From the NCBI RefSeq assembly GCF_003202755.1, contig NZ_QGLK01000005.1:1-64000 (forward strand): DNA of 64,000 bases. The letters run 5' to 3'. The DNA comes from Bifidobacterium asteroides. GTDB lineage: Bacteria; Actinomycetota; Actinomycetes; Actinomycetales; Bifidobacteriaceae. The notes beneath the pieces are model-generated. The model worked only from the letters and a program-made list of their open reading frames with translations. It was not told the origin of the DNA and did not search any database. Position numbers and translations under genes: made by a program. Below are positions 1 to 64,000 of this stretch, piece by piece (positions within the stretch are counted from its first letter, which is position 1; each line of letters starts with the position of its first letter).

Positions 1-1
1 A

Positions 2-70
2 CACTACGGCACCGCCATCAACTGGAACGAGTTCCACACACCAGTCAGATACCCCAACACCACACTCTGA
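2..70 (+). CDS. 3' end of an unidentified gene
   Basis: An open frame enters from the left edge and ends at TGA 68-70, giving 22 residues that finish in a short Trp/Asn/Pro-rich tail. The fragment is too short to assign. A transposase or secreted-protein C-terminus is possible, but nothing proves it. No gene is visible between it and the phosphatase stop at 150. Confidence 0.35.
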   Translation, partial: HYGTAINWNEFHTPVRYPNTTL

Positions 71-149
71 CCAACACACAACCAAACCCACACACAGAAC
101 CTAAAACAACGCGTTTAGTTCCTATAGGCCTATTTCATGCATCTATCGT

Positions 150-689
150 TCAGGACAACTGTCTGGCCACCCAGTCGACGATGTAGGGCGCAGTGTGCTC
201 GATCTGATCGATGGCCACCTCGAACTCATGGGGGCCGCCATACCAAGGGTCAACCAGGTCGATTTGGCTCTCCCGTCCCGGTGCCGGCTTGGGCAGGTCC
301 GGGTCGAAGCTGCGGTACAGGTGAACAGCGGATCGCTTGCCGGAGGGCAGCAGACGGAGAAGGGCTCGCATATGGTCGGCCGTCATGGGCAGCAGCAGGT
401 CGGCATCTTCGGCCTCCTCCCGGGTGATCCGGTGGGCGAAGTGGTCAGCCGGCACCTCATAGCCCCGCTCGCGCAGAACTTTCTGAGCACGTCGATCTAT
501 GGGGTTGCCGAACTCCTCGTCACTGACTCCGCTGGATTCCACCCTGACCTGATCCTCATCCAGTCCGCGATCTTGGAAGAACTTGCGCAGGATGACCTCA
601 GCCATGGGCGACCGGCAGATGTTGCCGGTGCAGACGGTTATGACGTTGTAGGGACCCCGTGAGGCCTTTCCTTCAGAATCCTGGCCCAT
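150..689 (-). CDS. low-molecular-weight protein-tyrosine phosphatase
   Basis: Predicted cytoplasmic phosphatase that hydrolyses phosphotyrosine (or arginine-phosphate-like) groups through a cysteine intermediate. The P-loop CTGNICRS fits the C(X)5R signature, with nucleophile near residue 20 and Arg near 26. A DPWYGG segment near the C-terminus supplies the general-acid Asp of the family. I start at ATG 689, which overlaps the dfrA stop by one base (TGATG). A longer in-frame start at 767 would lie inside dfrA. At 179 residues it is slightly longer than the usual 150-160. It is the last gene of a thyA-dfrA-phosphatase operon. Its substrate cannot be told; capsule or exopolysaccharide kinases are typical partners, but none is in view. 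Confidence 0.88.
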   Translation of the reverse strand: MGQDSEGKASRGPYNVITVCTGNICRSPMAEVILRKFFQDRGLDEDQVRVESSGVSDEEFGNPIDRRAQKVLRERGYEVPADHFAHRITREEAEDADLLLPMTADHMRALLRLLPSGKRSAVHLYRSFDPDLPKPAPGRESQIDLVDPWYGGPHEFEVAIDQIEHTAPYIVDWVARQLS

Positions 690-1357
690 CAACGCACCTT
701 CCCATAGGTGATGTACCGGAACCGCGGGATGGCAGCCGCCTGGTCTGGTTTGGCAGGGTTCATCCACTGGCTCTCGTCGCGCACCTGCCAGAACCGCTTG
801 CTGACCAGCTCCTCCATATCGGGCACAAAGACATCAGCTGGAGTCCGCAGATCCAGGTCGGTCACATAGGCGGCATCAGCCAGCGGAAAGAAGGTGCTGA
901 AGACCCCTGCGCCGCCGATGACCCAGATTTCGCTGCGATCCATCCCATCGTCGGGAATGGCTTCCTGCCTGGCCAGCTCCAGAGCATCGTCAGCCGCAGA
1001 TACCACCGTGGCGCCTGGTGCCCGAAACCCTGGATCACTGGACAGAACGATGTTGTCCCTCTTGGGCAGGGGCCGCTCCCCCATGGAGACCCAGGTCCGC
1101 CTCCCCATGATGACAGGATGGGATACGGTCAGTTCCTTGAAGTGCCGCATATCCTCGCTCAGATGCCAAGGCAGCGCATTGTGGTAACCGATGGCGCCAC
1201 GCCGACCGTCAGTGGCCTGCGCCTGCGCCCAAATCATATTGACCGATGAGCGGCGGCCTATCTCTTCTTCCTGATGCCGCCAATCCTCATCGCCTAGAAG
1301 CCCGGCCTGACCGGGCTCGGGTTCGTGATAGCCGCTTCGACTATTGTCATGCTCCAT
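689..1357 (-). CDS. dfrA: dihydrofolate reductase
   Basis: Reduces dihydrofolate to tetrahydrofolate with NADPH, regenerating the cofactor consumed by the thymidylate synthase encoded just upstream. The family core starts near residue 40 (MIWAQAQA). It contains the substrate-loop motif ALPWHLSEDM with its catalytic acidic residue, the NADPH-binding MGRRTW segment and a WVIGGAGVF motif. About 40 residues precede the normal DHFR start, rich in Glu, His and Gly. ATG 1357 has a distant GAGGAG, whereas the internal ATG at 1237 would give a canonical-length enzyme, so the start is uncertain. The gene follows thyA by 89 bp. Confidence 0.92.
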   Translation of the reverse strand: MEHDNSRSGYHEPEPGQAGLLGDEDWRHQEEEIGRRSSVNMIWAQAQATDGRRGAIGYHNALPWHLSEDMRHFKELTVSHPVIMGRRTWVSMGERPLPKRDNIVLSSDPGFRAPGATVVSAADDALELARQEAIPDDGMDRSEIWVIGGAGVFSTFFPLADAAYVTDLDLRTPADVFVPDMEELVSKRFWQVRDESQWMNPAKPDQAAAIPRFRYITYGKVR

Positions 1358-1446
1358 CTGTTGCGTTCACTCCTCATAGTGAGTAGATATACCAGAACAT
1401 TCTAATCTTCGGATTCGACGGTGCCCGTATTCGGCTCAGCGCACCA

Positions 1447-2322
1447 TCAGACAGCCACTGGGGCCTTGATGGCGGGGTGGCATTGATAGTCCACCACCTC
1501 GAAGTCTTCGTACTGATAGGAGAAGATGGAATCGGCCTTGCGTATGCGCATGGTCGGATAAGGATAGGGTTTGCGCGACAGCTGCTCCAGAACCTGCTCC
1601 ACATGATTGTCGTAGATATGGCAGTCGCCGCCGGTCCAGACGAACTCCCCCGGCTCAAGATCAGCCTGCTGGGCCATCATCAGGGTCAGCAGGGCATAGG
1701 AGGCGATGTTGAAAGGCACCCCCAGGAACATGTCACAAGAGCGCTGGTAGAGCTGGCAGCTCAGCCTCCCATCGGCCACATAGAACTGGAAGAGCGCATG
1801 GCAGGGTGGCAGAGCCATGCTGTCAATCTGGGCTGGATTCCAAGCAGTGACGATCATTCGACGGGAGTCCGGATGGGTTCGTATCAGATCCAGCACCTTG
1901 GCGATCTGGTCGATGGTGTGATGGGGGTCCTCTGGCGTCGGTGCGGGCCAGCTGCGCCACTGGACCCCATAAACCGGGCCCAGATCCCCGGTTTCCGGGT
2001 CGGCCCATTCGTCCCAAATATGCACGCGATTCTCCTGTAGCCAGCGCACATTCTGCGACCCCTTCAGGAACCAAAGCAGCTCGTAAGCAATGCCACGGAA
2101 GAAGACCTTCTTGGTGGTGATCAGGGGGAAGGAATGCGACAGGTCGAAGCGCATCTGCTGCCCGAACAGAGATATGGTTCCGGTGCCCGTCCTGTCGGAC
2201 TTCAAAGTGCCCCCGCGCAGGATGGTGCGCACCAAGTCCTCGTAGGGAGTGGGAATGTCCGAGTCGGGACGATCAGGGATACGTGTACGAATACGCTGCA
2301 GTTCTTCGGGAGTCAAGGCCAT
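1447..2322 (-). CDS. thyA: thymidylate synthase
   Basis: Converts dUMP to dTMP using methylene-tetrahydrofolate. The 291-residue protein has the full classical ThyA layout: [11 protein letters not shown] near the N-terminus, the catalytic cysteine in [23 protein letters not shown] and a C-terminal VAV-like end. It is the first gene of the thyA-dfrA-phosphatase operon. A TAGTAT hexamer (minus strand, 2329-2334) lies six bases before the ATG and no Shine-Dalgarno is present, which suggests a leaderless transcript. Confidence 0.97.
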
Positions 2323-2464
2323 GCGGCCATACTATCAAGTCCTCGGTCAGCTGAGCGCGCCCCGGTGACGAATCGCACAGTCCGGGTTAGATTGGAGGAA
2401 CAGGTCCGGCCACAGGGTCGGATCCGGATGACGCACCCGGCTGGGTGTGGACAAGGAGGAACAG

Positions 2465-2878
2465 ATGGGCAAGAGACTTTGGGTCGAACGCGACAAGGAT
2501 GGCACCTGGAACGCCTATGGCGACAATGGGGCCCACATCAGCTTCGGCAAGGGCGAGGATCAGTTCAACCCCGGCGATCTGATGAAGATCGCTCTGGCCG
2601 CCTGCGGAGCCCTCTCCAGCCAATTCGCCGTGGAGAGCGCCCTGGGCAAGGGCAAGGGGGCGAAAATCGTAGTGGACGGCACCTATGACTCCGACGACGA
2701 CGCCTACCTGAGCTTCGACGAACAGGTGGATGTCGATGCCACCTCGGCCAGGCTGGCCCAGGAGGATGCGGACAAGCTGGAGGAACGGATCCGCCGCCAT
2801 ATTGCCAAGTCCTGCACCGTAGCGCATACCTATCAGCGGGAGACCCCGGTCAGGGTCTCCGTCAAAGTTCGCCACTGA
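2465..2878 (+). CDS. OsmC-family protein
   Basis: A 137-residue protein resembling the OsmC/Ohr fold, which detoxifies organic hydroperoxides with paired cysteines. A Cys lies in the helix segment ALAACGALS and a second in AKSCTVAHTY, the positions expected for the peroxidatic and resolving pair. I chose ATG 2465 because AAGGAGGA lies four bases upstream; the frame also opens 18 bases earlier. It is transcribed divergently from thyA and ends at a hairpin shared with uspA. OsmC rather than Ohr is favoured by the short length, but the subclass is not certain. Confidence 0.85.
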   Translation: MGKRLWVERDKDGTWNAYGDNGAHISFGKGEDQFNPGDLMKIALAACGALSSQFAVESALGKGKGAKIVVDGTYDSDDDAYLSFDEQVDVDATSARLAQEDADKLEERIRRHIAKSCTVAHTYQRETPVRVSVKVRH

Positions 2879-2894
2879 TCTGACGGCGATAAAG

Positions 2895-2938
2895 GAGCGG
2901 GGATCCCCAGGTTCATTGAACTTCGGAAATCCCCGCTC
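2895..2938. terminator. bidirectional terminator between osmC-like gene and uspA
   Basis: Inverted repeat GAGCGGGGAT/ATCCCCGCTC with a 24-base loop, placed between two convergent genes (stops at 2878 and 2969). Confidence 0.75.
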
Positions 2939-2968
2939 TTCGTCGATGTTGCCGTTGAATCGACCGCC

Positions 2969-4015
2969 TTACTCCTTATGCTCGGGATCGATGGTCGACT
3001 CCAGATCAGCCAGCTGCTCGGGCTTGGCCAAATCCACAGAGATCTGCTCCACTCCGGTGATATCGGCCACATCCTTGCTTTCAGCCGCGTCGGCTGCGGC
3101 TTTGAGACCGGACTCCTCGGCCTCCACGTACTTGCGCGGCACCACGTAAACGGGGCTGACCGCATGCTGCAGGAGACCCTGGCTGGTAGATCCCAGCAGG
3201 AGCCCGGTGAAGCCACCACGGCCACGCGAGCCGACTACTACCACGTCATGGGTCTTGCTGGCCTGAGTCAAGGCTTCTACGGCAGACCCTGGCACTACGG
3301 TCTTGTTGATGCGCAGATCCGGGTAAGTCTTCATAAGCGGAGCGATTCTGGTATTGAGGTCATCCAGATAGGAGTCCATGACGCTGCGCTCCTCAGCCGA
3401 ACCTGTGCCAGTCAGTCCGGAGATGTTCGGCACTGCGGACATAACATCAAGTTCAGCATTCCAGCTATCGGCGAAGGCCGCGGCGATCTGCAGTGCCTTA
3501 AGACCCCACTTGGACTCGTCGGAACCCACGGCAACACGCTTGATATCGTTGCTCAGATGCATCAGATTGCCATCGTCGTCGGTGTAGGGAACGACCACGA
3601 TAGGGCAGTAGGCATAGGCAGGCAGGCTGGAGCTGGTGGTCCCCAGCAGACGCTCAGCCAGGCCGCCCTTGCCACGGTTGCCGATGACTATCAGCCGGTA
3701 ATTGCGGCTTAGCTCTACGAAAACCGACGAAGGATCCCCTGTCACAATCAGCGTGGCTGCCCCCACACCCTGCTCATCGGCGATTGCTTTGGCCTTGGAG
3801 AGTATCTCCTGGGCATCGTTGTGAGCCGCTACGTCGTCTCCCATGGTGGTATAGGTCGCATCGAAGGAAACGGCCGCATACGAGGGAAGTGAATAGGCGC
3901 AGACGATTTGCAGGGTCAACCCTGCATGCTTAGCGTAGTTGGCGGCCCACCACGCCGCCTTGTAGCTGGCGTCCGAGCCATCGACGCCTACCAGAACAGC
4001 CTTGTCGTTGCTCAT
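2969..4015 (-). CDS. tandem-domain universal stress protein
   Basis: Cytoplasmic nucleotide-binding stress protein with two complete Usp domains (about residues 1-150 and 160-310). Each ends with the ATP-binding pattern G-2x-G-9x-G(S/T): GNRGKGGLAERLLGTTS in the first and GSRGRGGFTGLLLGSTS in the second. A tail of about 40 acidic residues follows. The start has a strong AAAGGAGG at a good distance. It is monocistronic, with the osmC-like gene convergent at its 3' end. The ATP-binding motifs suggest a dormancy or stress role, but the sequence shows no partner. Confidence 0.93.
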   Translation of the reverse strand: MSNDKAVLVGVDGSDASYKAAWWAANYAKHAGLTLQIVCAYSLPSYAAVSFDATYTTMGDDVAAHNDAQEILSKAKAIADEQGVGAATLIVTGDPSSVFVELSRNYRLIVIGNRGKGGLAERLLGTTSSSLPAYAYCPIVVVPYTDDDGNLMHLSNDIKRVAVGSDESKWGLKALQIAAAFADSWNAELDVMSAVPNISGLTGTGSAEERSVMDSYLDDLNTRIAPLMKTYPDLRINKTVVPGSAVEALTQASKTHDVVVVGSRGRGGFTGLLLGSTSQGLLQHAVSPVYVVPRKYVEAEESGLKAAADAAESKDVADITGVEQISVDLAKPEQLADLESTIDPEHKE

Positions 4016-4143
4016 CCGACGACCTCCTTTAAACTTGGCGATGACAAACCGACACCGCTCTTTCTGTCAGAATATCGCATGCAGACCTGATCAATAAGTT
4101 GGCAAGGGCCAACACGCGAGGAACTTCAACTCTGAATATGCAA

Positions 4144-4163
4144 AACGCCCCCGTAGGGGCGTT
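4144..4163 (-). terminator. rho-independent terminator of the NlpC/P60 gene
   Basis: Perfect 8-bp stem AACGCCCC/GGGGCGTT with a 4-base loop, followed on the minus strand by TTTTG, 22 bases after the NlpC/P60 stop. Confidence 0.85.
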
Positions 4164-4184
4164 AAGTCTGCATAAAACTCTGCC

Positions 4185-4913
4185 TCAGACCAGACGGCGA
4201 TAGTTGAAGGTCTGGTAGACAGCCTGAACCTTGACGCTCTGGCCGGGGGACGGGGCGTGGATCATGCGTCCGCCGCCAACGTAGATTCCCACATGGCTGC
4301 CATCTGGGGCCACCATCAGGTCGCCAGGGGCTGGATCCGTAACCGGCACGCCAGTCGAACCCTGGGCAGCGGCTATGCGGGGCAGACCGATGCCGAAGTG
4401 GGCGAACACATACTGGGTGAATCCAGAGCAGTCGAAGCCCGTGGCGGGATCGGTCCCTCCAAACACATAAGGAATCCCCTGGAACTGAAGGGCGTAGTTG
4501 ACCACATCTGCACCCGTTCCGGAGACCGGCACATCGGTAACTGTGTTGGGGGTGCTGGCACGAGCAGACGAACGACTGACCTGCTGTGCGGACTGACGCC
4601 GACTGGCTGCAGCCTGAGCCTGTTCCTGAGCCTGCTGGGCTCTGGCTTCAGCATCTTTCTCGGCTTGAGACTTAGTGGCAGGAACGTTCAAAGACTCGAT
4701 ACCACCCCAGCTGCTGTCCTTTTCGACGGTGGTAGCCGTCGACTCAGTCAGCAGGTCGGCACGAACCTTGCTGCCAGGAGTGAATGAACGCGACGAAGTG
4801 ACTGCGGCTTCACTGCCGTCACTGGCCTGGGCCACGGCGGGTATACCGATGGAAAGCATGCCACTGATTGTGGCCGCTGCCATCATGCTCACATACTTGC
4901 GTGTTTTTTTCAT
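4185..4913 (-). CDS. secreted NlpC/P60 cell-wall hydrolase
   Basis: Predicted extracellular gamma-D-glutamyl/DAP-type peptidoglycan endopeptidase. From ATG 4913 it has a Sec signal peptide (MKKTRK, a hydrophobic stretch, then AVAQA). An Ala/Gln/Glu-rich, probably coiled linker covers residues 80-115. A C-terminal NlpC/P60 domain follows with Cys in FDCSGF (about residue 162), His in SHVGIYVG (about 207) and a second His in MIHAPS (about 219), so the catalytic triad is intact. A GTG start at 4931 is possible. It lies just downstream of the CHAP gene in the same direction, with 70 bp between, suggesting coordinated cell separation or turnover. Confidence 0.92.
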   Translation of the reverse strand: MKKTRKYVSMMAAATISGMLSIGIPAVAQASDGSEAAVTSSRSFTPGSKVRADLLTESTATTVEKDSSWGGIESLNVPATKSQAEKDAEARAQQAQEQAQAAASRRQSAQQVSRSSARASTPNTVTDVPVSGTGADVVNYALQFQGIPYVFGGTDPATGFDCSGFTQYVFAHFGIGLPRIAAAQGSTGVPVTDPAPGDLMVAPDGSHVGIYVGGGRMIHAPSPGQSVKVQAVYQTFNYRRLV

Positions 4914-4983
4914 CGGGCACAATTCTATCACGTATTGGGAACAAGAACCAAGTACAAGAGGACACGATCCGCGCAGTCAAGGA

Positions 4984-5895
4984 TCAGTAGTGGATGTAGT
5001 TCAAAGCGTGCACATTGGACAAGGTGCGAGAGTAAGTCTTTCCGTTCATGATGGCACCACACTCGGAGGTGACGATGGAACCGTCGGGATTGATTTTCTC
5101 GACGATGGCCACATGGCCATAAGTGGGATCCGAACCTTCCTGGCCGGCCTGGAAGACCACGATATCGCCGACATTGCGTGGCGTGTTGTCCACCCAATAG
5201 CCCAGGGAGCGAGCAGAACCGGACCAATCCTTGGCATTGCCCATGTGTGAACCCACCGGCAGACCCAGCTGGTGACGACGGACATAGGCCCACCAGGTGC
5301 ACTGGCTGAACTCGTAGGCATTGCCCGCATCTCCAGTGACATGGTTGGGATTGAATCCTGCCGGCAGCACTGATCGGTTGGCATCCATCAGCACAGCCAC
5401 GACCGGATTGTTGGCCGGGGATTTGGACATCTGTCCGGCATCGGGTTCGGATTCGCCCAGCTCCCAGCTGCCCTCGTTGCGTTGTGAAGCCGTTGCCAGG
5501 GGCTGACGGTAATCAGAACGAGAGACCCTTGCGCCACCATTTGCTCCAGAGGAGCCAGCGGAGGATGAGGGAGTAACCAAATTGATGGCGACACTGTCGG
5601 CCAAGGGAAGGGACCAGTCGCCCCGAGCCTGGCTGACAGCCATGGAGGAAGCGGCAGCACCAACCAGGACGGTCAGAGCAGAACCGGTCATGATATGAGA
5701 GCGACGAGCTGAGGCCTTGGCCGCTAGACGGATGGAACGACGGGTCCGAGGGGCTACCTCGTTGAGCTTGGCTGTCAAGGCACCATCAAGACCCTCAATG
5801 CCTGCTGCCTGGGTTATGCCCGACGATCGGCCAGTCGACCGACTGCCGACACCTGCGCCCCGCCTGGCCGAAGCCCTGTGCGCAGCATGCTTCAT
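4984..5895 (-). CDS. membrane-anchored or secreted CHAP-domain peptidoglycan hydrolase
   Basis: Predicted cysteine amidase/peptidase acting on peptidoglycan, similar in layout to bifidobacterial CHAP proteins such as TgaA. About 68 basic, cytoplasm-type residues precede one hydrophobic segment (about 69-90), then a Ser/Ala/Gly-rich linker. The CHAP domain spans 190-303, with Cys near 199 (SQCTWW), His near 261 (YGHVAIV) and a polar residue after ECG. The very long N-terminal region before the membrane segment is unlike a normal signal peptide, so it may be a type II anchor or have a regulated export signal. A promoter with a long leader lies upstream. Confidence 0.88.
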   Translation of the reverse strand: MKHAAHRASARRGAGVGSRSTGRSSGITQAAGIEGLDGALTAKLNEVAPRTRRSIRLAAKASARRSHIMTGSALTVLVGAAASSMAVSQARGDWSLPLADSVAINLVTPSSSAGSSGANGGARVSRSDYRQPLATASQRNEGSWELGESEPDAGQMSKSPANNPVVAVLMDANRSVLPAGFNPNHVTGDAGNAYEFSQCTWWAYVRRHQLGLPVGSHMGNAKDWSGSARSLGYWVDNTPRNVGDIVVFQAGQEGSDPTYGHVAIVEKINPDGSIVTSECGAIMNGKTYSRTLSNVHALNYIHY

Positions 5896-6072
5896 CTAGA
5901 ATCACTCCCGTTTATGTTCCGACGCGACTTTCGTGCCGTACCACGAACCATCACAAGGGAACACCATAACGCAAACGAAGACCCGGGCCAAATGACCTGA
6001 ATCGTCCATACTGGTGTACTCAAGCATGGCTTCGGTGGTCGCTCATCTTCGACAACCACGGAATACGCTAGG

Positions 6073-6102
6073 ATTATACGGACATATGGCGGACATGAGC
6101 AA
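6073..6102 (-). promoter_or_regulatory. candidate promoter for the CHAP hydrolase gene
   Basis: On the minus strand TTGCTC and TATAAT are separated by 18 bases. This would give an untranslated leader of about 170 bases before ATG 5895. The rest of the 5896-6188 gap shows no credible gene. Confidence 0.5.
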
Positions 6103-6188
6103 ACCCGCATGCGTGCCGTCCGCCACGGCGTGTCCCACAGTTTTGACCCCTGCATTGTCCACCCTAAGCGAACCGCACTCATACGAGG

Positions 6189-7574
6189 TCAGACCGGAGT
6201 GGAGGCCAGGAGGAAAGATCCGCCGGCATCGTTGGAATCTTGGGGCATGGTGATGTCGACACGGCCATCCTCGGAGGGAATAAAGAGTGCCCGCCCCTGG
6301 TCCAGTACACAGGACTGTTCAGCGGCCGTGCAACGGATCCGGCCATCAGTACAGACGATGATGCGTGGTCCACGGCGGGGAATCATCAGGTGGCGCGGCC
6401 CCAGACGCTCTATCAGATCCCCGTAGCGCTGCTGAAGCCTATTGAGTAGGGGCCAAGTGGCTCCACCCTCCTCCACGTGCCCGTAGACAAGCATGTATTC
6501 ATTGATCTTGGGCCGGTAGGTCACCATATTGTGCATGATCAGGGTGGCGATCATGGAGCTTGATGGGTCAATGGGGACCGAAGGCTGGCAGTCCAGACTG
6601 TGCAGGAGGTTGGGAATGTCCCGATGCTTAGGTGTCATGCCGGCCCTGAGCACATTGTCGGAGTTGGTCATGATCTCTGCCGCGGTGCCGTGGATGTATG
6701 CGTGAGGGGTCCCGGCCGGGATATAGACCGAATCGCCCTCCTCCAGGTCCACAGGGTTGAGCATAAGCAAGCAGAGCACAGCGGGGTCATCCGGAAAGGC
6801 TCGAGCGGCACACAGGGCATGGTCCAGCACAGATCCCGCCCGCTTGGATCGCAGCCGCCCAGCAGCAGCCTCCAAGGCTTCCTCCAGACCTCGGGCCGCC
6901 TCTGGTTCAGCAGTAACAGCGGCGTGGAAGGCCCGGAAAATACGTCGGCGGGAGTCCGGCCAGATCAGAGAGGAGACCGGCATCATGGCATCAGCCGCGG
7001 CAAAGCGGGCCGGGGGAACCCCCAGGTGGAAGGTGCGGGCGGTCAACGCCTCGGTCATCAGCTCGGCCAGAGGGTGGTCCACGGCGCGTAGGAGAGTCAG
7101 CTGCGTAGAGATGGTCGCGAAGCCTACACAGGCCTGGAAGGGCTCCAAGGCCACCACCATCTCGTTCTTGGCCAGACTGTCGTGAAAGGAGCGGCTGGGA
7201 TCGTCGTCAGGTACCCCCAGGGCATTCTCACGGTTGAAACCGGCACGGGCCTCGAAATCCAGGGGATGCACCTGCAAAGACAGAGGAATGCGGGCCGAGA
7301 TGATCTTGAACAGGTAGGGCAGGGTGGGGCCGAAGAGGCGGGAGTCCCGCTCCCCTAGCATGGCCATGGGATTGCGGCGAATGGCCACAGTCAGAGGCAG
7401 CAGCGAGCCATCGGGCAGGGTCAGGGGCGAGGGGGATTCGGTGTGTCCGCTGAACCACATCTCCGCCAAGGTGTCCCCCTGGCGTTCGTCTGACTCATGC
7501 AGATGGAACATGCGCTGCAGTCGGTCATGTGAGCCCCAGGCGTAGTGCTTCTCCACAGCTTGGATCGGATACAC
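6189..7574 (-). CDS. manA: mannose-6-phosphate isomerase, class I
   Basis: Interconverts fructose-6-phosphate and mannose-6-phosphate. The zinc-site motifs of type I enzymes are present: LSLQVHPLDFEA (QVH), KNEMVVAL with Glu, and IPAGTPHAYIHG in the jelly-roll core. The N-terminal IQAVEKHYAWGS opening is typical. I place the start at GTG 7574 because AAAGGGGAG lies just upstream; the frame runs on to 7640. At 461 residues it is of ordinary length. It is transcribed toward the CHAP gene and diverges from the DUF2530-type gene. Confidence 0.94.
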   Translation of the reverse strand: MYPIQAVEKHYAWGSHDRLQRMFHLHESDERQGDTLAEMWFSGHTESPSPLTLPDGSLLPLTVAIRRNPMAMLGERDSRLFGPTLPYLFKIISARIPLSLQVHPLDFEARAGFNRENALGVPDDDPSRSFHDSLAKNEMVVALEPFQACVGFATISTQLTLLRAVDHPLAELMTEALTARTFHLGVPPARFAAADAMMPVSSLIWPDSRRRIFRAFHAAVTAEPEAARGLEEALEAAAGRLRSKRAGSVLDHALCAARAFPDDPAVLCLLMLNPVDLEEGDSVYIPAGTPHAYIHGTAAEIMTNSDNVLRAGMTPKHRDIPNLLHSLDCQPSVPIDPSSSMIATLIMHNMVTYRPKINEYMLVYGHVEEGGATWPLLNRLQQRYGDLIERLGPRHLMIPRRGPRIIVCTDGRIRCTAAEQSCVLDQGRALFIPSEDGRVDITMPQDSNDAGGSFLLASTPV

Positions 7575-7713
7575 GCACTCCCCTTTCCACGGGAAATCCC
7601 TCCATGGGCCGGTGCATACGAACCCACCAATCCCCGTCATGATAAGACAAGGGCCAAGGCCTGGGCAAGGCGCGGGGGTCGCCGCATGTCATCGCGAACG
7701 GTACAGTAGGGGT

Positions 7714-8001
7714 ATGAAGCTGGCTCCCATTTTCGACCCGGCCGCCCGCAGACCATCGCCTCGGCCCGTGCAGGTGGACCTGCGACGCATCTTCCTGCTC
7801 GGCACTGTTGCATGGATTCTGGCGCTGGTTGTGGTAGGCATTCTGGCCTTGACTGGAATGACGATCACCAAGCCTTTGATTGTCTGCCTGTCCGGGGTTG
7901 GGGTGGGCATCCTGCTGATGATCTGGGAGCATTTCAATCGCTGGGATTATCGCCGTCTTGCCCAGCAACCGGATCCTGAGCCAGAGGAAGCATCAGCGTA
8001 A
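7714..8001 (+). CDS. small membrane protein of the DUF2530 type
   Basis: A 95-residue protein with two hydrophobic segments (about residues 25-45 and 50-70), a basic Pro-rich N-terminus and an acidic tail. Layout and size match the actinobacterial DUF2530 family, whose function is unknown. The start at ATG 7714 is preceded by TACAGT six bases upstream, so it may be leaderless. Its 3' end overlaps the convergent kinase stop (7934) by 68 bases, an unusually long tail-to-tail overlap. Confidence 0.7.
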   Translation: MKLAPIFDPAARRPSPRPVQVDLRRIFLLGTVAWILALVVVGILALTGMTITKPLIVCLSGVGVGILLMIWEHFNRWDYRRLAQQPDPEPEEASA

Positions 8002-9184
8002 AGGTGCTCCCCTCTCCCGGCGCACTCCACACAGTGACCGAGCCATGGTGGGTCAGGGCCACATGCTTAACGATTGCCAGCCCTAGGCCGATGCCCACAG
8101 CAGTTTCCTCGTTCTGATTGTCGGCGCGGTAGAAGCGCTCAAAGATCCTGCCCTGGTCGGCCTTGGATATGCCTCGGCCGTGATCGACCACTCTGATTTT
8201 TGCGTAGTGCCCATCCTTGGAGGCCTGAGCCGCCAGGGAGACGGTAGAGCCTGAAGGCGAATAGGAGATAGCGTTCTCCACCAGCTTGGCCAGAGCCACT
8301 CTGATCTGTTGCCCGTCGCCATGAATCGTCAGCGGCTGGTCGCATCGCCATCGCAGGGTCACATGGGCCTGATCCGCTCCATTCTGCTCATCCTGCACCA
8401 CTGCCCTTATCTGCTCAGCCACGTCAAGCACGTTCTCCCTGCTGGGCTTGATCCGCTCCTGAGCCCGGATCAGCAAAAGAAGATCCTTGAGCACGTGCCC
8501 CAGATAGGCGCTGTAGCGCTGGACCGAAGAGGCATCCTTGGAAACGCTACGCAGGTGACTGCGAAGAAGCTCTGGGTCATCCCCTTCCAGATGGGAGGTG
8601 GTTTTGAGCTGTGCCGCCAGCTCCTCCAGGGCCTGGACCGGCTTGAGCATCTGCTCGGATACATTGGTCATGAAAGCGTCCCTGGTCCGAACAAACCTGA
8701 CCGAATCGCTCACATCATCGATAAGCACCACCACCAAGGACTGGTCGATGCGCCCTAGCGTGACCTTGAGCCAGTTCCTTCTGGAAACCGCCTGGGCCTG
8801 AACATGGGTCTCGTCCCCAGGATCCTCGGCCTCGTCAATATCCCAATTATCGGATTCAGTGCTCTCAGCTGTGACATCCAAAGCGAATTCGGTAGGCGTT
8901 CGCGTGATCAGATTAAAGCTGCGTCGACCGCCCGAACGCCGTACCTGCACGATGGCCTCGATGATCTTCGGATTGGAGATCTCGTCGTTGCTGACGATTC
9001 CCAGCCTGTAGGCATCCGGGCTGGAGCGAACAACCTCGCCATCGCCATCGACCACAACCGTGGCGGCGGGGATGAGTGCCAGCAAGGCCTGGGTCGAGCC
9101 CTCCAAAGCCTCGCCATCGGCCTGTTCACCATCCTTGCTCCGGTTGCCCATAAGGCTGCGTAGGCGGTTCATGAACCGTCTCAT
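7934..9184 (-). CDS. SenX3-like histidine-kinase homologue without the phospho-acceptor His
   Basis: A 416-residue protein with a PAS-like region (about 30-110), a dimerisation/H-box region (about 165-240) and an HATPase domain (about 280-400). The ATPase domain keeps its N-box (LVENAISYSP), DHGRGIS and GIGLGLAIVKH motifs, so ATP binding looks intact. In the H-box, where relatives read NVSHELKTP, this protein reads NVSEQMLKP. The phospho-acceptor His is Glu (codon GAG at 8654-8656). There are no membrane segments, unlike SenX3 or PhoR. The start at ATG 9184 has GGAGGGAAG upstream; the longer open frame runs into phoU. It is divergent from phoU and no response-regulator gene is adjacent. It may act as a scaffold or ATP sensor rather than a kinase. 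Confidence 0.85.
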   Translation of the reverse strand: MRRFMNRLRSLMGNRSKDGEQADGEALEGSTQALLALIPAATVVVDGDGEVVRSSPDAYRLGIVSNDEISNPKIIEAIVQVRRSGGRRSFNLITRTPTEFALDVTAESTESDNWDIDEAEDPGDETHVQAQAVSRRNWLKVTLGRIDQSLVVVLIDDVSDSVRFVRTRDAFMTNVSEQMLKPVQALEELAAQLKTTSHLEGDDPELLRSHLRSVSKDASSVQRYSAYLGHVLKDLLLLIRAQERIKPSRENVLDVAEQIRAVVQDEQNGADQAHVTLRWRCDQPLTIHGDGQQIRVALAKLVENAISYSPSGSTVSLAAQASKDGHYAKIRVVDHGRGISKADQGRIFERFYRADNQNEETAVGIGLGLAIVKHVALTHHGSVTVWSAPGEGSTFTLMLPLAQDPVAGQDGDNPSD

Positions 9185-9385
9185 AAGGACTTCCCTCCAG
9201 TCCGGCGCCGACCCCGGACACTGCGACATCAACCAAGTCTCGTCGGCCGTTCCGGCTTTATTCTCGCATATCCGACATTGATTGCCGCTCCAATGGCCCG
9301 ACATTGTTCGGAGATGGCTTTTTCTTGCCACCCTGGTCACATAGACTGTAGTCATATCGTTGACCGAGGCCGAAAGGGAAGAACA

Positions 9386-10063
9386 ATGCGCGTGATTTTC
9401 AACGAGGAGCTGGGGCTGGTGGCCGACGATCTCGATCGGATGGCTGCCAAGGTTCGCGATGCCATCAAAAAAGCCGGACGATCCCTGATGGACTGCGACG
9501 TAGAGACGGCCCAGGAAGTCATCGACGGGGATGCCGATATAGACAACCTCCAAGCCAGCATCATCGATCAATGCATCAGGCTCCTGGCCAAGCAGAGCCC
9601 TGTGGCCACTGATCTACGGGTGGTGGTCTCCACGCTGAGCCTGTCAGCAACCTTTGAACGTATGGGGGACCTGGCCAGGCACATTGCTGAGACTGCAAGG
9701 CGCTCTTACCCCGAACCGACCCTGCCTGCCGAGGTCATCCCCCTGTTCAAACAGATGCAGGACTTTCTGGATGTCATGGCAGACCGTCTGGTCGAGATGC
9801 TCTCCGACAGGGACACGACCATAGCCGAGCAGATCATTGTCAGCGATGACCAGATGGACAGGCTCCACCAACAGACATTCGGCTATGCCCTCTCAGACGA
9901 CTGGAAGGGAACCAGGCAGCAGTTAATCGACCTGGTCTTGGTGGCACGATTTATGGAGCGTCTGGGAGACCATGGCGTCTCGGCAGCCCGGCGCGTGGTC
10001 TACATCGTCTCAGGCTTCGACCCTTCCAAGGATCCCAAGGATCTCGACCTCGATCTGGACTGA
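9386..10063 (+). CDS. phoU: phosphate transport/signalling regulator PhoU
   Basis: A 225-residue all-helical protein with the two PhoU three-helix repeats. The metal-binding E(R)xGD motifs appear as FERMGDLARH and MERLGDHGVSAARR. It normally couples the Pst phosphate transporter to the SenX3/PhoR kinase. ATG 9386 is chosen for the usual MRVIFNEEL start; an AAAGGGAAG lies before it. The pstSCAB genes are not in the window. The adjacent divergent gene is the histidine-less SenX3-like protein, so the context suggests phosphate sensing. Confidence 0.94.
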   Translation: MRVIFNEELGLVADDLDRMAAKVRDAIKKAGRSLMDCDVETAQEVIDGDADIDNLQASIIDQCIRLLAKQSPVATDLRVVVSTLSLSATFERMGDLARHIAETARRSYPEPTLPAEVIPLFKQMQDFLDVMADRLVEMLSDRDTTIAEQIIVSDDQMDRLHQQTFGYALSDDWKGTRQQLIDLVLVARFMERLGDHGVSAARRVVYIVSGFDPSKDPKDLDLDLD

Positions 10064-10073
10064 CCGGACAACA

Positions 10074-10124
10074 AAGAGGCGGCCCGTCACCTGACAGCTG
10101 GTCGGGTGGCGGGCCGTTCCTCTT
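10074..10124. terminator. bidirectional terminator between phoU and the sugar ABC operon
   Basis: Stem GGCCCGTCACC/GGTGGCGGGCC (one wobble pair), extended by AGAGG/CCTCT, between convergent genes ending at 10063 and 10154. Confidence 0.8.
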
Positions 10125-10153
10125 CTACGTAACGGTATTGAACCCAGATTCGC

Positions 10154-11056
10154 CTACTTTACAGAGCCGCGCACTACTCCGGAGATGACCCACCGCTGAG
10201 AAAATATATAGACGATCAACAAGGGAGCCATAGCCATCAGATAGGAAGCAAAGGCCACGGTGTAGTTGGTGTTGTATTGTCCCTGGAATACGTATTGGGC
10301 CAAAGGCAGAGTCCTGGCACCGGGGTCAGTAAGCACCACCAGAGGCATGATGAAGTCGTTCCATGCCCATACGCAGGTAAGTATTCCCACGGTTGCATTC
10401 ATCGGCATCAAAAGCGGGAAAATAATCTGCCAGAACACCCTCCAGGTCGATGCCCCATCAACCCGGGCGGCCTCTTCCAGCTCCATGGGGATGGAATGCA
10501 AGTAAGTCGTGTACAGAAAGATGTTCATCGAGAACCCGTATAACGTATACAGCACAATCAGTCCTGCCTGATTATCAAGACCAAGCAATCCCGTTTCCTT
10601 GACGACCGGGAGCATCACGATAGGGAATGGAATGAACATGGCTGCCAAGAAGTAGTAATAAGCAATCTTAAAGAAGGGCCTGTGCATGTTCCGGGCTAGT
10701 GCGTAGGCCAAGACCGAACTGGTCAACAGAGTCAGCACAACTGAGCACACCGTAATCATGGCCGTGTTCATAAGCGCTCTGGGAAAATTGGTCCGGGCCC
10801 AGGCCTCTGCAAAATTGCCCCAATGCACTGGATTAGGCCATTCAAAGCCTGTCCCTTTAGCCAGCTGTTCAGGACTCTTAAGCGCGACCGCCACTGCAAA
10901 ATACAGCGGTACAAGAACAGTTAATGAGCATACTGCCACCAGGGCTGTCAACCACCAATTGACCCTATGGAGACGCCTTCCATGACCTTGTTGTGTATGT
11001 GGATTCATGCCTGAAGGCTTTGTCGGAATGGCATTCATAACTTGACTGGAGGTCAT
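10154..11056 (-). CDS. carbohydrate ABC transporter permease, MalG type
   Basis: Inner-membrane subunit of a CUT1-type sugar importer. The 300-residue protein has six predicted membrane segments and the EAA loop (LEEAARVDGASTWRVF) that contacts the ATPase, near residues 190-215. AAGGAGG lies nine bases before ATG 11056. It is the last gene of the binding protein-MalF-MalG operon. No ATPase gene follows, so it probably uses a shared MsmK/MsiK-type ATPase encoded elsewhere, as many Gram-positive CUT1 systems do. Confidence 0.93.
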   Translation of the reverse strand: MTSSQVMNAIPTKPSGMNPHTQQGHGRRLHRVNWWLTALVAVCSLTVLVPLYFAVAVALKSPEQLAKGTGFEWPNPVHWGNFAEAWARTNFPRALMNTAMITVCSVVLTLLTSSVLAYALARNMHRPFFKIAYYYFLAAMFIPFPIVMLPVVKETGLLGLDNQAGLIVLYTLYGFSMNIFLYTTYLHSIPMELEEAARVDGASTWRVFWQIIFPLLMPMNATVGILTCVWAWNDFIMPLVVLTDPGARTLPLAQYVFQGQYNTNYTVAFASYLMAMAPLLIVYIFSQRWVISGVVRGSVK

Positions 11057-11061
11057 AGCGC

Positions 11062-11958
11062 TTAATCCTCCTTCGGATTAAGGTAACGAAGCTGTATAAC
11101 TGAAAGAGCCGTAATGATAAGGAAGAGAATGGCTGCATCGGCAGACTGGTAGGCGAATTCGCCGCCTGTAAATCCACCTTGATAAATCTGCAGAGTCACC
11201 GATTCAGTAGCCATTCCTGGCCCACCATCGGTCAAGGCCACTATCTGATCGAAGGCCTGCATGAAGTTCTTGATATTGAGCACCACGTTTATGGTCACGT
11301 AACCCATGATCAAAGGCAAAGTGATGGATTTGAACGCCTTGAACCCTGTGGCTCCGTCGAGCGAAGCCGCCTCATAGATATCGGCAGGAATAGTCTGTAG
11401 GCCAGCAAGATAAATGATGATCGCAAAAGCGCAAGCCTGCCATACCGTCACGATAACGATAGGCACCCAGGCCCAGTGCTCATTGGTCAGGATATTGTCC
11501 CTGAGCAGAGGAACCGCTGAGAAGATCTTCGGCACTGACTTGGAAAAGAAGAATTGGAAGACATACCCGATGATCAGCATGGACAGCACATAAGGAATGA
11601 AGAAGATGCCCCTGAACAGATTCCTGGCCTTGATCCTGGCATTCAAAGCCAGGGCGATCGCCAAGGAAATGACATTGGTCAGGATTGTAGCTACCAGTGA
11701 AAAGAAGATGGTGAACAAGTATGAGTGGAGAACCCTGTCATCCCCAAAGAGATTGACGTAGTTCGACAAGCCCACCATGTGCCATTTTCCGTAACCGGCA
11801 TAGTTGGTGAAGCTGAAGAAGATACCTGCCAGCATGGGAATGGTGTGGAAGATAGCAAAAAGGATGATAAAAGGCCATACCATCCAGTAATAAGTGGCTT
11901 CAGCAAATCGACGATGCTTGTGAGTGCCCGCAGCCACTGTTGTCTGTGTCGTAGTCAT
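11062..11958 (-). CDS. carbohydrate ABC transporter permease, MalF type
   Basis: A 298-residue inner-membrane partner of the MalG-type subunit. It has a cytoplasmic N-terminus, six predicted membrane helices and the EAA loop IYEAASLDGATGFKAF. I start at ATG 11958, which has GGAGG six bases upstream; the frame opens earlier but would overlap the binding-protein gene. It is five bases from the next permease, so the two are translationally close. Confidence 0.92.
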   Translation of the reverse strand: MTTTQTTVAAGTHKHRRFAEATYYWMVWPFIILFAIFHTIPMLAGIFFSFTNYAGYGKWHMVGLSNYVNLFGDDRVLHSYLFTIFFSLVATILTNVISLAIALALNARIKARNLFRGIFFIPYVLSMLIIGYVFQFFFSKSVPKIFSAVPLLRDNILTNEHWAWVPIVIVTVWQACAFAIIIYLAGLQTIPADIYEAASLDGATGFKAFKSITLPLIMGYVTINVVLNIKNFMQAFDQIVALTDGGPGMATESVTLQIYQGGFTGGEFAYQSADAAILFLIITALSVIQLRYLNPKED

Positions 11959-11972
11959 GCGTTTGCCTCCGA

Positions 11973-13247
11973 TCACTCGATGGTCCTGGCTGCAACCTTG
12001 CCCCACTCTTTGTCGAGTGTGGTGAGGGCCGAATCCAGGTCGCCGTCCAGCATTGCTTTGTTCAATATCGGGTTGTAGCTGATGCTGGAGGGTATCTGGT
12101 GATCCGCATATCCCTGGATCCTGCCAGAATCTATCCAGTATTTGGCCGGCTTCATGGCCGGATTCTCGTCAACAGGAATTGACGAGAGTGAAGGAATGAG
12201 CTGCTGCGACTTTACAAAGCGACGTTGAACCTCGTCCGAGTACAGATAGTTGATAAAGGCCATGGATTCCTTCTTGTGCTTGGGATGCGCACCCATGGTG
12301 ATCGCCACATCTCCACCAGAGACGAGAATGGCCTTGTCGGCCTCGTCCGTCGGATATGGGAAGAAGCCTATATGCATTTTGGGGTTGATCTGCAGGACCG
12401 GCGCCATAGACCAGTTCCCCGCCAAGAGCATGGCTCCCTCACCCCGTGCGAAAGCGGAAGTTCCGTCCTCATAGGTCATGGTTCTCACGTCTTTGGTCGA
12501 GTGCTGATAAATCCAATAGAGCCGTTCCATCAGTGGTTTAAAGTTTTTCTGGAAAGAAACGGGCGAATCCGGCCCTACCTTTTTACCTTCAGCACGCATT
12601 TTGTCCCAGAACCCGTTGCTGTCGTAGTAAGGAGCCAGACCATCGAAAGGCGTTGAAACACGATTGGGGTCGCCCAATGTGCCAATGAAAGGGGCAACGC
12701 CGTCAGCTTCCAGAGTGGCAACTGCCTGCTCAAGATCCTTCCAGGTCTTGGGCACCTTGATGCCATGCTGCTTGAACAAATCAATGTTATAAGTGATGCC
12801 GCATACGTTGCCGGCATAAGGCACAATATTTATCTGCTTGCCATCTCGTCCCAACCCATTGATCACGGATTGCATGACCGGGCGGATCCTATGGCTTATA
12901 GGCGTGTTGCTGAAGTCATAAAATACCCCTGCCTTGGCCATCTTTCCCATGCTTCCGTTGGGATTCAGCGCTATGACATCAGGCGTGCGATCTTTGACCA
13001 GAAGAGCCCTCAAGGCTGTGTCGGCTGAAGAGACCTGATTCTGTACCACTTTGATGTTCGGATGCAGTCTCTCAAAATCCGCGATAATTCTGGAGTAGTC
13101 TTCTACCGCCTCTGGTTTGGTCTGGAAGAAGCTGAGCGTCGTCACATTGGCGCCTCCGGATCCACCGCATGCCGACAGAGGTGCCAGAGCCGCGGCAGTA
13201 AGAACTGCCGCAAGCACGCGCACAAATTTGTTTTTCGTCATCTTCAT
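11973..13247 (-). CDS. carbohydrate ABC transporter substrate-binding lipoprotein
   Basis: A 424-residue extracellular sugar-binding protein (family 1/UgpB-MalE class) anchored by lipid. It has a basic N-terminus, a hydrophobic stretch and the lipobox LSAC around residue 26, followed by a Gly/Ser linker. The fold motif DVIALNPNGSMGKMAKAG, near the start of lobe one, is typical. ATG 13247 has GGAGAAACG upstream. It is the first gene of the operon and lies downstream of an operator-like palindrome at 13362-13378, divergent from lacI. The sugar bound cannot be read from sequence. Confidence 0.93.
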   Translation of the reverse strand: MKMTKNKFVRVLAAVLTAAALAPLSACGGSGGANVTTLSFFQTKPEAVEDYSRIIADFERLHPNIKVVQNQVSSADTALRALLVKDRTPDVIALNPNGSMGKMAKAGVFYDFSNTPISHRIRPVMQSVINGLGRDGKQINIVPYAGNVCGITYNIDLFKQHGIKVPKTWKDLEQAVATLEADGVAPFIGTLGDPNRVSTPFDGLAPYYDSNGFWDKMRAEGKKVGPDSPVSFQKNFKPLMERLYWIYQHSTKDVRTMTYEDGTSAFARGEGAMLLAGNWSMAPVLQINPKMHIGFFPYPTDEADKAILVSGGDVAITMGAHPKHKKESMAFINYLYSDEVQRRFVKSQQLIPSLSSIPVDENPAMKPAKYWIDSGRIQGYADHQIPSSISYNPILNKAMLDGDLDSALTTLDKEWGKVAARTIE

Positions 13248-13361
13248 TGACGTTTCTCCTCTGCCCCGTTCAAGCCGCCACGCTGCAATAAGACGGCTCG
13301 ACCTGTGGTTAGACCAGCCGAAATGGAATATATAGAAACCATCATTGGCATTCCGACCAGC

Positions 13362-13378
13362 TGATGTAAACGTTAGCA
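13362..13378 (-). promoter_or_regulatory. LacI-family operator copy 1 (binding-protein operon)
   Basis: TGATGTAAACGTTAGCA contains the core TGTAAACGTTAGCA, centred on CG. It sits just upstream of a TATA-rich -10-like region of the transporter operon and matches two other copies at 13507 and 14710. Confidence 0.75.
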
Positions 13379-13506
13379 CGCAAGTTATCGCCCTGCAAGT
13401 TCTTTAATAGCCAGTCATTCAGTCAATTTTCTGTATATTAGCTTTAACCCGCGCTTATAGACCCAGTTCAAAAAACAAGTGTCTCTTGTAAAGAATAAAT
13501 ATATGA

Positions 13507-13520
13507 TGTATACGTATCCA
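13507..13520 (+). promoter_or_regulatory. LacI-family operator copy 2 (lacI itself)
   Basis: TGTATACGTATCCA, a near-palindrome (TGTATAC facing TGGATAC), 63 bases before the lacI start codon. It suggests autoregulation. The rest of the 13248-13582 divergent gap holds only A/T-rich promoter-like sequence. Confidence 0.75.
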
Positions 13521-13582
13521 TTATTTGAGCAGCCGTGATAAGATTTTGCAGGCAAAAGCCCCAAGGAAAACAGGAGGGCATT

Positions 13583-14596
13583 GTGGGTGCATCCATTCAA
13601 GACGTTGCAGATCGTGCCGGGGTTTCAATAGCAACGGTGTCCCGTACTTTTACCCTCCCCGACAAGGTTCTCCCGCGGACAAGGGAAAAAGTCCTTAAAG
13701 TCGCACAAGACCTGGACTACACCATTTCACGATCTGCTTCAGCATTGAAATCGGGCAAGTCGGCACGAATCGCCTTCCTGACTGGCGGAGAATTGGACTC
13801 CTGGTATGACTCGCATGTTCTGGCTGGCCTCAATTCCGTCCTCCATGACGCAGGGTATGACATCGCTCTATACGCCGTTTCAGATGAGCAGGAACGCCAT
13901 GCATTCTTTTCGGATATGTCCATTAAACGGAATGCTGATGCCGTGCTTGTGGTATCTTTCCAAATACCCTGCACAGAGGCCGACAAATTAGCCACGACAG
14001 GCATCCCGCTTATCGGGATCAACACTGAGCCAATTTCTGAATTTTCGGCAACCATAGGCATAGATGAAACCAGTTGCATGGAATTGGTCATCAACCATCT
14101 GGTCAACCTTGGGCATCGCAAAATCGCCTATGTCTGTCTGGACCCAGAGACTGAACATTTCAAATGGAACGGTCAGGCGCGTCTGCAGGCATTTCGCTCT
14201 ATATGCTCCAAACTAGGAGATCGGGTGAACCCCACAGTAGTATACGCTCCCAAGGACGATACCCGAGCGGACTTCGCCCTATCCCAGTTGGTCAGGTTGG
14301 ACCAGCACCCAACAGCCATAATCTGCATGAATGATGAATACGCCCTTCCTCTGCTTTTCTGCATGCAGCGTTCGGGATACACAATCCCCCGAGACGTATC
14401 GGTTGCAGGTTTCGACGATTCGACTTACGCTCATGAAATCGGGTTGACCACTATTCATCAGGATCCCTACGAGATGGGAAAGTCATCCGCTCAGACGCTT
14501 CTCAAATTGCTAGAGGGCGAAAACCCTGACATGAACATGCAAATTCAGCCATCCTTCCTGGCCGTGCGCAATACAACCGCCCCTCCAGAACACTGA
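13583..14596 (+). CDS. LacI-family transcriptional regulator
   Basis: A 337-residue DNA-binding repressor. The N-terminal helix-turn-helix SIQDVADRAGVSIATVSR is followed by the hinge helix (SRSASALKSGKS) and a periplasmic-binding-like effector domain that ends with the dimer/effector segment VAGFDDSTYAH. The start is GTG 13583, with CAGGAGGG upstream. It is divergent from the sugar transporter operon and upstream of the glycosidase; all three transcription units carry the same palindrome. It likely represses the locus until a sugar or its phosphate binds. Confidence 0.94.
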   Translation: MGASIQDVADRAGVSIATVSRTFTLPDKVLPRTREKVLKVAQDLDYTISRSASALKSGKSARIAFLTGGELDSWYDSHVLAGLNSVLHDAGYDIALYAVSDEQERHAFFSDMSIKRNADAVLVVSFQIPCTEADKLATTGIPLIGINTEPISEFSATIGIDETSCMELVINHLVNLGHRKIAYVCLDPETEHFKWNGQARLQAFRSICSKLGDRVNPTVVYAPKDDTRADFALSQLVRLDQHPTAIICMNDEYALPLLFCMQRSGYTIPRDVSVAGFDDSTYAHEIGLTTIHQDPYEMGKSSAQTLLKLLEGENPDMNMQIQPSFLAVRNTTAPPEH

Positions 14597-14709
14597 CACT
14601 CAGCCGCCATATCAAAAGTTGAGTTTTCATAGGACCAGTGCTCACAATTCCAATCCATCCGAAACACATGATGCGGCAGCTGGTTCATAAGGTCTTTGGC
14701 CTTTGCTGA

Positions 14710-14723
14710 TGTATACGTTATCA
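14710..14723 (+). promoter_or_regulatory. LacI-family operator copy 3 (glycosidase gene)
   Basis: TGTATACGTTATCA lies about 110 bases before the glycosidase start. It matches the copies at 13362 and 13507 in the pattern TGTAWACGTWNNCA. The remainder of 14597-14834 shows no gene. Confidence 0.75.
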
Positions 14724-14834
14724 TGTGCTTAGAAGCATGGATATAACCATGTGGACTCCATGACCATGGATGGGCCATCGAGCATGCTGTGAAGCGATAC
14801 CCGCGTCCCACAAACTTGCTGAAAGGAGCAGTTG

Positions 14835-17066
14835 ATGCCGTCGCCAACCTCGGATCAACAAGAAAATAAAACGGAGAAAACCTTGATGGGATTCAATGCG
14901 AAAGGTGCCGCTGGCAATCGTGCTAGCTTCTTTGCCGCAGCAGGCCTCGAATGGCCTGACGACATGGTCATGGAATACGATCTTGGCAGATACACTGATT
15001 ATCCTTTCAGTGTCGATATATCCAACAATCGCCTTTTGGCCGCCCTAGACAGAACTGGACAGGTACGACGCGCAGTTGTAGCAATAGGACGCGAGGACGT
15101 GCGAGGCAAGACCATTCCTGGTGTCTACGTGTACAAGAAGCTGGCTTTCTGCCAAGGACACATTGGAATGCAGATTAATTGCATGAACCGTCAATGTCCA
15201 TCACCTGCGCTCAGTTTCATCGACGATCTCATACCTGTCTTCGATGCCTCGATAGGCAATCTGCACAGCCAGACCATCGTCTTCGTGCCCCAAGAAGGCG
15301 CCAGCAGACCTTTGTGCCTTATTCAGCTTTGCCAGCTCGCCAATCGGGGGACCACGCCTTTAGACGTAAACGTATCGATTTTGTCGTCAACACGGGGCAA
15401 GGATGGGACAGTTGCTCTGCCCTTGAAATTCAATCTTTTGAGCGAATCAGACAGCCCTATCACAAGCGGCACATCCAAGACTATGCTCAGGCTTGATCCA
15501 GGAGAAAGTCGGAGCGTGGCCAGTGTCTTCGATTTTTCAGAGCAAGAGGATGGCCTTCAGATATTTAACACCATTCATGGATGCCGGACAGCTCTGAAAG
15601 CGACCTTGAAAGCCCGTAAGGGCAGCTTGGGCAAGGTCCAGATTCCGGAAGACCCATGGTACGGTGATCTCATCACCCGGTCGGCTGAACTAGCCCGACA
15701 AAGTCTTCTCCTGCAAGCAGACGGCAAGGCAGCTGGTTCATTCTGGGGATCCAACGCCAATCCACTCCCCGACGTATGGACCAGAGACTTCGGCTACTGC
15801 GCCATGGGGCTGGTCGACAGCAATCCTGACCTGGCCAATCCCATGATCGAATTTCTTGCGCAGTATGGCATTCCTGACCAGGCTTGGGAACGCGAGGCCC
15901 GAATGCATCCAGAAGCAAGCGGATTCGAACACTCCTTAGGCAATTCCTGTCTCGCCGTAGTTCTGGCTTCTATGTTGGTTCACCGGCATGGCCGCACAGC
16001 ATTCGCTGTGAACCAAAAAATATTCGCCCAATACGTCCGTAGGCTGGCCGCCAATCTTATCGCTGAACGACCTGAGCAAGGGCAGCTTTATGAGACTCTT
16101 TACATTTCGGACGGGCCGTCACGCGGCGACTACCATACCGGGTCCAACATACTAGCCTGGAAGGCAGCCACGGTCATGGCCGAGGACTTTTCGGATCTTC
16201 TGGATGCCGATCAGACGAGACAGCTGAAACAGATCGCTGAAGAACTTCACCAGTCGCTTGGTCAGAAATGCGTCCGCAGCATTGATGGCAAGCCCATGTA
16301 TGTGGAAGGAACCAACAGGGATGGGAGCATCATCGGCGTCCATGACGGAGAGGAAAGCGACCTGACACTGGCCTCCGTTTACGGATTCACCAGCCGTGAC
16401 GACGAACTCATCCGCAATCACGCCAGATGGGCCCACAGCACCAGAGACCCGTATTATGCGCCGATCACAGGAGGGATCGACTTCTGGGATTTTGACGACA
16501 GCAACGGAATTACCTATCCTGGCCATATCCATGGGCTCTGCAGGGCAAATACGCGGGAAGAACTCAAAGATGCCCTGCTTGAGCTCCGCAGAACCACTGA
16601 TCTGGATGGATCCTTCTGGTGGTGGCCATTCGAGCATGCTGAGCAGGAACCCACCAAGGTCAAACGAGGTCTGGGCAAGTGCGGCTGGTGCGCGGGTGAG
16701 TTTGTCAGTTTCTTCCTGCATGACATCATGGGAGTCGAACGCGATCAAGAGGCACGAAGCATCAGAATCGCTCCTTATACGCCCTGGCGTCATTTCAGCT
16801 GGAAAGGACTGGCCTTCTGTGGTGGTCAGGTGGACTTCGAGCAAGTAGACGACACACTTCACTTCACCAACAGGACCGATGAGACCCTGCATGCCTATTT
16901 GCAAATCTCCATGCAGCCGGACACAATGTTGGAAGATGTGACACTCAATGGTCAAAGTAGACGATACCAAGCCAGCGTCATCCATCTTCACGATGGATCC
17001 GCAGTCGGCGTAGAGGAAGAGGTCGAGCCCGGACAAAGTGTCGCCTTGACCATCCGGACCAGATAG
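14835..17066 (+). CDS. putative intracellular six-hairpin (alpha/alpha)6 glycoside hydrolase, family unassigned
   Basis: A 743-residue protein with no signal peptide or membrane segment, so it should act in the cytoplasm on sugars brought in by the neighbouring ABC importer. The N-terminal half (to about 270) looks like a beta-sandwich. From about 280 it reads as a helical barrel with acidic, aromatic-rich candidate catalytic segments: LPDVWTRDFG (about 312-320) and HDGEESDLTLASVYGF (about 503-518). WDFDD and WWWPFEHAEQ follow, then a beta-rich tail. These resemble six-hairpin glycosidases and phosphorylases, but I cannot place it in a numbered family. ATG 14835 is preceded by GAAAGGAG. It ends at a strong terminator. 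Confidence 0.72.
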   Translation: MPSPTSDQQENKTEKTLMGFNAKGAAGNRASFFAAAGLEWPDDMVMEYDLGRYTDYPFSVDISNNRLLAALDRTGQVRRAVVAIGREDVRGKTIPGVYVYKKLAFCQGHIGMQINCMNRQCPSPALSFIDDLIPVFDASIGNLHSQTIVFVPQEGASRPLCLIQLCQLANRGTTPLDVNVSILSSTRGKDGTVALPLKFNLLSESDSPITSGTSKTMLRLDPGESRSVASVFDFSEQEDGLQIFNTIHGCRTALKATLKARKGSLGKVQIPEDPWYGDLITRSAELARQSLLLQADGKAAGSFWGSNANPLPDVWTRDFGYCAMGLVDSNPDLANPMIEFLAQYGIPDQAWEREARMHPEASGFEHSLGNSCLAVVLASMLVHRHGRTAFAVNQKIFAQYVRRLAANLIAERPEQGQLYETLYISDGPSRGDYHTGSNILAWKAATVMAEDFSDLLDADQTRQLKQIAEELHQSLGQKCVRSIDGKPMYVEGTNRDGSIIGVHDGEESDLTLASVYGFTSRDDELIRNHARWAHSTRDPYYAPITGGIDFWDFDDSNGITYPGHIHGLCRANTREELKDALLELRRTTDLDGSFWWWPFEHAEQEPTKVKRGLGKCGWCAGEFVSFFLHDIMGVERDQEARSIRIAPYTPWRHFSWKGLAFCGGQVDFEQVDDTLHFTNRTDETLHAYLQISMQPDTMLEDVTLNGQSRRYQASVIHLHDGSAVGVEEEVEPGQSVALTIRTR

Positions 17067-17081
17067 GCAGCAAGATTATCA

Positions 17082-17113
17082 GGGGTGAGAGCATCGTTTT
17101 TTGCTCTCACCCC
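17082..17113 (+). terminator. terminator of the glycosidase gene
   Basis: Perfect 12-bp stem GGGGTGAGAGCA/TGCTCTCACCCC with a T-rich 8-base loop, 15 bases after the stop. Confidence 0.85.
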
Positions 17114-17181
17114 CGGCTCAAAAGGCATCAGGAATATGAAAGGTGGCGCCCACCACAAAAGTAGAGGGCACCACCTCTAAT

Positions 17182-17208
17182 GACTTTGGACACTCTGCGC
17201 CCAAAGTC
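17182..17208 (-). terminator. hairpin downstream of gpmA
   Basis: Perfect 8-bp stem GACTTTGG/CCAAAGTC with an 11-base loop, beyond the gpmA stop on the minus strand. Two smaller hairpins (17142-17154 and 17163-17178) lie just past it. Confidence 0.55.
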
Positions 17209-17243
17209 CGATTCACATCATCGGATAAATTATCTATAGAATT

Positions 17244-17984
17244 TCACTTCTGGCCCTGGGCCGCCACAGCAGCGGCACCGGCGGCGGCTGCCTCCGGATC
17301 CAGATACTCGCCACGAGGCTTGATGGGCTTGAAGTTCTCATCAAGCTCGTAGACCAGAGGAATGGCCGTGGGAATGTTGACCTTGGCAATCTCATCCTCA
17401 GTCAGGTTGTCGAGCATCTTGACGATGGCCCTCAGCGAGTTGCCGTGAGCGGCAATCAGAACGGTCTTGCCAGTCTTGAGCTCCGGGACAATGTCGCTCT
17501 CCCAGTAAGGGGTGACGCGCTTGACCACGTTGGCCAGTGCCTCGGCGCGAGGCACTGGGGCTCCGGCATACCGGGGATCATGGGACTGCGAATATTCGTC
17601 GTCAGGGTCGATCTCGGGCGGCGGGGTGGCATAGGAGCGGCGCCAGAGCATGAACTTCTCGTCACCGTACTTCTCACGGATCTCAGTCTTGTTCTTGCCC
17701 TGCAATGCTCCGTAGTGACGCTCGTTCAGCCTCCAGTCGCGCTTGACGGGGATCCAAAGGCGGTCAGCCTCATCCAAGGCGATGTTGGCGGTGTTGATGG
17801 CGCGGCGCAGCAGCGAGGTGAAGACGATGTCCGGCAGAACACCCTTATCCTTGAGCAGCTTGCCGCCCTTGCGGGCCTCCTGCTCGCCCTGCTCGGTCAG
17901 CGGGACGTCCACCCAGCCGGTGAACTGATTGGTGTTGTTCCATGCGCTCTGGCCGTGCCTGAGCAATACTAGTTTGTAGGTCAT
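17244..17984 (-). CDS. gpmA: 2,3-bisphosphoglycerate-dependent phosphoglycerate mutase
   Basis: Interconverts 3- and 2-phosphoglycerate in lower glycolysis (the bifid shunt in bifidobacteria). The 246-residue protein has the phospho-His motif LRHGQSAWN near residue 10, ERHYGALQG and the second catalytic His in [10 protein letters not shown] Pro/Ala-rich C-terminal tail is present. The start at ATG 17984 has no Shine-Dalgarno but has TAGAAT seven bases upstream, suggesting a leaderless mRNA. It is downstream of the UbiA pair on the same strand. Confidence 0.96.
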
Positions 17985-18051
17985 ACTGAAAATTCTAAGA
18001 CCTGAGAGGGACTGTTTCGCGGACCTACAGCTCCCCCTATAGAACAGTCTC

Positions 18052-19020
18052 TTAAAGCAGGCAGACACCCAGCCAGCAGAACCCTGTCAGCAGATCCGTA
18101 TAGCCCGAGAGCGCGAATGCCCTGCTGAAGCGATTCCGACAGCTGGCCACAGTAGTGGCAATGGCCAGCGCCACGACAGGCAACAGGCAGAGCAGGCGCG
18201 GCCAGACGTCCGCAAAGGAGCCGTCAGACAGGGACCATGACTCGACCGCACCCAGGGTCACAGCCAGGGCATAGCAGGACCCCATCAGAATCAGTGTGCC
18301 TTTGGCTCCGATGAATGAAGACAGCGTGTACTTGCCGGCCAGCGGGTCTGCATCAATGTCTCGATAGTTGTTGATCTCCAGAACTGGAATGCAGATAAGA
18401 CCGCCGACCAAGGCACCGATAAACCCGTGACGGTCGATACCGCCAGTCTCCAGGTACTGGGTGGCCAGCACGCCCACCAGGCCGAAGAAGATCATGATGC
18501 TCAGCTCACCCATGGCTCTATAGCCATAAGGATGTTTGCCTCCCGTGTAAAACCAGGCTCCCAGCAGACAGAAGATGCCGATTAGGATCATCCACCAGTG
18601 GCCAGTAACCCAGCAGAGGATCAGACCGGACAGGCAGGCCATAAATATATTGAGATAGGCGGAAAGCAGGACCTTGCGAGGCTCCACGCCACCGGCCACG
18701 CCTCTTCTGGGCAGATCAGGCACCGAACCGTCGGCACCGGCGCTGGAGAGGCTGCTCCGGCCCTCGTCGGTACCCCTGATTCCGTCAAAGTAGTCATTGG
18801 CAAGATTACAGGTGCTGTGAATGAACACAGCCGTCAGACAGCATAAAAGAGCGATTAGCCAGAAACGAACATCTGGCCCCAGCCCTTGGTTGAACAGCTG
18901 CCTGAGAGCCACCGCCGTGCCAATCAGAACCGGCGTGGGTGAGCAGAGCAATGCCGAGGGTCGCAACGCGTCCTTGTATTCCCGAAGTGTGATGAACATA
19001 ATTGCCTGATTATCCACCAA
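18052..19020 (-). CDS. UbiA/MenA-like prenyltransferase (copy B)
   Basis: An integral membrane aromatic prenyltransferase with about eight or nine predicted helices. Both Asp-rich Mg-diphosphate motifs are present: [11 protein letters not shown] (about 75) and NNYRDIDAD (about 215), so it should be active. It resembles 1,4-dihydroxy-2-naphthoate prenyltransferases (MenA), which attach a polyprenyl tail in menaquinone synthesis. An internal ATG at 18999 may be the true start. It lies directly downstream of a paralogue, and no other menaquinone gene is in the window, so substrate and product are unclear. Confidence 0.85.
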
Positions 19021-19065
19021 ATCGCTTGAAGGTCGGACTGCTCTCTTATGAGAGTATCAAGATTT

Positions 19066-20046
19066 TCATAGCTGCAGGAGCAGGCCCGCCGACCAACACA
19101 GGGCGGAGACCAGGGTGCCTTTACCCGCCATGCCAAAAGCCTTGGGCACCTGGCCACGAGCAAAGTCTCGACAGATCAGCAGAAAGACAACGGCCACTGG
19201 CAGGAGGATCAGCACAAGAGGGAAACCGGGCAGGCCATGTCGCATGACAGCAGGAACGAACTGAATCAGGCCCAGAATCAGGCTCAGGATGTAGACCAGG
19301 TAAATGGAGATCGCCGCTGCGCGCGCCCCCACAAGAACTGCATATGTGTGCTTGCCGGCAAGGCGGTCGTCGTCCAGGTCACGGTAATTGTTGAGCATGA
19401 GCAGGCCCACGGCATTGAGCCCGCATGCGCAGGCACCCAGGATGCCGGCGGCATCGACCCTATTAATAAGGAAGTACTCGGTACCCAGGGTGGCCACCAG
19501 ACCGAAGAAGATGAAGACGCTGACCTCGCCCAGCCCGTGGTAGCCATATGGGTGCGGGCCGCCCACGTAACACCAGCCAGCGATCAGGCAGCAGACCCCG
19601 ACCAGGATCATCCACCAGTGACCGGTCAGTGCCATGACGGCCAGACCCATCAAGCAGGTGAAGGCCGCCGAGATCATGGTGGCGTAAAGCACCTTCCTGG
19701 GCGGCACTCCGGCAGCCACAAGACGTCTGGGTCTGCCGGAGGTGGCCTCCTCGCCGCCACGGCCGGAATCAGTGCCGCGAACACCATCGGCATAGTCATT
19801 GGCGAAGTTGGCTGCGATCTGCATAGACAGGGCAAGCAGGACCAGCAAGACCACGATCAAGGCCAGTCGTCCCGGTGTGGCCGCTTTCAGGGCAGGGTCG
19901 ACAGGCGTGGGCGAGCAGGAACTGGTGCACTGTTCCAAGAGCCGTGACCGCTCCAAGAGTGCAGCCGAAGCGCCCACGCAGACAGGTGCCACCGAGGCAG
20001 GCAGCGTCCGGGGACGCATGCCATCCATCCACAGCCTGATATTCAT
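19066..20046 (-). CDS. UbiA/MenA-like prenyltransferase (copy A)
   Basis: A paralogue of the next gene with the same topology and motifs: NDYADGVRGTD (about 95) and NNYRDLDDD (about 230), plus a shared GHWWMILVG segment and a PHPYGYHGLGE loop. The pair looks like an old duplication because identity is concentrated in motifs. GGGGAGGGA precedes ATG 20046. It is 25 bp downstream of lysS on the same strand. MenA-like function is the best guess; prenylation of another aromatic or quinone acceptor is possible. Confidence 0.85.
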   Translation of the reverse strand: MNIRLWMDGMRPRTLPASVAPVCVGASAALLERSRLLEQCTSSCSPTPVDPALKAATPGRLALIVVLLVLLALSMQIAANFANDYADGVRGTDSGRGGEEATSGRPRRLVAAGVPPRKVLYATMISAAFTCLMGLAVMALTGHWWMILVGVCCLIAGWCYVGGPHPYGYHGLGEVSVFIFFGLVATLGTEYFLINRVDAAGILGACACGLNAVGLLMLNNYRDLDDDRLAGKHTYAVLVGARAAAISIYLVYILSLILGLIQFVPAVMRHGLPGFPLVLILLPVAVVFLLICRDFARGQVPKAFGMAGKGTLVSALCWSAGLLLQL

Positions 20047-20070
20047 GACCGTCCCTCCCCTCTTATCATT

Positions 20071-21699
20071 TCAGACCAGCGGCTTGACCAGGGGGAAGGT
20101 GATGGTCTCGCGGATGGATGCACCGGTAAGGGCGATCAACAGACGATCGATGCCCATGCCCATGCCACCAGCCGGAGGCATGCCTACACCCAAGGCCTCC
20201 AGGAAGTCCTCGTCAATGTCCATGGCCTCGACATCGCCGCGGCTTGCCATCTTGGCCTGCTCGACGAACCGCTGCCGCTGGACCACCGGATCATTGAGCT
20301 CGGAGTAGCCCGTGGCCAGCTCGAACCCGCGAACGTAGAGGTCCCACTTCTCAACAACGCCCGGCTTGGTGCGGTGGGCCTTGACCAGGGGCGAGGTCTC
20401 GACCGGGAAATCACGAACAAAGGTCGGCTCATACAGCTTGTCCTGCCAGAAGTGCTCCCAGAGGTGTTCGACCAGCTTGCCGTGGTTTTCGGCCGGCTCC
20501 TCCTCCAGACCCAGCCTGTCAGCGATGGTCCGCAGATGGTCCACGCTGGTTTGCGGGGTGATCTCCTCGCCCAAGGACTCGGAAAGCGACTCATACATGC
20601 TGATCTGGCGCCAATCACCGCCGAAGTCATACTGGCTGCCATCCTGCAGGGTCACCTTCAACGATCCAGCCGTGGCCATGGCCGCCTTCTGGATCAGTTC
20701 CTTGGTCAGTTCCCCGATGGTGTCATAGGTGCCGTAGGCCTGATAGGCCTCCAGCATGGTGAACTCCGGGGCATGGGTGGCATCCACGCCCTCATTGCGG
20801 AAGTCGCGATTGATCTCGAAGACCCGCTCAATGCCGCCCACCAGGCAACGCTTGAGGAAGAGCTCAGGGGCGATGCGTAGGTAAAGGTCGATGTCGAAGG
20901 CGTTCATATGCGTCGTGAACGGCCGGGCCGCAGCGCCGCCATGCACGGTCTGAAGCATGGGCGTCTCGACCTCCATGAAGTCGTGGTCCTCGAAGGTGCG
21001 CCTCAGCGAGGAGACGGCCTTTGAACGGCGGCGGACCATGGCCCGCACATCCTCATCGGCGATCATGGCCAGGTAGGGCTTGCGGGTGCGCTGCTCCTCA
21101 CTCAGTTCCTTATGCAGGGCTGGCAGTGGCTGCAGGGCCTTGGCCGCGATGTTCCACTCAGTGGCGAAGACGGAGAGCTCTCCGGTCTTGGAGGCAACCA
21201 CGCGGCCGCGCAGGTAGAGGTGGTCGCCCAAGTCGACCAGCTGCTTGAATCGCTTCAGAGAATCAGCACCTATCTCACGCTTGGAGATCATGCCCTGGAT
21301 GCGGGTGCCGTCGCCCGCCGCCAGCTGGACGAAGCAAAGACCGCCGCCGTTGCGCAGGAAAAGGACTCGGCCGGCGATGCCAACTACATCCTCGGTCTCC
21401 TGACCCGGCTCAAGGCGGTCCTGATACTTGCGGCGCACATCCTCGATGCGGTCAGTCACATCCAGATGGACCGGGTAGGGTTCGATGCCCTCCTTGAGCA
21501 TGAGCGCCCTCTTGGCCACACGCATGCGCACCTGTTCGGGATGGCCTTCAGCGCCGTCCGTCAGGTTGCCGGGATCGATGGCGTCATCCAACTGGGCGCC
21601 CTGATCAATCTTCTCCGTGATGGCCATATCCTGCTCGAGCAGTGCCTGAGCGCGCTCGACCGTCGTCAGACGAGGGGTTTCTTCCGATGAGTCATTCAT
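20071..21699 (-). CDS. lysS: lysyl-tRNA synthetase, class II
   Basis: Charges tRNA-Lys. The 542-residue protein has an N-terminal extension (about 60 residues, acidic), an OB-fold anticodon domain (about 95-200) and the class II core. Motif 2 appears as FEINRDFRNEGVDATHAPEFT and motif 3 as GMGMGIDRLLI near the C-terminus. It probably shares a transcript with the downstream UbiA gene (25 bp gap). The upstream region to the tRNA shows no riboswitch I can recognise. Confidence 0.97.
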   Translation of the reverse strand: MNDSSEETPRLTTVERAQALLEQDMAITEKIDQGAQLDDAIDPGNLTDGAEGHPEQVRMRVAKRALMLKEGIEPYPVHLDVTDRIEDVRRKYQDRLEPGQETEDVVGIAGRVLFLRNGGGLCFVQLAAGDGTRIQGMISKREIGADSLKRFKQLVDLGDHLYLRGRVVASKTGELSVFATEWNIAAKALQPLPALHKELSEEQRTRKPYLAMIADEDVRAMVRRRSKAVSSLRRTFEDHDFMEVETPMLQTVHGGAAARPFTTHMNAFDIDLYLRIAPELFLKRCLVGGIERVFEINRDFRNEGVDATHAPEFTMLEAYQAYGTYDTIGELTKELIQKAAMATAGSLKVTLQDGSQYDFGGDWRQISMYESLSESLGEEITPQTSVDHLRTIADRLGLEEEPAENHGKLVEHLWEHFWQDKLYEPTFVRDFPVETSPLVKAHRTKPGVVEKWDLYVRGFELATGYSELNDPVVQRQRFVEQAKMASRGDVEAMDIDEDFLEALGVGMPPAGGMGMGIDRLLIALTGASIRETITFPLVKPLV

Positions 21700-21826
21700 A
21701 AATCGCTATTTTACGCATGAGCCGGTACTTGGCCCTTGTACCGCCGAGCGGCAAGCAGTTGGGGCTCCGCGCCGCGCAGTCGATGGCGTTTGGCCGACGG
21801 TACGTGTACTATATAGAACGTTGTCA

Positions 21827-21900
<74 letters not shown>

Positions 21901-21905
21901 CAATT

Positions 21906-21929
21906 ATTCCGGTCTCTATGGGCCGGAAT
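21906..21929 (+). terminator. terminator of tRNA-Pro
   Basis: Stem ATTCCGG/CCGGAAT with a 10-base loop, then TTCTGTTTCTC, five bases after the tRNA. The following gap (21930-22329) is A/T-rich. It shows no gene, only a GTGAC-4-GTGAC direct repeat near 22200. Confidence 0.7.
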
Positions 21930-22329
21930 TTCTGTTTCTCGCAGCTGTTAGATGCCAATGCATATGTTAACAAGAGCTCCGCGCTTGTTTCCTAAACATT
22001 GTTGACGATCCTTATCCGCATTGTCCAGCGTTTATATTTGAACCGACCGTTTTCATCGATTACATAATCGATGGCTGCGCTAGTTTTTGCGTTTATTATT
22101 CTGGTTTCGATAGCGTTTGGAAACGATCCGAACTCGTGTTGCACATAAAGTAAATACGTTCTTCAGAAGTAGTCCTTTTCAAGGCAATAACACTAGATGT
22201 GACCTAGGTGACATCCCCGACTGAAATCCATCAAAAGCCATCAGTCTAGACTGGTGATAGTAGCAACTAGGACGTTAGGGCTCCACGAGGAACCCGTACC
22301 TTCAGATACCCTGACAGCAAGGGAGCCAA

Positions 22330-24369
22330 ATGAGCCAGGACCAGATACCGATCACAGGCAGCAAGCAGAAAGAGCCTCAACAGTCCTACATGCAACCGGA
22401 CGGCAGCTTCGACACCCAAGCTTTCCTGGACGGACTGGATGCCATCTTCAACGCCGGCAAGGCCCGCGATCAGGCCGAACCATACTTGCAGCAGGCGCTG
22501 GTGGATGCGGAGAATGCAGGAGACGATGCCGGACTGCTGGCCGTGCTCAACGAAACCATGGGCTTCTACCGGTCCCAGGGTCGCCACCAAGAAAATATGT
22601 GGATGATTCAGCGGGCCATAGAGCTGGCCTCACGAATGCGCATCGAAGGGTCCGAGGCCTGGACGACCACCCTGATCAATGCGGCCACAGGTCTGCGGGC
22701 AGCCAAAAAGTACGACCAGGCTGAGGACCTCTACCGTCAGGCGCTTGCTTCTGCAGCCAAGACCCTTGGGCCCAAGGACCGGCGGCTGGCGGCCCTGCAC
22801 AACAACCTGTCCATGCTCTACAGCGAAACCGACCGGCCCGACCAGGCCGAGCAGGAGCTGCGCCAGGCCATGGACATACTGGAAAATTCCAGCACCGATC
22901 CTTCCCGGGATCTGGACCTGGCCTCCACCCACACCAATCTGGCCCTCCTGCTCATGCAGCGCAACGACAATCCGCAGGCTCTGCAAGAAGCTTGGGACCA
23001 GGCTCGCACAGCCTTGGACATCTATCGAACCGGCCATCTGGAGAACAGTGCACACTATGCCTCGGCCCTTGCAGGCTTTGCCCAGGTCTGCTATATGACC
23101 GGCCGCTTCAGGCAGTCGGCAGACACCTACCGCAAGGCCCTAGCCATCATTGAGGACCGGTACGGCAAAGGCAGCGACTACTACCAGATCACCAAGGCCA
23201 ATCTGGACCAGGCCCAAGCCGCTGCTGAGAAAAACGCGGACGAGGACCAACCCGATCAGACTGACGAAATAGCACCCAACCAGCCGAAGATCAGCTCAAT
23301 CCAAACCTCAACCAGGAATCAGAACGATGACAACGATCAACATGACTCCCGCTCGGATATTCAAGGGCTGAGCCTGGCCAGGGCTTATTGGGAACAGGTG
23401 GGCCGCCCCATGCTGGAGGACCGTTATCCCCAGTATCGCAACCGGATCGCCGTGGGCCTGATGGGCCATGGATCGGACTGCTACGGCTTTGACGATGTCA
23501 TCTCCCGGGATCACGATTTCGGCCCCGGCTTCTGCCTGTGGTTGACCAGCGAGGATTACCAGACCATCGGCGACCAGCTGCAGAAGGACTATGAGGCCTT
23601 ACCTACTGAGTTCATGGGATTCGGTTCGCGGACCGACAGCGTCAGGGCAAAGGGAGCCAACCGCCGCGTGGGCGTCTTCGAGATCGGCGCCTTCTTCGAA
23701 TCTCTGACCGGCTACCGGCAGGCGCCCCCGGAAGATCACCCCCACGAGTGGCTGCTCCTTGACGAGGCCACGCTGGCGGCAGCCACTAATGGCAAGATTT
23801 TCGCGGATCCTCTGGGACAGATGCTGGCCACCCGGCAGGGGTTCAAGGCCATGCCCGACGATGTGCGCCTCTGTCTGATCTCCCGCCGGCTGGGCATGAT
23901 CGCCCAGGCGGGCCAGTACAACCTGCCGCGGAGTCTGCATCGGGGCGATGGGGCCGCAGCTATGCTGTCGATTAACGAATTCGTCAAAGCCTGCGCCTCA
24001 CTGATCTTCCTGATCAACAATCCACTGACAGTCGGTTATTTGCCCTATTACAAGTGGACATTCGCGGCCCTTCGCCGACTGAGCGGACGAATGGCTACCA
24101 GGCTGGCTGACCTGACCGAGCAGCTGGAGGACATCCTGCGCCTGGCTTCGGCTGCCTGCTACGGGGGGCAAGGCTTTGGCGAAGGCGGCAAGGGAGCTCG
24201 GCCAGCTGTCGAACGCATTACCAAGCTTGTGGAATCCATCTGCGCAAGAATCGTAGAAGAGCTGCAAGCGGAAGGCTTGACCAACAGCCCGGAAACCTTC
24301 CTGGAATGGCAGCGCCCCTATGTCGAGGCCCACATTTCCAGCGACGATCCGGTTCTGCACAGCATCTGA
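22330..24369 (+). CDS. TPR protein fused to a DUF4037 nucleotidyltransferase-like domain
   Basis: A 679-residue cytoplasmic protein. Residues about 30-300 are helical tetratricopeptide-type repeats (recurring A..Y..A...P and DYYQITKANL segments), followed by a polar linker to about 345. The C-terminal domain (about 350-679) fits DUF4037. It contains GHGSDCYGFDDVISRDHDFG near residue 380, which matches the nucleotidyltransferase pattern hG[GS]...[DE]h[DE] with DHD as the probable metal-binding pair. Substrate and product are unknown. A DUF4125 gene follows 12 bases later with its own GGAG, so the two form one unit. NTase activity is inferred from the motif only. Confidence 0.85.
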   Translation: MSQDQIPITGSKQKEPQQSYMQPDGSFDTQAFLDGLDAIFNAGKARDQAEPYLQQALVDAENAGDDAGLLAVLNETMGFYRSQGRHQENMWMIQRAIELASRMRIEGSEAWTTTLINAATGLRAAKKYDQAEDLYRQALASAAKTLGPKDRRLAALHNNLSMLYSETDRPDQAEQELRQAMDILENSSTDPSRDLDLASTHTNLALLLMQRNDNPQALQEAWDQARTALDIYRTGHLENSAHYASALAGFAQVCYMTGRFRQSADTYRKALAIIEDRYGKGSDYYQITKANLDQAQAAAEKNADEDQPDQTDEIAPNQPKISSIQTSTRNQNDDNDQHDSRSDIQGLSLARAYWEQVGRPMLEDRYPQYRNRIAVGLMGHGSDCYGFDDVISRDHDFGPGFCLWLTSEDYQTIGDQLQKDYEALPTEFMGFGSRTDSVRAKGANRRVGVFEIGAFFESLTGYRQAPPEDHPHEWLLLDEATLAAATNGKIFADPLGQMLATRQGFKAMPDDVRLCLISRRLGMIAQAGQYNLPRSLHRGDGAAAMLSINEFVKACASLIFLINNPLTVGYLPYYKWTFAALRRLSGRMATRLADLTEQLEDILRLASAACYGGQGFGEGGKGARPAVERITKLVESICARIVEELQAEGLTNSPETFLEWQRPYVEAHISSDDPVLHSI

Positions 24370-24381
24370 AAGGAGCCAAGG

Positions 24382-25017
24382 ATGGCTAACGACGAGCAAT
24401 GTCAGGATGAGGAATCCCTGCGCGAGCGGATCGTCCGCCACGAATGGGAGCAGTTCCAGCAGGTCAACAACGAGGGTGGTCCGGCCAACTGTCAGGGCAA
24501 CTGGCCCATGTTCCACCAGATGCGCCTGAGCCAGTTTCTGACCTGGCCACACCCCCTGCTGACCAGCTATGCGGACGACCTGGATCAGGCCGACAAGGTG
24601 GGACGCAACCTGCTGACCGAGAAGTACGGGCGGATGATGGAGTCCACAGCCCCGGACCAGTACCACAGCAGCATCGCCCCCTACCTGCCCAGGCTGGGTC
24701 TGGATCGCCAGGAGCGCCAGGAGCGCATCATCGACAGACAGGTGGCCTGGGCCAAGGACTTCCGCGAGCGCTACCCCCGTCTAGGTCAGGAGATGCGAGT
24801 CCTGCGCACCAGTGAAGACACTCCGGAGGCCACCTCCTTCGAAACCTATCTGCGTGGCGAACTGGGCACCTATTCGGCCAGGACGCTGGATCTCTACCAA
24901 TCCATGGTGGACCAGATCGAGGCCCGGGGCGGCAACCTGACCGAGGAAACCATCCTGGCCACGGTGCAGATGAACGGCTTTGAAACCCTCGACGAAGCCG
25001 AACAGGCCCAGAACTGA
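24382..25017 (+). CDS. DUF4125 family protein
   Basis: A 211-residue, mainly helical cytoplasmic protein matching the DUF4125 family in its NCQGNWPMFHQMRLSQF and EKYGRMMESTAPDQY segments. Function is unknown. AAAGGAGCC precedes ATG 24382. It directly follows the TPR-DUF4037 gene. The spacing and the usual pairing of these two families suggest the proteins act together, perhaps as an enzyme and its partner or target. Confidence 0.83.
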   Translation: MANDEQCQDEESLRERIVRHEWEQFQQVNNEGGPANCQGNWPMFHQMRLSQFLTWPHPLLTSYADDLDQADKVGRNLLTEKYGRMMESTAPDQYHSSIAPYLPRLGLDRQERQERIIDRQVAWAKDFRERYPRLGQEMRVLRTSEDTPEATSFETYLRGELGTYSARTLDLYQSMVDQIEARGGNLTEETILATVQMNGFETLDEAEQAQN

Positions 25018-25082
25018 CCACCTGAACCACAATCATGAGGTTCTTCTCTGCAACCAGTCGCGCGGTCGGGTAGAGTTGACGG

Positions 25083-26639
25083 GTGCAAAAGCTGAAACGG
25101 GCGGGTTCCACCGCAGCCTTCTTTATCGTCATTCTGCTTGTCATGCTCCTTTTGGGCCAAGCCATGACGCCGGACTGGCAGGTGGAACCCTATCGCGACC
25201 ATCTGCAGGTCTCGACTCGGTCTACTGCCGTCGCTTCAAAACTGGGCCCCACCACTCCTGAGGGCACCCACCCAGTCAGGGAGCAGAAAATCAGCATCAC
25301 TTTGGCTGGCGGAGTTCGCATCCAGGCCATTGTCAGAGAGCCGAGTGACCGCAAGGGCACAGGACCAGCCTGCCTGTTCATCCATGGCGCCGGAACAGGC
25401 AAATCCTCCGAAGTATTTGGCGACCTGGCTTCAGCCATGGCCTCAGCTGGCATCACCACACTGGTGCCCGACAAGCGTTTGGACACCTACACCACCTTCC
25501 ACCGCGACTATCAGGCCATGGCCGCCGACTACGGGCGTTCCCTTGACCGTCTGCGATCCTGGCCGGGCGTGGATCCAAACAAGGTGGGCTTGTACGCCGA
25601 GTCCGAGGGCACCTGGATATCGTCCATCATGACCGCCAAGGACCCCAGCATCGCCTTCTCCATCCTGACTTCACCTCCCGTCTACCCGGGACGACGGCAG
25701 ATGGCCATGGCGGCCACCAGCTATTTGGACTTGATTGGCACGCCTAAGGGGATTCGCAACGTTATACCGCGTCTCATGGGCATGGACCTGTCCCTGCTGG
25801 GCCTGGAGTACGCCGACTTCCCCTCTCTGCCCTATCTGGATCAGCTGCGGATGCCGGTCATGATCAACTTCGGCACCATGGATGTTTCCATGCCGGTAGA
25901 GCAGGGTGCGCGCGAGATCATCCGCAGAACACATGCGATCGGCAATGACAACGTGACCCTGCGCTACTACCCTACCAACCATCAGATCCGCACCGGCAGC
26001 CGGCTGGCCAAGGCCGGGTTGCCCCTTGAACCCAGATATACCCATAATCTGGAAGACTGGATCAACGCCGTGGCTATGGGCACCAAAGCCGATCAATGGT
26101 CAACGCCTATGATTGCCGGCAGCCAGCCCCATCAGCTCAATCAAGTGCCCAAGCACACGAATATAGGGTTGATACCTTCGCTGACCGCCCTGTTGACTCT
26201 GATGGCCAGTGGTCCCATTCTGCTGGCTGTCGCCCTTCTATCTGCCTTGATTGGAGCCTTGAGCTCACATCTGCGGGCTCGAGGCAAAGACCACCGACAG
26301 TCAGGTTTCAGCAAAGGCCTGACCGGACGGCTCTGGTCGCTAGGCCTGCTAGCCGCAGGACTTATGGCTGCCCTGCTGGCCTATGCCTTTACTGTGGTCC
26401 GCCAGGCGCTTGGCCTTATGCATCTGTCCTCGATGATGGCATCATGCTGGTCCCTGTTGTCCGTCCTGTGCCTGGTACTCATCCTGCTCTTGGCGAGCAC
26501 CCTGACCTCTATCTTCAGTCGATCTGACGGCAAGCCAGCTGTTGTCGGGGCTGGCCACTGGTTGACCCTGGCCCTGACCCTGCTGGGGTCTCTGGCCATC
26601 CTTGGCAGCCTGATCTTCTGGAATATCCTGGTCTTTTAA
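25083..26639 (+). CDS. alpha/beta hydrolase with C-terminal membrane domain
   Basis: A 518-residue protein. A membrane anchor (about 10-30) precedes an extracytoplasmic alpha/beta-hydrolase domain (about 60-345) with the oxyanion HGAGTGKS, nucleophile elbow YAESEGTW, acid in NFGTMD and His in TNHQIRTG. So the Ser-Asp-His triad looks complete, though the first Gly of the usual GxSxG is Ala. About five hydrophobic segments follow (about 365-518), an unusual tail. The start GTG 25083 has TAGAGT six bases upstream and no Shine-Dalgarno, so leaderless initiation is likely. Its 3' end overlaps the convergent small membrane protein frame by 198 bases. Confidence 0.8.
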   Translation: MQKLKRAGSTAAFFIVILLVMLLLGQAMTPDWQVEPYRDHLQVSTRSTAVASKLGPTTPEGTHPVREQKISITLAGGVRIQAIVREPSDRKGTGPACLFIHGAGTGKSSEVFGDLASAMASAGITTLVPDKRLDTYTTFHRDYQAMAADYGRSLDRLRSWPGVDPNKVGLYAESEGTWISSIMTAKDPSIAFSILTSPPVYPGRRQMAMAATSYLDLIGTPKGIRNVIPRLMGMDLSLLGLEYADFPSLPYLDQLRMPVMINFGTMDVSMPVEQGAREIIRRTHAIGNDNVTLRYYPTNHQIRTGSRLAKAGLPLEPRYTHNLEDWINAVAMGTKADQWSTPMIAGSQPHQLNQVPKHTNIGLIPSLTALLTLMASGPILLAVALLSALIGALSSHLRARGKDHRQSGFSKGLTGRLWSLGLLAAGLMAALLAYAFTVVRQALGLMHLSSMMASCWSLLSVLCLVLILLLASTLTSIFSRSDGKPAVVGAGHWLTLALTLLGSLAILGSLIFWNILVF

Positions 26640-27002
26640 GACAGATCGGGTGCGCCTTGCTGATGCCAGCCAGGCTAATACAGACGCGCCAATCAGCACC
26701 ACGCCCAGGCCGGCAAAAATCAATGGAATAATCCGCTGCCAGGGTATGACTATGGTCAGATCCGTACCGTAACGCAGAAAGACCAATCCTAAAGCCAACA
26801 TGGTCAGAGCCAAAAGTCCAACCAGGGCGCCAAAAATGATGGTCGGCAGGCTGGGGCCGCTAGGACGGACCGGCTCCGGCGGCTGCATCCGAACCTGATA
26901 TATCGGAGGTGCCTGCGATTCAACCGGCATGACCTTGGTGGTGCGCTCCTGACGATCCAGCGGCTGGGGCTGGCCTCCTTCTGGTTGCTGCATATCAGTC
27001 AT
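26442..27002 (-). CDS. small two-helix membrane protein, hypothetical
   Basis: From ATG 27002 (8 bases inside the end of the PspC gene) it has a Pro/Gln-rich cytoplasmic segment, two hydrophobic helices (about residues 50-75 and 90-110), then a basic RRTR end. Beyond that point the frame continues through about 65 Gln/Asp-rich residues that lie antisense to the hydrolase gene and look like non-functional sequence. The true protein may end near 26640 or the overlap may be genuine. It forms an operon with the PspC gene. Confidence 0.55.
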   Translation of the reverse strand: MTDMQQPEGGQPQPLDRQERTTKVMPVESQAPPIYQVRMQPPEPVRPSGPSLPTIIFGALVGLLALTMLALGLVFLRYGTDLTIVIPWQRIIPLIFAGLGVVLIGASVLAWLASARRTRSVLKDQDIPEDQAAKDGQRPQQGQGQGQPVASPDNSWLAVRSTEDRGQGARQEQDEYQAQDGQQGPA

Positions 27003-28899
27003 CTTCCTGATCCTCCCCAAACTGCCATGGATTGTAGCTATAATCCCAATATTCATTGATCGAGCCGCTGTAGAGCTGCGCCCGCTTCGGCTGGGTAGCA
27101 CTCCCCTGGGCTTGCACGGTGACCCGTGCACCGTCCATGAGATTGGCTTCGACGATCAATTCGGGATCGTCGGGCATATGCCACTGATCCTCCTTGGATG
27201 CTCGCAGGGCTTCCTCCCAATTGCGTCGTTCAGCTGCTGACGACGTATTGCCCCACCACATCCGGTTTCCCTGTTCCGTCTCGGTTATCCAGTCAGCCGC
27301 GCCTGATCCCAAGACCCTGTAGAGGTCGGCGTGCTCCCTGTAGGACAAACTGCATCCCTTAGGAATGAGCAGGCGAACGTCAGCATAGGCCACAGCCAGG
27401 CGGACGGTGCCCGTCGGGCAGCCTGAGACTGTGCTCACCGCATCATCCATAATCTGAACACGATGGGTGCCGTGTTCCCGCTCATAACCAGTCAGGTCAA
27501 TGACGGCACTTCCCTGATCCTGTGGGTCTCCGACCAGCGCGGTGCCACGGCGATAACGCCTCATGTCCGCACTGCTCGCCCCCAACGAGCGCCCATAGTT
27601 GCTGCCGTTAACTTGAACTGTGGCGTAGTCGGCCAAGATCCTGCGGTTCTGGGTTTGCTCAATGCCTGGTATGGCCGAACCGGTAGCCAGAATCAGGACA
27701 ACCAGGCAGGCCATCAAGGCAATGGGAGTCAATCCTCCTGACCTGCGGCCCATCAAGCCCAGGATCAGTATGACCACGCCAAGTGTCAGCGTGACGCCTC
27801 CAGCCCAGATTAGAGCGTAGGCCAAGGTCGCATTCAATCCGCGATAGGGGTTCGTGGCCATCCACCAGACACCTGCTCCGGAGACCAGGATCAGTCCCGA
27901 CAGAAGACTGACCAGCATAGGTCCGGCGGGACGACGCCTCAGCCGGGGCGGAACAGACGGACCCTGACGGGCTATTCCCGGCCCTGTCGAGAATGACCCG
28001 GCTGTGCCATAGCCCGGCCAGGCACTGAATCCATACGACTGATTCTTGTTCCCAGCAGGGTCTGCAGGGCCTTCTGCCCCTGTCCAACCTCCGGGAGCTG
28101 CACCAGCGCTGGGATTGCCCCCATCTTGCGTATTATTCGAATCGCTGCCGGCGTTTGCCGAATCCTCTGCCTCAGAGATGGGTCCAGGAGAGGCTACCCC
28201 CCCTTGTTGCTCCGAAGTTCCATACGAATCGGAATGCTCTGGCTGATCCTTACGTTCTTCCGAACTCGCATCACTTGCTGTCTGTGCATTGCTTCGCGTC
28301 CCTGTGTAATCCTGGTATCCCTCATACCCTGAAAAGCTCGGATACTCAGGCTGATTCGAATACCACTGCGAACCTGCACCACTCGGCCGTTCCGAATACT
28401 GCGGTCCCATCACCCAAGGATCGCCCGAAACCGGCCTGCCGGCATCCGGTCCAGCCCAGTACCCTCTCTGGTACTCCAGGGCCTTATTGCGACTCCACCG
28501 GATAAGGAGATACAAAATCAACGCACCCAAAGCCAGGGAAACGATTCCGACTCCAGGAATCAGGATGGCCAGCAGCCAGTAAATGATGATACCCACCATG
28601 GAAGCATGCCAAATCCCGTGAATCAGCTCCTGGGCAATAATGACCCCACGCTGATCCGGCAAGACGAACCAGGCAAAACCATAGAAGGCGGCACCAGTGC
28701 CGAAGAGAAAGACCGCCAAAATCATCAGAGCTCTGACCAGGGTTACGCTCCAGCCCAGCCGACGGGCCAAGGCTACGCAGACGCCGCCGATCCATCCCTG
28801 GTCGCGGATCAGATAGGACTCCCTGCAGGCGCGGAAGAACTTGTCGGACTTCCACCGCCAGCCGTTATCAGGGCCATTGCCGTTCATGTCGCTACTCAT
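26995..28899 (-). CDS. PspC-domain membrane protein
   Basis: A 634-residue membrane protein. An N-terminal PspC domain (about 25-90: IGGVCVALARRLG then GTGAAFYGFAWFVLP) is followed by further helices, a long Gly/Ser/Tyr/Gln-rich linker (about 150-320), four helices (about 325-425) and a C-terminal extracytoplasmic domain. The sequence after 430 suggests a DUF2154/LiaF-like adhesin domain. ATG 28899 has TGTAAT six bases upstream. It is divergent from the PspC-kinase and regulator genes, a layout like LiaF-LiaS-LiaR envelope-stress systems, so a sensor or modulator role is likely. Confidence 0.83.
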   Translation of the reverse strand: MSSDMNGNGPDNGWRWKSDKFFRACRESYLIRDQGWIGGVCVALARRLGWSVTLVRALMILAVFLFGTGAAFYGFAWFVLPDQRGVIIAQELIHGIWHASMVGIIIYWLLAILIPGVGIVSLALGALILYLLIRWSRNKALEYQRGYWAGPDAGRPVSGDPWVMGPQYSERPSGAGSQWYSNQPEYPSFSGYEGYQDYTGTRSNAQTASDASSEERKDQPEHSDSYGTSEQQGGVASPGPISEAEDSANAGSDSNNTQDGGNPSAGAAPGGWTGAEGPADPAGNKNQSYGFSAWPGYGTAGSFSTGPGIARQGPSVPPRLRRRPAGPMLVSLLSGLILVSGAGVWWMATNPYRGLNATLAYALIWAGGVTLTLGVVILILGLMGRRSGGLTPIALMACLVVLILATGSAIPGIEQTQNRRILADYATVQVNGSNYGRSLGASSADMRRYRRGTALVGDPQDQGSAVIDLTGYEREHGTHRVQIMDDAVSTVSGCPTGTVRLAVAYADVRLLIPKGCSLSYREHADLYRVLGSGAADWITETEQGNRMWWGNTSSAAERRNWEEALRASKEDQWHMPDDPELIVEANLMDGARVTVQAQGSATQPKRAQLYSGSINEYWDYSYNPWQFGEDQEDD

Positions 28900-29012
28900 G
28901 TCTTCATTACAACACCCAGCGAGCGCAAATCTTATGGGGGAACACCCTGATTCGACCCTGATTTCTTCCGTTTATCGCCTTATCGGCACCATCCGAAAAC
29001 GATAATGGAAGC

Positions 29013-30326
29013 ATGAACGCACCCATGCAGGAACAGCGAATGCTGAAGGAACCACCTCCTCTGCACCCTGCGCGCATGCCCCTGATGAGGCCGCGCAAGG
29101 GCAGGATCCTGTGCGGAGTCTGCAAGGGCATCAGTTTGCACCTGGGTATTCCCGTCTTCTGGATACGCCTGGTCATGGTGCTCCTGGCCCCCAAAATGAT
29201 CACCTGCGTGGTCTACTGCTTCCTTTGGTTGATACTGCCCCAGGGCGATCCCACCCAGGCGGTCCAACCGAATGACCCGCGGTCGGCTCCGCTGGCACCC
29301 AGCATTCTTACTGGGCAATCGGGTCAAAAGGAGGACCACAACATCACCCCCGGGCGGATAACCAGACTGCTGGCAGGCCTGGGCATCATCCTCCTGCTGA
29401 CCACGGTTTTTCTGCTCAACAGTGGTATGCGTCCCGCCTTTGTCGTCCCCTGTCTGCTTTTCTGCGCCGGACTGGTTCTGGCCTGGCTGAGGCCGGAAAA
29501 CCAAGGAACCGGCTACCACCTGCCGGCCCTGATCGGCAGCCTGGTCCTGATTCTGTCTGCTGCGATAATCTTCCTGCTCTCCACACAGGAATTGCATTGG
29601 GCCCTGACCCTGATAGTCCTGGCCGGACTGCTGCTTGTGGGCGTGACAGCAGTGGTTGTACCCTGGGTCGGCTCAATTATTAGCCAGCTGGGCGATGAAC
29701 GAGCCATGAAGGAACGCGAGGAGGAACGGGCCGATATGGCAGCCCATCTGCACGATGGCGTCCTGCAGACCCTGGCTCTGATTCAGCTGCATGCCGATGA
29801 CCCGCATACCGTCTTCACCCTGGCCCGATCCCAGGAGCGCGATCTGCGCAACTGGCTCTATCAGGAACGCACTCCCTCAGACCGGTCCGTCAGCACTGGG
29901 CTGAGCCAGATAGCCGCACAGGTGGAGGATGATTCAGGCAAGCCGATCGAGGTGGTCACCGTGGGCGATGCCATGCCCTGCGCGCAGACTGATGCCCTGC
30001 TCAACGCGGCCCAGCAGGCCCTGGTCAATGCGGTCACCCACGGTGGCGAACCCATATCCGTATATTGCGAGGCCCGCAGGAATCAGGTTGAAGTCTACGT
30101 GCGTGACCACGGCTCGGGCTTTGATATGGATGCGGTTCCAGCTGACCGTCTCGGAATCCGAGAGTCCATCATAGGTAGGATTCGTCGGCGTGGCGGCAGG
30201 GTCGAAATCGTCTCCCGCCCGGGTTGGGGCACCGAGGTCAGGATGCACATGCCGCTGTCCGAGGCCAGCCAGCATCAGGAGGGCGAGGTTGATCAGGCTG
30301 AAAAAGGGACTGAGGCACAGCAATGA
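29013..30326 (+). CDS. sensor histidine kinase with N-terminal PspC domain
   Basis: A 437-residue membrane kinase of the NarL/DesK group. A PspC module (about 25-75, including ILCGVCKGISLHLGIP) is followed by four hydrophobic helices (about 115-220) and a HisKA_3 box LHDGVLQTLALIQ with the phospho-acceptor His near 245. The HATPase domain has N-box ALVNAVTHG and DHGSGFD. GATAAT-GGAAGC precedes the ATG. It is followed by a LuxR-type regulator 98 bp later, and together with the divergent PspC protein forms a complete envelope-stress signalling unit. Confidence 0.93.
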   Translation: MNAPMQEQRMLKEPPPLHPARMPLMRPRKGRILCGVCKGISLHLGIPVFWIRLVMVLLAPKMITCVVYCFLWLILPQGDPTQAVQPNDPRSAPLAPSILTGQSGQKEDHNITPGRITRLLAGLGIILLLTTVFLLNSGMRPAFVVPCLLFCAGLVLAWLRPENQGTGYHLPALIGSLVLILSAAIIFLLSTQELHWALTLIVLAGLLLVGVTAVVVPWVGSIISQLGDERAMKEREEERADMAAHLHDGVLQTLALIQLHADDPHTVFTLARSQERDLRNWLYQERTPSDRSVSTGLSQIAAQVEDDSGKPIEVVTVGDAMPCAQTDALLNAAQQALVNAVTHGGEPISVYCEARRNQVEVYVRDHGSGFDMDAVPADRLGIRESIIGRIRRRGGRVEIVSRPGWGTEVRMHMPLSEASQHQEGEVDQAEKGTEAQQ

Positions 30327-30424
30327 TAGGATACGTGGTGAACCATTCATTCATAGACGCATGCCGGTCCGATTCCACCAACACTTGAGGACCCGCGTCG
30401 GGAAAGGCGGGCTGAACCACGCCC

Positions 30425-31126
30425 ATGACCACGACTGCAGCAGAGCCCCATCAAGCCGAGGATGGGCCCGCAAGCATCCGCGTAGCCGTCGTCGACGACC
30501 ATGAGATGTTCCGTACCGGCGTCATCACCACCCTGCAGCCACATTTCCACGTCGTGGGCCAGGCGGCAGACGTGGAGTCCTCGATTCTCATGGTCGAGCA
30601 GACCCGTCCCGATGTGGTTCTGCTGGATGTTCACGTGCCTGGCGGCCAGGGCGGCGGAGGCGCCGAAATTCTGAGCCGTTCCCATCCACTCTCCCCCCGG
30701 TCGGTCTTTCTGGCTCTTTCCGTATCCGACTCGCCCAGGGACGTGGGTTCGGTCATCCGCGCCGGAGCCCGTGGCTACGTGACCAAGACCATCTCCGCCA
30801 AGGATCTGGTCTCCTCAATCCGCCAAGTTCACGAGGGGTATGCAGTCTTCTCCCCCAAGCTGGCAGGATTCGTGCTTTCCGCCTTCCAGGAGGACGAGGC
30901 CGCAGATGCCGGTCGGGTCGAAGACGACGAACTGGATCGACTCTCCGCGCGCGAGCAGGAGGTCATGCGCCTGATCGCCCGGGGCTACACCTACCGCGAG
31001 GTGGCCTCCGAGCTTTTCATCTCCATCAAGACGGTTGAGACCCACGTATCCAACGTCCTGCGCAAGCTTCAGCTTTCCAACCGAACCGAACTGACCCGCT
31101 GGGCCGCAGACCGCCGCATCGTCTGA
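30425..31126 (+). CDS. LuxR/NarL-family response regulator
   Basis: A 233-residue regulator. The receiver domain has DDHEMFR, phospho-acceptor Asp in LLDVHVPGG, a Ser switch in ALSVSDS and Lys in YVTKT. The C-terminal LuxR helix-turn-helix is LSAREQEVMRLIARGYTYREVASELF...KTVETHVSNV. It should be phosphorylated by the preceding PspC-kinase. The Shine-Dalgarno is weak and it is probably co-transcribed. Targets likely include the divergent PspC operon, by analogy with LiaR. Confidence 0.94.
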   Translation: MTTTAAEPHQAEDGPASIRVAVVDDHEMFRTGVITTLQPHFHVVGQAADVESSILMVEQTRPDVVLLDVHVPGGQGGGGAEILSRSHPLSPRSVFLALSVSDSPRDVGSVIRAGARGYVTKTISAKDLVSSIRQVHEGYAVFSPKLAGFVLSAFQEDEAADAGRVEDDELDRLSAREQEVMRLIARGYTYREVASELFISIKTVETHVSNVLRKLQLSNRTELTRWAADRRIV

Positions 31127-31134
31127 ACGTCCGC

Positions 31135-31854
31135 TCAGCAGTCAATGCCCCGCTGGCGAAGGAGCTGACGCAGACTGCTGATGTCACGGGCAACAATCCC
31201 CTTCATACCCAGTCTGTCTGCCATAGCCACATGCTCAGGATCCACATCGACGAAAATCGTATGCCCGGGGCTGATGGCGAAACGACGCAGAGCCAGACGA
31301 TAGAAGAGCGGATCGGAAAGATCCAGATGCTCCTCGGATGAAATCAAAACACCTTTCAGAGCAGAGAGGGGCGAGAGGGCCTCTGACACCGCTTTGGTCA
31401 GCTGACTGGTCGTTGCCGCCAGGCCCCAAAGGGTCAGGCCAGCTCGCCGCAGATACCCCAGCAGATCCGATGCTCCAGGGAGCAGGCCCTTAACCGCCAA
31501 GGTGTAGTTTTCCAGACAGACGCGAACCACCCAAGCGACCGCAGGTCCGTGAGTGGTTTCATAATCGGCCAATGCCTGCTGTGGATCCACACCCAGATTG
31601 ATCTGTCTTCTGACACAAGCGAAGCCCCATTGGTCCTCCGGGTCCAGAACCATATCGATCACCCCGTCAGGATAATGCCCGACCAAGGCTCGGCGCGGGT
31701 CCCAGTCCACCAGGGTCCCAGGTAGAGCGAAGAGGATGCTGCCACCTGGGGCTGCTGGGTCGGGGCGGTCATCGCTGAATATATCCTCACCTGCCAGGTT
31801 GCCCGATACGCCTTGGCTTAATTCCTGCTGGAACTCCCGATGCTGCCTTGCCAT
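31135..31854 (-). CDS. HAD-superfamily-like protein with degenerate active site
   Basis: The fold order matches class-IA HAD hydrolases of the YihX type, but motif I reads LFALPGTLVDWDP. The Asp nucleophile is Ala (codon GCT at 31726-31728) and the second acidic residue is Pro. The motif III Lys region reads LSDPLFY instead of KPDPxxY. Motif IV keeps acidic residues (FVDVDPEHVAMA). It is therefore probably not a phosphatase and may be a regulatory or structural pseudoenzyme. Start ATG 31854 is uncertain; the frame runs to a TTG at 31917. It is convergent with the response regulator, 8 bp apart. Confidence 0.72.
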   Translation of the reverse strand: MARQHREFQQELSQGVSGNLAGEDIFSDDRPDPAAPGGSILFALPGTLVDWDPRRALVGHYPDGVIDMVLDPEDQWGFACVRRQINLGVDPQQALADYETTHGPAVAWVVRVCLENYTLAVKGLLPGASDLLGYLRRAGLTLWGLAATTSQLTKAVSEALSPLSALKGVLISSEEHLDLSDPLFYRLALRRFAISPGHTIFVDVDPEHVAMADRLGMKGIVARDISSLRQLLRQRGIDC

Positions 31855-32026
31855 GCCCCCAGAATAAACATCTGGACCTACAGAACCTGCGGCAGAATCC
31901 AGAAGGCACGTGGTCAATCACTAGGTGAAGGCCACCGAATGGATATATTGAAGCCAGCAATGGTCGAATCTTACGTTTTGCGACCTGCCCAGGGCGGAAG
32001 TCCCGCCGGGCACGAAAGGAGCCGTT

Positions 32027-32638
32027 ATGCGTCGGCTGCTGCTCACATCCTCATTCTCCGCTACCGCTGACAGGCTGCCCGCTTTCCTCGAAGGCTCGCC
32101 CGAAAATCATACGGTGGCCTTCATCCCCACGGCCAACCTTCCACAACGTTCAGATAGTTATGTCCAGGAAGCTCGCCAGGCTTTCAACGACATGGGCTGC
32201 CGAATCGACGACTTGGAAGTCTCGACCGCCGATCCGGAGACCATGCGTCGCAGTCTGGAGAAGGACGACCTGATCTATCTGTCCGGCGGCAACACCTTCT
32301 TCCTGCTGCAGGAGCTGCGTCGCTCAGGAGCTGCTGATCTGATCAGACAACAGGTGGATAAAGGCAAACCCTATATCGGCGAATCGGCCGGCGCAGTGGT
32401 GACCGGTCCCGATACCGGCTTCCTGGATGCCATGGATCCGCGCTCAGCCGCCCCGGATCTGGACTCCACCGCAGGGCTGGGCCTGGTGGACTTCCGCCTC
32501 CTGCCCCATCTTGATTCCGAGCCCTTCGCCGAGGTGACCAGAAAAATTCTGGACCGCTACGGCGACGATGAGCCCATGGTGGCCATCAGCAACACCCAAG
32601 CCGTGGCGGTTCGCGGGCAGTGCCTGACCATTCTTTAG
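32027..32638 (+). CDS. peptidase S51 (dipeptidase E-like)
   Basis: A 203-residue cytoplasmic serine peptidase. The nucleophile is in GESAGAVV (about residue 118), and the LSGGNTFFLLQ strand-turn precedes it, as in PepE/S51 enzymes that split N-terminal Asp dipeptides. A His lies in LLPHLDSE. GAAAGGAG precedes ATG 32027. It is convergent with the ClC gene (10 bp between stops). Dipeptidase activity is inferred from the family. Confidence 0.88.
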   Translation: MRRLLLTSSFSATADRLPAFLEGSPENHTVAFIPTANLPQRSDSYVQEARQAFNDMGCRIDDLEVSTADPETMRRSLEKDDLIYLSGGNTFFLLQELRRSGAADLIRQQVDKGKPYIGESAGAVVTGPDTGFLDAMDPRSAAPDLDSTAGLGLVDFRLLPHLDSEPFAEVTRKILDRYGDDEPMVAISNTQAVAVRGQCLTIL

Positions 32639-32648
32639 AGAATGCCAG

Positions 32649-34208
32649 TCAGCGACAGAGACCTTCCATGACCTGGCGGGCCTGATCCAGACGATCACCC
32701 GGACAGAGCAGGATGACACCATCCCCAGCGAGCAGCCGAAGATCACCAGCGGGAATTAGCCTATGCTCGCCCCGGCGAAGACCGATTACGGCGCATCCGT
32801 GCGGCCAGGGAACCTGTCCCAGCAAACGACCAGCCGCTGGACTGCCATGCTCTATGGGAAACTCCACAGTGACCCTGTCAGGAGCCTGGGCATCGGGAGC
32901 ACGTCCGCGTCGATAACGCTCCAGCAGAGCCTCGTAAATGGGTTCAACACGCAGCAAATCGGACACCATCAGGGCCGTGAAGGCGCATAAAGCCACGGGA
33001 AGCATATGAACCAGGGATCCAGACATCTCCACCGTCAGCAGGATGGATGTTATGGGAGCCTTGACCGAGGCCGTCAGGGTGCCTGCCATGGCGCAGACCG
33101 CGCATACCGGAATGATCCGGACGGGCATTCCGAGGGCGGCTGCACCCATACCGCACAGGGACCCAGTCAGCGTCCCGACTGCCAGGATGGGCATAAAGAT
33201 GCCGCCGGGGGCGCCGCTGCCGAAGGAACTGGCCGTGAAGAGCATCTTGACCAGAAGCAGGACCAGCAGGTTGATGGCCACCGACCAGGCCAGCTCATGA
33301 ACAGACTCCGCCTTGCCGATCAGGTCCTCGCCGCCACCCAGGACGGCAGGCAGCAGCAATCCGACCGGCAGAGCCAGGAAGAGGGAGATCACCGGTCCCA
33401 GCTTTGAGGGCAGGTGACTGTAAAGACTCTGAGCACCCAGAAGCAGGCGGTTCATGGCAGCTCCCACCAGACCTGCCACCAGCCCAAGGGGAATCATCAG
33501 CAGATACTGGCCGATGGTCAGCTGTGGCATAGCAGTGAAGTCCAGGACCGGACGCAGGCCGAAGCGGTTCTTGGCGATGAAATCAGCACTCAGGCAGGCC
33601 ATGGCCGCCGAAAGAAGAATCATGGGAGAAAAAGACCTGTGGATCTCCTCCAGAGCGAAGACCATCCCCGAAAGCGGCGCATTGAATGCTGCAGACAGAC
33701 CGGCCGCCGCACCGGAGGTCACCAGGCAGGTCTCCTCCACACGGTCTCGGCGCAACCCACGGGAAACCAGTTGGGAACCGGCCGCGCCAATCTGCACCGA
33801 GGGTCCCTCGCGCCCCAGAGACAGGCCAAACATGCCGCAGGCCAGGCCGCCCAGGAATCGTACGCCAAGCACGGGCAGAGCAGGCATGCGCATGCCGTGG
33901 ATGACCACTCCCTCCACTTGTGGAATGCCGGAGCCGGAGGCCATGGGAACCCGGCCGACCATCCAGGCCAGGGCCAGCCCGACCAGCAGGGCGGCCAGCA
34001 GCCAAGGAAGGATCATCAGAGGCTGATCACGCATCTGCCCGTAGGCCCATCGAGCGAACCGGGTGCCATAGCCGATGCCTTGCCGGTAGAGCACCACCAG
34101 TACTCCCACCAGCAGTCCGCAACAGGCGGCCCTGAACGCTACCAGCCACCGGCTGGCTCGACCGGGCCTGGTCGCCTGGACCGGGTCGGAACGATGGTCC
34201 TGATCCAT
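32649..34208 (-). CDS. ClC-family chloride channel/antiporter with C-terminal TrkA-C-like domain
   Basis: A 519-residue membrane protein when started at ATG 34208 (MDQDH). ClC selectivity motifs are all present: GSGIPQ, GREGPSVQIG with the gating Glu, and GSGAPGGIFMP. The internal proton Glu position is filled (ALEEIH), favouring Cl-/H+ exchange. After about residue 445, a soluble domain resembling RCK_C/TrkA_C replaces the usual CBS pair. The open frame continues upstream without a stop into a YbaK-like domain; see the next entry. The ClC-type ATG lies directly after a TGA in another frame, which supports a separate gene. Confidence 0.88.
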   Translation of the reverse strand: MDQDHRSDPVQATRPGRASRWLVAFRAACCGLLVGVLVVLYRQGIGYGTRFARWAYGQMRDQPLMILPWLLAALLVGLALAWMVGRVPMASGSGIPQVEGVVIHGMRMPALPVLGVRFLGGLACGMFGLSLGREGPSVQIGAAGSQLVSRGLRRDRVEETCLVTSGAAAGLSAAFNAPLSGMVFALEEIHRSFSPMILLSAAMACLSADFIAKNRFGLRPVLDFTAMPQLTIGQYLLMIPLGLVAGLVGAAMNRLLLGAQSLYSHLPSKLGPVISLFLALPVGLLLPAVLGGGEDLIGKAESVHELAWSVAINLLVLLLVKMLFTASSFGSGAPGGIFMPILAVGTLTGSLCGMGAAALGMPVRIIPVCAVCAMAGTLTASVKAPITSILLTVEMSGSLVHMLPVALCAFTALMVSDLLRVEPIYEALLERYRRGRAPDAQAPDRVTVEFPIEHGSPAAGRLLGQVPWPHGCAVIGLRRGEHRLIPAGDLRLLAGDGVILLCPGDRLDQARQVMEGLCR

Positions 34209-34209
34209 C

Positions 34210-34913
34210 TCATCCGCCGACGGCCCTTTCCTCCAAGACAGATTCAGCCTCACCGGCCTGCTCCTTCCCTCCTTCGCGCACAACGGTTTCCAGCTTCTCC
34301 CAGGGCAGAGACCAGGAGCAATGACTGGGCCGACAGCCTCAACTTTCTGGCAGTATGAACACCTGGGATGCCAGCTTTCGAGCAAGCAGACAGACACGTC
34401 GTCAGAGCCTAACGGCAGTGCTGTCTGTTCGTCAGTTGCCGTCAGATTACCGTCCAAGACAACGGTGTCCACCTGGCCACGATGACCCACCAGATCCAGC
34501 AGCGAGACCCTACCTGGCACCGTACCCAGGCACTCGCTCAGGGTGGAAGCTGAGGCCATGTGCAGCCTCCGGCAACCGACCACTGCTCGCACCTGGCGCA
34601 AATCCGGTCGCCTTATGCCCCTGGCCACCAGGAGTATCAGCAGACCTCCAGCATCCTCCAGCAACAGGAACTTGGAGAGGTTTTCCACAGAGAGCCCCAG
34701 CAGGTCAGCAATGCCCAGCTCCATGCCTTGGTCGATGGTATCCAAGGGCGGGTGTTGAACGACACGCCAATTTGTTCTCAAACTATCCAGAAGCTCTCGC
34801 ACCGGCAGGGAAACCATCCTGTCCCCCGAGTCTGATGACCTCTTATCCATACCGACCTGGGCATCAAGGCCTACTCTGGCTGCAGGATCAGCGCTGCCAT
34901 TGCCTGGTCTCAT
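34210..34913 (-). CDS. YbaK/ProX-like aminoacyl-tRNA deacylase, in-frame with ClC or frameshifted
   Basis: Residues about 35-190 resemble the ProX/YbaK trans-editing domain that removes wrongly attached amino acids from tRNA. Visible are VVQHPPLDT at the start, a Lys in LSKFLLLEDAGG at the position of the catalytic Lys, and GTVPGRVSLLDL. In the displayed frame the domain runs on into ClC. In another frame, from about 34300, a plausible C-terminus (LPWEKLETVVREGG...) ends at TGA 34210-34212, just before the ClC ATG. One base lost in a C/G run near 34300 would explain this. So it is either a frameshifted separate gene or a rare fusion. Confidence 0.6.
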
Positions 34914-34923
34914 GGGTGCCTCG

Positions 34924-35421
34924 TCAATCGTTGGCCACCTCAGAGTCGGGCTTCAGTTCCTCCTCCTTCTGGCCTATACGCTTCCTGTCTATGCGATAGT
35001 AGGCGTTGAAGAGACCACCGGAGGTCAGCAGAACGATCAGAAGAACCAACAGCCATATGTTCTCTTTGGCTTCGTATGTTTCAAGCAATTCATAAGAGGA
35101 GGAAACCATCTTCAGCCAGCCTGCGACCGACACGAAGTACCAGGCCGTTGCCTGATCGAGGAAGCTTAGCGCCCGTCGACGTTCTGATCTGGTCCTGGTA
35201 GCCTGACGGAGAATTTCGTGCCCGCGTTTGCGCTCCAGTTGAATCTTGACGATGGGCACCAGCCACCACCAGGGCGAGACCTCATCCCAATTCTTGCTGA
35301 GCTGATCAAAGTCGTCCAGAAGCTCCTGATATTCCTGCAGCTCCATCAGCCCCTGGAAGAGCGGGAATGTGAAAAGCAGCCAATCCCCGATCAGAGAGAC
35401 AATGGCGATGAATTGATCCAC
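34924..35421 (-). CDS. hypothetical two-helix membrane protein
   Basis: A 165-residue protein with a weakly hydrophobic N-terminus, a charged middle region (QLERKRGHEILRQ, probably cytoplasmic) and hydrophobic segments at about 92-108 and 120-140, ending in a basic/acidic tail. It is 10 bp upstream of the YbaK-like gene on the same strand and may be co-transcribed. I do not recognise the family. Confidence 0.65.
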   Translation of the reverse strand: MDQFIAIVSLIGDWLLFTFPLFQGLMELQEYQELLDDFDQLSKNWDEVSPWWWLVPIVKIQLERKRGHEILRQATRTRSERRRALSFLDQATAWYFVSVAGWLKMVSSSYELLETYEAKENIWLLVLLIVLLTSGGLFNAYYRIDRKRIGQKEEELKPDSEVAND

Positions 35422-35579
35422 GACCCGACCTTTCCCTTGCAGAGTCGGCGCCCAAGGGTCGGCTCTCGTGATTAAGCATGGCTACCATCCATCATTGTAG
35501 ACACCAAGTTCCAGCCCAAACCGCTGTCTCAACCGCTGACCTCAGTACTGGGAACATTGGATTCAGCGAATACAAGAAT

Positions 35580-35601
35580 GCCCCGGAGATAGATCCGGGG
35601 C
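35580..35601 (-). terminator. terminator of tRNA-Ser(UGA)
   Basis: Perfect stem GCCCCGGA/TCCGGGGC with a 6-base loop, followed on the minus strand by ATTCTTGTATT. It lies 10 bases after the tRNA. Confidence 0.8.
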
Positions 35602-35611
35602 GTCAACCAGG

Positions 35612-35696
35612 CGGACAGGGCGGGATTCGAACCCGCGGTGGCTTGCGCCACAACGGTTTTCAAGACCGTCTCTTTCGGCCGCTCAGACACCTGTCC
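35612..35696 (-). tRNA. tRNA-Ser (anticodon UGA)
   Basis: Acceptor GGACAGG/CCTGTCC with discriminator G. The anticodon loop CTTGAAA gives UGA. A long variable arm typical of tRNA-Ser is present, with a GTTCGAATC T-loop. It lies directly downstream of serS on the same strand. Confidence 0.97.
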
Positions 35697-35789
35697 AAAA
35701 GACGTGCCAATCAGGCACGTCACTCATCATACGACATCAAGGTTGGTCTAACCAGCAACGGAATGTCGGTCGCTTCCAATAGTGGCGGC

Positions 35790-37076
35790 TCAGGCCTCCC
35801 AGGTCTGGGGCTCGATGACTTCTTTTCCACCCACGTAAGAGCGCATGGCCTCGGGGATGACAATGGAGCCATCGGCATTCTGGTGGTTCTCCAGGATGGC
35901 GACCAGCCAACGGGTAGTGGCCAAGGTCCCGTTCAGGGTGCTGACAGGACGCGTGGAGCCGTCCTCCAGCCGCTCGCGCTCATTGAGGCGGCGGGCCTGG
36001 TACTCGGTGCAGTTGGAAGTTGACGTCAACTCGCGGTAGCGACCCTGGGTGGGCACCCAGGCCTCGCAATCGAACTTGCGCGCAGCCGAGGATCCCAGGT
36101 CTCCTGCGGCTGTGTCGATGATCCGGTAGGGCACGTCCACCTTGGCCAGCATCTCCTGCTCCATAGCCAACAGCTGCTGGTGCTGGTCGCGGGAGTCCTC
36201 CTGCTTGCAGTAGACGAACATCTCCACCTTGTCAAACTGGTGGACGCGGATGATGCCCATGGTGTCTTTGCCGGCAGAACCAGCCTCTCGCCGGTAGCAG
36301 CTGGACCAACCGCAGTAACGCAGCGGACCCTTGCTCAAATCCAGAATCTCGTCCTCGTGCATACCAGCCAGGGAGACCTCGGAGGTGCCCACCAGATACT
36401 GATCGTCAGGCTCACGCAGACGATAGATCTCGTCGGCATGGGCGTTCAGGAAGCCGGTGCCGGCCATGACCTCGGGCCGGACCAAAGTGGGTGTGATCGT
36501 AGGAATGAACCCATGCTCCATGGCCTGGTCCACAGCCATGGTCAGCATGGCAATCTCCAGCCGGGCCACATCACCGCGCAGGAAGTAGAATCTGGATCCG
36601 GAGACCTTGACGCCCCTGCGCATGTCGATACCAGCCACGCCAACGCCCAGGTCCAGGTGGTTCTTAGGCTCGAAACCCTCCTTGGCGAAGTCGCGCGGAG
36701 TACCGACCTTCTTGACCACCACGTAATCATCCTCGCCGCCCTCGGGCGCCTCAGGCTCCACTACGTTGCTGAACTTCCACATCAGATCGGTGTATCTGGC
36801 GTTGGCCTCGTCAGAGGCTGCCTTGCAGGCGTTCACCTTGTCCGACAGACTCTTGGTCTGGGCCAGAAGGTCGGCTTTCTCATCAGGAGAGGCCGAACCC
36901 ATGCGCTTGCCGAGCGACTTCTGCTCGGCCCTGCGGCTTTCGTAATCCTGGAGCGCCGCCCTGCGCTCGCTGTCCGCCTTCAGCACTTCGTCGACGAGTT
37001 CGACCGATTCGCCGCGTTTGCGCTGTGATTCACGGACAACATCCGGATGTTCCTGAATGAACCTGATATCTAACAT
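35790..37076 (-). CDS. serS: seryl-tRNA synthetase
   Basis: Charges tRNA-Ser; a tRNA-Ser lies 93 bp downstream. The 428-residue class II enzyme starts with the family-typical [14 protein letters not shown], then the antiparallel coiled-coil arm (about 30-100). The core has motif 2 ([25 protein letters not shown]) and motif 3 ([18 protein letters not shown]). No Shine-Dalgarno is present; TAGAAT (37083-37088, minus) lies six bases before the ATG, so the mRNA is probably leaderless. The L-serine dehydratase genes lie upstream on the same strand. Confidence 0.97.
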
Positions 37077-37247
37077 ATCTGAATTCTATGACTTTCGGGG
37101 GACACGAAAACCGGCCCCGCACAACTCTTCCCAAGCCTTATGGCCTCTGTCGCAACCGGCCCGACCGGCCGCCGACCAGCCAGGAAGAGCAGCCGAGGCA
37201 GGAAGGCGGACGGGAACCATCCGTCTTTTATATACATCTGCCCCGCA

Positions 37248-38123
37248 TCACTTGCCGAATACGGTCTTGCGGAACCGTTTGCCGGTGGGAGTACCCGCAA
37301 GCCCGCCAATGCCGGTCTCCCTAAGTGACGATGGCATGCTCTCGCCGATGGACTTCATGGCTGCGATGACCTCATCGGGCGGGATTCTGCTGACGCCACC
37401 CGATAAGGCAATATCAGCAGCAATCAAAGCGTTGGCAGTGCCGATGGCGTTGCGGTTTACGCAAGGCACCTCCACCAGGCCGGCCACGGGATCGCAGACA
37501 AGGCCCAGCAGATTGCTCATGGCTATGGCGAAGGCCTGGGCGCAGGCATCAGGATCGCCTCCAGCACCCTCAACCGCTGCAGCGGCAGCCATGCCGGATG
37601 CGCTGCCCACCTCGGCCTGACAGCCGCCTGTAGCTCCGGAGATCATCGCCTTATTGGCCGTAACCAGTCCGAAAGCCCCTGCCGTGAACAGGCAGCGAAT
37701 CAGCCCATCGTCATCCAGCCCCATTCGATTCCTGAGCACTGTGAGCACTCCGGGCAGAGTGCCCGAAGAACCGGCGGTAGGAGTCGCACAAATGATGCCC
37801 ATGGCCGCGTTGACCTCATTGGTAGCCATGGCGGCCTCAACGGCCTGCAGCATGGCATCGCCGCTCAGGCTGGTTCGCGTCTTCCGATAATGCTCCAGCA
37901 GAGCCGCCTGGCCACCACTCAGCCCAGTCTTGGAAAACACGCCATCGCCCTGGGACCCCCTGGCAACAGCAGCCTGCATGACCTGCAGATTCCTGGCCAT
38001 TCTTGCCCAGATCTGCTCACGGGTCTGGTGCGAACGTCGCACCTCCTCGTCGATGGCCACTTCAGATATCGACGATCCGCGCTCTTCGGCCATACTCACG
38101 AGTTCAGCGATCGAAGTGAACAT
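37248..38123 (-). CDS. sdaAA: L-serine dehydratase, alpha subunit
   Basis: Iron-sulfur enzyme subunit that deaminates L-serine to pyruvate and ammonia. The 291-residue protein has cysteines in GIICATPTAG, GGCQAEVG and LVCDPV, expected to bind the [4Fe-4S] cluster, with the GATGGCQAEVGSASGMAAAA core of the family. It forms an operon with the beta-subunit gene 12 bp upstream. Downstream (170 bp) lies serS. A split alpha/beta enzyme is the Gram-positive form. Confidence 0.95.
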   Translation of the reverse strand: MFTSIAELVSMAEERGSSISEVAIDEEVRRSHQTREQIWARMARNLQVMQAAVARGSQGDGVFSKTGLSGGQAALLEHYRKTRTSLSGDAMLQAVEAAMATNEVNAAMGIICATPTAGSSGTLPGVLTVLRNRMGLDDDGLIRCLFTAGAFGLVTANKAMISGATGGCQAEVGSASGMAAAAAVEGAGGDPDACAQAFAIAMSNLLGLVCDPVAGLVEVPCVNRNAIGTANALIAADIALSGGVSRIPPDEVIAAMKSIGESMPSSLRETGIGGLAGTPTGKRFRKTVFGK

Positions 38124-38135
38124 GCGTCATGCCTC

Positions 38136-38813
38136 CTAGTCGATATACATCATCCGGGACGAGTGACCCGCGATCTGCTTCTGCCGCTGCGCGGACAGCG
38201 GATTGTCCAAATCGAACTCGTACACCGCCGTGCCGGCCGGACCCTCAGGCTCATACCTGGTCTGCTTGGTCACGCCCTCTTCCCGAAGCAGATCGCGTAT
38301 GCGCTCCAATCGCCGACCTGCACCCTTTTCGGATTCATCCAATTCCACCAGCAGGATGGGCAGAAGCCCAGGAGGAGTGATCAGGCAGCCATCCAAGTTG
38401 ATACGCCGTACTTCAATGGTCCCGCCCCCGATGGAACAAGCCGCGTATATCACCCGACCGGCTGGTCCCCGCAAGTCCAGGACAGCAGTATTCGGGTGGT
38501 CGATGGGGCTTGGTTCGTCCTCCTCGTGGAAGGTCAGATCCATGCCCTGCCTGCGCGCGATGCCAATGGCATCAGGCACCCGGGGGTCATCCGGCGCAAA
38601 ACCCAGCAGGCCGCTGATGATGGCGTAATCGGTACCGTGGCCGCTGTGCGTGCGAGCGAAAGAATCATAATAATGAACATCAGCACGGCTCGGAACACCT
38701 CCGGCAAGGATGTGGCCAACCCGACCAATGGCCACTGCCCCGGCTGTGTGCGAGCTGGAGGGTCCAATCATGATGGGACCTATGATGTCGAACACGCTCT
38801 TATATTTATCCAT
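38136..38813 (-). CDS. sdaAB: L-serine dehydratase, beta subunit
   Basis: A 225-residue partner of the alpha subunit. The N-terminal SDH-beta domain starts FDIIGPIMIGPSSSHTAGAV (serine-binding loop PSSSH) and includes SFARTHSGHGTD. From about residue 145 an ACT-like domain (GGTIEVRRINLDG) may bind serine for regulation. I start at ATG 38813, which has AGGAGG nearby; the frame opens at 38939. It diverges from the lipid-kinase gene. Confidence 0.94.
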   Translation of the reverse strand: MDKYKSVFDIIGPIMIGPSSSHTAGAVAIGRVGHILAGGVPSRADVHYYDSFARTHSGHGTDYAIISGLLGFAPDDPRVPDAIGIARRQGMDLTFHEEDEPSPIDHPNTAVLDLRGPAGRVIYAACSIGGGTIEVRRINLDGCLITPPGLLPILLVELDESEKGAGRRLERIRDLLREEGVTKQTRYEPEGPAGTAVYEFDLDNPLSAQRQKQIAGHSSRMMYID

Positions 38814-39033
38814 GCCCGCCTCCTCTTCCCATACCCCCGGGCTTTCCCAGACTTCCAGCGCGCGAAGCCGTTGCAACTCCAGACCGAAGGGACCACATGG
38901 ACCGAGTGCCATCTTAACTTTACGGTTCTCACTACTCAATCAGCTCATACTGTCAGCGTGATTGCTGTAGAGGGTTCGTTCACGTCGGACACACCCAGAG
39001 ATATCGGGTCGGCACGGTGCGCAAAATAGAGTC

Positions 39034-40128
39034 ATGCCAATTCCAGCGGTCGTCATCTTCGGCATCCTGGCTGTGGCGGCCATCGTCGTCACGGCGGTGG
39101 TGCTAATTGTCCGTGCCCAAAGGCGGCATAGGTTCGCCATGCAGATCTTGGCTCGGGACGACGACCAGCTCAGCTACGCTTTCGTCATCAACCCCTCCAA
39201 ACCCCAGGCCGCCGCCGCCCGCGAGCGCATCCAGCAATACTGCCGAGACAAAGGCATCCGCGAATTCAGCTTCATCGAAACCCAATTGGATCGAGACGGC
39301 AGGTCCTGCGCCCGCATGGCACTGGAGCGTGGGGCAAATGTAGTCGTTGCTGTAGGCGGGGACGGGACTGTACGCACCGTAGCTAGCGCCATGGCTTCCA
39401 GCGACCACGTCATGGGCATCATCCCAATCGGGACCGGAAACCTCTTCGCACGGAACATGGGCATCCCTGTAGGTGATCTTGACGCCGCCCTAGCCGTAGC
39501 CACCTCGCACGGGTCCACCCAGGTGGATGTGGGCCGCATGGCCCTTCTTGACGCAGACAACCAAGAGCAAGACCATGGCCATGCCTTCCTGATCATCGCC
39601 GGCATTGGCTTCGATGCCCTGATGATTGACGACACCGACCCTAATCTGAAGAAGACGGTCAGCTGGCTGGCCTACTTCATCAGTGGCGCCAAGCATCTGT
39701 TTGCACCCAAGTACACGGCCGACATCTCTATCACCCGGCCCGACCAAGTCACGCAGACCAACACCTCAGTGACCTTCCGCACCTTCATGGCCGGCAACTG
39801 CGGGGAGATTCCAGGATTCTCCCTAATGCCCGATGCCTCCTACGATGACGGCATCCTGGACTTCGAGATCATCGACACCTCCGCCGGCCTGATCGGCTGG
39901 GCCAACCTCTTCGGAGACGTAATGCATCAGACCATCACCCGCAAGTCCAGCCAGAGCCCCCTGTCGACCAACTCCACCATCGTCCAGCTGCAGGGGACCA
40001 AGGCGGAGATCCGCCTGGAGAAGCCCGCCCTGGCCCAGGTGGACGGCGACATTCTGGGCGAGACCTGCCACATCGCACTCAGCGTGGAGCGCCAGGCCCT
40101 GAACGTGCGGGTACCCCAGTCCGACTGA
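39034..40128 (+). CDS. diacylglycerol kinase-like lipid kinase
   Basis: A 364-residue protein of the DAGK/YegS family, which phosphorylates lipids such as diacylglycerol. An N-terminal membrane helix (about 3-27) is followed by the catalytic domain with [18 protein letters not shown] (GGDGT, about 108) and [15 protein letters not shown]. The C-terminal beta-domain includes [17 protein letters not shown] and VDGDILGE. It is divergent from sdaAB and followed by pgm. Lipid recycling from lipoteichoic-acid or glycolipid synthesis is a likely role. Confidence 0.9.
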
Positions 40129-40190
40129 GACCGAAGGAGCCTGCTGCCCCTCTGTCCGTCTTTTCATGCCGGGGTGGCATGATAGGAGCC

Positions 40191-41864
40191 ATGACAGCAC
40201 AGAATGCGGGCAAGCCTGCCAGCCCAGAAGATCTGATCAACGTTGACGATCTGATCGGTAGGTACTACGATTTCATCCCCGATCCTTCCATCCCCTCCCA
40301 GCGGGTGTCCTTCGGCACCTCCGGGCATCGCGGCTCCGCCCTGACCACCTCCTTCAACGAAGCCCACATCGTAGCCATCAGCCAGGCTATAGCCGAACAG
40401 CGTGCCAAGGACGGGATCACTGGACCGCTCTACCTGGGCCGTGACACCCACGCTCTCTCCCTGCCCGCCTGGAAGACGGCCATCGAGGTTCTGACCGCAA
40501 ACGGAGTACGGGTGCGCATCGATGCTAATGATGACTACACTCCCACTCCCACCGTCTCACAGGCCATCCTGACACACAACCAGGCGGCCGACGGCACACA
40601 GCGCTTCTCCGGCAAGGACCTGGCTGACGGCATCGTGGTCACTCCCTCCCATAACCCGCCCACCGATGGCGGATTCAAGTATGACCCGCCCACGGGCGGT
40701 CCGGCTCCGGCCGAAACCACCAACGCCATCGCCCAACGGGCCAACGAGCTCCTGGGCGACTACAGGCAGGTCAAGCGGATTCCTTTTGAGGATGCCATCA
40801 AATCCGACCTGGTGGAGCGCTTCGACTACCGGGAGCATTACGTGACCGACCTGGGAAATGTCATCGACTTTGATCTGATCAGATCCTCCGGAGTCCGTCT
40901 GGGCATCGACCCGCTGGGCGGCGCCTCAATCAACTACTGGCCGCTGATCAATGAAAAGTACGGCCTGAACATTGGTGTCGTCAACCCGGAGGTGGATCCG
41001 ACCTGGCGGTTCATGACCATCGATCACGATGGGAAGATCCGCATGGATCCCAGCTCCCCCTATGCCATGAAAGGGCTGGTGGATCGCCTCAACGCCGGAG
41101 CCTGGAACTCCTACGACCTGGTGGGGGGCACCGATCCGGACGCCGACCGGCATGGCATCGTCTGTCCAGGAACGGGGGTCATGAATCCCAACCACTACAT
41201 CGCCGTCTGTGTGGAATACCTCTTCTCAGGCAATCGTCCCGGATGGCCCCATGGTGCCGGTATCGGCAAGACCCTGGTCTCCTCCTCCCTGATCGACCGC
41301 GTGGCCGCATCCATCGACGCCAGGCTGATCGAGGTACCTGTGGGCTTCAAGTGGTTTGTCGACCCCCTCTTCAAGGGCGAGGTGGCCTTCGGCGGCGAGG
41401 AGAGCTCCGGAATGAGCTTCCTGCGCAGGGACGGCCATGTCTGGACAACCGACAAGGACGGGCTGATCCCCGACCTCTTGGCTGCCGAAATCACAGCCAA
41501 GACCGGCAAGAATCCAGCCCAGCTCCACCAGGAGCAGGTGGAGCGCTTCGGCCAAAGCTGGTACAAGCGAGTGGACACCCCGACCACATTGGAGCAGAAG
41601 CAGAAGTTCGCCCAGCTGAACGGCGACGATGTGACGGCCTCCACACTGGCCGGCGAACCCATCACTGCCAAGCTGACCGAGGCTCCGGGCAACAGGGCCA
41701 AAATCGGGGGCATCAAGGTGACTACCCAGAACAACTGGTTCGCCGCCCGCCCCTCTGGCACCGAGAACATCTACAAGGTCTACGCCGAATCCTTCGTTTC
41801 CCACGAAGCCCTGGAACAGGTTCTGGACGATGCCGACCAGGTGGTCGCCAAGGCCCTAGGCTGA
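40191..41864 (+). CDS. pgm: phosphoglucomutase, alpha-D-glucose specific
   Basis: Interconverts glucose-1- and glucose-6-phosphate, linking glycogen, galactose and exopolysaccharide routes to the bifid shunt. The 557-residue protein has the phosphoserine loop FGTSGHRG, metal-binding DPDADRHG and the sugar-binding [11 protein letters not shown]-terminal RPSGTEN binds phosphate. I start at ATG 40191, preceded by AGGAGCC; CATGAT lies seven bases upstream, so initiation may be leaderless. It follows the lipid kinase by 62 bp. Confidence 0.96.
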
Positions 41865-41951
41865 TTGCAGACAAGACCTCCTGCCTTCCCTCCCCCCCGT
41901 CAGTCATCGCTGGCGCGGGGGTTCTCTATCTCTCTGTCTAGGCTGGGAGCC

Positions 41952-42947
41952 ATGTCCAATGGCAACAATCTGGTCGTCTCAACCGACGGCAGCGCACTGA
42001 GCAACCCCAATGGCCCTATGGGCTGGGCCTGGGCCGATCACGAGGGCGGCGACGCAGATGCAGGCGGCGCCAGCAACGGCACCAATCAGATTGGCGAGCT
42101 ATGTGCCGTGCTGCAGGCGTTGCGCGCCCACCCAGGCGAGCGCCCGCTAGTCATCGAAACCGACTCCCAATACGCCATCAACTGCTCCACCACCTGGGTG
42201 CCCGGATGGAAGAAGAAGGGCTGGAAGAACTCCCAGGGCAAGCTGGTCAAGAACCGCCCCCTGATCGAAGCCATCGACAGAGAGATTCAAGCACGGCCAG
42301 GATCGGTCAAGTTTGTTTGGGTCAAGGGCCACGCCGGCGACACCTTTAACGAAAAAGTGGATACTTTGGCACGCGGCTACGCCACAGCTGCAGGCAAGGA
42401 CGAACGGGAAGGCTGTCTGCCTATCGAGGGTTGGCGTTCGCTGCTGGCCTCTCCCTATGCCAAGGGCACGCAGGTGCCGCCCGCAGTCAAGGCTGAACTG
42501 GACGGAGGAGCCCAAGTTCTAGACAAACTTGGCCGCAAGAAGGATCGCCTGGACCAGAAAGAGCAGAAAGACCTGGCTGAAACCGCCGTCGCATCCGCAG
42601 CTGTGGATGCCGAGCAGGCCCAATCTGTGGCAGCAACAGCTGACACAGGCAATGGCACACCCGACCCCGACATAGCCGATGGTCAGGAAGACGAACTCGC
42701 GCCGGCTTTCAAGGACACCTCAGATACCGACACGGCTGACCAAGAGACCAAGAGCTCCGGCGCCCGGGGACTGAGAGCCAGCGGTCGCATCCGCATCACG
42801 CCGCCCCCATCCGGCAGCAGCATGTTCACGGGACAAGATCTGCATATCGTCGGGAGCATCGATATAGATACAGACATTGATCCTGACGGCTATATGACCA
42901 TTCAGGGGTCGCCTTTCCGCCTGCACGCCATCGAAGTGGAGGATTGA
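41952..42947 (+). CDS. rnhA: ribonuclease HI with long C-terminal extension
   Basis: Degrades the RNA of RNA-DNA hybrids. The N-terminal 150 residues have all four acidic catalytic residues: VSTDGSA, IGELCAV, ETDSQYA and EKVDTLA. A tail of about 180 residues follows: a KKDRLDQKEQ helix, an Ala/Asp-rich acidic linker, then a compact domain beginning RIRITPPP and ending in IEVED. This second half is not part of normal RNase HI. The start at ATG 41952 has TAGGCT seven bases before it. The tail may bind a partner or nucleic acid. Confidence 0.9.
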   Translation: MSNGNNLVVSTDGSALSNPNGPMGWAWADHEGGDADAGGASNGTNQIGELCAVLQALRAHPGERPLVIETDSQYAINCSTTWVPGWKKKGWKNSQGKLVKNRPLIEAIDREIQARPGSVKFVWVKGHAGDTFNEKVDTLARGYATAAGKDEREGCLPIEGWRSLLASPYAKGTQVPPAVKAELDGGAQVLDKLGRKKDRLDQKEQKDLAETAVASAAVDAEQAQSVAATADTGNGTPDPDIADGQEDELAPAFKDTSDTDTADQETKSSGARGLRASGRIRITPPPSGSSMFTGQDLHIVGSIDIDTDIDPDGYMTIQGSPFRLHAIEVED

Positions 42948-43053
42948 ACGGCTCATGGACCGTCAGGGGCCATCGTCTACACTGAAGTGAACCTGAATCA
43001 ACAAGACCCGCAGACATCAGCCGTTGAGTGCATGCGGGCATGAAGGAGCGTGT

Positions 43054-43752
43054 ATGGACAAGACCGAGCAGGACAGACTGAAGAAAGCCGCCGGCATCGA
43101 GGCGGCCAAGCTGGTCGAGAACGGCATGACCGCCGGACTGGGCACCGGATCCACAGTCCGGTTCTTCGTGGATGAACTGGGACGGCGCGTGAAGGAAGAG
43201 GGCTTGGAGTTCACCGGTGTGACCACCTCCCGACGGACGAAGGAACAGGCTGAAGGCTACGGAATCCGCATCGTCGACATCGACCAGGTGGATCACATCG
43301 ATGTCACCATCGACGGGGCCGACGAGGTCGACAAGGACTTCAACGGCATCAAGGGCGGCGGCGCAGCCCTGCTCTGGGAGAAGATTGTGGCCGTCAACTC
43401 TCGAAGGATCGTCTGGATCGTGGATGAGTCCAAGGTGGTCGACACCATTGGCCGCTTCCCGCTGCCAGTGGAGGTTATCCCCTTCGGCGAGCGCCATGTC
43501 CTGGATCGTTTCAAGGAGCGCGGCTATAACCCAGTGCTGCGACTGGACGGCCAGGGGCAGCCGGTTCTGACCGACGAGCACAACCACATCATCGATCTGC
43601 ACCTGGAACGGATTGATCACCCACAGGATCTGGCCCAGGACCTGATCACCACCGTGGGTGTCGTGGAACACGGCCTCTTCCTCAACATGGTCGACACAGT
43701 CATCGTGGGCGACCCCAACGGGCCCCGGGTCATGACCAACGCCAACAAGTGA
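43054..43752 (+). CDS. rpiA: ribose-5-phosphate isomerase A
   Basis: Interconverts ribose-5- and ribulose-5-phosphate in the pentose/bifid pathway. The 232-residue enzyme has the family signature GLGTGSTVRFFVDEL, the catalytic DGADEVDKD region and KGGGAALLWEK. ATG 43054 has AAGGAGCG upstream; the frame opens ten codons earlier. It ends at a strong terminator. It is probably transcribed after rnhA. Confidence 0.96.
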   Translation: MDKTEQDRLKKAAGIEAAKLVENGMTAGLGTGSTVRFFVDELGRRVKEEGLEFTGVTTSRRTKEQAEGYGIRIVDIDQVDHIDVTIDGADEVDKDFNGIKGGGAALLWEKIVAVNSRRIVWIVDESKVVDTIGRFPLPVEVIPFGERHVLDRFKERGYNPVLRLDGQGQPVLTDEHNHIIDLHLERIDHPQDLAQDLITTVGVVEHGLFLNMVDTVIVGDPNGPRVMTNANK

Positions 43753-43824
43753 GCGTCAGCAATCATCCCCCCCCCCTACTGGTTGGAGGAATCCGGCTGG
43801 CCACGCTGACCGGCGATGATATAC

Positions 43825-43863
43825 ACGAAGCCCCCCGCGTCCATTCGATGCAGGGGGCTTCGT
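43825..43863. terminator. bidirectional terminator between rpiA and the bS22-like gene
   Basis: Stem ACGAAGCCCCC/GGGGGCTTCGT with a loop of about 17 bases, between convergent genes. Confidence 0.85.
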
Positions 43864-43891
43864 TGACCCTGATGGGCCATAAGTCATAAAG

Positions 43892-43981
43892 CTACTTGCG
43901 CTGGTGACGAGTCTTGCGCAGCAGTTTGCGGTGCTTCTTCTTGCTCATCCGCTTGCGGCGCTTCTTGATGACAGAACCCAT
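43892..43981 (-). CDS. 29-residue bS22-like ribosomal protein (AURKAIP1/COX24 domain)
   Basis: The reading frame encodes a tiny, very basic protein that begins MGSVIKKRRKRMSKKK and ends in RHQRK. This matches the actinobacterial AURKAIP1/COX24-domain proteins identified as small-subunit protein bS22 in mycobacterial ribosomes. GGAGG lies before the ATG. It is too short for most gene-calling cut-offs. It is convergent with rpiA. Confidence 0.9.
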   Translation of the reverse strand: MGSVIKKRRKRMSKKKHRKLLRKTRHQRK

Positions 43982-44048
43982 CCGAGCCTCCGATCCTTAG
44001 TTACCTGGAAGTGTCCAACTTGCTTATCGTACACCGCTTGCGGGACGA

Positions 44049-44702
44049 TTAGAGCGGGAAGGCCTTGTAAAAAGACTCCAGTGCAGTCCGCTGGCCCTGG
44101 GCTCGAAAGACCACGGTATCATTCTGCCAGATGACAAGTGCCTTGTGCTCGTCGTCGCCATCCGCCTTCTCTAGATAGGATCCGGTGACCGTGCCGCCGC
44201 TGCGAACATTGCCCGAGGCCAGCTCCTTGCCGGACATGCCCGTGGACTGGCTGTCATAGAGCGCCTTAGCATCCTCGCTCCTCGACCACTGAGCCAAGTG
44301 GAGGGTCACATCCCCGCCTGACTTGCCGGATGAGTAGACCAAGTTGTACTCCTCTATAGGCGTACGGGTGCTCCACTCGCTGTCGGAATCCGCTTTGACA
44401 CGGGCGAACCCGCCCACCGTATCAGGCATGGCCTTGAGCAGCTCGGAAGCCGAATCGGGCAGGGGAACCGCCTTGACCTTGGGGCTGCTGGCCTGCGAGG
44501 GCTGTGAGGAGGCGGAAGCCGAGGCCTCGGCGACGGGCTCTTGGCCGCGCACCGCCCAGTGAGGCCAGACAAAGGCCGATAGGAGCACCAGGACCACCAC
44601 TGCCGCCAGGGCGATGACCAGACCGATCCGTCGACGGCGCTGCTTGGCATGCGCGGAGGAGTCAGGGGAAGAGGACAGGGGTGCAGAAGGATTGTCAGCC
44701 AT
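44049..44702 (-). CDS. membrane-anchored hypothetical protein
   Basis: A 217-residue protein. A basic N-terminus (KQRRRR) precedes a single membrane helix (about 26-48). A Ser/Ala-rich linker (about 55-80) and a globular extracytoplasmic domain (about 85-217) follow. GGAGG is directly before the start. It diverges from radA. No catalytic motif is visible; it may be an envelope-associated protein. Confidence 0.75.
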   Translation of the reverse strand: MADNPSAPLSSSPDSSAHAKQRRRRIGLVIALAAVVVLVLLSAFVWPHWAVRGQEPVAEASASASSQPSQASSPKVKAVPLPDSASELLKAMPDTVGGFARVKADSDSEWSTRTPIEEYNLVYSSGKSGGDVTLHLAQWSRSEDAKALYDSQSTGMSGKELASGNVRSGGTVTGSYLEKADGDDEHKALVIWQNDTVVFRAQGQRTALESFYKAFPL

Positions 44703-44792
44703 GCCTCCATTCTCTCATGGGCATGGTGTCGGCACTGCGAAGATGACGTAAAAGGCCAGCTTCTCGTCACTGAATCCCGATAGCGTGCAGGT

Positions 44793-46202
44793 ATGGCCAA
44801 GACGACGACGCAATACGTGTGCACTGAGTGCGGCTGGACCGGCGGCAAGTGGTTCGGACGCTGCCCGGAATGCGGCCAGTGGGGAACCATCGAAGAGTTT
44901 CATGAAGCCCGTGTCGTAGGTGCAGGCGGTGGTCTGTCCTCCTCTGGCGGCAGTCATACGGCACCTGCGCCCCCAAAGACCGGCCTGGCCCGGCCCATCA
45001 CCCGTGTAGGCACGGACCAGGTAAAGCGGATTCCCACGGGATTCAAGGAGTTCGACCGAGTTCTGGGCGGGGGTATCGTACCCGGGTCGGTCATTCTCTT
45101 GGCCGGCGAGCCGGGCATCGGCAAGTCCACCCTCCTGCTGGAGACCGCTGGCCGCGTGGCCGACCGGGGCGACCAGGGAGGCAAGGTGCTCTACATATCC
45201 GGCGAGGAGTCCCAGGCCCAGGTGCGAATGCGGGCCAGTCGCGTGGGAGCGCTCAAGGATTCACTGCTGCTGGCTTCGACGACCGACCTGGCCACGGTAC
45301 TGGGGCTGATCGAGCGCGAGAAGCCGGCTCTGGCCATTGTAGACTCCGCCCAGACCATCGTCTCCAGTCAGGTCGACGGCATCTCCGGGGGCTCAACTCA
45401 GGTGCGAGAGGTGGCCATCAGCCTGATCGACATGGCCAAGTCGCACGATATCCCAATCCTCTTGGTAGGCCACGTGACCAAAGACGGATCCATAGCCGGG
45501 CCACGGACCCTGGAGCATCTGGTCGACGTCGTCTGCCAGTTCGAGGGCGATTCCCAGACCGCTTTACGCCTGCTGAGAGCCGTCAAGAATCGGTTCGGCC
45601 CCACCGACGAAGTGGGCTGCTTCGACATGGGCGAGCAGGGCATCGAGGAGGTCAGTGATCCTACGGGGCTCTTCCTGTCCACGGCCGGGCAGAAGGTGGA
45701 AGGCACCTGCGTGACCTTTACCTTGGACGGCCACCGCAGCCTACCCATCGAAATCCAAGCTCTGGTCACCTCCTCGGTTCTGCCCACTCCCCGTCGCAAC
45801 ACCAACGGAATCGATGCCAACCGCCTGGCCATGCTGGCCGCGGTGCTCTACCGCCACGGCCGAGTCAACCTGCTGACACGGGACCTGTATGTGTCCACCA
45901 TCGCCGGCGGGCTGGCCAAGGAACCCGGATGCGATCTGGCCATCGTGGCCGCCCTGGCCAGTGCAGCCAAGTCCCGGCCCATCCTGCGCACCACCTGTGC
46001 CATGGGCGAGATATCCCTGACCGGACAGGTCAGGCCTGTGCCGCAGCTCAACCACCGACTGCAAGAGGCCGCTCGCCTGGGATTTACGCGAGCACTGGTC
46101 CCGCCTGATCGTCACTCAGGAGGTCGAAAGCCCATTCAGGGATTGGAAGTGGTCGAAGTCACTTATCTGGCCGAGGCTCTGGAGGCTCTGGGATTGGTCT
46201 GA
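44793..46202 (+). CDS. radA: DNA repair protein RadA
   Basis: ATP-dependent protein that aids branch migration and processing of recombination intermediates. The 469-residue protein has the C4 zinc finger (YVCTECGWTGGKW...CPECGQW), Walker A GEPGIGKST (about 107), the RadA KNRFG motif and a Lon-protease-like C-terminal domain. TAGCGT lies six bases before the ATG, without a clear Shine-Dalgarno, so it may be leaderless. Confidence 0.97.
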   Translation: MAKTTTQYVCTECGWTGGKWFGRCPECGQWGTIEEFHEARVVGAGGGLSSSGGSHTAPAPPKTGLARPITRVGTDQVKRIPTGFKEFDRVLGGGIVPGSVILLAGEPGIGKSTLLLETAGRVADRGDQGGKVLYISGEESQAQVRMRASRVGALKDSLLLASTTDLATVLGLIEREKPALAIVDSAQTIVSSQVDGISGGSTQVREVAISLIDMAKSHDIPILLVGHVTKDGSIAGPRTLEHLVDVVCQFEGDSQTALRLLRAVKNRFGPTDEVGCFDMGEQGIEEVSDPTGLFLSTAGQKVEGTCVTFTLDGHRSLPIEIQALVTSSVLPTPRRNTNGIDANRLAMLAAVLYRHGRVNLLTRDLYVSTIAGGLAKEPGCDLAIVAALASAAKSRPILRTTCAMGEISLTGQVRPVPQLNHRLQEAARLGFTRALVPPDRHSGGRKPIQGLEVVEVTYLAEALEALGLV

Positions 46203-46325
46203 AAAGTGGCCGGTGGTCCCCCTTTCACACCTTATGGCATTCACCTGCCGACTCGTTAACCTGCCGGGCTAGGATGGAGTCGCCGGAAGATCGACACCCA
46301 TCATCATCGCGAGGAGCAGATCAGC

Positions 46326-47189
46326 ATGACCATCTTGACCAGGAAAACCATACGCAGGCTGACGGCGGCCGCACTCACGACAGTCACGCTCATGGCCGGC
46401 GCGGCCTGCGGCTCCTCATCGAGCAACAGCGGGCAGTCAGCAGCCAAGCAGGACGTCACCCAGCAGACCATCAAGCCCGGCACATTGACCATTGCCACCG
46501 GAGACCCGGCCTATGCCCCTTACGTGCAGGACAACAAGCCCGAATCCGGCAAAGGCTACGAGGCAGCCGTGGCCTATGCAGTAGCAGAGAAAATGGGCTT
46601 CGACAAGGCGCACGTCACCTGGACCAGGACCACCTTTGATGCCGCCATCGCCCCAGGAAGCAAGGACTACGACCTGAACATCCAGCAATTCTCCATCACC
46701 CCGGAACGTCGGCAGGCCGTGGACTTCACTCCCAGCTACTACAACTCCACCCAGTCGCTGGTGGTCAGAAACAGCTCTCCATATGCTTCCGCCACCTCCC
46801 TGGCCCAGATCAAGGACGCCAAGATAGGAGCCATGGTCGGCTCCACCTCCTACGAGATGGCCCACAAGCTGGTCAAGCCCGACATCGACACCTTCAACGA
46901 CGACGTGGCCTCATCCCAGGCCTTAGACGCCAATCAGATCGACGCGCTTGTCGTGGACACCCCCTCGGCCGTGACCATGGTCGATTCCGGGCAGGTCAAG
47001 AACGCCAAGATCCTCGGGCAGATCAAGGGCTCGCAGGATCCTGAGGGCATGGGCATAGTCCTGCCCAAGGGCTCCAAGCTGACCCCGGCCGCTTCCAAGG
47101 CCGTCACCGCCCTGAAGAAGGATGGGACCTTGGACAAGCTGCAGAAGCAGTGGCTGCACGTCTACACCTCCCTGCCTACCCTGGGCTGA
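46326..47189 (+). CDS. amino-acid ABC transporter substrate-binding lipoprotein
   Basis: Extracellular binding protein of the polar amino-acid (PAAT) class. The 287-residue protein has a Lys/Arg-rich start, hydrophobic helix and lipobox AGAAC (about residue 28). The family-3 solute-binding fold shows DLNIQQFSITPERRQAVDFTPSYY and a GAMVGSTSYE motif. AGGAG precedes the start. It is the first gene of a binding protein-permease-ATPase operon. Substrate is not resolved. Confidence 0.93.
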   Translation: MTILTRKTIRRLTAAALTTVTLMAGAACGSSSSNSGQSAAKQDVTQQTIKPGTLTIATGDPAYAPYVQDNKPESGKGYEAAVAYAVAEKMGFDKAHVTWTRTTFDAAIAPGSKDYDLNIQQFSITPERRQAVDFTPSYYNSTQSLVVRNSSPYASATSLAQIKDAKIGAMVGSTSYEMAHKLVKPDIDTFNDDVASSQALDANQIDALVVDTPSAVTMVDSGQVKNAKILGQIKGSQDPEGMGIVLPKGSKLTPAASKAVTALKKDGTLDKLQKQWLHVYTSLPTLG

Positions 47190-47205
47190 GGGAAGAAAGG
47201 AAACC

Positions 47206-48072
47206 TTGTCGTTCATGGCCACCTCGGCACAGGACGCGGTCAGCGATATTCAACGGGAACGGGAACGCTACGGCCGTCGACAGAATCTGCGCTCAGTGGG
47301 GATCAGCATCGCCAGTACCCTGGTGTTGGCCCTGCTGATCGCTCTGGGGCTGCACGCCTCACCCGGCTGGCCGCGAGTCAAGCAGTCGTTTTTCTCCGGC
47401 GCCTACTTCGCCCAAGCCTTTCCCAAGGTCCTCCAGGGGCTCTGGCTCAATCTGGAGGTCCTCTTCTTCGCGGTCATCGGTGTGGCCCTGCTCGGCACCC
47501 TGCTGGCAATGATCCGCACCAGCCGCAACCCGCTGCTCTTCCCCCTGCGGGTGCTGGCCCAGGTCTACACCACGATCATGAGGGGCATCCCCATGATCGT
47601 GGTCCTCTACCTGATCGGCTTCGGCATTCCCGGACTGGCCATCTTCAACCGGATTCCGGCAGCCCTGTTGGGCACCGTAGCTGTCATCCTCTCCTATTCG
47701 GCCTACATCGCCGAGGTACTGAGGGCAGGCTTCCAGGACGTCGGCCCCTCCCAGAGAGCATCGGCACGCTCACTAGGCCTGACCTCAGGGCAGACCATGC
47801 GTCTGGTCGTCATTCCCCAGGCCCTGCGCAAGGTGGCTCCGGCACTGATGAACGACTTCATCTCCATGCAGAAGGACGTGGGGCTGATCTCGGTTCTGGG
47901 AGCCGTCGACGCGGTCAGGGCAGCCCAGATCATCGTGGCCACCTCCTACAACTTCACCCCCTACGTGGTGGCCTCGGTGCTCTTCATCGCCACCTCGGTC
48001 CCCTTCATCCTTCTCAACGACTGGTATTCCAACCGACTGCGCAAGCGCGAACAGAGCGGAGGCATGGTATGA
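47206..48072 (+). CDS. amino-acid ABC transporter permease
   Basis: Inner-membrane subunit of the HisM/GlnP type with about five helices and the EAA loop RASARSLGLTSGQTMRLVVIPQALR. I chose TTG 47206 because AAGAAAGG lies about five bases upstream; an ATG at 47215 is possible. The stop overlaps the ATPase start (ATGA), a translational coupling signal. Confidence 0.92.
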   Translation: MSFMATSAQDAVSDIQRERERYGRRQNLRSVGISIASTLVLALLIALGLHASPGWPRVKQSFFSGAYFAQAFPKVLQGLWLNLEVLFFAVIGVALLGTLLAMIRTSRNPLLFPLRVLAQVYTTIMRGIPMIVVLYLIGFGIPGLAIFNRIPAALLGTVAVILSYSAYIAEVLRAGFQDVGPSQRASARSLGLTSGQTMRLVVIPQALRKVAPALMNDFISMQKDVGLISVLGAVDAVRAAQIIVATSYNFTPYVVASVLFIATSVPFILLNDWYSNRLRKREQSGGMV

Positions 48073-48836
48073 GCAAACAGGCAGACGCCGATCAGAACCA
48101 ACCGGTGCTCCGTTTGGAGGACGTGCGAAAGACCTACCCTGGGGGCAACAAGGTCCTACGCGGCATTTCCATGACCATCATGCCTCATGAAACCGTGGCC
48201 CTGCTAGGTCCCTCCGGGTCGGGCAAGTCCACCCTGATGAAGTGCATCAACCTGCTGGAGACCGTCAACGACGGACGGATATGGCTGGGCGGCACCGACA
48301 TCACCGATCCCAGGATCAACCAGGATGCCTGCCGGGCCAGAATCGGCGTGGTTTTCCAGCAGTTCAATCTCTTTCCCCACATGAACGTCCTGAAAAACGT
48401 GACTCTGGGAGCCATCAAGGTTCACGGCATGCCTAAGGATCAGGCCAGGGAGCGGGCCCTGGATCTGCTGGATCGAATCGGCATGAAGAAGAAAGCCGGA
48501 GCCTACCCCGACCAACTCTCCGGCGGCCAGCAGCAGCGGGTGGCCATCGTCCGAGCCCTGATGACCGACCCGGAACTGCTCCTACTGGATGAGATCACCT
48601 CAGCTCTGGACCCCATGTTGGTAGGCGAGGTCCTGGCCATGGTCTCGGAGCTGACCGCCGGAGGCACCACTATTCTCATGGCCACCCACGAGATGAGTTT
48701 CGCCCATCATGCAGCCAACCGGGTTGTCCTGCTGCTGGACGGTGTCATCGCCGAGAACGGAACACCGCAAGAGGTCATGGACGAGTCTGAGAATCCGCGA
48801 ACCAGGGAGTTTTTTAGCCACTTCCGAGGACTGTGA
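48069..48836 (+). CDS. amino-acid ABC transporter ATP-binding protein
   Basis: A 255-residue ATPase that powers the importer. It has Walker A GPSGSGKST, Q-loop FQQFNLF, signature LSGGQQQR, Walker B LLLLDEI and the H-loop ATHEMSF. It overlaps the permease stop by four bases. It lies tail-to-tail with ribF (21 bp apart). Confidence 0.97.
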   Translation: MSKQADADQNQPVLRLEDVRKTYPGGNKVLRGISMTIMPHETVALLGPSGSGKSTLMKCINLLETVNDGRIWLGGTDITDPRINQDACRARIGVVFQQFNLFPHMNVLKNVTLGAIKVHGMPKDQARERALDLLDRIGMKKKAGAYPDQLSGGQQQRVAIVRALMTDPELLLLDEITSALDPMLVGEVLAMVSELTAGGTTILMATHEMSFAHHAANRVVLLLDGVIAENGTPQEVMDESENPRTREFFSHFRGL

Positions 48837-48857
48837 GTTCCAAAGTCCATACAATCT

Positions 48858-49991
48858 TCAGTTGACGGAAAACACTCTTCCTGCAGTCTTGGTCAGCTCC
48901 AGGGTGCGATCGGCATCCAGGGCCAGCTGTTGTTTGAGGGGCTCCTCGCCCGCATACCGTTTCTGACCGCGCAGACGGCTGAGGAATTCCACCCGGATCC
49001 TGTGACCGTACAGGTCCACCCAATCCGGCCTGACAGCGTTAGCCTCCAGGATTCTTGGCATCTGCTGGCCAGGGGCCAGAAAGGTCTCCTTGGTGCCAAT
49101 GGAAATGGCGGCAGGCATCCGCCAAGGCGAGCCCTGAGCCAGCCGCCCCTCCTGTCCCTCCGACGTCGCCATAGGATCCGTAGGCAGACCCAGGTCAACC
49201 AGCCAGCCTGCATAGACTCCATCTGCGGGCATCATCCCCTGGCTGTCGGGAGCAAGATTGGCAGTCGGAAATCCCAAGCGACGGCCCCGTTGCTCCCCAT
49301 GGACCACCGTTCCTTGAACCATGTGCGGTCGGCCCAGAATATCCAGTGCCGCATCCACATCGCCATCCAGGATCAACTGCCGAAGGTGAGAACTGCTCCA
49401 GGCTCTTACCTGATGTCGCTCCAGGCCGTCAGAGCCAGGTAGGTTGCAGACTCCAGGGCCCTGGTCGTCCACTACTTCCAAGTCGAACAATCCAGTGTCC
49501 GCCAAGTCGCCAATCGCCTTGATATCGCCAACCCGCCCTGCGCCCATATGCGCATCGCGGCCCAAGACCAGAGCTCGCATGGTCAGCTGTTCGGTAAGCT
49601 GCTTGAGGAAGAACCGATAAGACTTGGCTGCAAAGGCCAGGGTGTATCGCACCACCACAACCTGATCCAGGCCCAGCTGAGCCATCAGCCGCATGCGCTC
49701 CTCCAGAGGCATGATCTGATCAGGGTCATGGCGAATCAGGTCCGGGGACGGTTCAGTCATGTCATGACTGTCAGCAAAGCTATGGACCAGTTTGGGACTG
49801 GGGTCGAAGACCAGGGCCATGGGCCGATCCCGATTCTTGGCTGCGAGCTCGACCACTCGGCGCAGGATGGCCTGATGGCCCCGGTGCATGCCATCGAAGA
49901 CACCGATGGTGACCACGCTCGACCGGGCCCCCAAGGTTCCCGGCCACTTGACAATGCCCGACTCGTCCGGGCTGACATGGCTGACCTTCAT
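48858..49991 (-). CDS. ribF: bifunctional riboflavin kinase/FAD synthetase
   Basis: Makes FMN and FAD from riboflavin. The N-terminal FAD-synthetase domain has GVFDGMHRGHQAI and the SSSHLR motif. The C-terminal flavokinase has RRLGFPTANL with the Mg/ATP Thr-Ala-Asn. The 377-residue length is above the usual 310, mainly from loop insertions such as MATSEGQEGRLAQ. It is downstream of truB on the same strand, with 118 empty bases between. Confidence 0.95.
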   Translation of the reverse strand: MKVSHVSPDESGIVKWPGTLGARSSVVTIGVFDGMHRGHQAILRRVVELAAKNRDRPMALVFDPSPKLVHSFADSHDMTEPSPDLIRHDPDQIMPLEERMRLMAQLGLDQVVVVRYTLAFAAKSYRFFLKQLTEQLTMRALVLGRDAHMGAGRVGDIKAIGDLADTGLFDLEVVDDQGPGVCNLPGSDGLERHQVRAWSSSHLRQLILDGDVDAALDILGRPHMVQGTVVHGEQRGRRLGFPTANLAPDSQGMMPADGVYAGWLVDLGLPTDPMATSEGQEGRLAQGSPWRMPAAISIGTKETFLAPGQQMPRILEANAVRPDWVDLYGHRIRVEFLSRLRGQKRYAGEEPLKQQLALDADRTLELTKTAGRVFSVN

Positions 49992-50109
49992 CCGCTTCCC
50001 ATCACTTAATTATGGCGGCCCCGAACCCGGGCACCGAAAATTCCTCAAGCACTGTATTCCCACCATCGCACCCTGGCAAGACCCTCGTGCTAAACACGAA
50101 CCTACGCAC

Positions 50110-51195
50110 TCAAGCCTCAGGGCGGAAGACCACATCCGGCTTGGCCCCGCCTCGTGGACTGGGCACCAGGATAGCAGCTAGCCGCTGCCTGCCCTCAGGT
50201 CCGGCCAGAGCAGCCGTGGGCCCGGTGACAGACAGATCCAAGAATCCGCCGTTGGCCACTCTGGCGGCCTGCTCGGCATCCAGATTCAGGACGGGCATTG
50301 TCATGCGTGCCGCCTGCACAAGACTCAGAGAGCCATCCAACATCGCCTGCCGGTCGCGGTCCAGGACCATGCGACTGCGAACGACCGTCTGACCCTGGCG
50401 ATTCCGGTAGGTGTGAGGGACCGCATGACCGCCCAGAACCCTGGATGCCAGGTCGGAATTCTCCAGGTCGAATGAACCCACTCGAATCCTTCTTAGGGCC
50501 GTCAAGTGGCCGCCCAGATCCAGGTGTTCGCCTAGATCACGAGCCAGGGCGCGGATGTAGGTGCCGCTGGAGCAAGTCACCTCCACGTCCGCATCGACCA
50601 CCTTGACTCCCAGATCAGGCAAATCCACGCGACGAAAGTCAAGCAGACGGAAGGATGCAATCCGAATGCGTCGAGGCTCCAGCTTGACCTTCTGGCCCGC
50701 GCGAGCCAGGTCATAGGCCCGTCTGCCGTTGACCTTGATGGCGGAGAAGGCATCGGGCACCTGCTCGATCCAGCCGGTGAAACAGCCATCAATCAGATCC
50801 TGCAGACCCTGGGCTGTAAGCTCGTCCACCCTCTGCGCAGCTCCAGGACGCACCGGTAGCAAATCCCCATCCGCATCGTCCGTGGTAGTGCCCAGTCCCA
50901 GACGAATAGTGGCTTTATAGGTTTTGTCGTGGCCGACGATAACCGTCAGCAAGCGCGTGGCCTGGCCGAACCCTACGACCAGCAGGCCAGTGGCCATGGG
51001 ATCCAGGGTCCCGGCATGGCCTACGCGACGCATGCTGAGGCCAGAACGAACGGCAGCCACCACGTCATGGCTGGTCACACCGCTCGGCTTGTCAACAAGG
51101 ATGATGCCCGAGGTCGGTTCACCAGTGCCTGACTCCATACCATCCGACGACTCGGAAGCCTTTGCTCCATCGTTGCCTTCACCGGTCGGTTTCAT
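50110..51195 (-). CDS. truB: tRNA pseudouridine-55 synthase
   Basis: Makes pseudouridine 55 in the tRNA T-loop. The 361-residue protein has IILVDKPSGVTSHD at the N-terminus, the catalytic Asp in GHAGTLDPMATG and a PUA-like C-terminus. ATG 51195 has AGAGGA upstream and overlaps the rbfA stop by 17 bases; ATG 51138 would give a shorter form without the polar leader. Confidence 0.94.
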   Translation of the reverse strand: MKPTGEGNDGAKASESSDGMESGTGEPTSGIILVDKPSGVTSHDVVAAVRSGLSMRRVGHAGTLDPMATGLLVVGFGQATRLLTVIVGHDKTYKATIRLGLGTTTDDADGDLLPVRPGAAQRVDELTAQGLQDLIDGCFTGWIEQVPDAFSAIKVNGRRAYDLARAGQKVKLEPRRIRIASFRLLDFRRVDLPDLGVKVVDADVEVTCSSGTYIRALARDLGEHLDLGGHLTALRRIRVGSFDLENSDLASRVLGGHAVPHTYRNRQGQTVVRSRMVLDRDRQAMLDGSLSLVQAARMTMPVLNLDAEQAARVANGGFLDLSVTGPTAALAGPEGRQRLAAILVPSPRGGAKPDVVFRPEA

Positions 51196-51682
51196 CCGCA
51201 TCCTCTGCCGCAGGTTCATCCGGGACGGAGTCCGACCCATCGGTCTCTTCCTCGTCGTCATGCCTGTATGGATCGGGGTCGCCGGCATAGCTGGCATTGA
51301 CCCGGGCTTTGGCCATGGCCTCGTCCCGCTGACGAGCAATGGTCAGCACATCCTCAATCTCGGTCGCCTCGGCAGGCACCTCATCGTAGATGAAGCGCAG
51401 CGTAGGCGTCAGCCGCAGACCGGCCCGGGCACCAACCAGGGTGCGCAGCCTGCCAGAGGCCTGCCGCAGGGCTTGCTGGGCGCGCTTGCGCTCCCCGGCC
51501 TCATGGCCCGACCGACCCAGCTGGGTCCAATAGATTTTGGCTATCTGCAGGTCGTTGGTGACCCGAACCTCAGTGACGGTGACCCCTGCCAGGCGCTTGT
51601 CGTGCATCTGGGACTCCAGCGCAGAGGCTACGACCCGTTGTATCAGGGCCGCTATGCGTACAGCGCGGGGATTTCCAGCCAT
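51179..51682 (-). CDS. rbfA: ribosome-binding factor A
   Basis: Assists maturation of the 30S subunit, binding 16S rRNA helix 1. The core (about 1-110) has the KH-like fold with VTVTEVRVTNDLQIAKIYWT and LRFIYDEVP. An acidic tail (DPDPYRHDDEEETDGSD) of about 50 residues follows. ATG 51682 or 51685 follows AAAGGAAT. It is 129 bases downstream of infB. Confidence 0.93.
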   Translation of the reverse strand: MAGNPRAVRIAALIQRVVASALESQMHDKRLAGVTVTEVRVTNDLQIAKIYWTQLGRSGHEAGERKRAQQALRQASGRLRTLVGARAGLRLTPTLRFIYDEVPAEATEIEDVLTIARQRDEAMAKARVNASYAGDPDPYRHDDEEETDGSDSVPDEPAAEDADETDR

Positions 51683-51811
51683 CATGATTCCTTTCTCGAA
51701 CCGTCCATGACCAATCTTCGCATTCATGGACATCCGCCCCGGCCAGGGAGTACCCAGACCGGGGCGGATCGCCACGGACCCTCCGACATGTGGTCGGAGG
51801 GTCGACAGGCT

Positions 51812-54586
51812 CTACTTGCGTTCCACTTCCTGCATCTCGTAGGTCTCGATGATGTCGCCCACCTCGATGTCGTTGAAGGAGCCCAGGTTGATGCCAGCCT
51901 CGTAGCCTTCGGACACCTCGTTGACATCGTCCTTGAACCGGCGCAGGGAGGAGATCTCCAGGTCATTGACAGTGACCACCCCGTTGCGGGCGATTCGAGC
52001 CTTGGTGCCCCGCTTGACGGTGCCATCCTGGACCATGACGCCCGCGATGTTGCCGAACTTGGAGGAGCGGAAGATCTCGCGGATCTCGGAGTGGGAGGTG
52101 GTGACCTCCTCGTACTCCGGCTTGAGCATGCCTTTGAGCGCGGCCTCGATGTCCTCGATGGCGTTGTAGATGACCGAGTAGTACTTAATCTCCACGCCCT
52201 CGCGGTCTGCCAGATCCTGGACCTGCCGGTTGGGTCGAACGTTGAAGCCGATGATGACGGCCTTGTCGACCGTGGCCAGGTTGACATCGTTCTGAGTAAT
52301 GGCGCCCACGCCCCGGTGGATGACCTGAATCCCGACCTCGTCGGAGACCGCGATCTTCATCAGAGAATCTTCCAGGGCCTCGACCGAGCCGGAAGAGTCG
52401 CCCTTGATGACGATGTTGAGCATGTCCACCTCGGACTTGGCGAACTGCTCCTTCAGGCTCTCCAAGGAGACCACCTTACGGCGCTTGGCTAGCTGAGCTG
52501 CGCGGGCCGAAGCCTCGCGCTTCTCGGCGATCTGACGGGCGGTGCGATCGTCGGGCGCGACCAGGAAGAGGTCGCCGGCGGTAGGCACCGAGGTAAGCCC
52601 CAGCACCTGCACGGGTGTGGAGGGGCCGGCAGCATCCATCTGCCGACCGTTCTCGTCCAGCATGGCACGCACACGGCCATAGGCCGATCCAGCCACAATG
52701 GCATCGCCCACATGCAGGGTCCCCTGCTGAACCAGCACAGTGGCCACAGCTCCACGGCCCTTGTCCAGCCGGGCCTCGACTGTGGCGCCGCGAGCGTCCA
52801 TGTCGGGGTTGGCCCGAAGGTCAAGGTCGGCATCGGCAGTCAGCAGGACGGCTTCCAGGAGCTTGTCCACATTGGTGCCCAGCTTGGCGGAGATGTCGAC
52901 AAACATGGTGTCGCCGCCGTACTCTTCGGATACCAGGCCGAACTCGGTCAGCTGGCCACGCACCTTCTGGGGGTTGGCTCCCTCGACATCGATCTTGTTG
53001 ACAGCCACCACAATGGGCACATGAGCTGCCTGCGCGTGATTGATGGCCTCCACGGTCTGCGGCATGACGCCGTCATCCGCGGCCACTACCAGGATGGCCA
53101 CATCGGTCAGTTCGGCACCGCGGGCACGCATGGCCGTAAAGGCCTCGTGACCAGGGGTATCCAGGAAGGTAATCTTGCGATCCTCACCGTCCAGGGTGAC
53201 CGTGGCCTGGTAGGCCCCGATGCGCTGGGTGATACCGCCAGCTTCCTGGGTGGTCGTGTTGGTCTTCCGGATGGTGTCCAGCAGCCGGGTCTTGCCGTGG
53301 TCGACATGGCCCATGACCGTGACCACTGGAGGCCTGGGCTGCAGGTTCTTGTCATCCTGGTCCTCACGTTCTTCGTCCAGGTTGATGTCGAACTGCTGAA
53401 GGAGCTCCTTGTCCTCCTCCTCGGCAGAAACGATGCGGATCTTCCATCCAATCTCGTCGCCCAAGATCTGGAAAGTGGCCTCATCCAGGGACTGAGTGGC
53501 TGTGGCCATCTCGCCCAGGTGGAAGAGCACCGTGACCAGGGCAGCAGGGTTGACGTTGATCTTGTCGGCCAGATCAGCCAGGGTAGCACCCTGACGAAGC
53601 TGAACGGTACGACCGTTTCCTGCAGGAATGCGCACACCGCCGATGACGGGTGCTTTCATCTCCTGGAATTCATGCCTCTTCGCCATCCGGTTCTTACGAG
53701 CCTTGGAGGACTTGCCTCCCTGGCGGCCGAAAGCTCCAGCAGCACCGCCGCGGCCGCGACCGCCGCGGCCCGACCCGCTACGGAATCCGCCTGAAGGTGC
53801 CGACGAAGCGCCGCCAAAACGGCTGCCGCCACCTTGGTGGGTCTGCTGGCCTGGACGGCTATGGCCCCACTGCCCTGGACGGGCAGCCTGTCCGGTACGA
53901 CCGCCACGACCGTTGCGGAATCCGCCCCGGCCTCTGCGTGAGTCGTTGACGGTAGGCCTGGCCATGGGGTGCGGCCTGGGAATGTCTGAAGGCATGGGGG
54001 CCTTCATCCCCTGCTTGCGGCTGAAAGGATTGTTGCCTGGACGAGGCGTGGATGCTCCCGGACGTGCGCCATGACGCGCTGGCGAAGCCCCGGAGCCACC
54101 GGAACGACCGTTGTTGTGCGAGCCCTGGGGGCCGGGCTTGCCCATGGCTGAGGGCTTGGGCCCACGGGACTGGTTGTGCTGCTCATGCTCGTTGCGGTTA
54201 CCGTGGGGAGCACCAGGCTTGGGGAAGTGACCACCGGGACGCTGCTGACCCCGCGGCGCCTCGACACCAGCCGAAGGCCGACGGTTCTGTCCGGGCTTGG
54301 GCCCAGGTGTGGATTGCTGCTTGGTGCCGCCGGACTGCGAGCGGCCATGCTGACCCTGGCCGCTTCCATGATTAGGGTTGCCTGGGCGGGCATTTCGTGC
54401 AGCGGCCTGGCCAGCGTCGCCCTGACCCTTCTGAGGGAAAGCATTCTTGAGTCGACGGACCACAGGGGCCTCGACAGTGGAGGATGCGGACTTGACGAAC
54501 TCGCCCATGTCCTTCAATTTCGCCAGAACAGTCTTGCTGTCTACGCCAAATTCCTTGGCCAGCTCATACACGCGTGCTTTGGGCAC
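51812..54586 (-). CDS. infB: translation initiation factor IF-2
   Basis: GTPase that places initiator tRNA on the 30S subunit. The 924-residue protein has an N-terminal IF2N-like segment ([17 protein letters not shown]), a long Gly/Arg/Gln/Pro-rich disordered region (about 60-300) and a second N-terminal helix set. The G domain shows [16 protein letters not shown] and NKID motifs, followed by the C-terminal domains. The start codon is GTG 54586 with AAGGAG upstream. It lies after nusA with 183 bases between, in which I see no ylxR gene. Confidence 0.98.
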
Positions 54587-54769
54587 TTACTTTCTCCTTA
54601 CCGGACCGCGCATATGACCGGCGCGATCACTCTTTCATGACGGCGAACATATCCTGTCTCATCGTGCGACCATGATCGTGTTACCTCGTCTCTGTGCCGG
54701 GGCCGACGGCATGAACCACCGGACTCGGGATACCGGGTCCAGCATACTCGCGTCCTCGGATGTTTGCTC

Positions 54770-55828
54770 TCATGCGTCTTCACCAGCAGCCGAAGGGGAT
54801 TGCGCCTGCAGCTCACGCAATTTTTGCTGGTGGGTCTCCTCGGACTCGATGCCGATCTTCCAGCCCGTTAGCTTGGCAGCCAGACGGGCGTTCTGGCCCT
54901 CTTTGCCGATGGCCAGAGAAAGCTGGGCATCCTTGATGAAGGCAATGGCGGTACGGTTGGACTCGCTGACGATCTGCACTTGGCGGACCACAGCTGGAGA
55001 CAGGGCCGCAGCCACGAATTCAGCTGGATCCTTGGACCAGTCCACAATGTCGATCTTCTCAGGGCCCAGATTCTCCATGACGGCACGAACGCGAGCACCG
55101 CCAGGGCCGATCAGGGCACCCTTGGGATTGACCCCCTTGCTGTTGGCCCGGACCGCAATCTTGGTTCTGGCCCCGGCCTCACGGGCGATGGCCATGATGG
55201 AGACTGCACCGGAAACCAGCTCAGGCACCTCCCGCTCAAAGAGACGGCGAACCAGCTCCGGATGGGAACGCGACACGATGATTTCCGGCCCCTTGAGCCC
55301 ACGGGAGACATTGACCACGTAGACACGGATCCGCTGGCCATGCCGGTAATGCTCTCCAGGCACCTGCTCGCGGCGGGGCAGAATGGCCTCGACATTATCC
55401 ACGGCCACATGCACATTGCCGGGGTCACTGGCATCCTGCTGCACGATTCCGGTGATCAGGTGACCCTTCTGACCCGAGAAAGCTCCGAAGACTCGCTCAT
55501 CATCGGCCTCACGGAAGAGCTGGCGGATAACCTGGCGGGCGGTGGAGGCCGCCAGCCGATCGAAGTCCTTTGGTGTGTCGTCGTATTCCTCACCCAGGTC
55601 GTATCCCGGTTCAGGCTCTTCAGGCGTGGGTTCTCGAGCGATCTCATCCTGTGCCCAGATGGTGAAAGTCCCCGCACGTTCGTCAAGCTCCACCCGTGCG
55701 TGTTTGGCTGCGTGAGGCGACTTCTGGTAGGCCAGAAGAAGGGCCTCGCTCAGTGCTTGATCCAAGGTCTCGGCATCAATCCCTTGTTCGTGTGCCAGCT
55801 GATGAATTTCAGCCAGGTCCAGTTCCAT
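54770..55828 (-). CDS. nusA: transcription termination/antitermination factor NusA
   Basis: RNA-polymerase-associated factor. The 352-residue protein has an N-terminal RNAP-binding domain (to about 125), an S1 domain (GIVQQDASDP...VEAILP, about 130-200) and two KH domains (GPGGARVRAVMENLG and IGKEGQNARLAAKLTGW). A short tail ends in AAGEDA, lacking the acidic repeats of enterobacterial NusA, which is usual in actinobacteria. AGGAGG precedes the start. No rimP gene lies upstream; a divergent lipoprotein gene is there instead. Confidence 0.96.
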   Translation of the reverse strand: MELDLAEIHQLAHEQGIDAETLDQALSEALLLAYQKSPHAAKHARVELDERAGTFTIWAQDEIAREPTPEEPEPGYDLGEEYDDTPKDFDRLAASTARQVIRQLFREADDERVFGAFSGQKGHLITGIVQQDASDPGNVHVAVDNVEAILPRREQVPGEHYRHGQRIRVYVVNVSRGLKGPEIIVSRSHPELVRRLFEREVPELVSGAVSIMAIAREAGARTKIAVRANSKGVNPKGALIGPGGARVRAVMENLGPEKIDIVDWSKDPAEFVAAALSPAVVRQVQIVSESNRTAIAFIKDAQLSLAIGKEGQNARLAAKLTGWKIGIESEETHQQKLRELQAQSPSAAGEDA

Positions 55829-55899
55829 GTCAAGACCTCCTATGAAGTTATTCAGACTGCGCTTCTTTTAGTCTGCAATGCCTACTATTCTAGCCTTTC

Positions 55900-56781
55900 A
55901 TGCAGACACTGCCGGTTCTTGAATACCACGGGTGGGCGAGTCATCGGCCGTCGATTCTAGCACGACGGACGAGGACCGGCATCGCAGTACTTCTGGTGGC
56001 TGTCACCCTATCAGGATGCGCACCTTCAGCGGTGCATGTCAGTCAGCACGATCCCGATAATCTCCGCCCCACTGCCTGCGAACAGGCATGGACGCGAGCC
56101 CGGCAGTCGGAACAGCTTCACAAGCATCAGTCAGACAACCGAGCCCAGGCCTGGACCCAAGCGGCCCGCGAATGCCCTGCCAGGCTGGATGAAGCCACAG
56201 TGCACGCAGCCCAGGCTTTGACGGCCTCCCAGGGCGGGCAGACCAATCGTCAAACGGCTACACTCAGATTGGTCCAGGCTGCACAGCGGTTGGATCCGCT
56301 GGCCAAGGCGCTGCCCGTCGAATTGGCCGATCAGGCCATCACAGGCGAAGACCGTTCCGGATTCGAACTCTCGGTCCTCGCGGCCCGCAAGACCGATGCC
56401 GCATGGATGCTGACCCTAGCCGATGCGCACACTGCAGCCGCCCAGATTCTGGCCGGTCACTCCAAGCACGATCCCAGGCAGGGAGTCTATCCCACCACTG
56501 ATCTGCTGGCGCACCCCGACGAGTCCACCGACCCTGCCAACGGAATACAGACTCCTACTCCTGCCCTGATTGAAATGGATACGGCCCGGTCCCTTCTGGC
56601 CGTGGGGAGAAAACTGAACGGCTCCGCAGGCACCATACGAACTGATGTCAGCAAGAACGCGAAAAGCCACCAAGAGGCCACATCTGCCCTGATCGACATG
56701 GTTGTAGCCCACTTGTCCATGGCCATGAACCTCGGTTACCCTGCCACATCGTCAGCCCTGTTGCAGACACCAAAGCATTGA
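55900..56781 (+). CDS. hypothetical secreted lipoprotein
   Basis: A 293-residue protein. A basic, hydrophobic N-terminus and lipobox LSGC (about residue 40) point to lipid anchoring outside the cell. The rest is helical and Gln/Ala/Asp-rich. The start is uncertain since 20 residues precede the normal signal peptide. I do not recognise a family. It diverges from nusA. Confidence 0.7.
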   Translation: MQTLPVLEYHGWASHRPSILARRTRTGIAVLLVAVTLSGCAPSAVHVSQHDPDNLRPTACEQAWTRARQSEQLHKHQSDNRAQAWTQAARECPARLDEATVHAAQALTASQGGQTNRQTATLRLVQAAQRLDPLAKALPVELADQAITGEDRSGFELSVLAARKTDAAWMLTLADAHTAAAQILAGHSKHDPRQGVYPTTDLLAHPDESTDPANGIQTPTPALIEMDTARSLLAVGRKLNGSAGTIRTDVSKNAKSHQEATSALIDMVVAHLSMAMNLGYPATSSALLQTPKH

Positions 56782-56993
56782 CGGCAACGGCGGACCATCG
56801 ACCTGCCGGTTCCGCCGATCGTTCACTCATAAGTTTCCGCATTCGTATATGCAGGCAATCCCTGCCCATGCATGACCAAAACCTGACCAATCGCGATCAA
56901 AGATCATCAAGCAAACGAATCAATTAGTACTTATCTACAGATTTCACGAAACTTTGCGGTGGCGACATCGGTTCAGACAGTGATATTATAGAA

Positions 56994-57025
56994 CGTGTTC
57001 CATAGGAGCATTCCATAGGAACGCG
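56994..57025 (+). other. candidate structured RNA element
   Basis: CGTGTTCC (56994-57001) pairs fully with GGAACGCG (57018-57025), one wobble pair. It encloses two copies of TTCCATAGGA 13 bases apart. Downstream (57062) GTG with AGGAGG seven bases upstream could open a 16-codon frame. The gap 56782-57359 has no other gene-like feature that I can support. Confidence 0.4.
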
Positions 57026-57323
57026 GGGGGTATGAACCCGTGCAATGTAGGAGGCGACCCGGTGTTGACCATCGCATCGCCTTCTGCATTGGACGGTCTT
57101 TTATTTGCCTAAGATCAAGAATCAGGGCCATGTCAGCCCGGATAACCAAAGCGGGCACAAGGAAGACCAATTCCGGCTGAAAATCAGCCAATCCATCTGT
57201 TGCCATGCTCAGTTATCATGCAAAACCAATCTTCCGTGGACTGCATATCAGCAACAATAACGAAACTCGACTCCACGGGTTAGCCACTGCAACTTGGGAA
57301 TGCGGCAACAGTATTTACATACC

Positions 57324-57350
57324 AAAAAGCCCCGACCGTCGGGTCAGGGC
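57324..57350 (-). terminator. terminator of tRNA-Ser(CGA)
   Basis: GCCCTGACC pairs with GGTCGGGGC (minus strand) around a CGAC loop, followed by TTTTTGG, ten bases after the tRNA. Confidence 0.85.
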
Positions 57351-57359
57351 CAATGGGGG

Positions 57360-57445
57360 CGGTTGAGGCGAGATTCGAACTCGCGGAGGGAGTTGCCCTC
57401 ACACGCTTTCGAGGCGTGCTCCTTAGACCGCTCGGACACTCAACC
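57360..57445 (-). tRNA. tRNA-Ser (anticodon CGA)
   Basis: Acceptor GGTTGAG/CTCAACC with discriminator G. The anticodon stem CACGC/GCGTG encloses loop CTCGAAA (anticodon CGA). A long variable arm and GTTCGAATC T-loop are present. It is downstream of truA on the same strand. Confidence 0.97.
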
Positions 57446-57555
57446 ATGGTCGTTGCCCGACACTGCCGAACAACAACTTTTCTATTATGCCACAGAGTCC
57501 CTACCTGGCAAACGGCGTGGCGCAGTCAACGGTCGCTACAAAACAGCCCGGTGCG

Positions 57556-58518
57556 TCATAGTGTACGGCGGGCACGGATGGCCTGCGCTCGTTCAGCAAG
57601 CTGGTCATCAGGCGGGTAGGCTACTTGCTCCAGGGTCAGGCCCCGAGCAGCTATGGGACCAGTGGAACCTTCACGCAAGGGGTGGGCGATCTTGTCGGCA
57701 AACCATTGCACGGACCGGCGCCCCAGGCCCACCTGAATGCAGGCCGCGACCAACGAGCGGACCATGTTATGGGCAAATGCATCGGCTACGATCCGGAAGA
57801 CGGTCAGCCCGGACTCCATGAAAGGCGGAAGGTATCCGACGGCACTCTGCTCCGGGGCAACACCGAACAGATTCACAGTCGGAACCAGGTCCCAGTGTGC
57901 TGCCTTGACCTTGCGGATGGTCGTGCCCCCAGGGTTCGGCCTGGCGAAAGATCCGAAGTCATGCAAACCGATGCACTCCACTGCAGCCTCGTTCATAGCT
58001 TCCAGATCCAGGCTCCCCTCCAGGTCCAGCACATAACCCCGCATGCGTGGATCCCCCGGCCGACCCCCCTGGCTGACCCGATACAGGTAAGTGCGTTCCA
58101 AGGCAGAGAAGCGGGCATCGAAACCCATGGGAGCAGCTCGGAGCCCTAGCAGCACGATGTCAGCAGGCAACAGGTGGCGGAGACGGCGTTCCAGGGCCAA
58201 AACACCATCAACCCCCATATGTCCCCTGCAGGCCTCGAGCACAACTTCAGGAATGTCCAGGTGCGCCACCTGATGAGATGCGTGGACCCCAGTGTCGGTC
58301 CTGCCAGCCACGACCAGCCTTGGTTCCCAGACGACTTGACTATGGGAAACCTCGCCATCTGATTTGCGGGCCCCAGTTATCAGAGACAGGGCATGCTCGA
58401 TGCAGCCTTGGACCGTGCGAAGCCCAGGCTGCCGGGCCCAACCGTGGAAGCCGCCGCCGTCGTAAGCCAGATCCATGCGCAGCCTGACAAGGGACATGTT
58501 CTTTTCCTGATGCTCCAT
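57556..58518 (-). CDS. truA: tRNA pseudouridine(38-40) synthase
   Basis: Makes pseudouridine in the anticodon arm of tRNA. The 320-residue protein has DLAYDGGGFHGWARQP, the catalytic Asp in AGRTDTGVHAS and FAHNMVRSLV near the C-terminus. GGGAGG precedes ATG 58518. It is the last protein gene of the rplQ-truA pair, with 77 bases after rplQ. Confidence 0.96.
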   Translation of the reverse strand: MEHQEKNMSLVRLRMDLAYDGGGFHGWARQPGLRTVQGCIEHALSLITGARKSDGEVSHSQVVWEPRLVVAGRTDTGVHASHQVAHLDIPEVVLEACRGHMGVDGVLALERRLRHLLPADIVLLGLRAAPMGFDARFSALERTYLYRVSQGGRPGDPRMRGYVLDLEGSLDLEAMNEAAVECIGLHDFGSFARPNPGGTTIRKVKAAHWDLVPTVNLFGVAPEQSAVGYLPPFMESGLTVFRIVADAFAHNMVRSLVAACIQVGLGRRSVQWFADKIAHPLREGSTGPIAARGLTLEQVAYPPDDQLAERAQAIRARRTL

Positions 58519-58595
58519 CGAGACCTCCCTGGCACCAATGACAAACGGGGCCGGAGAGCCATGCTCCCCGACCCCGTCATCAGAATAAAGACCGA

Positions 58596-59240
58596 TTACT
58601 CAGCGGCCTTCTCGGCATCCTCAGCCACGTCGGCGTCTTCCTCAGCCTGGGCTGCTGCCTGATCCGCCTTGTCAGCGGTCTGCTCCAGATCCTCTGCAGC
58701 CTGGTCGGCCTGTGCCACGTCCTGATCGGACTCGTTGGCTTCGACGGCCTGGTCGACAGCATCCTTGGCTGCGCCTTCGGCGACGGCAGCATCAGTGGCG
58801 GCAGCCACCTCGGCGTTGTCGTCCTTGGCGGCCACCTTGGCTGCGGACTCAGCCTCCTTGACCACGGCCTTCTTGGCGGACAGAGGCTCGGTGACCAGCT
58901 CGATCACGGCCTGCGGGGAGTTGTCTCCACGGCGGGGCGCTATCTTGGTGATTCGTGTGTAGCCACCCTCACGCTGCTGCATTTGCTCAGCGATCTGCGT
59001 GAACAAGATGTGGACCACAGACTTGTCGCGGATGACGCGCATGACGCGGCGGCGGGCAGGCAGATCCCCGCGCTTTGCGAAGGTGATCAGCCGCTCAGCC
59101 AGCGGACGCAGGCGCTTGGCCTTGGGCAGGGTGGTCGTGATACGGCCGTTGGCGAAGAGGCTGGTGGCCATGTTTGCCAGCATCAACCGCTCGTGCGCCG
59201 GGCTGGAGGCCAGACGTGGGCCCTTGCTAGGTTTTGGCAT
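58596..59240 (-). CDS. rplQ: 50S ribosomal protein L17 with long acidic tail
   Basis: The first 120 residues are a normal L17 ([25 protein letters not shown], then [13 protein letters not shown]). About 90 further residues consist almost only of Ala, Asp, Glu, Val and Gln, such as [14 protein letters not shown] standard L17 is about 120 residues. AAGGAGATAATCC precedes ATG 59240. The tail is probably disordered and exposed. Confidence 0.94.
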
Positions 59241-59366
59241 TGGATTATCTCCTTACGGCCCGGGAGGACAGGTGGGCATACGCCCGAACATCCGACTTCC
59301 CGGAATTTCTGTCAGCAGGCGACGGAACCCTTCCCCCTCGCCCGCTCATACGAAGGTTGCAATCCC

Positions 59367-60362
59367 TCACTCGTCGTCAGGCGAGAAGAAGGTGCCTCCC
59401 TCGAGATTATTAGTGTCGAAGCCCAGCGGGGAGGCCTTCAGCGACAGCCCCATGCCCTCAAGCTTCTCCTTGACCTCGTCGATGGACTTCATGCCGAAGT
59501 TGCGGATGTCCAGCAGATCCTGCTCGGTATGCGAAACCAGCTCGCCGATGGTATGGATTCCTTCGCGCTTGAGGCAGTTGTAGGAACGCTGCGTCAGGTT
59601 CAGGTCCTCAATCGGCACGGACATCTGCGGATCCGCCTCTTCCACCACAGGCTCGGGTCCGACTTCCACGCCCTCGGCCTGGGTGTTGAGCTCGCGGCAG
59701 AGGCCGAAGAGCTCGACCAGGGTCGACCCGGCGGACGCCACCGCGTCACGCGGCGAGATGGCGGGCTTGGTCTCCACGTCCAGGATCAGCTTGTCGAAAT
59801 CCGTGCGCTGCTCGACACGGGTGGCCTCGACCTTGTAGCTGACCTTGAGCACAGGAGAGTAGATGGAATCGACCGGGATGCGGCCGATCTCATCGTTGTC
59901 CTGCTTGTTGAGCTGGGCCTGGACGTATCCACGCCCACGCTCCACCGTAAACTCGATCTCCAGCTCGCCATCCTCGGCAAGGGTCGCGATATGCAGATCA
60001 GGATTGGCCACGGTGACGCCGGCCGGCGGAGTAATATCTCCGGCGGTGGCCTCGCCCTTGCCGCTCTTGCGCAAATACATGACCACGGGCTCGTCGTACT
60101 CGCTGGTCAGCACGATGCCTTTGATGTTGAGCAGGATCTCAGTGACGTCCTCCTCCACACCTGGCAGCGTGGTGAACTCGTGCAGGGCACCCGAGATGCG
60201 GACCGAGGTCACAGCCGCACCAGGTATGGAGCTCAGCAGGGTACGACGCAGGGAGTTGCCCAGGGTGTACCCGAATCCGGGCTCCAAGGGCTCGATGGTG
60301 AAACGGGAGCGCTGGGCATTGACGACTTCTTCAGTAAGAGTCGGACGCTGTGCAATAAGCAC
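59367..60362 (-). CDS. rpoA: RNA polymerase alpha subunit
   Basis: Dimer-forming scaffold of RNA polymerase and UP-element contact. The 331-residue protein starts at GTG 60362 (VLIAQRPTL) with GAAAGGATA upstream. The N-terminal domain carries [21 protein letters not shown]. The C-terminal domain (about 255-320) has the two helix-hairpin-helix motifs ([27 protein letters not shown]). An acidic C-terminal tail follows. It lies after rpsK in the usual order. Confidence 0.97.
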
Positions 60363-60437
60363 TGTTGCTATCCTTTCAGCTCCGACCGGTGGTGCACTCA
60401 CCGGTCTTCGCGGGTGGATTCATGGGTTTTCTAGTGC

Positions 60438-60836
60438 TCAGACGCGACGGCGCTTGGGAGGACGAACGCCATTGTGTGCCTGTGGGGTCACATCGGAGAT
60501 GGAACCGACCTCCAGGCCTGCGGACTGCAGGGAGCGGATGGCGGTCTCACGGCCCGAACCCGGGCCCTTGACGAAGACATCCACCTTCTTGACCCCATGC
60601 TCCATGGCCTTGCGGGCGGCGGATTCGGCAGCCATGCCCGCTGCGTAGGGGGTGGACTTGCGGGAGCCCTTGAAGCCTACATCGCCGCCCGAAGCCCAGG
60701 CCACTACAGCACCGGAAGGATCGGTGATGGAGATGATGGTGTTGTTAAATGTTGACTTGATATGCGCCTGCCCGACCGGAACCGACTTGCGATCCCGACG
60801 ACGAGGCTTGCGCGCGGCCTGCTTTGCTGCTGCCAT
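60438..60836 (-). CDS. rpsK: 30S ribosomal protein S11
   Basis: The 132-residue protein has [34 protein letters not shown] and [13 protein letters not shown]-like end motifs. ATG 60836 (MAAAKQ) is preferred because GGATCA lies before it. It follows rpsM by 86 bases and precedes rpoA. Confidence 0.97.
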
Positions 60837-60922
60837 TGATCCTCGTTTCCTTGTCACGAATAACGAATAACTGATTGCTGTGCGAACTATCGGGGACCCT
60901 TATCCCCGCTTCGCATTCGGCC

Positions 60923-61300
60923 TTACTTGGTCGCCTTCTTCTTTCCGGCGACGGTGCGCTTGGGTCCCTTGCGGGTGCGGGCGTTGGTCTTGGTCCGCTG
61001 GCCGCGCACGGGCAGGCCCCGGCGGTGGCGCTGGCCCTGATAGCAATTGATCTGGATCTTACGGCGAATATCGGCGTCGATCTCACGACGCAGATCACCC
61101 TCGATCTTGTAGTTTCCCTCGAGGTAATCACGCAGCGTAATGAGCTGCTCGTCCGTGAGATCCTTGACGCGGGTGTCCGGATTCACTCCGGTCGCGGCAA
61201 GTGTTTCCTTGGCGCGAGTACGCCCCACACCGAAGATGTAGGTGAGGGCTATCTCTATGCGCTTCTCGTTGGGGATGTCGACTCCGGCAAGACGTGCCAT
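60923..61300 (-). CDS. rpsM: 30S ribosomal protein S13
   Basis: The 125-residue protein has [19 protein letters not shown] and [20 protein letters not shown], the C-terminal helix that touches tRNA. ATG 61300 has GGAATC upstream. It lies between rpmJ and rpsK. Confidence 0.98.
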
Positions 61301-61432
61301 TGCGATTCCTTTTTGCTCTACGCAGGTCGTGCACCGAGTCTTCCGGTCTCCCGGCCCGGGCCTGCGCACCCGGGGTTCAGCCTGTTGGCTGTGACTCAGC
61401 GCCTTTGGTGTTCGTTGCCGCTGGGAATCCGC

Positions 61433-61546
61433 TCAGCCCTGGCGCTGCTTGTGGCGTGGGTTTTTGCAGATCACCATGACGCGGCCGTGACGACGAATCA
61501 CGCGGCAGTTCTCGCAGATTCTCTTCACACTAGGGCTGACCTTCAT
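61433..61546 (-). CDS. rpmJ: 50S ribosomal protein L36
   Basis: A 37-residue frame starts at ATG 61546 ([17 protein letters not shown]) and ends at TGA 61433-61435. Three cysteines and one histidine (CENC, CKNPRH) form the zinc site, so this is the C+ form. GGAAAACC precedes it. It is too short for most gene callers. Confidence 0.97.
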
Positions 61547-61571
61547 GGTTTTCCTTTGCTTGTGTACCTTG

Positions 61572-61790
61572 TTACTTGTACCGGTACGTAATCCGTCCGC
61601 GGTTCAGATCGTAGGGACTCATTTCGAGCACCACCCGATCCTGGGGCAGAATGCGGATGTAGTTCTTGCGCATCTTGCCGGAAATGGTGGCCAGCACCAG
61701 GTGCTTGTTCTCGAGCTCGACGCGGAACATCGCATTCGGGAGGGCCTCGACCACACGCCCTTCCACCTCGATCACACCATCTTTTGCCAT
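61572..61790 (-). CDS. infA: translation initiation factor IF-1
   Basis: A 72-residue OB-fold factor that binds the 30S A site. It has [33 protein letters not shown] and [13 protein letters not shown], all diagnostic. It is the first gene of the rpmJ-rpsM-rpsK-rpoA-rplQ-truA block. TATACT (minus, 61851-61856) is a possible -10 of the operon. Confidence 0.97.
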
Positions 61791-61850
61791 AAGCCTTCTA
61801 TCCGATCCTCGGCCGGTTACACAGCGCGCCGAAAGACACGCCAAATGGTA

Positions 61851-61856
61851 AGTATA
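61851..61856 (-). promoter_or_regulatory. candidate -10 of the infA operon
   Basis: TATACT on the minus strand, 61 bases before infA. No good -35 at 16-18 bases is visible. Confidence 0.4.
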
Positions 61857-61974
61857 GCATTAATGGACCCAAAATTGGGCAATAGCGTGTTGACACGACA
61901 AAAGGACCGTCTGAACGGCTGTCGCTCAATCAGTATAGCAGTCGTGCAGGCGGTCCGATAGGGACCTGAATCCC

Positions 61975-62436
61975 TCAGTCCTCGATGGCGATGTTCTGCG
62001 TGTTGTCAGCCGGCTCGATGCTGGTCTTGGGCAGGGTCACCTCCAGGGTGCCGTTGGCATAGTGGGCATGAATGTCCTCCTGGCGGACCTTGTCACCTAC
62101 ATAGAAGCTGCGGGAGCAGGACCCGGTGTAGCGCTCACGCCGAATCCACCGGCCCTGGTCATCCTTGTCGCCCTGGTCACTGTTCTTCTGGGCGGAGACA
62201 ATCAGGTAGCCATCCTCCAGACGCAGACCGATGTCCTTCTTGTCGAAGCCGGGCATGTCGATGGAGAGCTGGTACTGTCCATCCTTCTCACGTACATCCG
62301 TGTTCATCAGGGGGCTGTTCAGCGCGTTCTTGGCGCCCTGACCCTGCCGACGCCCGTCACGCCAGTTGTTGAAGAAGGGATCATCGAAGAAGTCGCCGAA
62401 GATCGAATTGTTCATCAATGCGGGAAACATAGCCAT
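61975..62436 (-). CDS. small heat-shock protein, Hsp20 family
   Basis: An ATP-independent chaperone that holds unfolding proteins. The 153-residue protein has the alpha-crystallin domain (about 45-140) with QLSIDMPGFDKKDIGLRLEDG and the closing GTLEVTLPKT motif. AGGAG precedes ATG 62436. A HAIR-type heat-shock operator lies about 150 bases upstream (62589-62609), so HspR-like control is likely. It is divergent from the glutamate dehydrogenase gene. Confidence 0.94.
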   Translation of the reverse strand: MAMFPALMNNSIFGDFFDDPFFNNWRDGRRQGQGAKNALNSPLMNTDVREKDGQYQLSIDMPGFDKKDIGLRLEDGYLIVSAQKNSDQGDKDDQGRWIRRERYTGSCSRSFYVGDKVRQEDIHAHYANGTLEVTLPKTSIEPADNTQNIAIED

Positions 62437-62585
62437 AATCGCATCTCCTGATTCTGTAAGTCAATAGTTTTCGCAGACCGGAATCTCAGGCGGACATCCT
62501 GACCTGTCCTCCCGGGCTCCCTGCCCTTCACTTTGTCCAAACCGCGGGCTGGGGGTTCCATGCCCGATGTTCACCCAAGGAATAA

Positions 62586-62612
62586 AAAGTTGAGTCATAG
62601 AGACTCAACTTT
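62586..62612. promoter_or_regulatory. HAIR-type operator (HspR-binding inverted repeat) upstream of hsp20
   Basis: An 11-bp perfect inverted repeat (AAAGTTGAGTC/GACTCAACTTT). Its core GTTGAGT-N7-ACTCAAC differs from the HAIR consensus CTTGAGT-N7-ACTCAAG only at the outer base pair. It lies in the 62437-62821 divergent gap. It could also form a hairpin in RNA, but a terminator between two divergent genes makes little sense. Confidence 0.75.
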
Positions 62613-62821
62613 CGCTAGCAGCCTTGATTGCTCATCCTTGCTCTCTCATTCTTCGGGCCTTGAACGACCACATGTCAGACATTACGGGCCAAAATTCTTG
62701 TGACGTAACTTTGAGGCATTTACCATAGGATAAGATTCCGCCAGCCCCCGTAGGCTCTTGAGGGCGGACCCAATCGTGTGTGGACCGGACGGACCGGCCA
62801 TTCCTAGTCAAAGGAGCTCAG

Positions 62822-64000
62822 ATGCTCACCAACGAATACATCAAGCGCGTCTACCAGCAGGTTGAGAAGCGCGACGGCGACCAGCCGGAATTCCTGCAGG
62901 CTGTGCGTGAAGTTTTCTCCAGCCTGGAGCCCGTGGTGGAGCGGCATCCCGAGTATGAGGCCAACGGCGTTCTGGAGCGCCTGGTCGAGCCCGAGCGTGC
63001 GGTCAAGTTCCGCGTGGCCTGGACCGATGACCAGGGCCATGTCCAGGTCAACCGCGGCTACCGGATCCAATTCAATTCGGCCATCGGCCCATACAAGGGC
63101 GGCCTGCGCTTCCACCCGACCGTGACCGAGTCGGTCATCAAGTTCCTGGGCTTCGAACAGATTCTGAAGAATTCGCTGACCGGGCTGCCCATGGGCGGCG
63201 CCAAGGGCGGATCCGACTTCGACCCCAAGGGCCGTTCGGATGCCGAGGTCATGCGTTTCTGCCAGGCCTTCATGACCGAGCTGCAGCGCCACATCGGGCA
63301 ATTCACCGATGTGCCGGCCGGCGACATCAACGTGGGATCGCGCGAGATCGGCTACCTGTTCGGCCAGTACAAGAGAATACGCGACGAGTACTCGGGCGTG
63401 CTGACCGGCAAGGACCTGACCTTCGGCGGCTCCCTGGCCAGGACCGAGGCCACGGGATACGGCCTGTGCTACTACACCCAGGAAGCCCTGCAGACGCTGC
63501 GCAAGGATTCCTTCCAGGGCAAGACCGTCGTCATCTCCGGTTCGGGCAACGTGGCCATCTTCGCCACCGAAAAGGCCCAGCAGTTGGGCGCCAAGGTGGT
63601 GACGGCATCCGATTCCAACGGATACGTCTACGATCCCAACGGGATCGACCTCGAGGTCGTCAAGGACATCAAGCTGGGTCACCGCGGCCGAATTCGCGAG
63701 TATGCGGACCGCGTGGACTCCGCTGAGTACCACGAGGGCTGCAAGGGCGTTTGGACTGTGCCCTGCGACATCGCCCTGCCCAGCGCCACACAGAACGAGA
63801 TCGACGAAGAATCCGCAAAGACCCTGGTCGCCAATGGATGCACCGTGGTCTGCGAGGGCGCCAACATGCCATCCACCCCGGAAGCCATCCAGGTCTATCA
63901 GGATAACAAGGTGCTCTACGGGCCTGCCAAGGCCGCCAATGCCGGCGGCGTGGCAGTCTCCGGTCTGGAGATGAGCCAGAACTCGCTGCGCCTGCAGTGG
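62822..64000 (+). CDS. gdhA: NADP-type glutamate dehydrogenase, 5' part
   Basis: Makes glutamate from 2-oxoglutarate and ammonia with a nicotinamide cofactor. The 393 residues in view cover most of an enzyme of about 445. They show NSAIGPYKGGLRFHPTV, the catalytic Lys in GLPMGGAKGGSDFD, and the nucleotide-binding GSGNVAIFA. AAAGGAG precedes ATG 62822. The frame is open to the right edge of the window. It diverges from hsp20. Confidence 0.96.
   Translation, partial: MLTNEYIKRVYQQVEKRDGDQPEFLQAVREVFSSLEPVVERHPEYEANGVLERLVEPERAVKFRVAWTDDQGHVQVNRGYRIQFNSAIGPYKGGLRFHPTVTESVIKFLGFEQILKNSLTGLPMGGAKGGSDFDPKGRSDAEVMRFCQAFMTELQRHIGQFTDVPAGDINVGSREIGYLFGQYKRIRDEYSGVLTGKDLTFGGSLARTEATGYGLCYYTQEALQTLRKDSFQGKTVVISGSGNVAIFATEKAQQLGAKVVTASDSNGYVYDPNGIDLEVVKDIKLGHRGRIREYADRVDSAEYHEGCKGVWTVPCDIALPSATQNEIDEESAKTLVANGCTVVCEGANMPSTPEAIQVYQDNKVLYGPAKAANAGGVAVSGLEMSQNSLRLQW

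Follow-up and report, generated by a model that had tools for sequence, protein, structure and literature searches.

A pair of neighbouring open reading frames in Bifidobacterium asteroides (contig NZ_QGLK01000005.1) raises the question of whether two families without an assigned role, DUF4037 and DUF4125, form a single system and, if so, what that system acts upon. The initial annotation of the window, by which we mean the whole stretch of 64,000 nucleotides that was analysed, singled out these two genes as an uncharacterised system and likened them to toxin-antitoxin modules of the MNT/HEPN type.

A recurrent gene set

Upon re-reading of the coordinates, start codons and spacer, the two ORFs proved to be placed and spaced as first described (Table 1), and the spacer is almost identical in three further loci (L055, L060 and L062). 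Of the 27 genomes of the genus, 26 encode both families, always on one contig, and the remaining genome encodes neither; this agrees with the description of the system as uncharacterised and conserved.

Table 1. Features of the gene pair, in positions of the window
Feature	Position	Strand	Basis
TPR-NTase-DUF4037 fusion protein, 679 aa	22330..24369	+	ORF, ATG start, Pfam
TPR superhelix, residues 29-301	22414..23232	+	Pfam TPR_12, model helices, Foldseek
NTase motif G-x2-G-x-G-S-x11-D-H-D, residues 376-396	23455..23517	+	alignment, 36 rows
Pfam DUF4037 (PF13228), helical, behind NTase core	23749..24060	+	Pfam, alignment
Intergenic spacer, 12 bp, stop to start, with ribosome-binding-like AAGGAG	24370..24381	+	read from sequence
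DUF4125 protein (PF13526), 211 aa, all-helical	24382..25017	+	ORF, ATG start, Pfam, model

Co-occurrence also extends past the genus. In a draw of 197 genomes from a second actinobacterial class, which we infer to be the Coriobacteriia, DUF4125 was present in 16 genomes, DUF4037 in 17 and both in 15 (hypergeometric P 2e-19, kinship ignored); both families are present as well in other actinobacterial families, in Fusobacterium and, according to the available part of one report, in Syntrophobacteraceae (PMC12583861). The adjacency of DUF4125 and DUF4037 is no chance neighbourhood. Among the best 80 of 442 relatives from a scan of contigs (79 from Bifidobacteriaceae and 1 from Sanguibacter), the full-length fusion lies upstream of DUF4125 in 78 loci, and the remaining two (L066 and L076) are interrupted by a contig end. 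The TPR and nucleotidyltransferase (NTase) parts are fused in Bifidobacterium and Fusobacterium and are encoded by separate, adjoining genes in the other class. The recurrent set consists of DUF4125, a DUF4037 NTase and a TPR protein; in Bifidobacterium, where the last two are fused, it comprises only two genes. Because the NTase gene adjoins DUF4125 in only 13 of the 21 class-draw loci, nucleotide transfer cannot be central to all forms of this set. In Fusobacterium (L135), an Abi_2 gene lies between the DUF4037 and DUF4125 genes.

Domains and models of the two proteins

The polymerase-beta NTase superfamily is marked by the pattern hG[GS]-x9-13-Dh[DE]h, and the fusion protein carries GS-x11-D-H-D at residues 381-396. 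Residues G376, G379, G381, S382, D388, D389, D394 and H395 are identical in all 36 aligned rows and D396 in 35 of them, whereas E451, a candidate third catalytic carboxylate, is E in 11 rows and D in 2. The initial annotation had named two grounds for giving up its proposal, namely families confined to the genus, and DHD residues that vary in a domain lacking the NTase fold; since the families co-occur more widely and the residues are conserved, neither ground applies. Its NTase signature is present, but upstream of the Pfam DUF4037 model to which it had been assigned, as that model (97.1 bits, cut-off 22.1) spans only residues 474-577; invariant there are Q529-Y530-N531, R534, R538 and K575-W576. 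In the available part of a published table, the DUF4037 region is listed as HEPN-like, with "No" in what appears to be the column for conserved catalytic motifs, and is grouped with the domain that forms the C-terminus of aminoglycoside nucleotidyltransferases (PMC3710099).

The structure model of the fusion protein has a mean pLDDT of 89.8 and a pTM of 0.55, and residues 310-339, where pLDDT falls below 50, are likely a flexible linker. Strands 374-378, 402-405, 448-451 and 488-492 surround the NTase motif. The N-terminal TPR part (TPR_12, 75.3 bits) gave the best Foldseek matches, to kinesin light chain TPR (E 2.3e-07), and the 50 matches shown for the whole model were nearly all TPR proteins, so that the NTase part was masked. 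A PDB sequence search with the fusion protein returned no meaningful relative, either among solved NTases or elsewhere.

DUF4125 (264.8 bits, cut-off 25) is helical in its model, as had been predicted, with a pLDDT of 94.6 and a pTM of 0.90; E21, E160, Y164, S165 and N185 are invariant in 44 aligned rows. Compared with PDB and BFVD, the model had no fold match at E<=0.001 (best Foldseek E against solved structures 2.2), and a PDB sequence search gave nothing meaningful. Pfam detected no DNA-binding, radical-SAM, AAA+ or Fe-S domain in either protein.

Glycyl radical enzymes as neighbours

In the class draw, 16 of the 21 DUF4125 genes have a gene for a glycyl radical enzyme (GRE; PF02901) no more than 10 kb away, against a random expectation of 0.69 (P 8e-21; counted per genus, 8 of 9, P 8e-10; independence assumed in both), and at a 17th locus (G336) a GRE C-terminus stands at the contig end. 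At the 16 linked loci, the GRE is of the choline TMA-lyase (CutC) type in 7, a 4-hydroxyphenylacetate decarboxylase (HPAD) in 7 (five genomes), an indoleacetate decarboxylase (IAD) in 1 and a split GRE in 1. NCBIfam models exceeded their cut-offs for HPAD in all five genomes, for IAD at L150 (1765.7, cut-off 1100) and for CutC at L159, the sole CutC-type locus scored (1617.8 bits, cut-off 1050); the other six CutC-type genes were typed by which of four GRE queries, none of them a pyruvate formate-lyase (PFL), matched them best in phmmer. None of the 16 neighbouring GREs was recognised as a PFL. Each of the 16 stretches encodes an activase. On the DUF4125 tree, whose deepest forks are weak (78/71), the linked loci fall into four groups that are set apart from one another. 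In the second class, the gene set is found repeatedly inside or beside operons for GREs of unrelated chemistry and the radical-SAM activases of these enzymes.

The linkage has exceptions on both sides. Four of the 21 loci (G472 C22, G480 C7, G457 83k and G472 C9) had no GRE in the fetched stretch, DUF4125 lies within 10 kb in only 5 of 11 above-cut-off HPAD loci, and among the eight GREs with the highest scores in the draw one (G413) was without DUF4125. Recurrent gene orders include AldDH-TPR-NTase-DUF4125-MerR and GRE-small subunit-MFS-DUF4125-TPR. Locus L159 carries MerR, L150 carries LuxR/PocR-type and histidine kinase-response regulator genes, and MFS transporters and aldehyde/alcohol dehydrogenases are also seen in the GRE-linked loci. 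At L153, as judged by eye, the trio stands beside aldolase- and alcohol-dehydrogenase-like genes with no GRE.

At the level of whole genomes, a PFL-like GRE (PF02901) was present in 12 of 12 DUF4125 genomes of a phylum draw against 47 of 296 (P 7e-11; per genus, 8 of 8 against 30 of 199, P 1e-7), and in 16 of 16 against 85 of 197 in the class draw, the two draws sharing genomes. DUF4037 alone was rejected as a GRE marker: only 6 of 13 such genomes have a GRE, and DUF4125 is therefore the better marker. The 12 genomes with DUF4125 in the phylum draw include seven from f23/f37; in these seven there was no DUF4037 match and no GRE near DUF4125 (0 of 7), the listed GREs being on other contigs of these draft, partly scored assemblies.

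Within the genus, a GRE is present in all 26 genomes with the pair and in the one without it. Neither GRE nor activase was found in the fetched flanks of the 80 Bifidobacterium-lineage loci (at most 8 kb per side, some ending at a contig end), and in the 26 genomes of the genus that carry the pair, the listed coordinates show no PF02901 gene closer than 10 kb to DUF4125. Genome G006 encodes two PFL-like GREs and NrdD and neither DUF4125 nor DUF4037; PFL therefore does not need the pair, and we rejected it as an obligate client. NrdD, present in 27 of 27 genomes, was likewise rejected as a discriminating client in Bifidobacterium.

Proposed function and comparison with known systems

GREs are oxygen-sensitive enzymes that make the gut metabolites trimethylamine, p-cresol and skatole and produce formate in bifidobacteria; to our knowledge, how cells control their fragile radical state is largely an open question. 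We tentatively propose, at a probability of roughly 0.4, that the two genes are an undescribed accessory or regulatory module for GREs. Because the substrates of the neighbouring enzymes differ (choline, 4-hydroxyphenylacetate, indoleacetate), the common target would be the GRE/activase machinery and not the substrate. DUF4125, which also occurs without the NTase, may for that reason be the part in contact with this machinery; the TPR would act in recruitment, and the NTase would set the activation state by nucleotidylating a protein, be it the GRE, the activase or DUF4125. The predicted client in the window's genome is the PFL-like GRE at C1:886551 or the class III ribonucleotide reductase at C1:315395, as these are the only ones of their kinds found there.

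In its most specific form, DUF4125 would be a GRE chaperone of a new fold and TPR-DUF4037 a protein nucleotidyltransferase, jointly activating GREs, inactivating them or bringing them into a protected form. We regard this as rather unlikely; if true, it would be the first nucleotide-transfer control of GREs, serving the enzymes that produce trimethylamine, p-cresol and skatole in some actinobacteria and PFL or NrdD in bifidobacteria. Searches of the open-licence literature returned nothing linking glycyl radical enzymes with tetratricopeptide, or joining pyruvate formate-lyase with nucleotidyltransferase and AMPylation, and neither of the two families nor a TPR is mentioned in the available parts of papers that describe the gene surroundings of IAD, HPAD and cut (PMC6181972, PMC13285125, PMC7807696). 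The two families are themselves nearly absent from that literature, DUF4125 being named in 2 papers. Recurring beside unlike GREs, the module, with its conserved NTase and a second protein that has no fold match, offers a direct handle on radical control, and two domains of unknown function become testable candidates.

It is somewhat unlikely that the set is instead a general sensory or regulatory module of anaerobic catabolic operons, responding to substrate, redox state or oxygen with no GRE contact, its NTase modifying a regulator or small molecule. The MerR, LuxR/PocR-type, histidine kinase-response regulator, MFS and dehydrogenase genes in the same loci are consistent with such a role, as is the GRE-less trio at L153; however, these neighbours vary by locus as judged by eye (MerR in cut loci, MFS in decarboxylase loci), GRE and activase are what all 16 linked loci have in common, and neither protein has a DNA-binding domain in Pfam. 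Distinctly unlikely is that DUF4125 and DUF4037 merely belong to an anaerobic lifestyle and share catabolic islands with GREs, with no functional contact. Such hitch-hiking is favoured by the kinship that confounds the genome-level P values and by the lack of GRE proximity in Bifidobacterium and the f23/f37 genomes, but four unlike GRE types adjoin in four DUF4125 tree groups, and gene order recurs across loci.

A small-molecule nucleotidyltransferase of the aminoglycoside type with an accessory helical protein is very unlikely: the published placement of DUF4037 suggests it (PMC3710099, in part), whereas the TPR part, so often fused to the NTase or encoded beside it, suggests that the target is a protein, and neither a meaningful PDB sequence relative nor an NCBIfam resistance-enzyme match was found for the pair. 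We reject as highly improbable, on distribution, mobility and fold, the toxin-antitoxin or anti-phage reading of the initial annotation: an NTase beside a helical protein, the Abi_2 gene in Fusobacterium (L135), and the presence of DUF4037 alone in 11 plasmid entries and in one entry classed as phage favour it, but 26 of the 27 genomes of the genus retain the pair, which is neither patchy nor mobile, DUF4125 relatives include 0 phage and 0 confirmed viral-contig sequences at the limits used, its only plasmid-collection match is a 2.1-Mb record resembling a chromosome, PADLOC has no DUF4125 match and links the fusion to nothing more than a generic model for TPR and, weakly (E 0.011), to GajB, and DUF4125 has no HEPN match in PDB at E<=0.001 (a missed match is possible), the HEPN-like part being DUF4037 itself in the available part of PMC3710099.

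The module resembles MNT/HEPN pairs in setting an NTase beside a small helical protein, and differs in its extra TPR part, its core chromosomal distribution and a DUF4125 without HEPN fold match. Protein modifiers such as GlnE and GlnD are known among polymerase-beta type nucleotidyltransferases. With those that carry a KNTase-C/HEPN-like domain the fusion shares GS-x11-DHD followed by a helical domain, and DUF4037 is listed there (PMC3710099, in part), but it has a TPR partner, a non-conserved E451 and no meaningful similarity to a solved NTase. Like the GRE accessory factors (activases, BssE, HpdC-type small subunits and GrcA/YfiD), the module is encoded in or beside GRE operons in the second class, though not in the Bifidobacterium lineage; unlike them, it shows no radical-SAM, AAA+ or Fe-S domain in Pfam, and it adds a TPR-NTase and a DUF4125 without fold match. 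A close published arrangement is the limonene (Lrc) operon of Syntrophobacteraceae LiM6: although the available part of that report mentions no TPR, bssE, for a GRE-activation chaperone, is directly followed there by the adjoining lrcL (DUF4125) and lrcM (DUF4037), listed as encoding domain-of-unknown-function proteins, and all three genes are reported to be expressed (PMC12583861).

The gene pair and where it occurs

The initial annotation placed a DUF4125 gene 12 bp downstream of a TPR-nucleotidyltransferase (NTase) gene, and the ORF positions agree; AAGGAG lies inside the gap. A minus-strand class II tRNA synthetase gene (PF00152; lysS-like by eye) precedes the pair. The genome containing the window is 2.17 Mb, and the window's DUF4125 protein shares 99% identity with its counterpart in Bifidobacterium asteroides VRA_9sq_n.

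Coordinates of the features discussed (GRE, glycyl radical enzyme)
Feature	Location	Coordinates	Strand	Basis
679-aa ORF: TPR repeats and DUF4037	window	22330-24369	+	Pfam
211-aa ORF: DUF4125 spanning nearly the whole protein	window	24382-25017	+	Pfam
Two adjacent ORFs in tandem, MenA/UbiA-type prenyltransferase-like	window	18052-20046	-	by eye
GRE gene naturally split into two ORFs	L151 (G389:C3)	8894-11533		
Abi_2 gene, Fusobacterium vincentii	L135 (NZ_CP084075.1)	8073-8984		

Of 27 genomes drawn from the genus, 26 carry both families, in each case on one contig, and only G006 has neither. The two matches are about 3.6 kb apart in G012; in an apparent counterpart from Bombiscardovia (L067), ABC-transporter-like ORFs lie in the gap (by eye). 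We fetched loci for the best 80 of 442 relatives (79 Bifidobacteriaceae and 1 Sanguibacter, going by record title), and the full fusion lies upstream of DUF4125 in 78, the remaining two being cut by a contig end. A phylum draw of 296 genomes held DUF4125 in 12 and DUF4037 in 13. A draw of 197 genomes around G297, from another actinobacterial class that is probably Coriobacteriia judging from gene content, held DUF4125 in 16 (21 genes), DUF4037 in 17 and both in 15; the two families co-occur outside the genus as well. Of these 21 DUF4125 genes, 16 have a TPR gene no farther than about 1.1 kb away and 13 are abutted by an NTase gene (gap of at most 75 bases); because the parts fused in the window are separate neighbours elsewhere, we argue that the TPR and NTase parts function jointly.

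In Fusobacterium vincentii an Abi_2 gene separates a TPR-DUF4037 fusion from DUF4125, on a 2.1-Mb replicon filed as a plasmid that resembles a chromosome. For a Syntrophobacteraceae genome, PMC12583861 gives the order bssE, lrcL (DUF4125), lrcM (DUF4037). Searches of the phage collection and of viral contigs gave no DUF4125 relative at the limits used. An unverified 'Bacteriophage sp.' record (L168, MT835476.1) is bacterial-looking DNA by gene content; TPR and DUF4037 are present, and DUF4125 was not found in the 30 kb read. At four loci from family f23 genomes (L137, L138, L140, L142), DUF4125 has an ATC_hydrolase-like gene nearby (PF14196; 31.3 bits for L138, by eye for the others), at three of them together with a gene for a small membrane protein that is GlsB/YeaQ-like by eye, and no TPR or NTase gene lies beside it.

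Glycyl radical enzymes near DUF4125

GRE operons were first seen to recur when neighbourhoods were read by eye, and were counted afterwards. In the class draw, 16 of the 21 DUF4125 genes have a listed GRE gene (PF02901) no more than 10 kb away, against 0.69 under random placement (P = 8e-21, loci treated as independent), and by genus the proximity holds in 8 of 9 against 0.67 expected (P = 8e-10, genera treated as independent). Of the 16 genes, seven lie near a GRE of choline TMA-lyase (CutC) type, seven near a 4-hydroxyphenylacetate decarboxylase (HPAD; five genomes), one near an indoleacetate decarboxylase (IAD) and one near a split GRE. Scores exceeded the NCBIfam cut-offs for HPAD in all five genomes, for IAD in L150 and for CutC in L159, the only cut locus scored this way; the six remaining CutC-type genes were assigned by which of four GRE queries matched them best in phmmer, a set that did not include pyruvate formate-lyase (PFL). 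At an additional locus, L154, the contig end carries the C-terminus of a GRE. At four of the 21 loci (L148, L149, L153, L164) no GRE was found in the fetched stretch, that of L164 running out at a contig end directly past an MFS-like piece (by eye). Within one class, then, a conserved gene set lies close to GREs of unlike chemistry.

Two loci show the gene order: L159 reads CutC, activase (the radical-SAM GRE-activating enzyme), EutN/PduL/BMC shell genes, aldehyde dehydrogenase, TPR, NTase, DUF4125, MerR, and L157 reads HPAD large subunit, small subunit, MFS, DUF4125, TPR. A tree built from 45 DUF4125 proteins, its deepest forks weak (78/71), divides the GRE-linked members among four groups: a cut clade (100/100), an HPAD/IAD clade (97/92), a second HPAD clade (100/100), and the split-GRE and contig-edge-GRE pair with the unlinked L148 and L149 (89/80). 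The DUF4125 proteins of Bifidobacterium and Sanguibacter form a single clade (100/99). At genome level, PF02901 is present in 12/12 DUF4125 genomes versus 47/296 overall in the phylum draw, and in 16/16 versus 85/197 in the class draw, four genomes being common to both.

Several loci had further features. The 772-aa ORF of the split GRE stops (TAG, then TGA) within the Gly_radical domain and a 98-aa ORF supplies the remainder, recalling GrcA-type spare parts; that stretch also holds DUF4125 and TPR genes, whereas some 19 kb separate the NTase gene from DUF4125. DUF4125 ORFs of the cut microcompartment loci (L143, L155, L158-L162) carry an N-terminal extension, with uncertain start codons; in most of them [LF][FL]S-x-[PS]-x-V recurs, a pattern that by eye resembles a possible encapsulation peptide. 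In L166 and L167 (G243, G307), two divergent DUF4125 paralogues flank the TPR gene near an HPAD operon, and no NTase gene was found in the stretch.

Other results run against the GRE link. No GRE lies beside the pair in 80 loci of the window's lineage (flanks up to 8 kb per side, some shorter), and listed coordinates place no PF02901 gene within 10 kb of it in 26 genus genomes. G006 has two PFL-like GREs and a class III ribonucleotide reductase (NrdD), yet no pair. In the window's genome a single PFL-like GRE and a single NrdD match were found, and none of the DUF4125 neighbours was recognised as a PFL. Of the 12 phylum-draw DUF4125 genomes, seven (f23, f37) lack a DUF4037 match, and in these the listed GREs sit on contigs other than that of DUF4125 (all seven are drafts, with some GRE candidates unscored). 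In the reverse direction, DUF4125 is nearby at only 5 of 11 HPAD loci over the cut-off (at most four candidates scored per genome), and near 7 of 8 top-scoring GREs.

NTase motif and predicted structures

The Pfam DUF4037 model covers only residues 474-577 of the 679-aa protein; the GS-x11-DHD signature, at residues 381-396, lies upstream of it. The signature is conserved: G381, S382, D388, D389, D394 and H395 are invariant in 36 aligned rows, free-standing versions included, and D396 differs in one. PMC3710099 tabulates DUF4037 as a HEPN-like domain of the kind found at the C-terminus of aminoglycoside NTases; it is described there as 'occasionally fused to TPRs'. In the fusion model (pLDDT 89.8, pTM 0.55), a TPR solenoid is followed by a low-confidence linker; helices and strands then mix in a core around the NTase motif, and the C-terminus is helical. 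The solenoid closely resembles the TPRs of kinesin light chains, several of them solved with bound peptides; since nearly all of the 50 fold matches listed are TPR proteins, the NTase assignment rests on the motif.

DUF4125 is modelled as a helical protein (pLDDT 94.6, pTM 0.90). The pair had been likened to MNT/HEPN or toxin-antitoxin modules, but Foldseek returned no match to DUF4125 at E<=0.001 in the PDB (best E 2.2, TM <=0.22) or the viral library (best E 3.9, TM <=0.26). A HEPN partner is thus unsupported, and the fold may be new. Invariant E21, E160, Y164, S165 and N185 hint at a putative binding or active site.

Proposed role and novelty

Because a GRE with its activase is the element common to the GRE-linked loci, we infer that these would be the client of the module. 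DUF4125, the constant part, would be the likeliest contact with the client, the TPR would dock a protein, and the NTase might move a nucleotide onto a partner and thereby set the activation state. Since some versions have no adjacent NTase, this transfer step may be optional, and we consider nucleotidylation itself doubtful. We put the probability that the module serves GREs in the class of the 197-genome draw at about 0.6. In Bifidobacterium we think it less probable; given the contrary results, the link there is an extrapolation.

The open-licence literature searched, as far as its accessible portions go, gives no function for DUF4125, and in it we found no combination of glycyl radical enzyme with tetratricopeptide. 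The evidence for the proposed function is gene neighbourhood. We know of no GRE factor or NTase system composed in this way.
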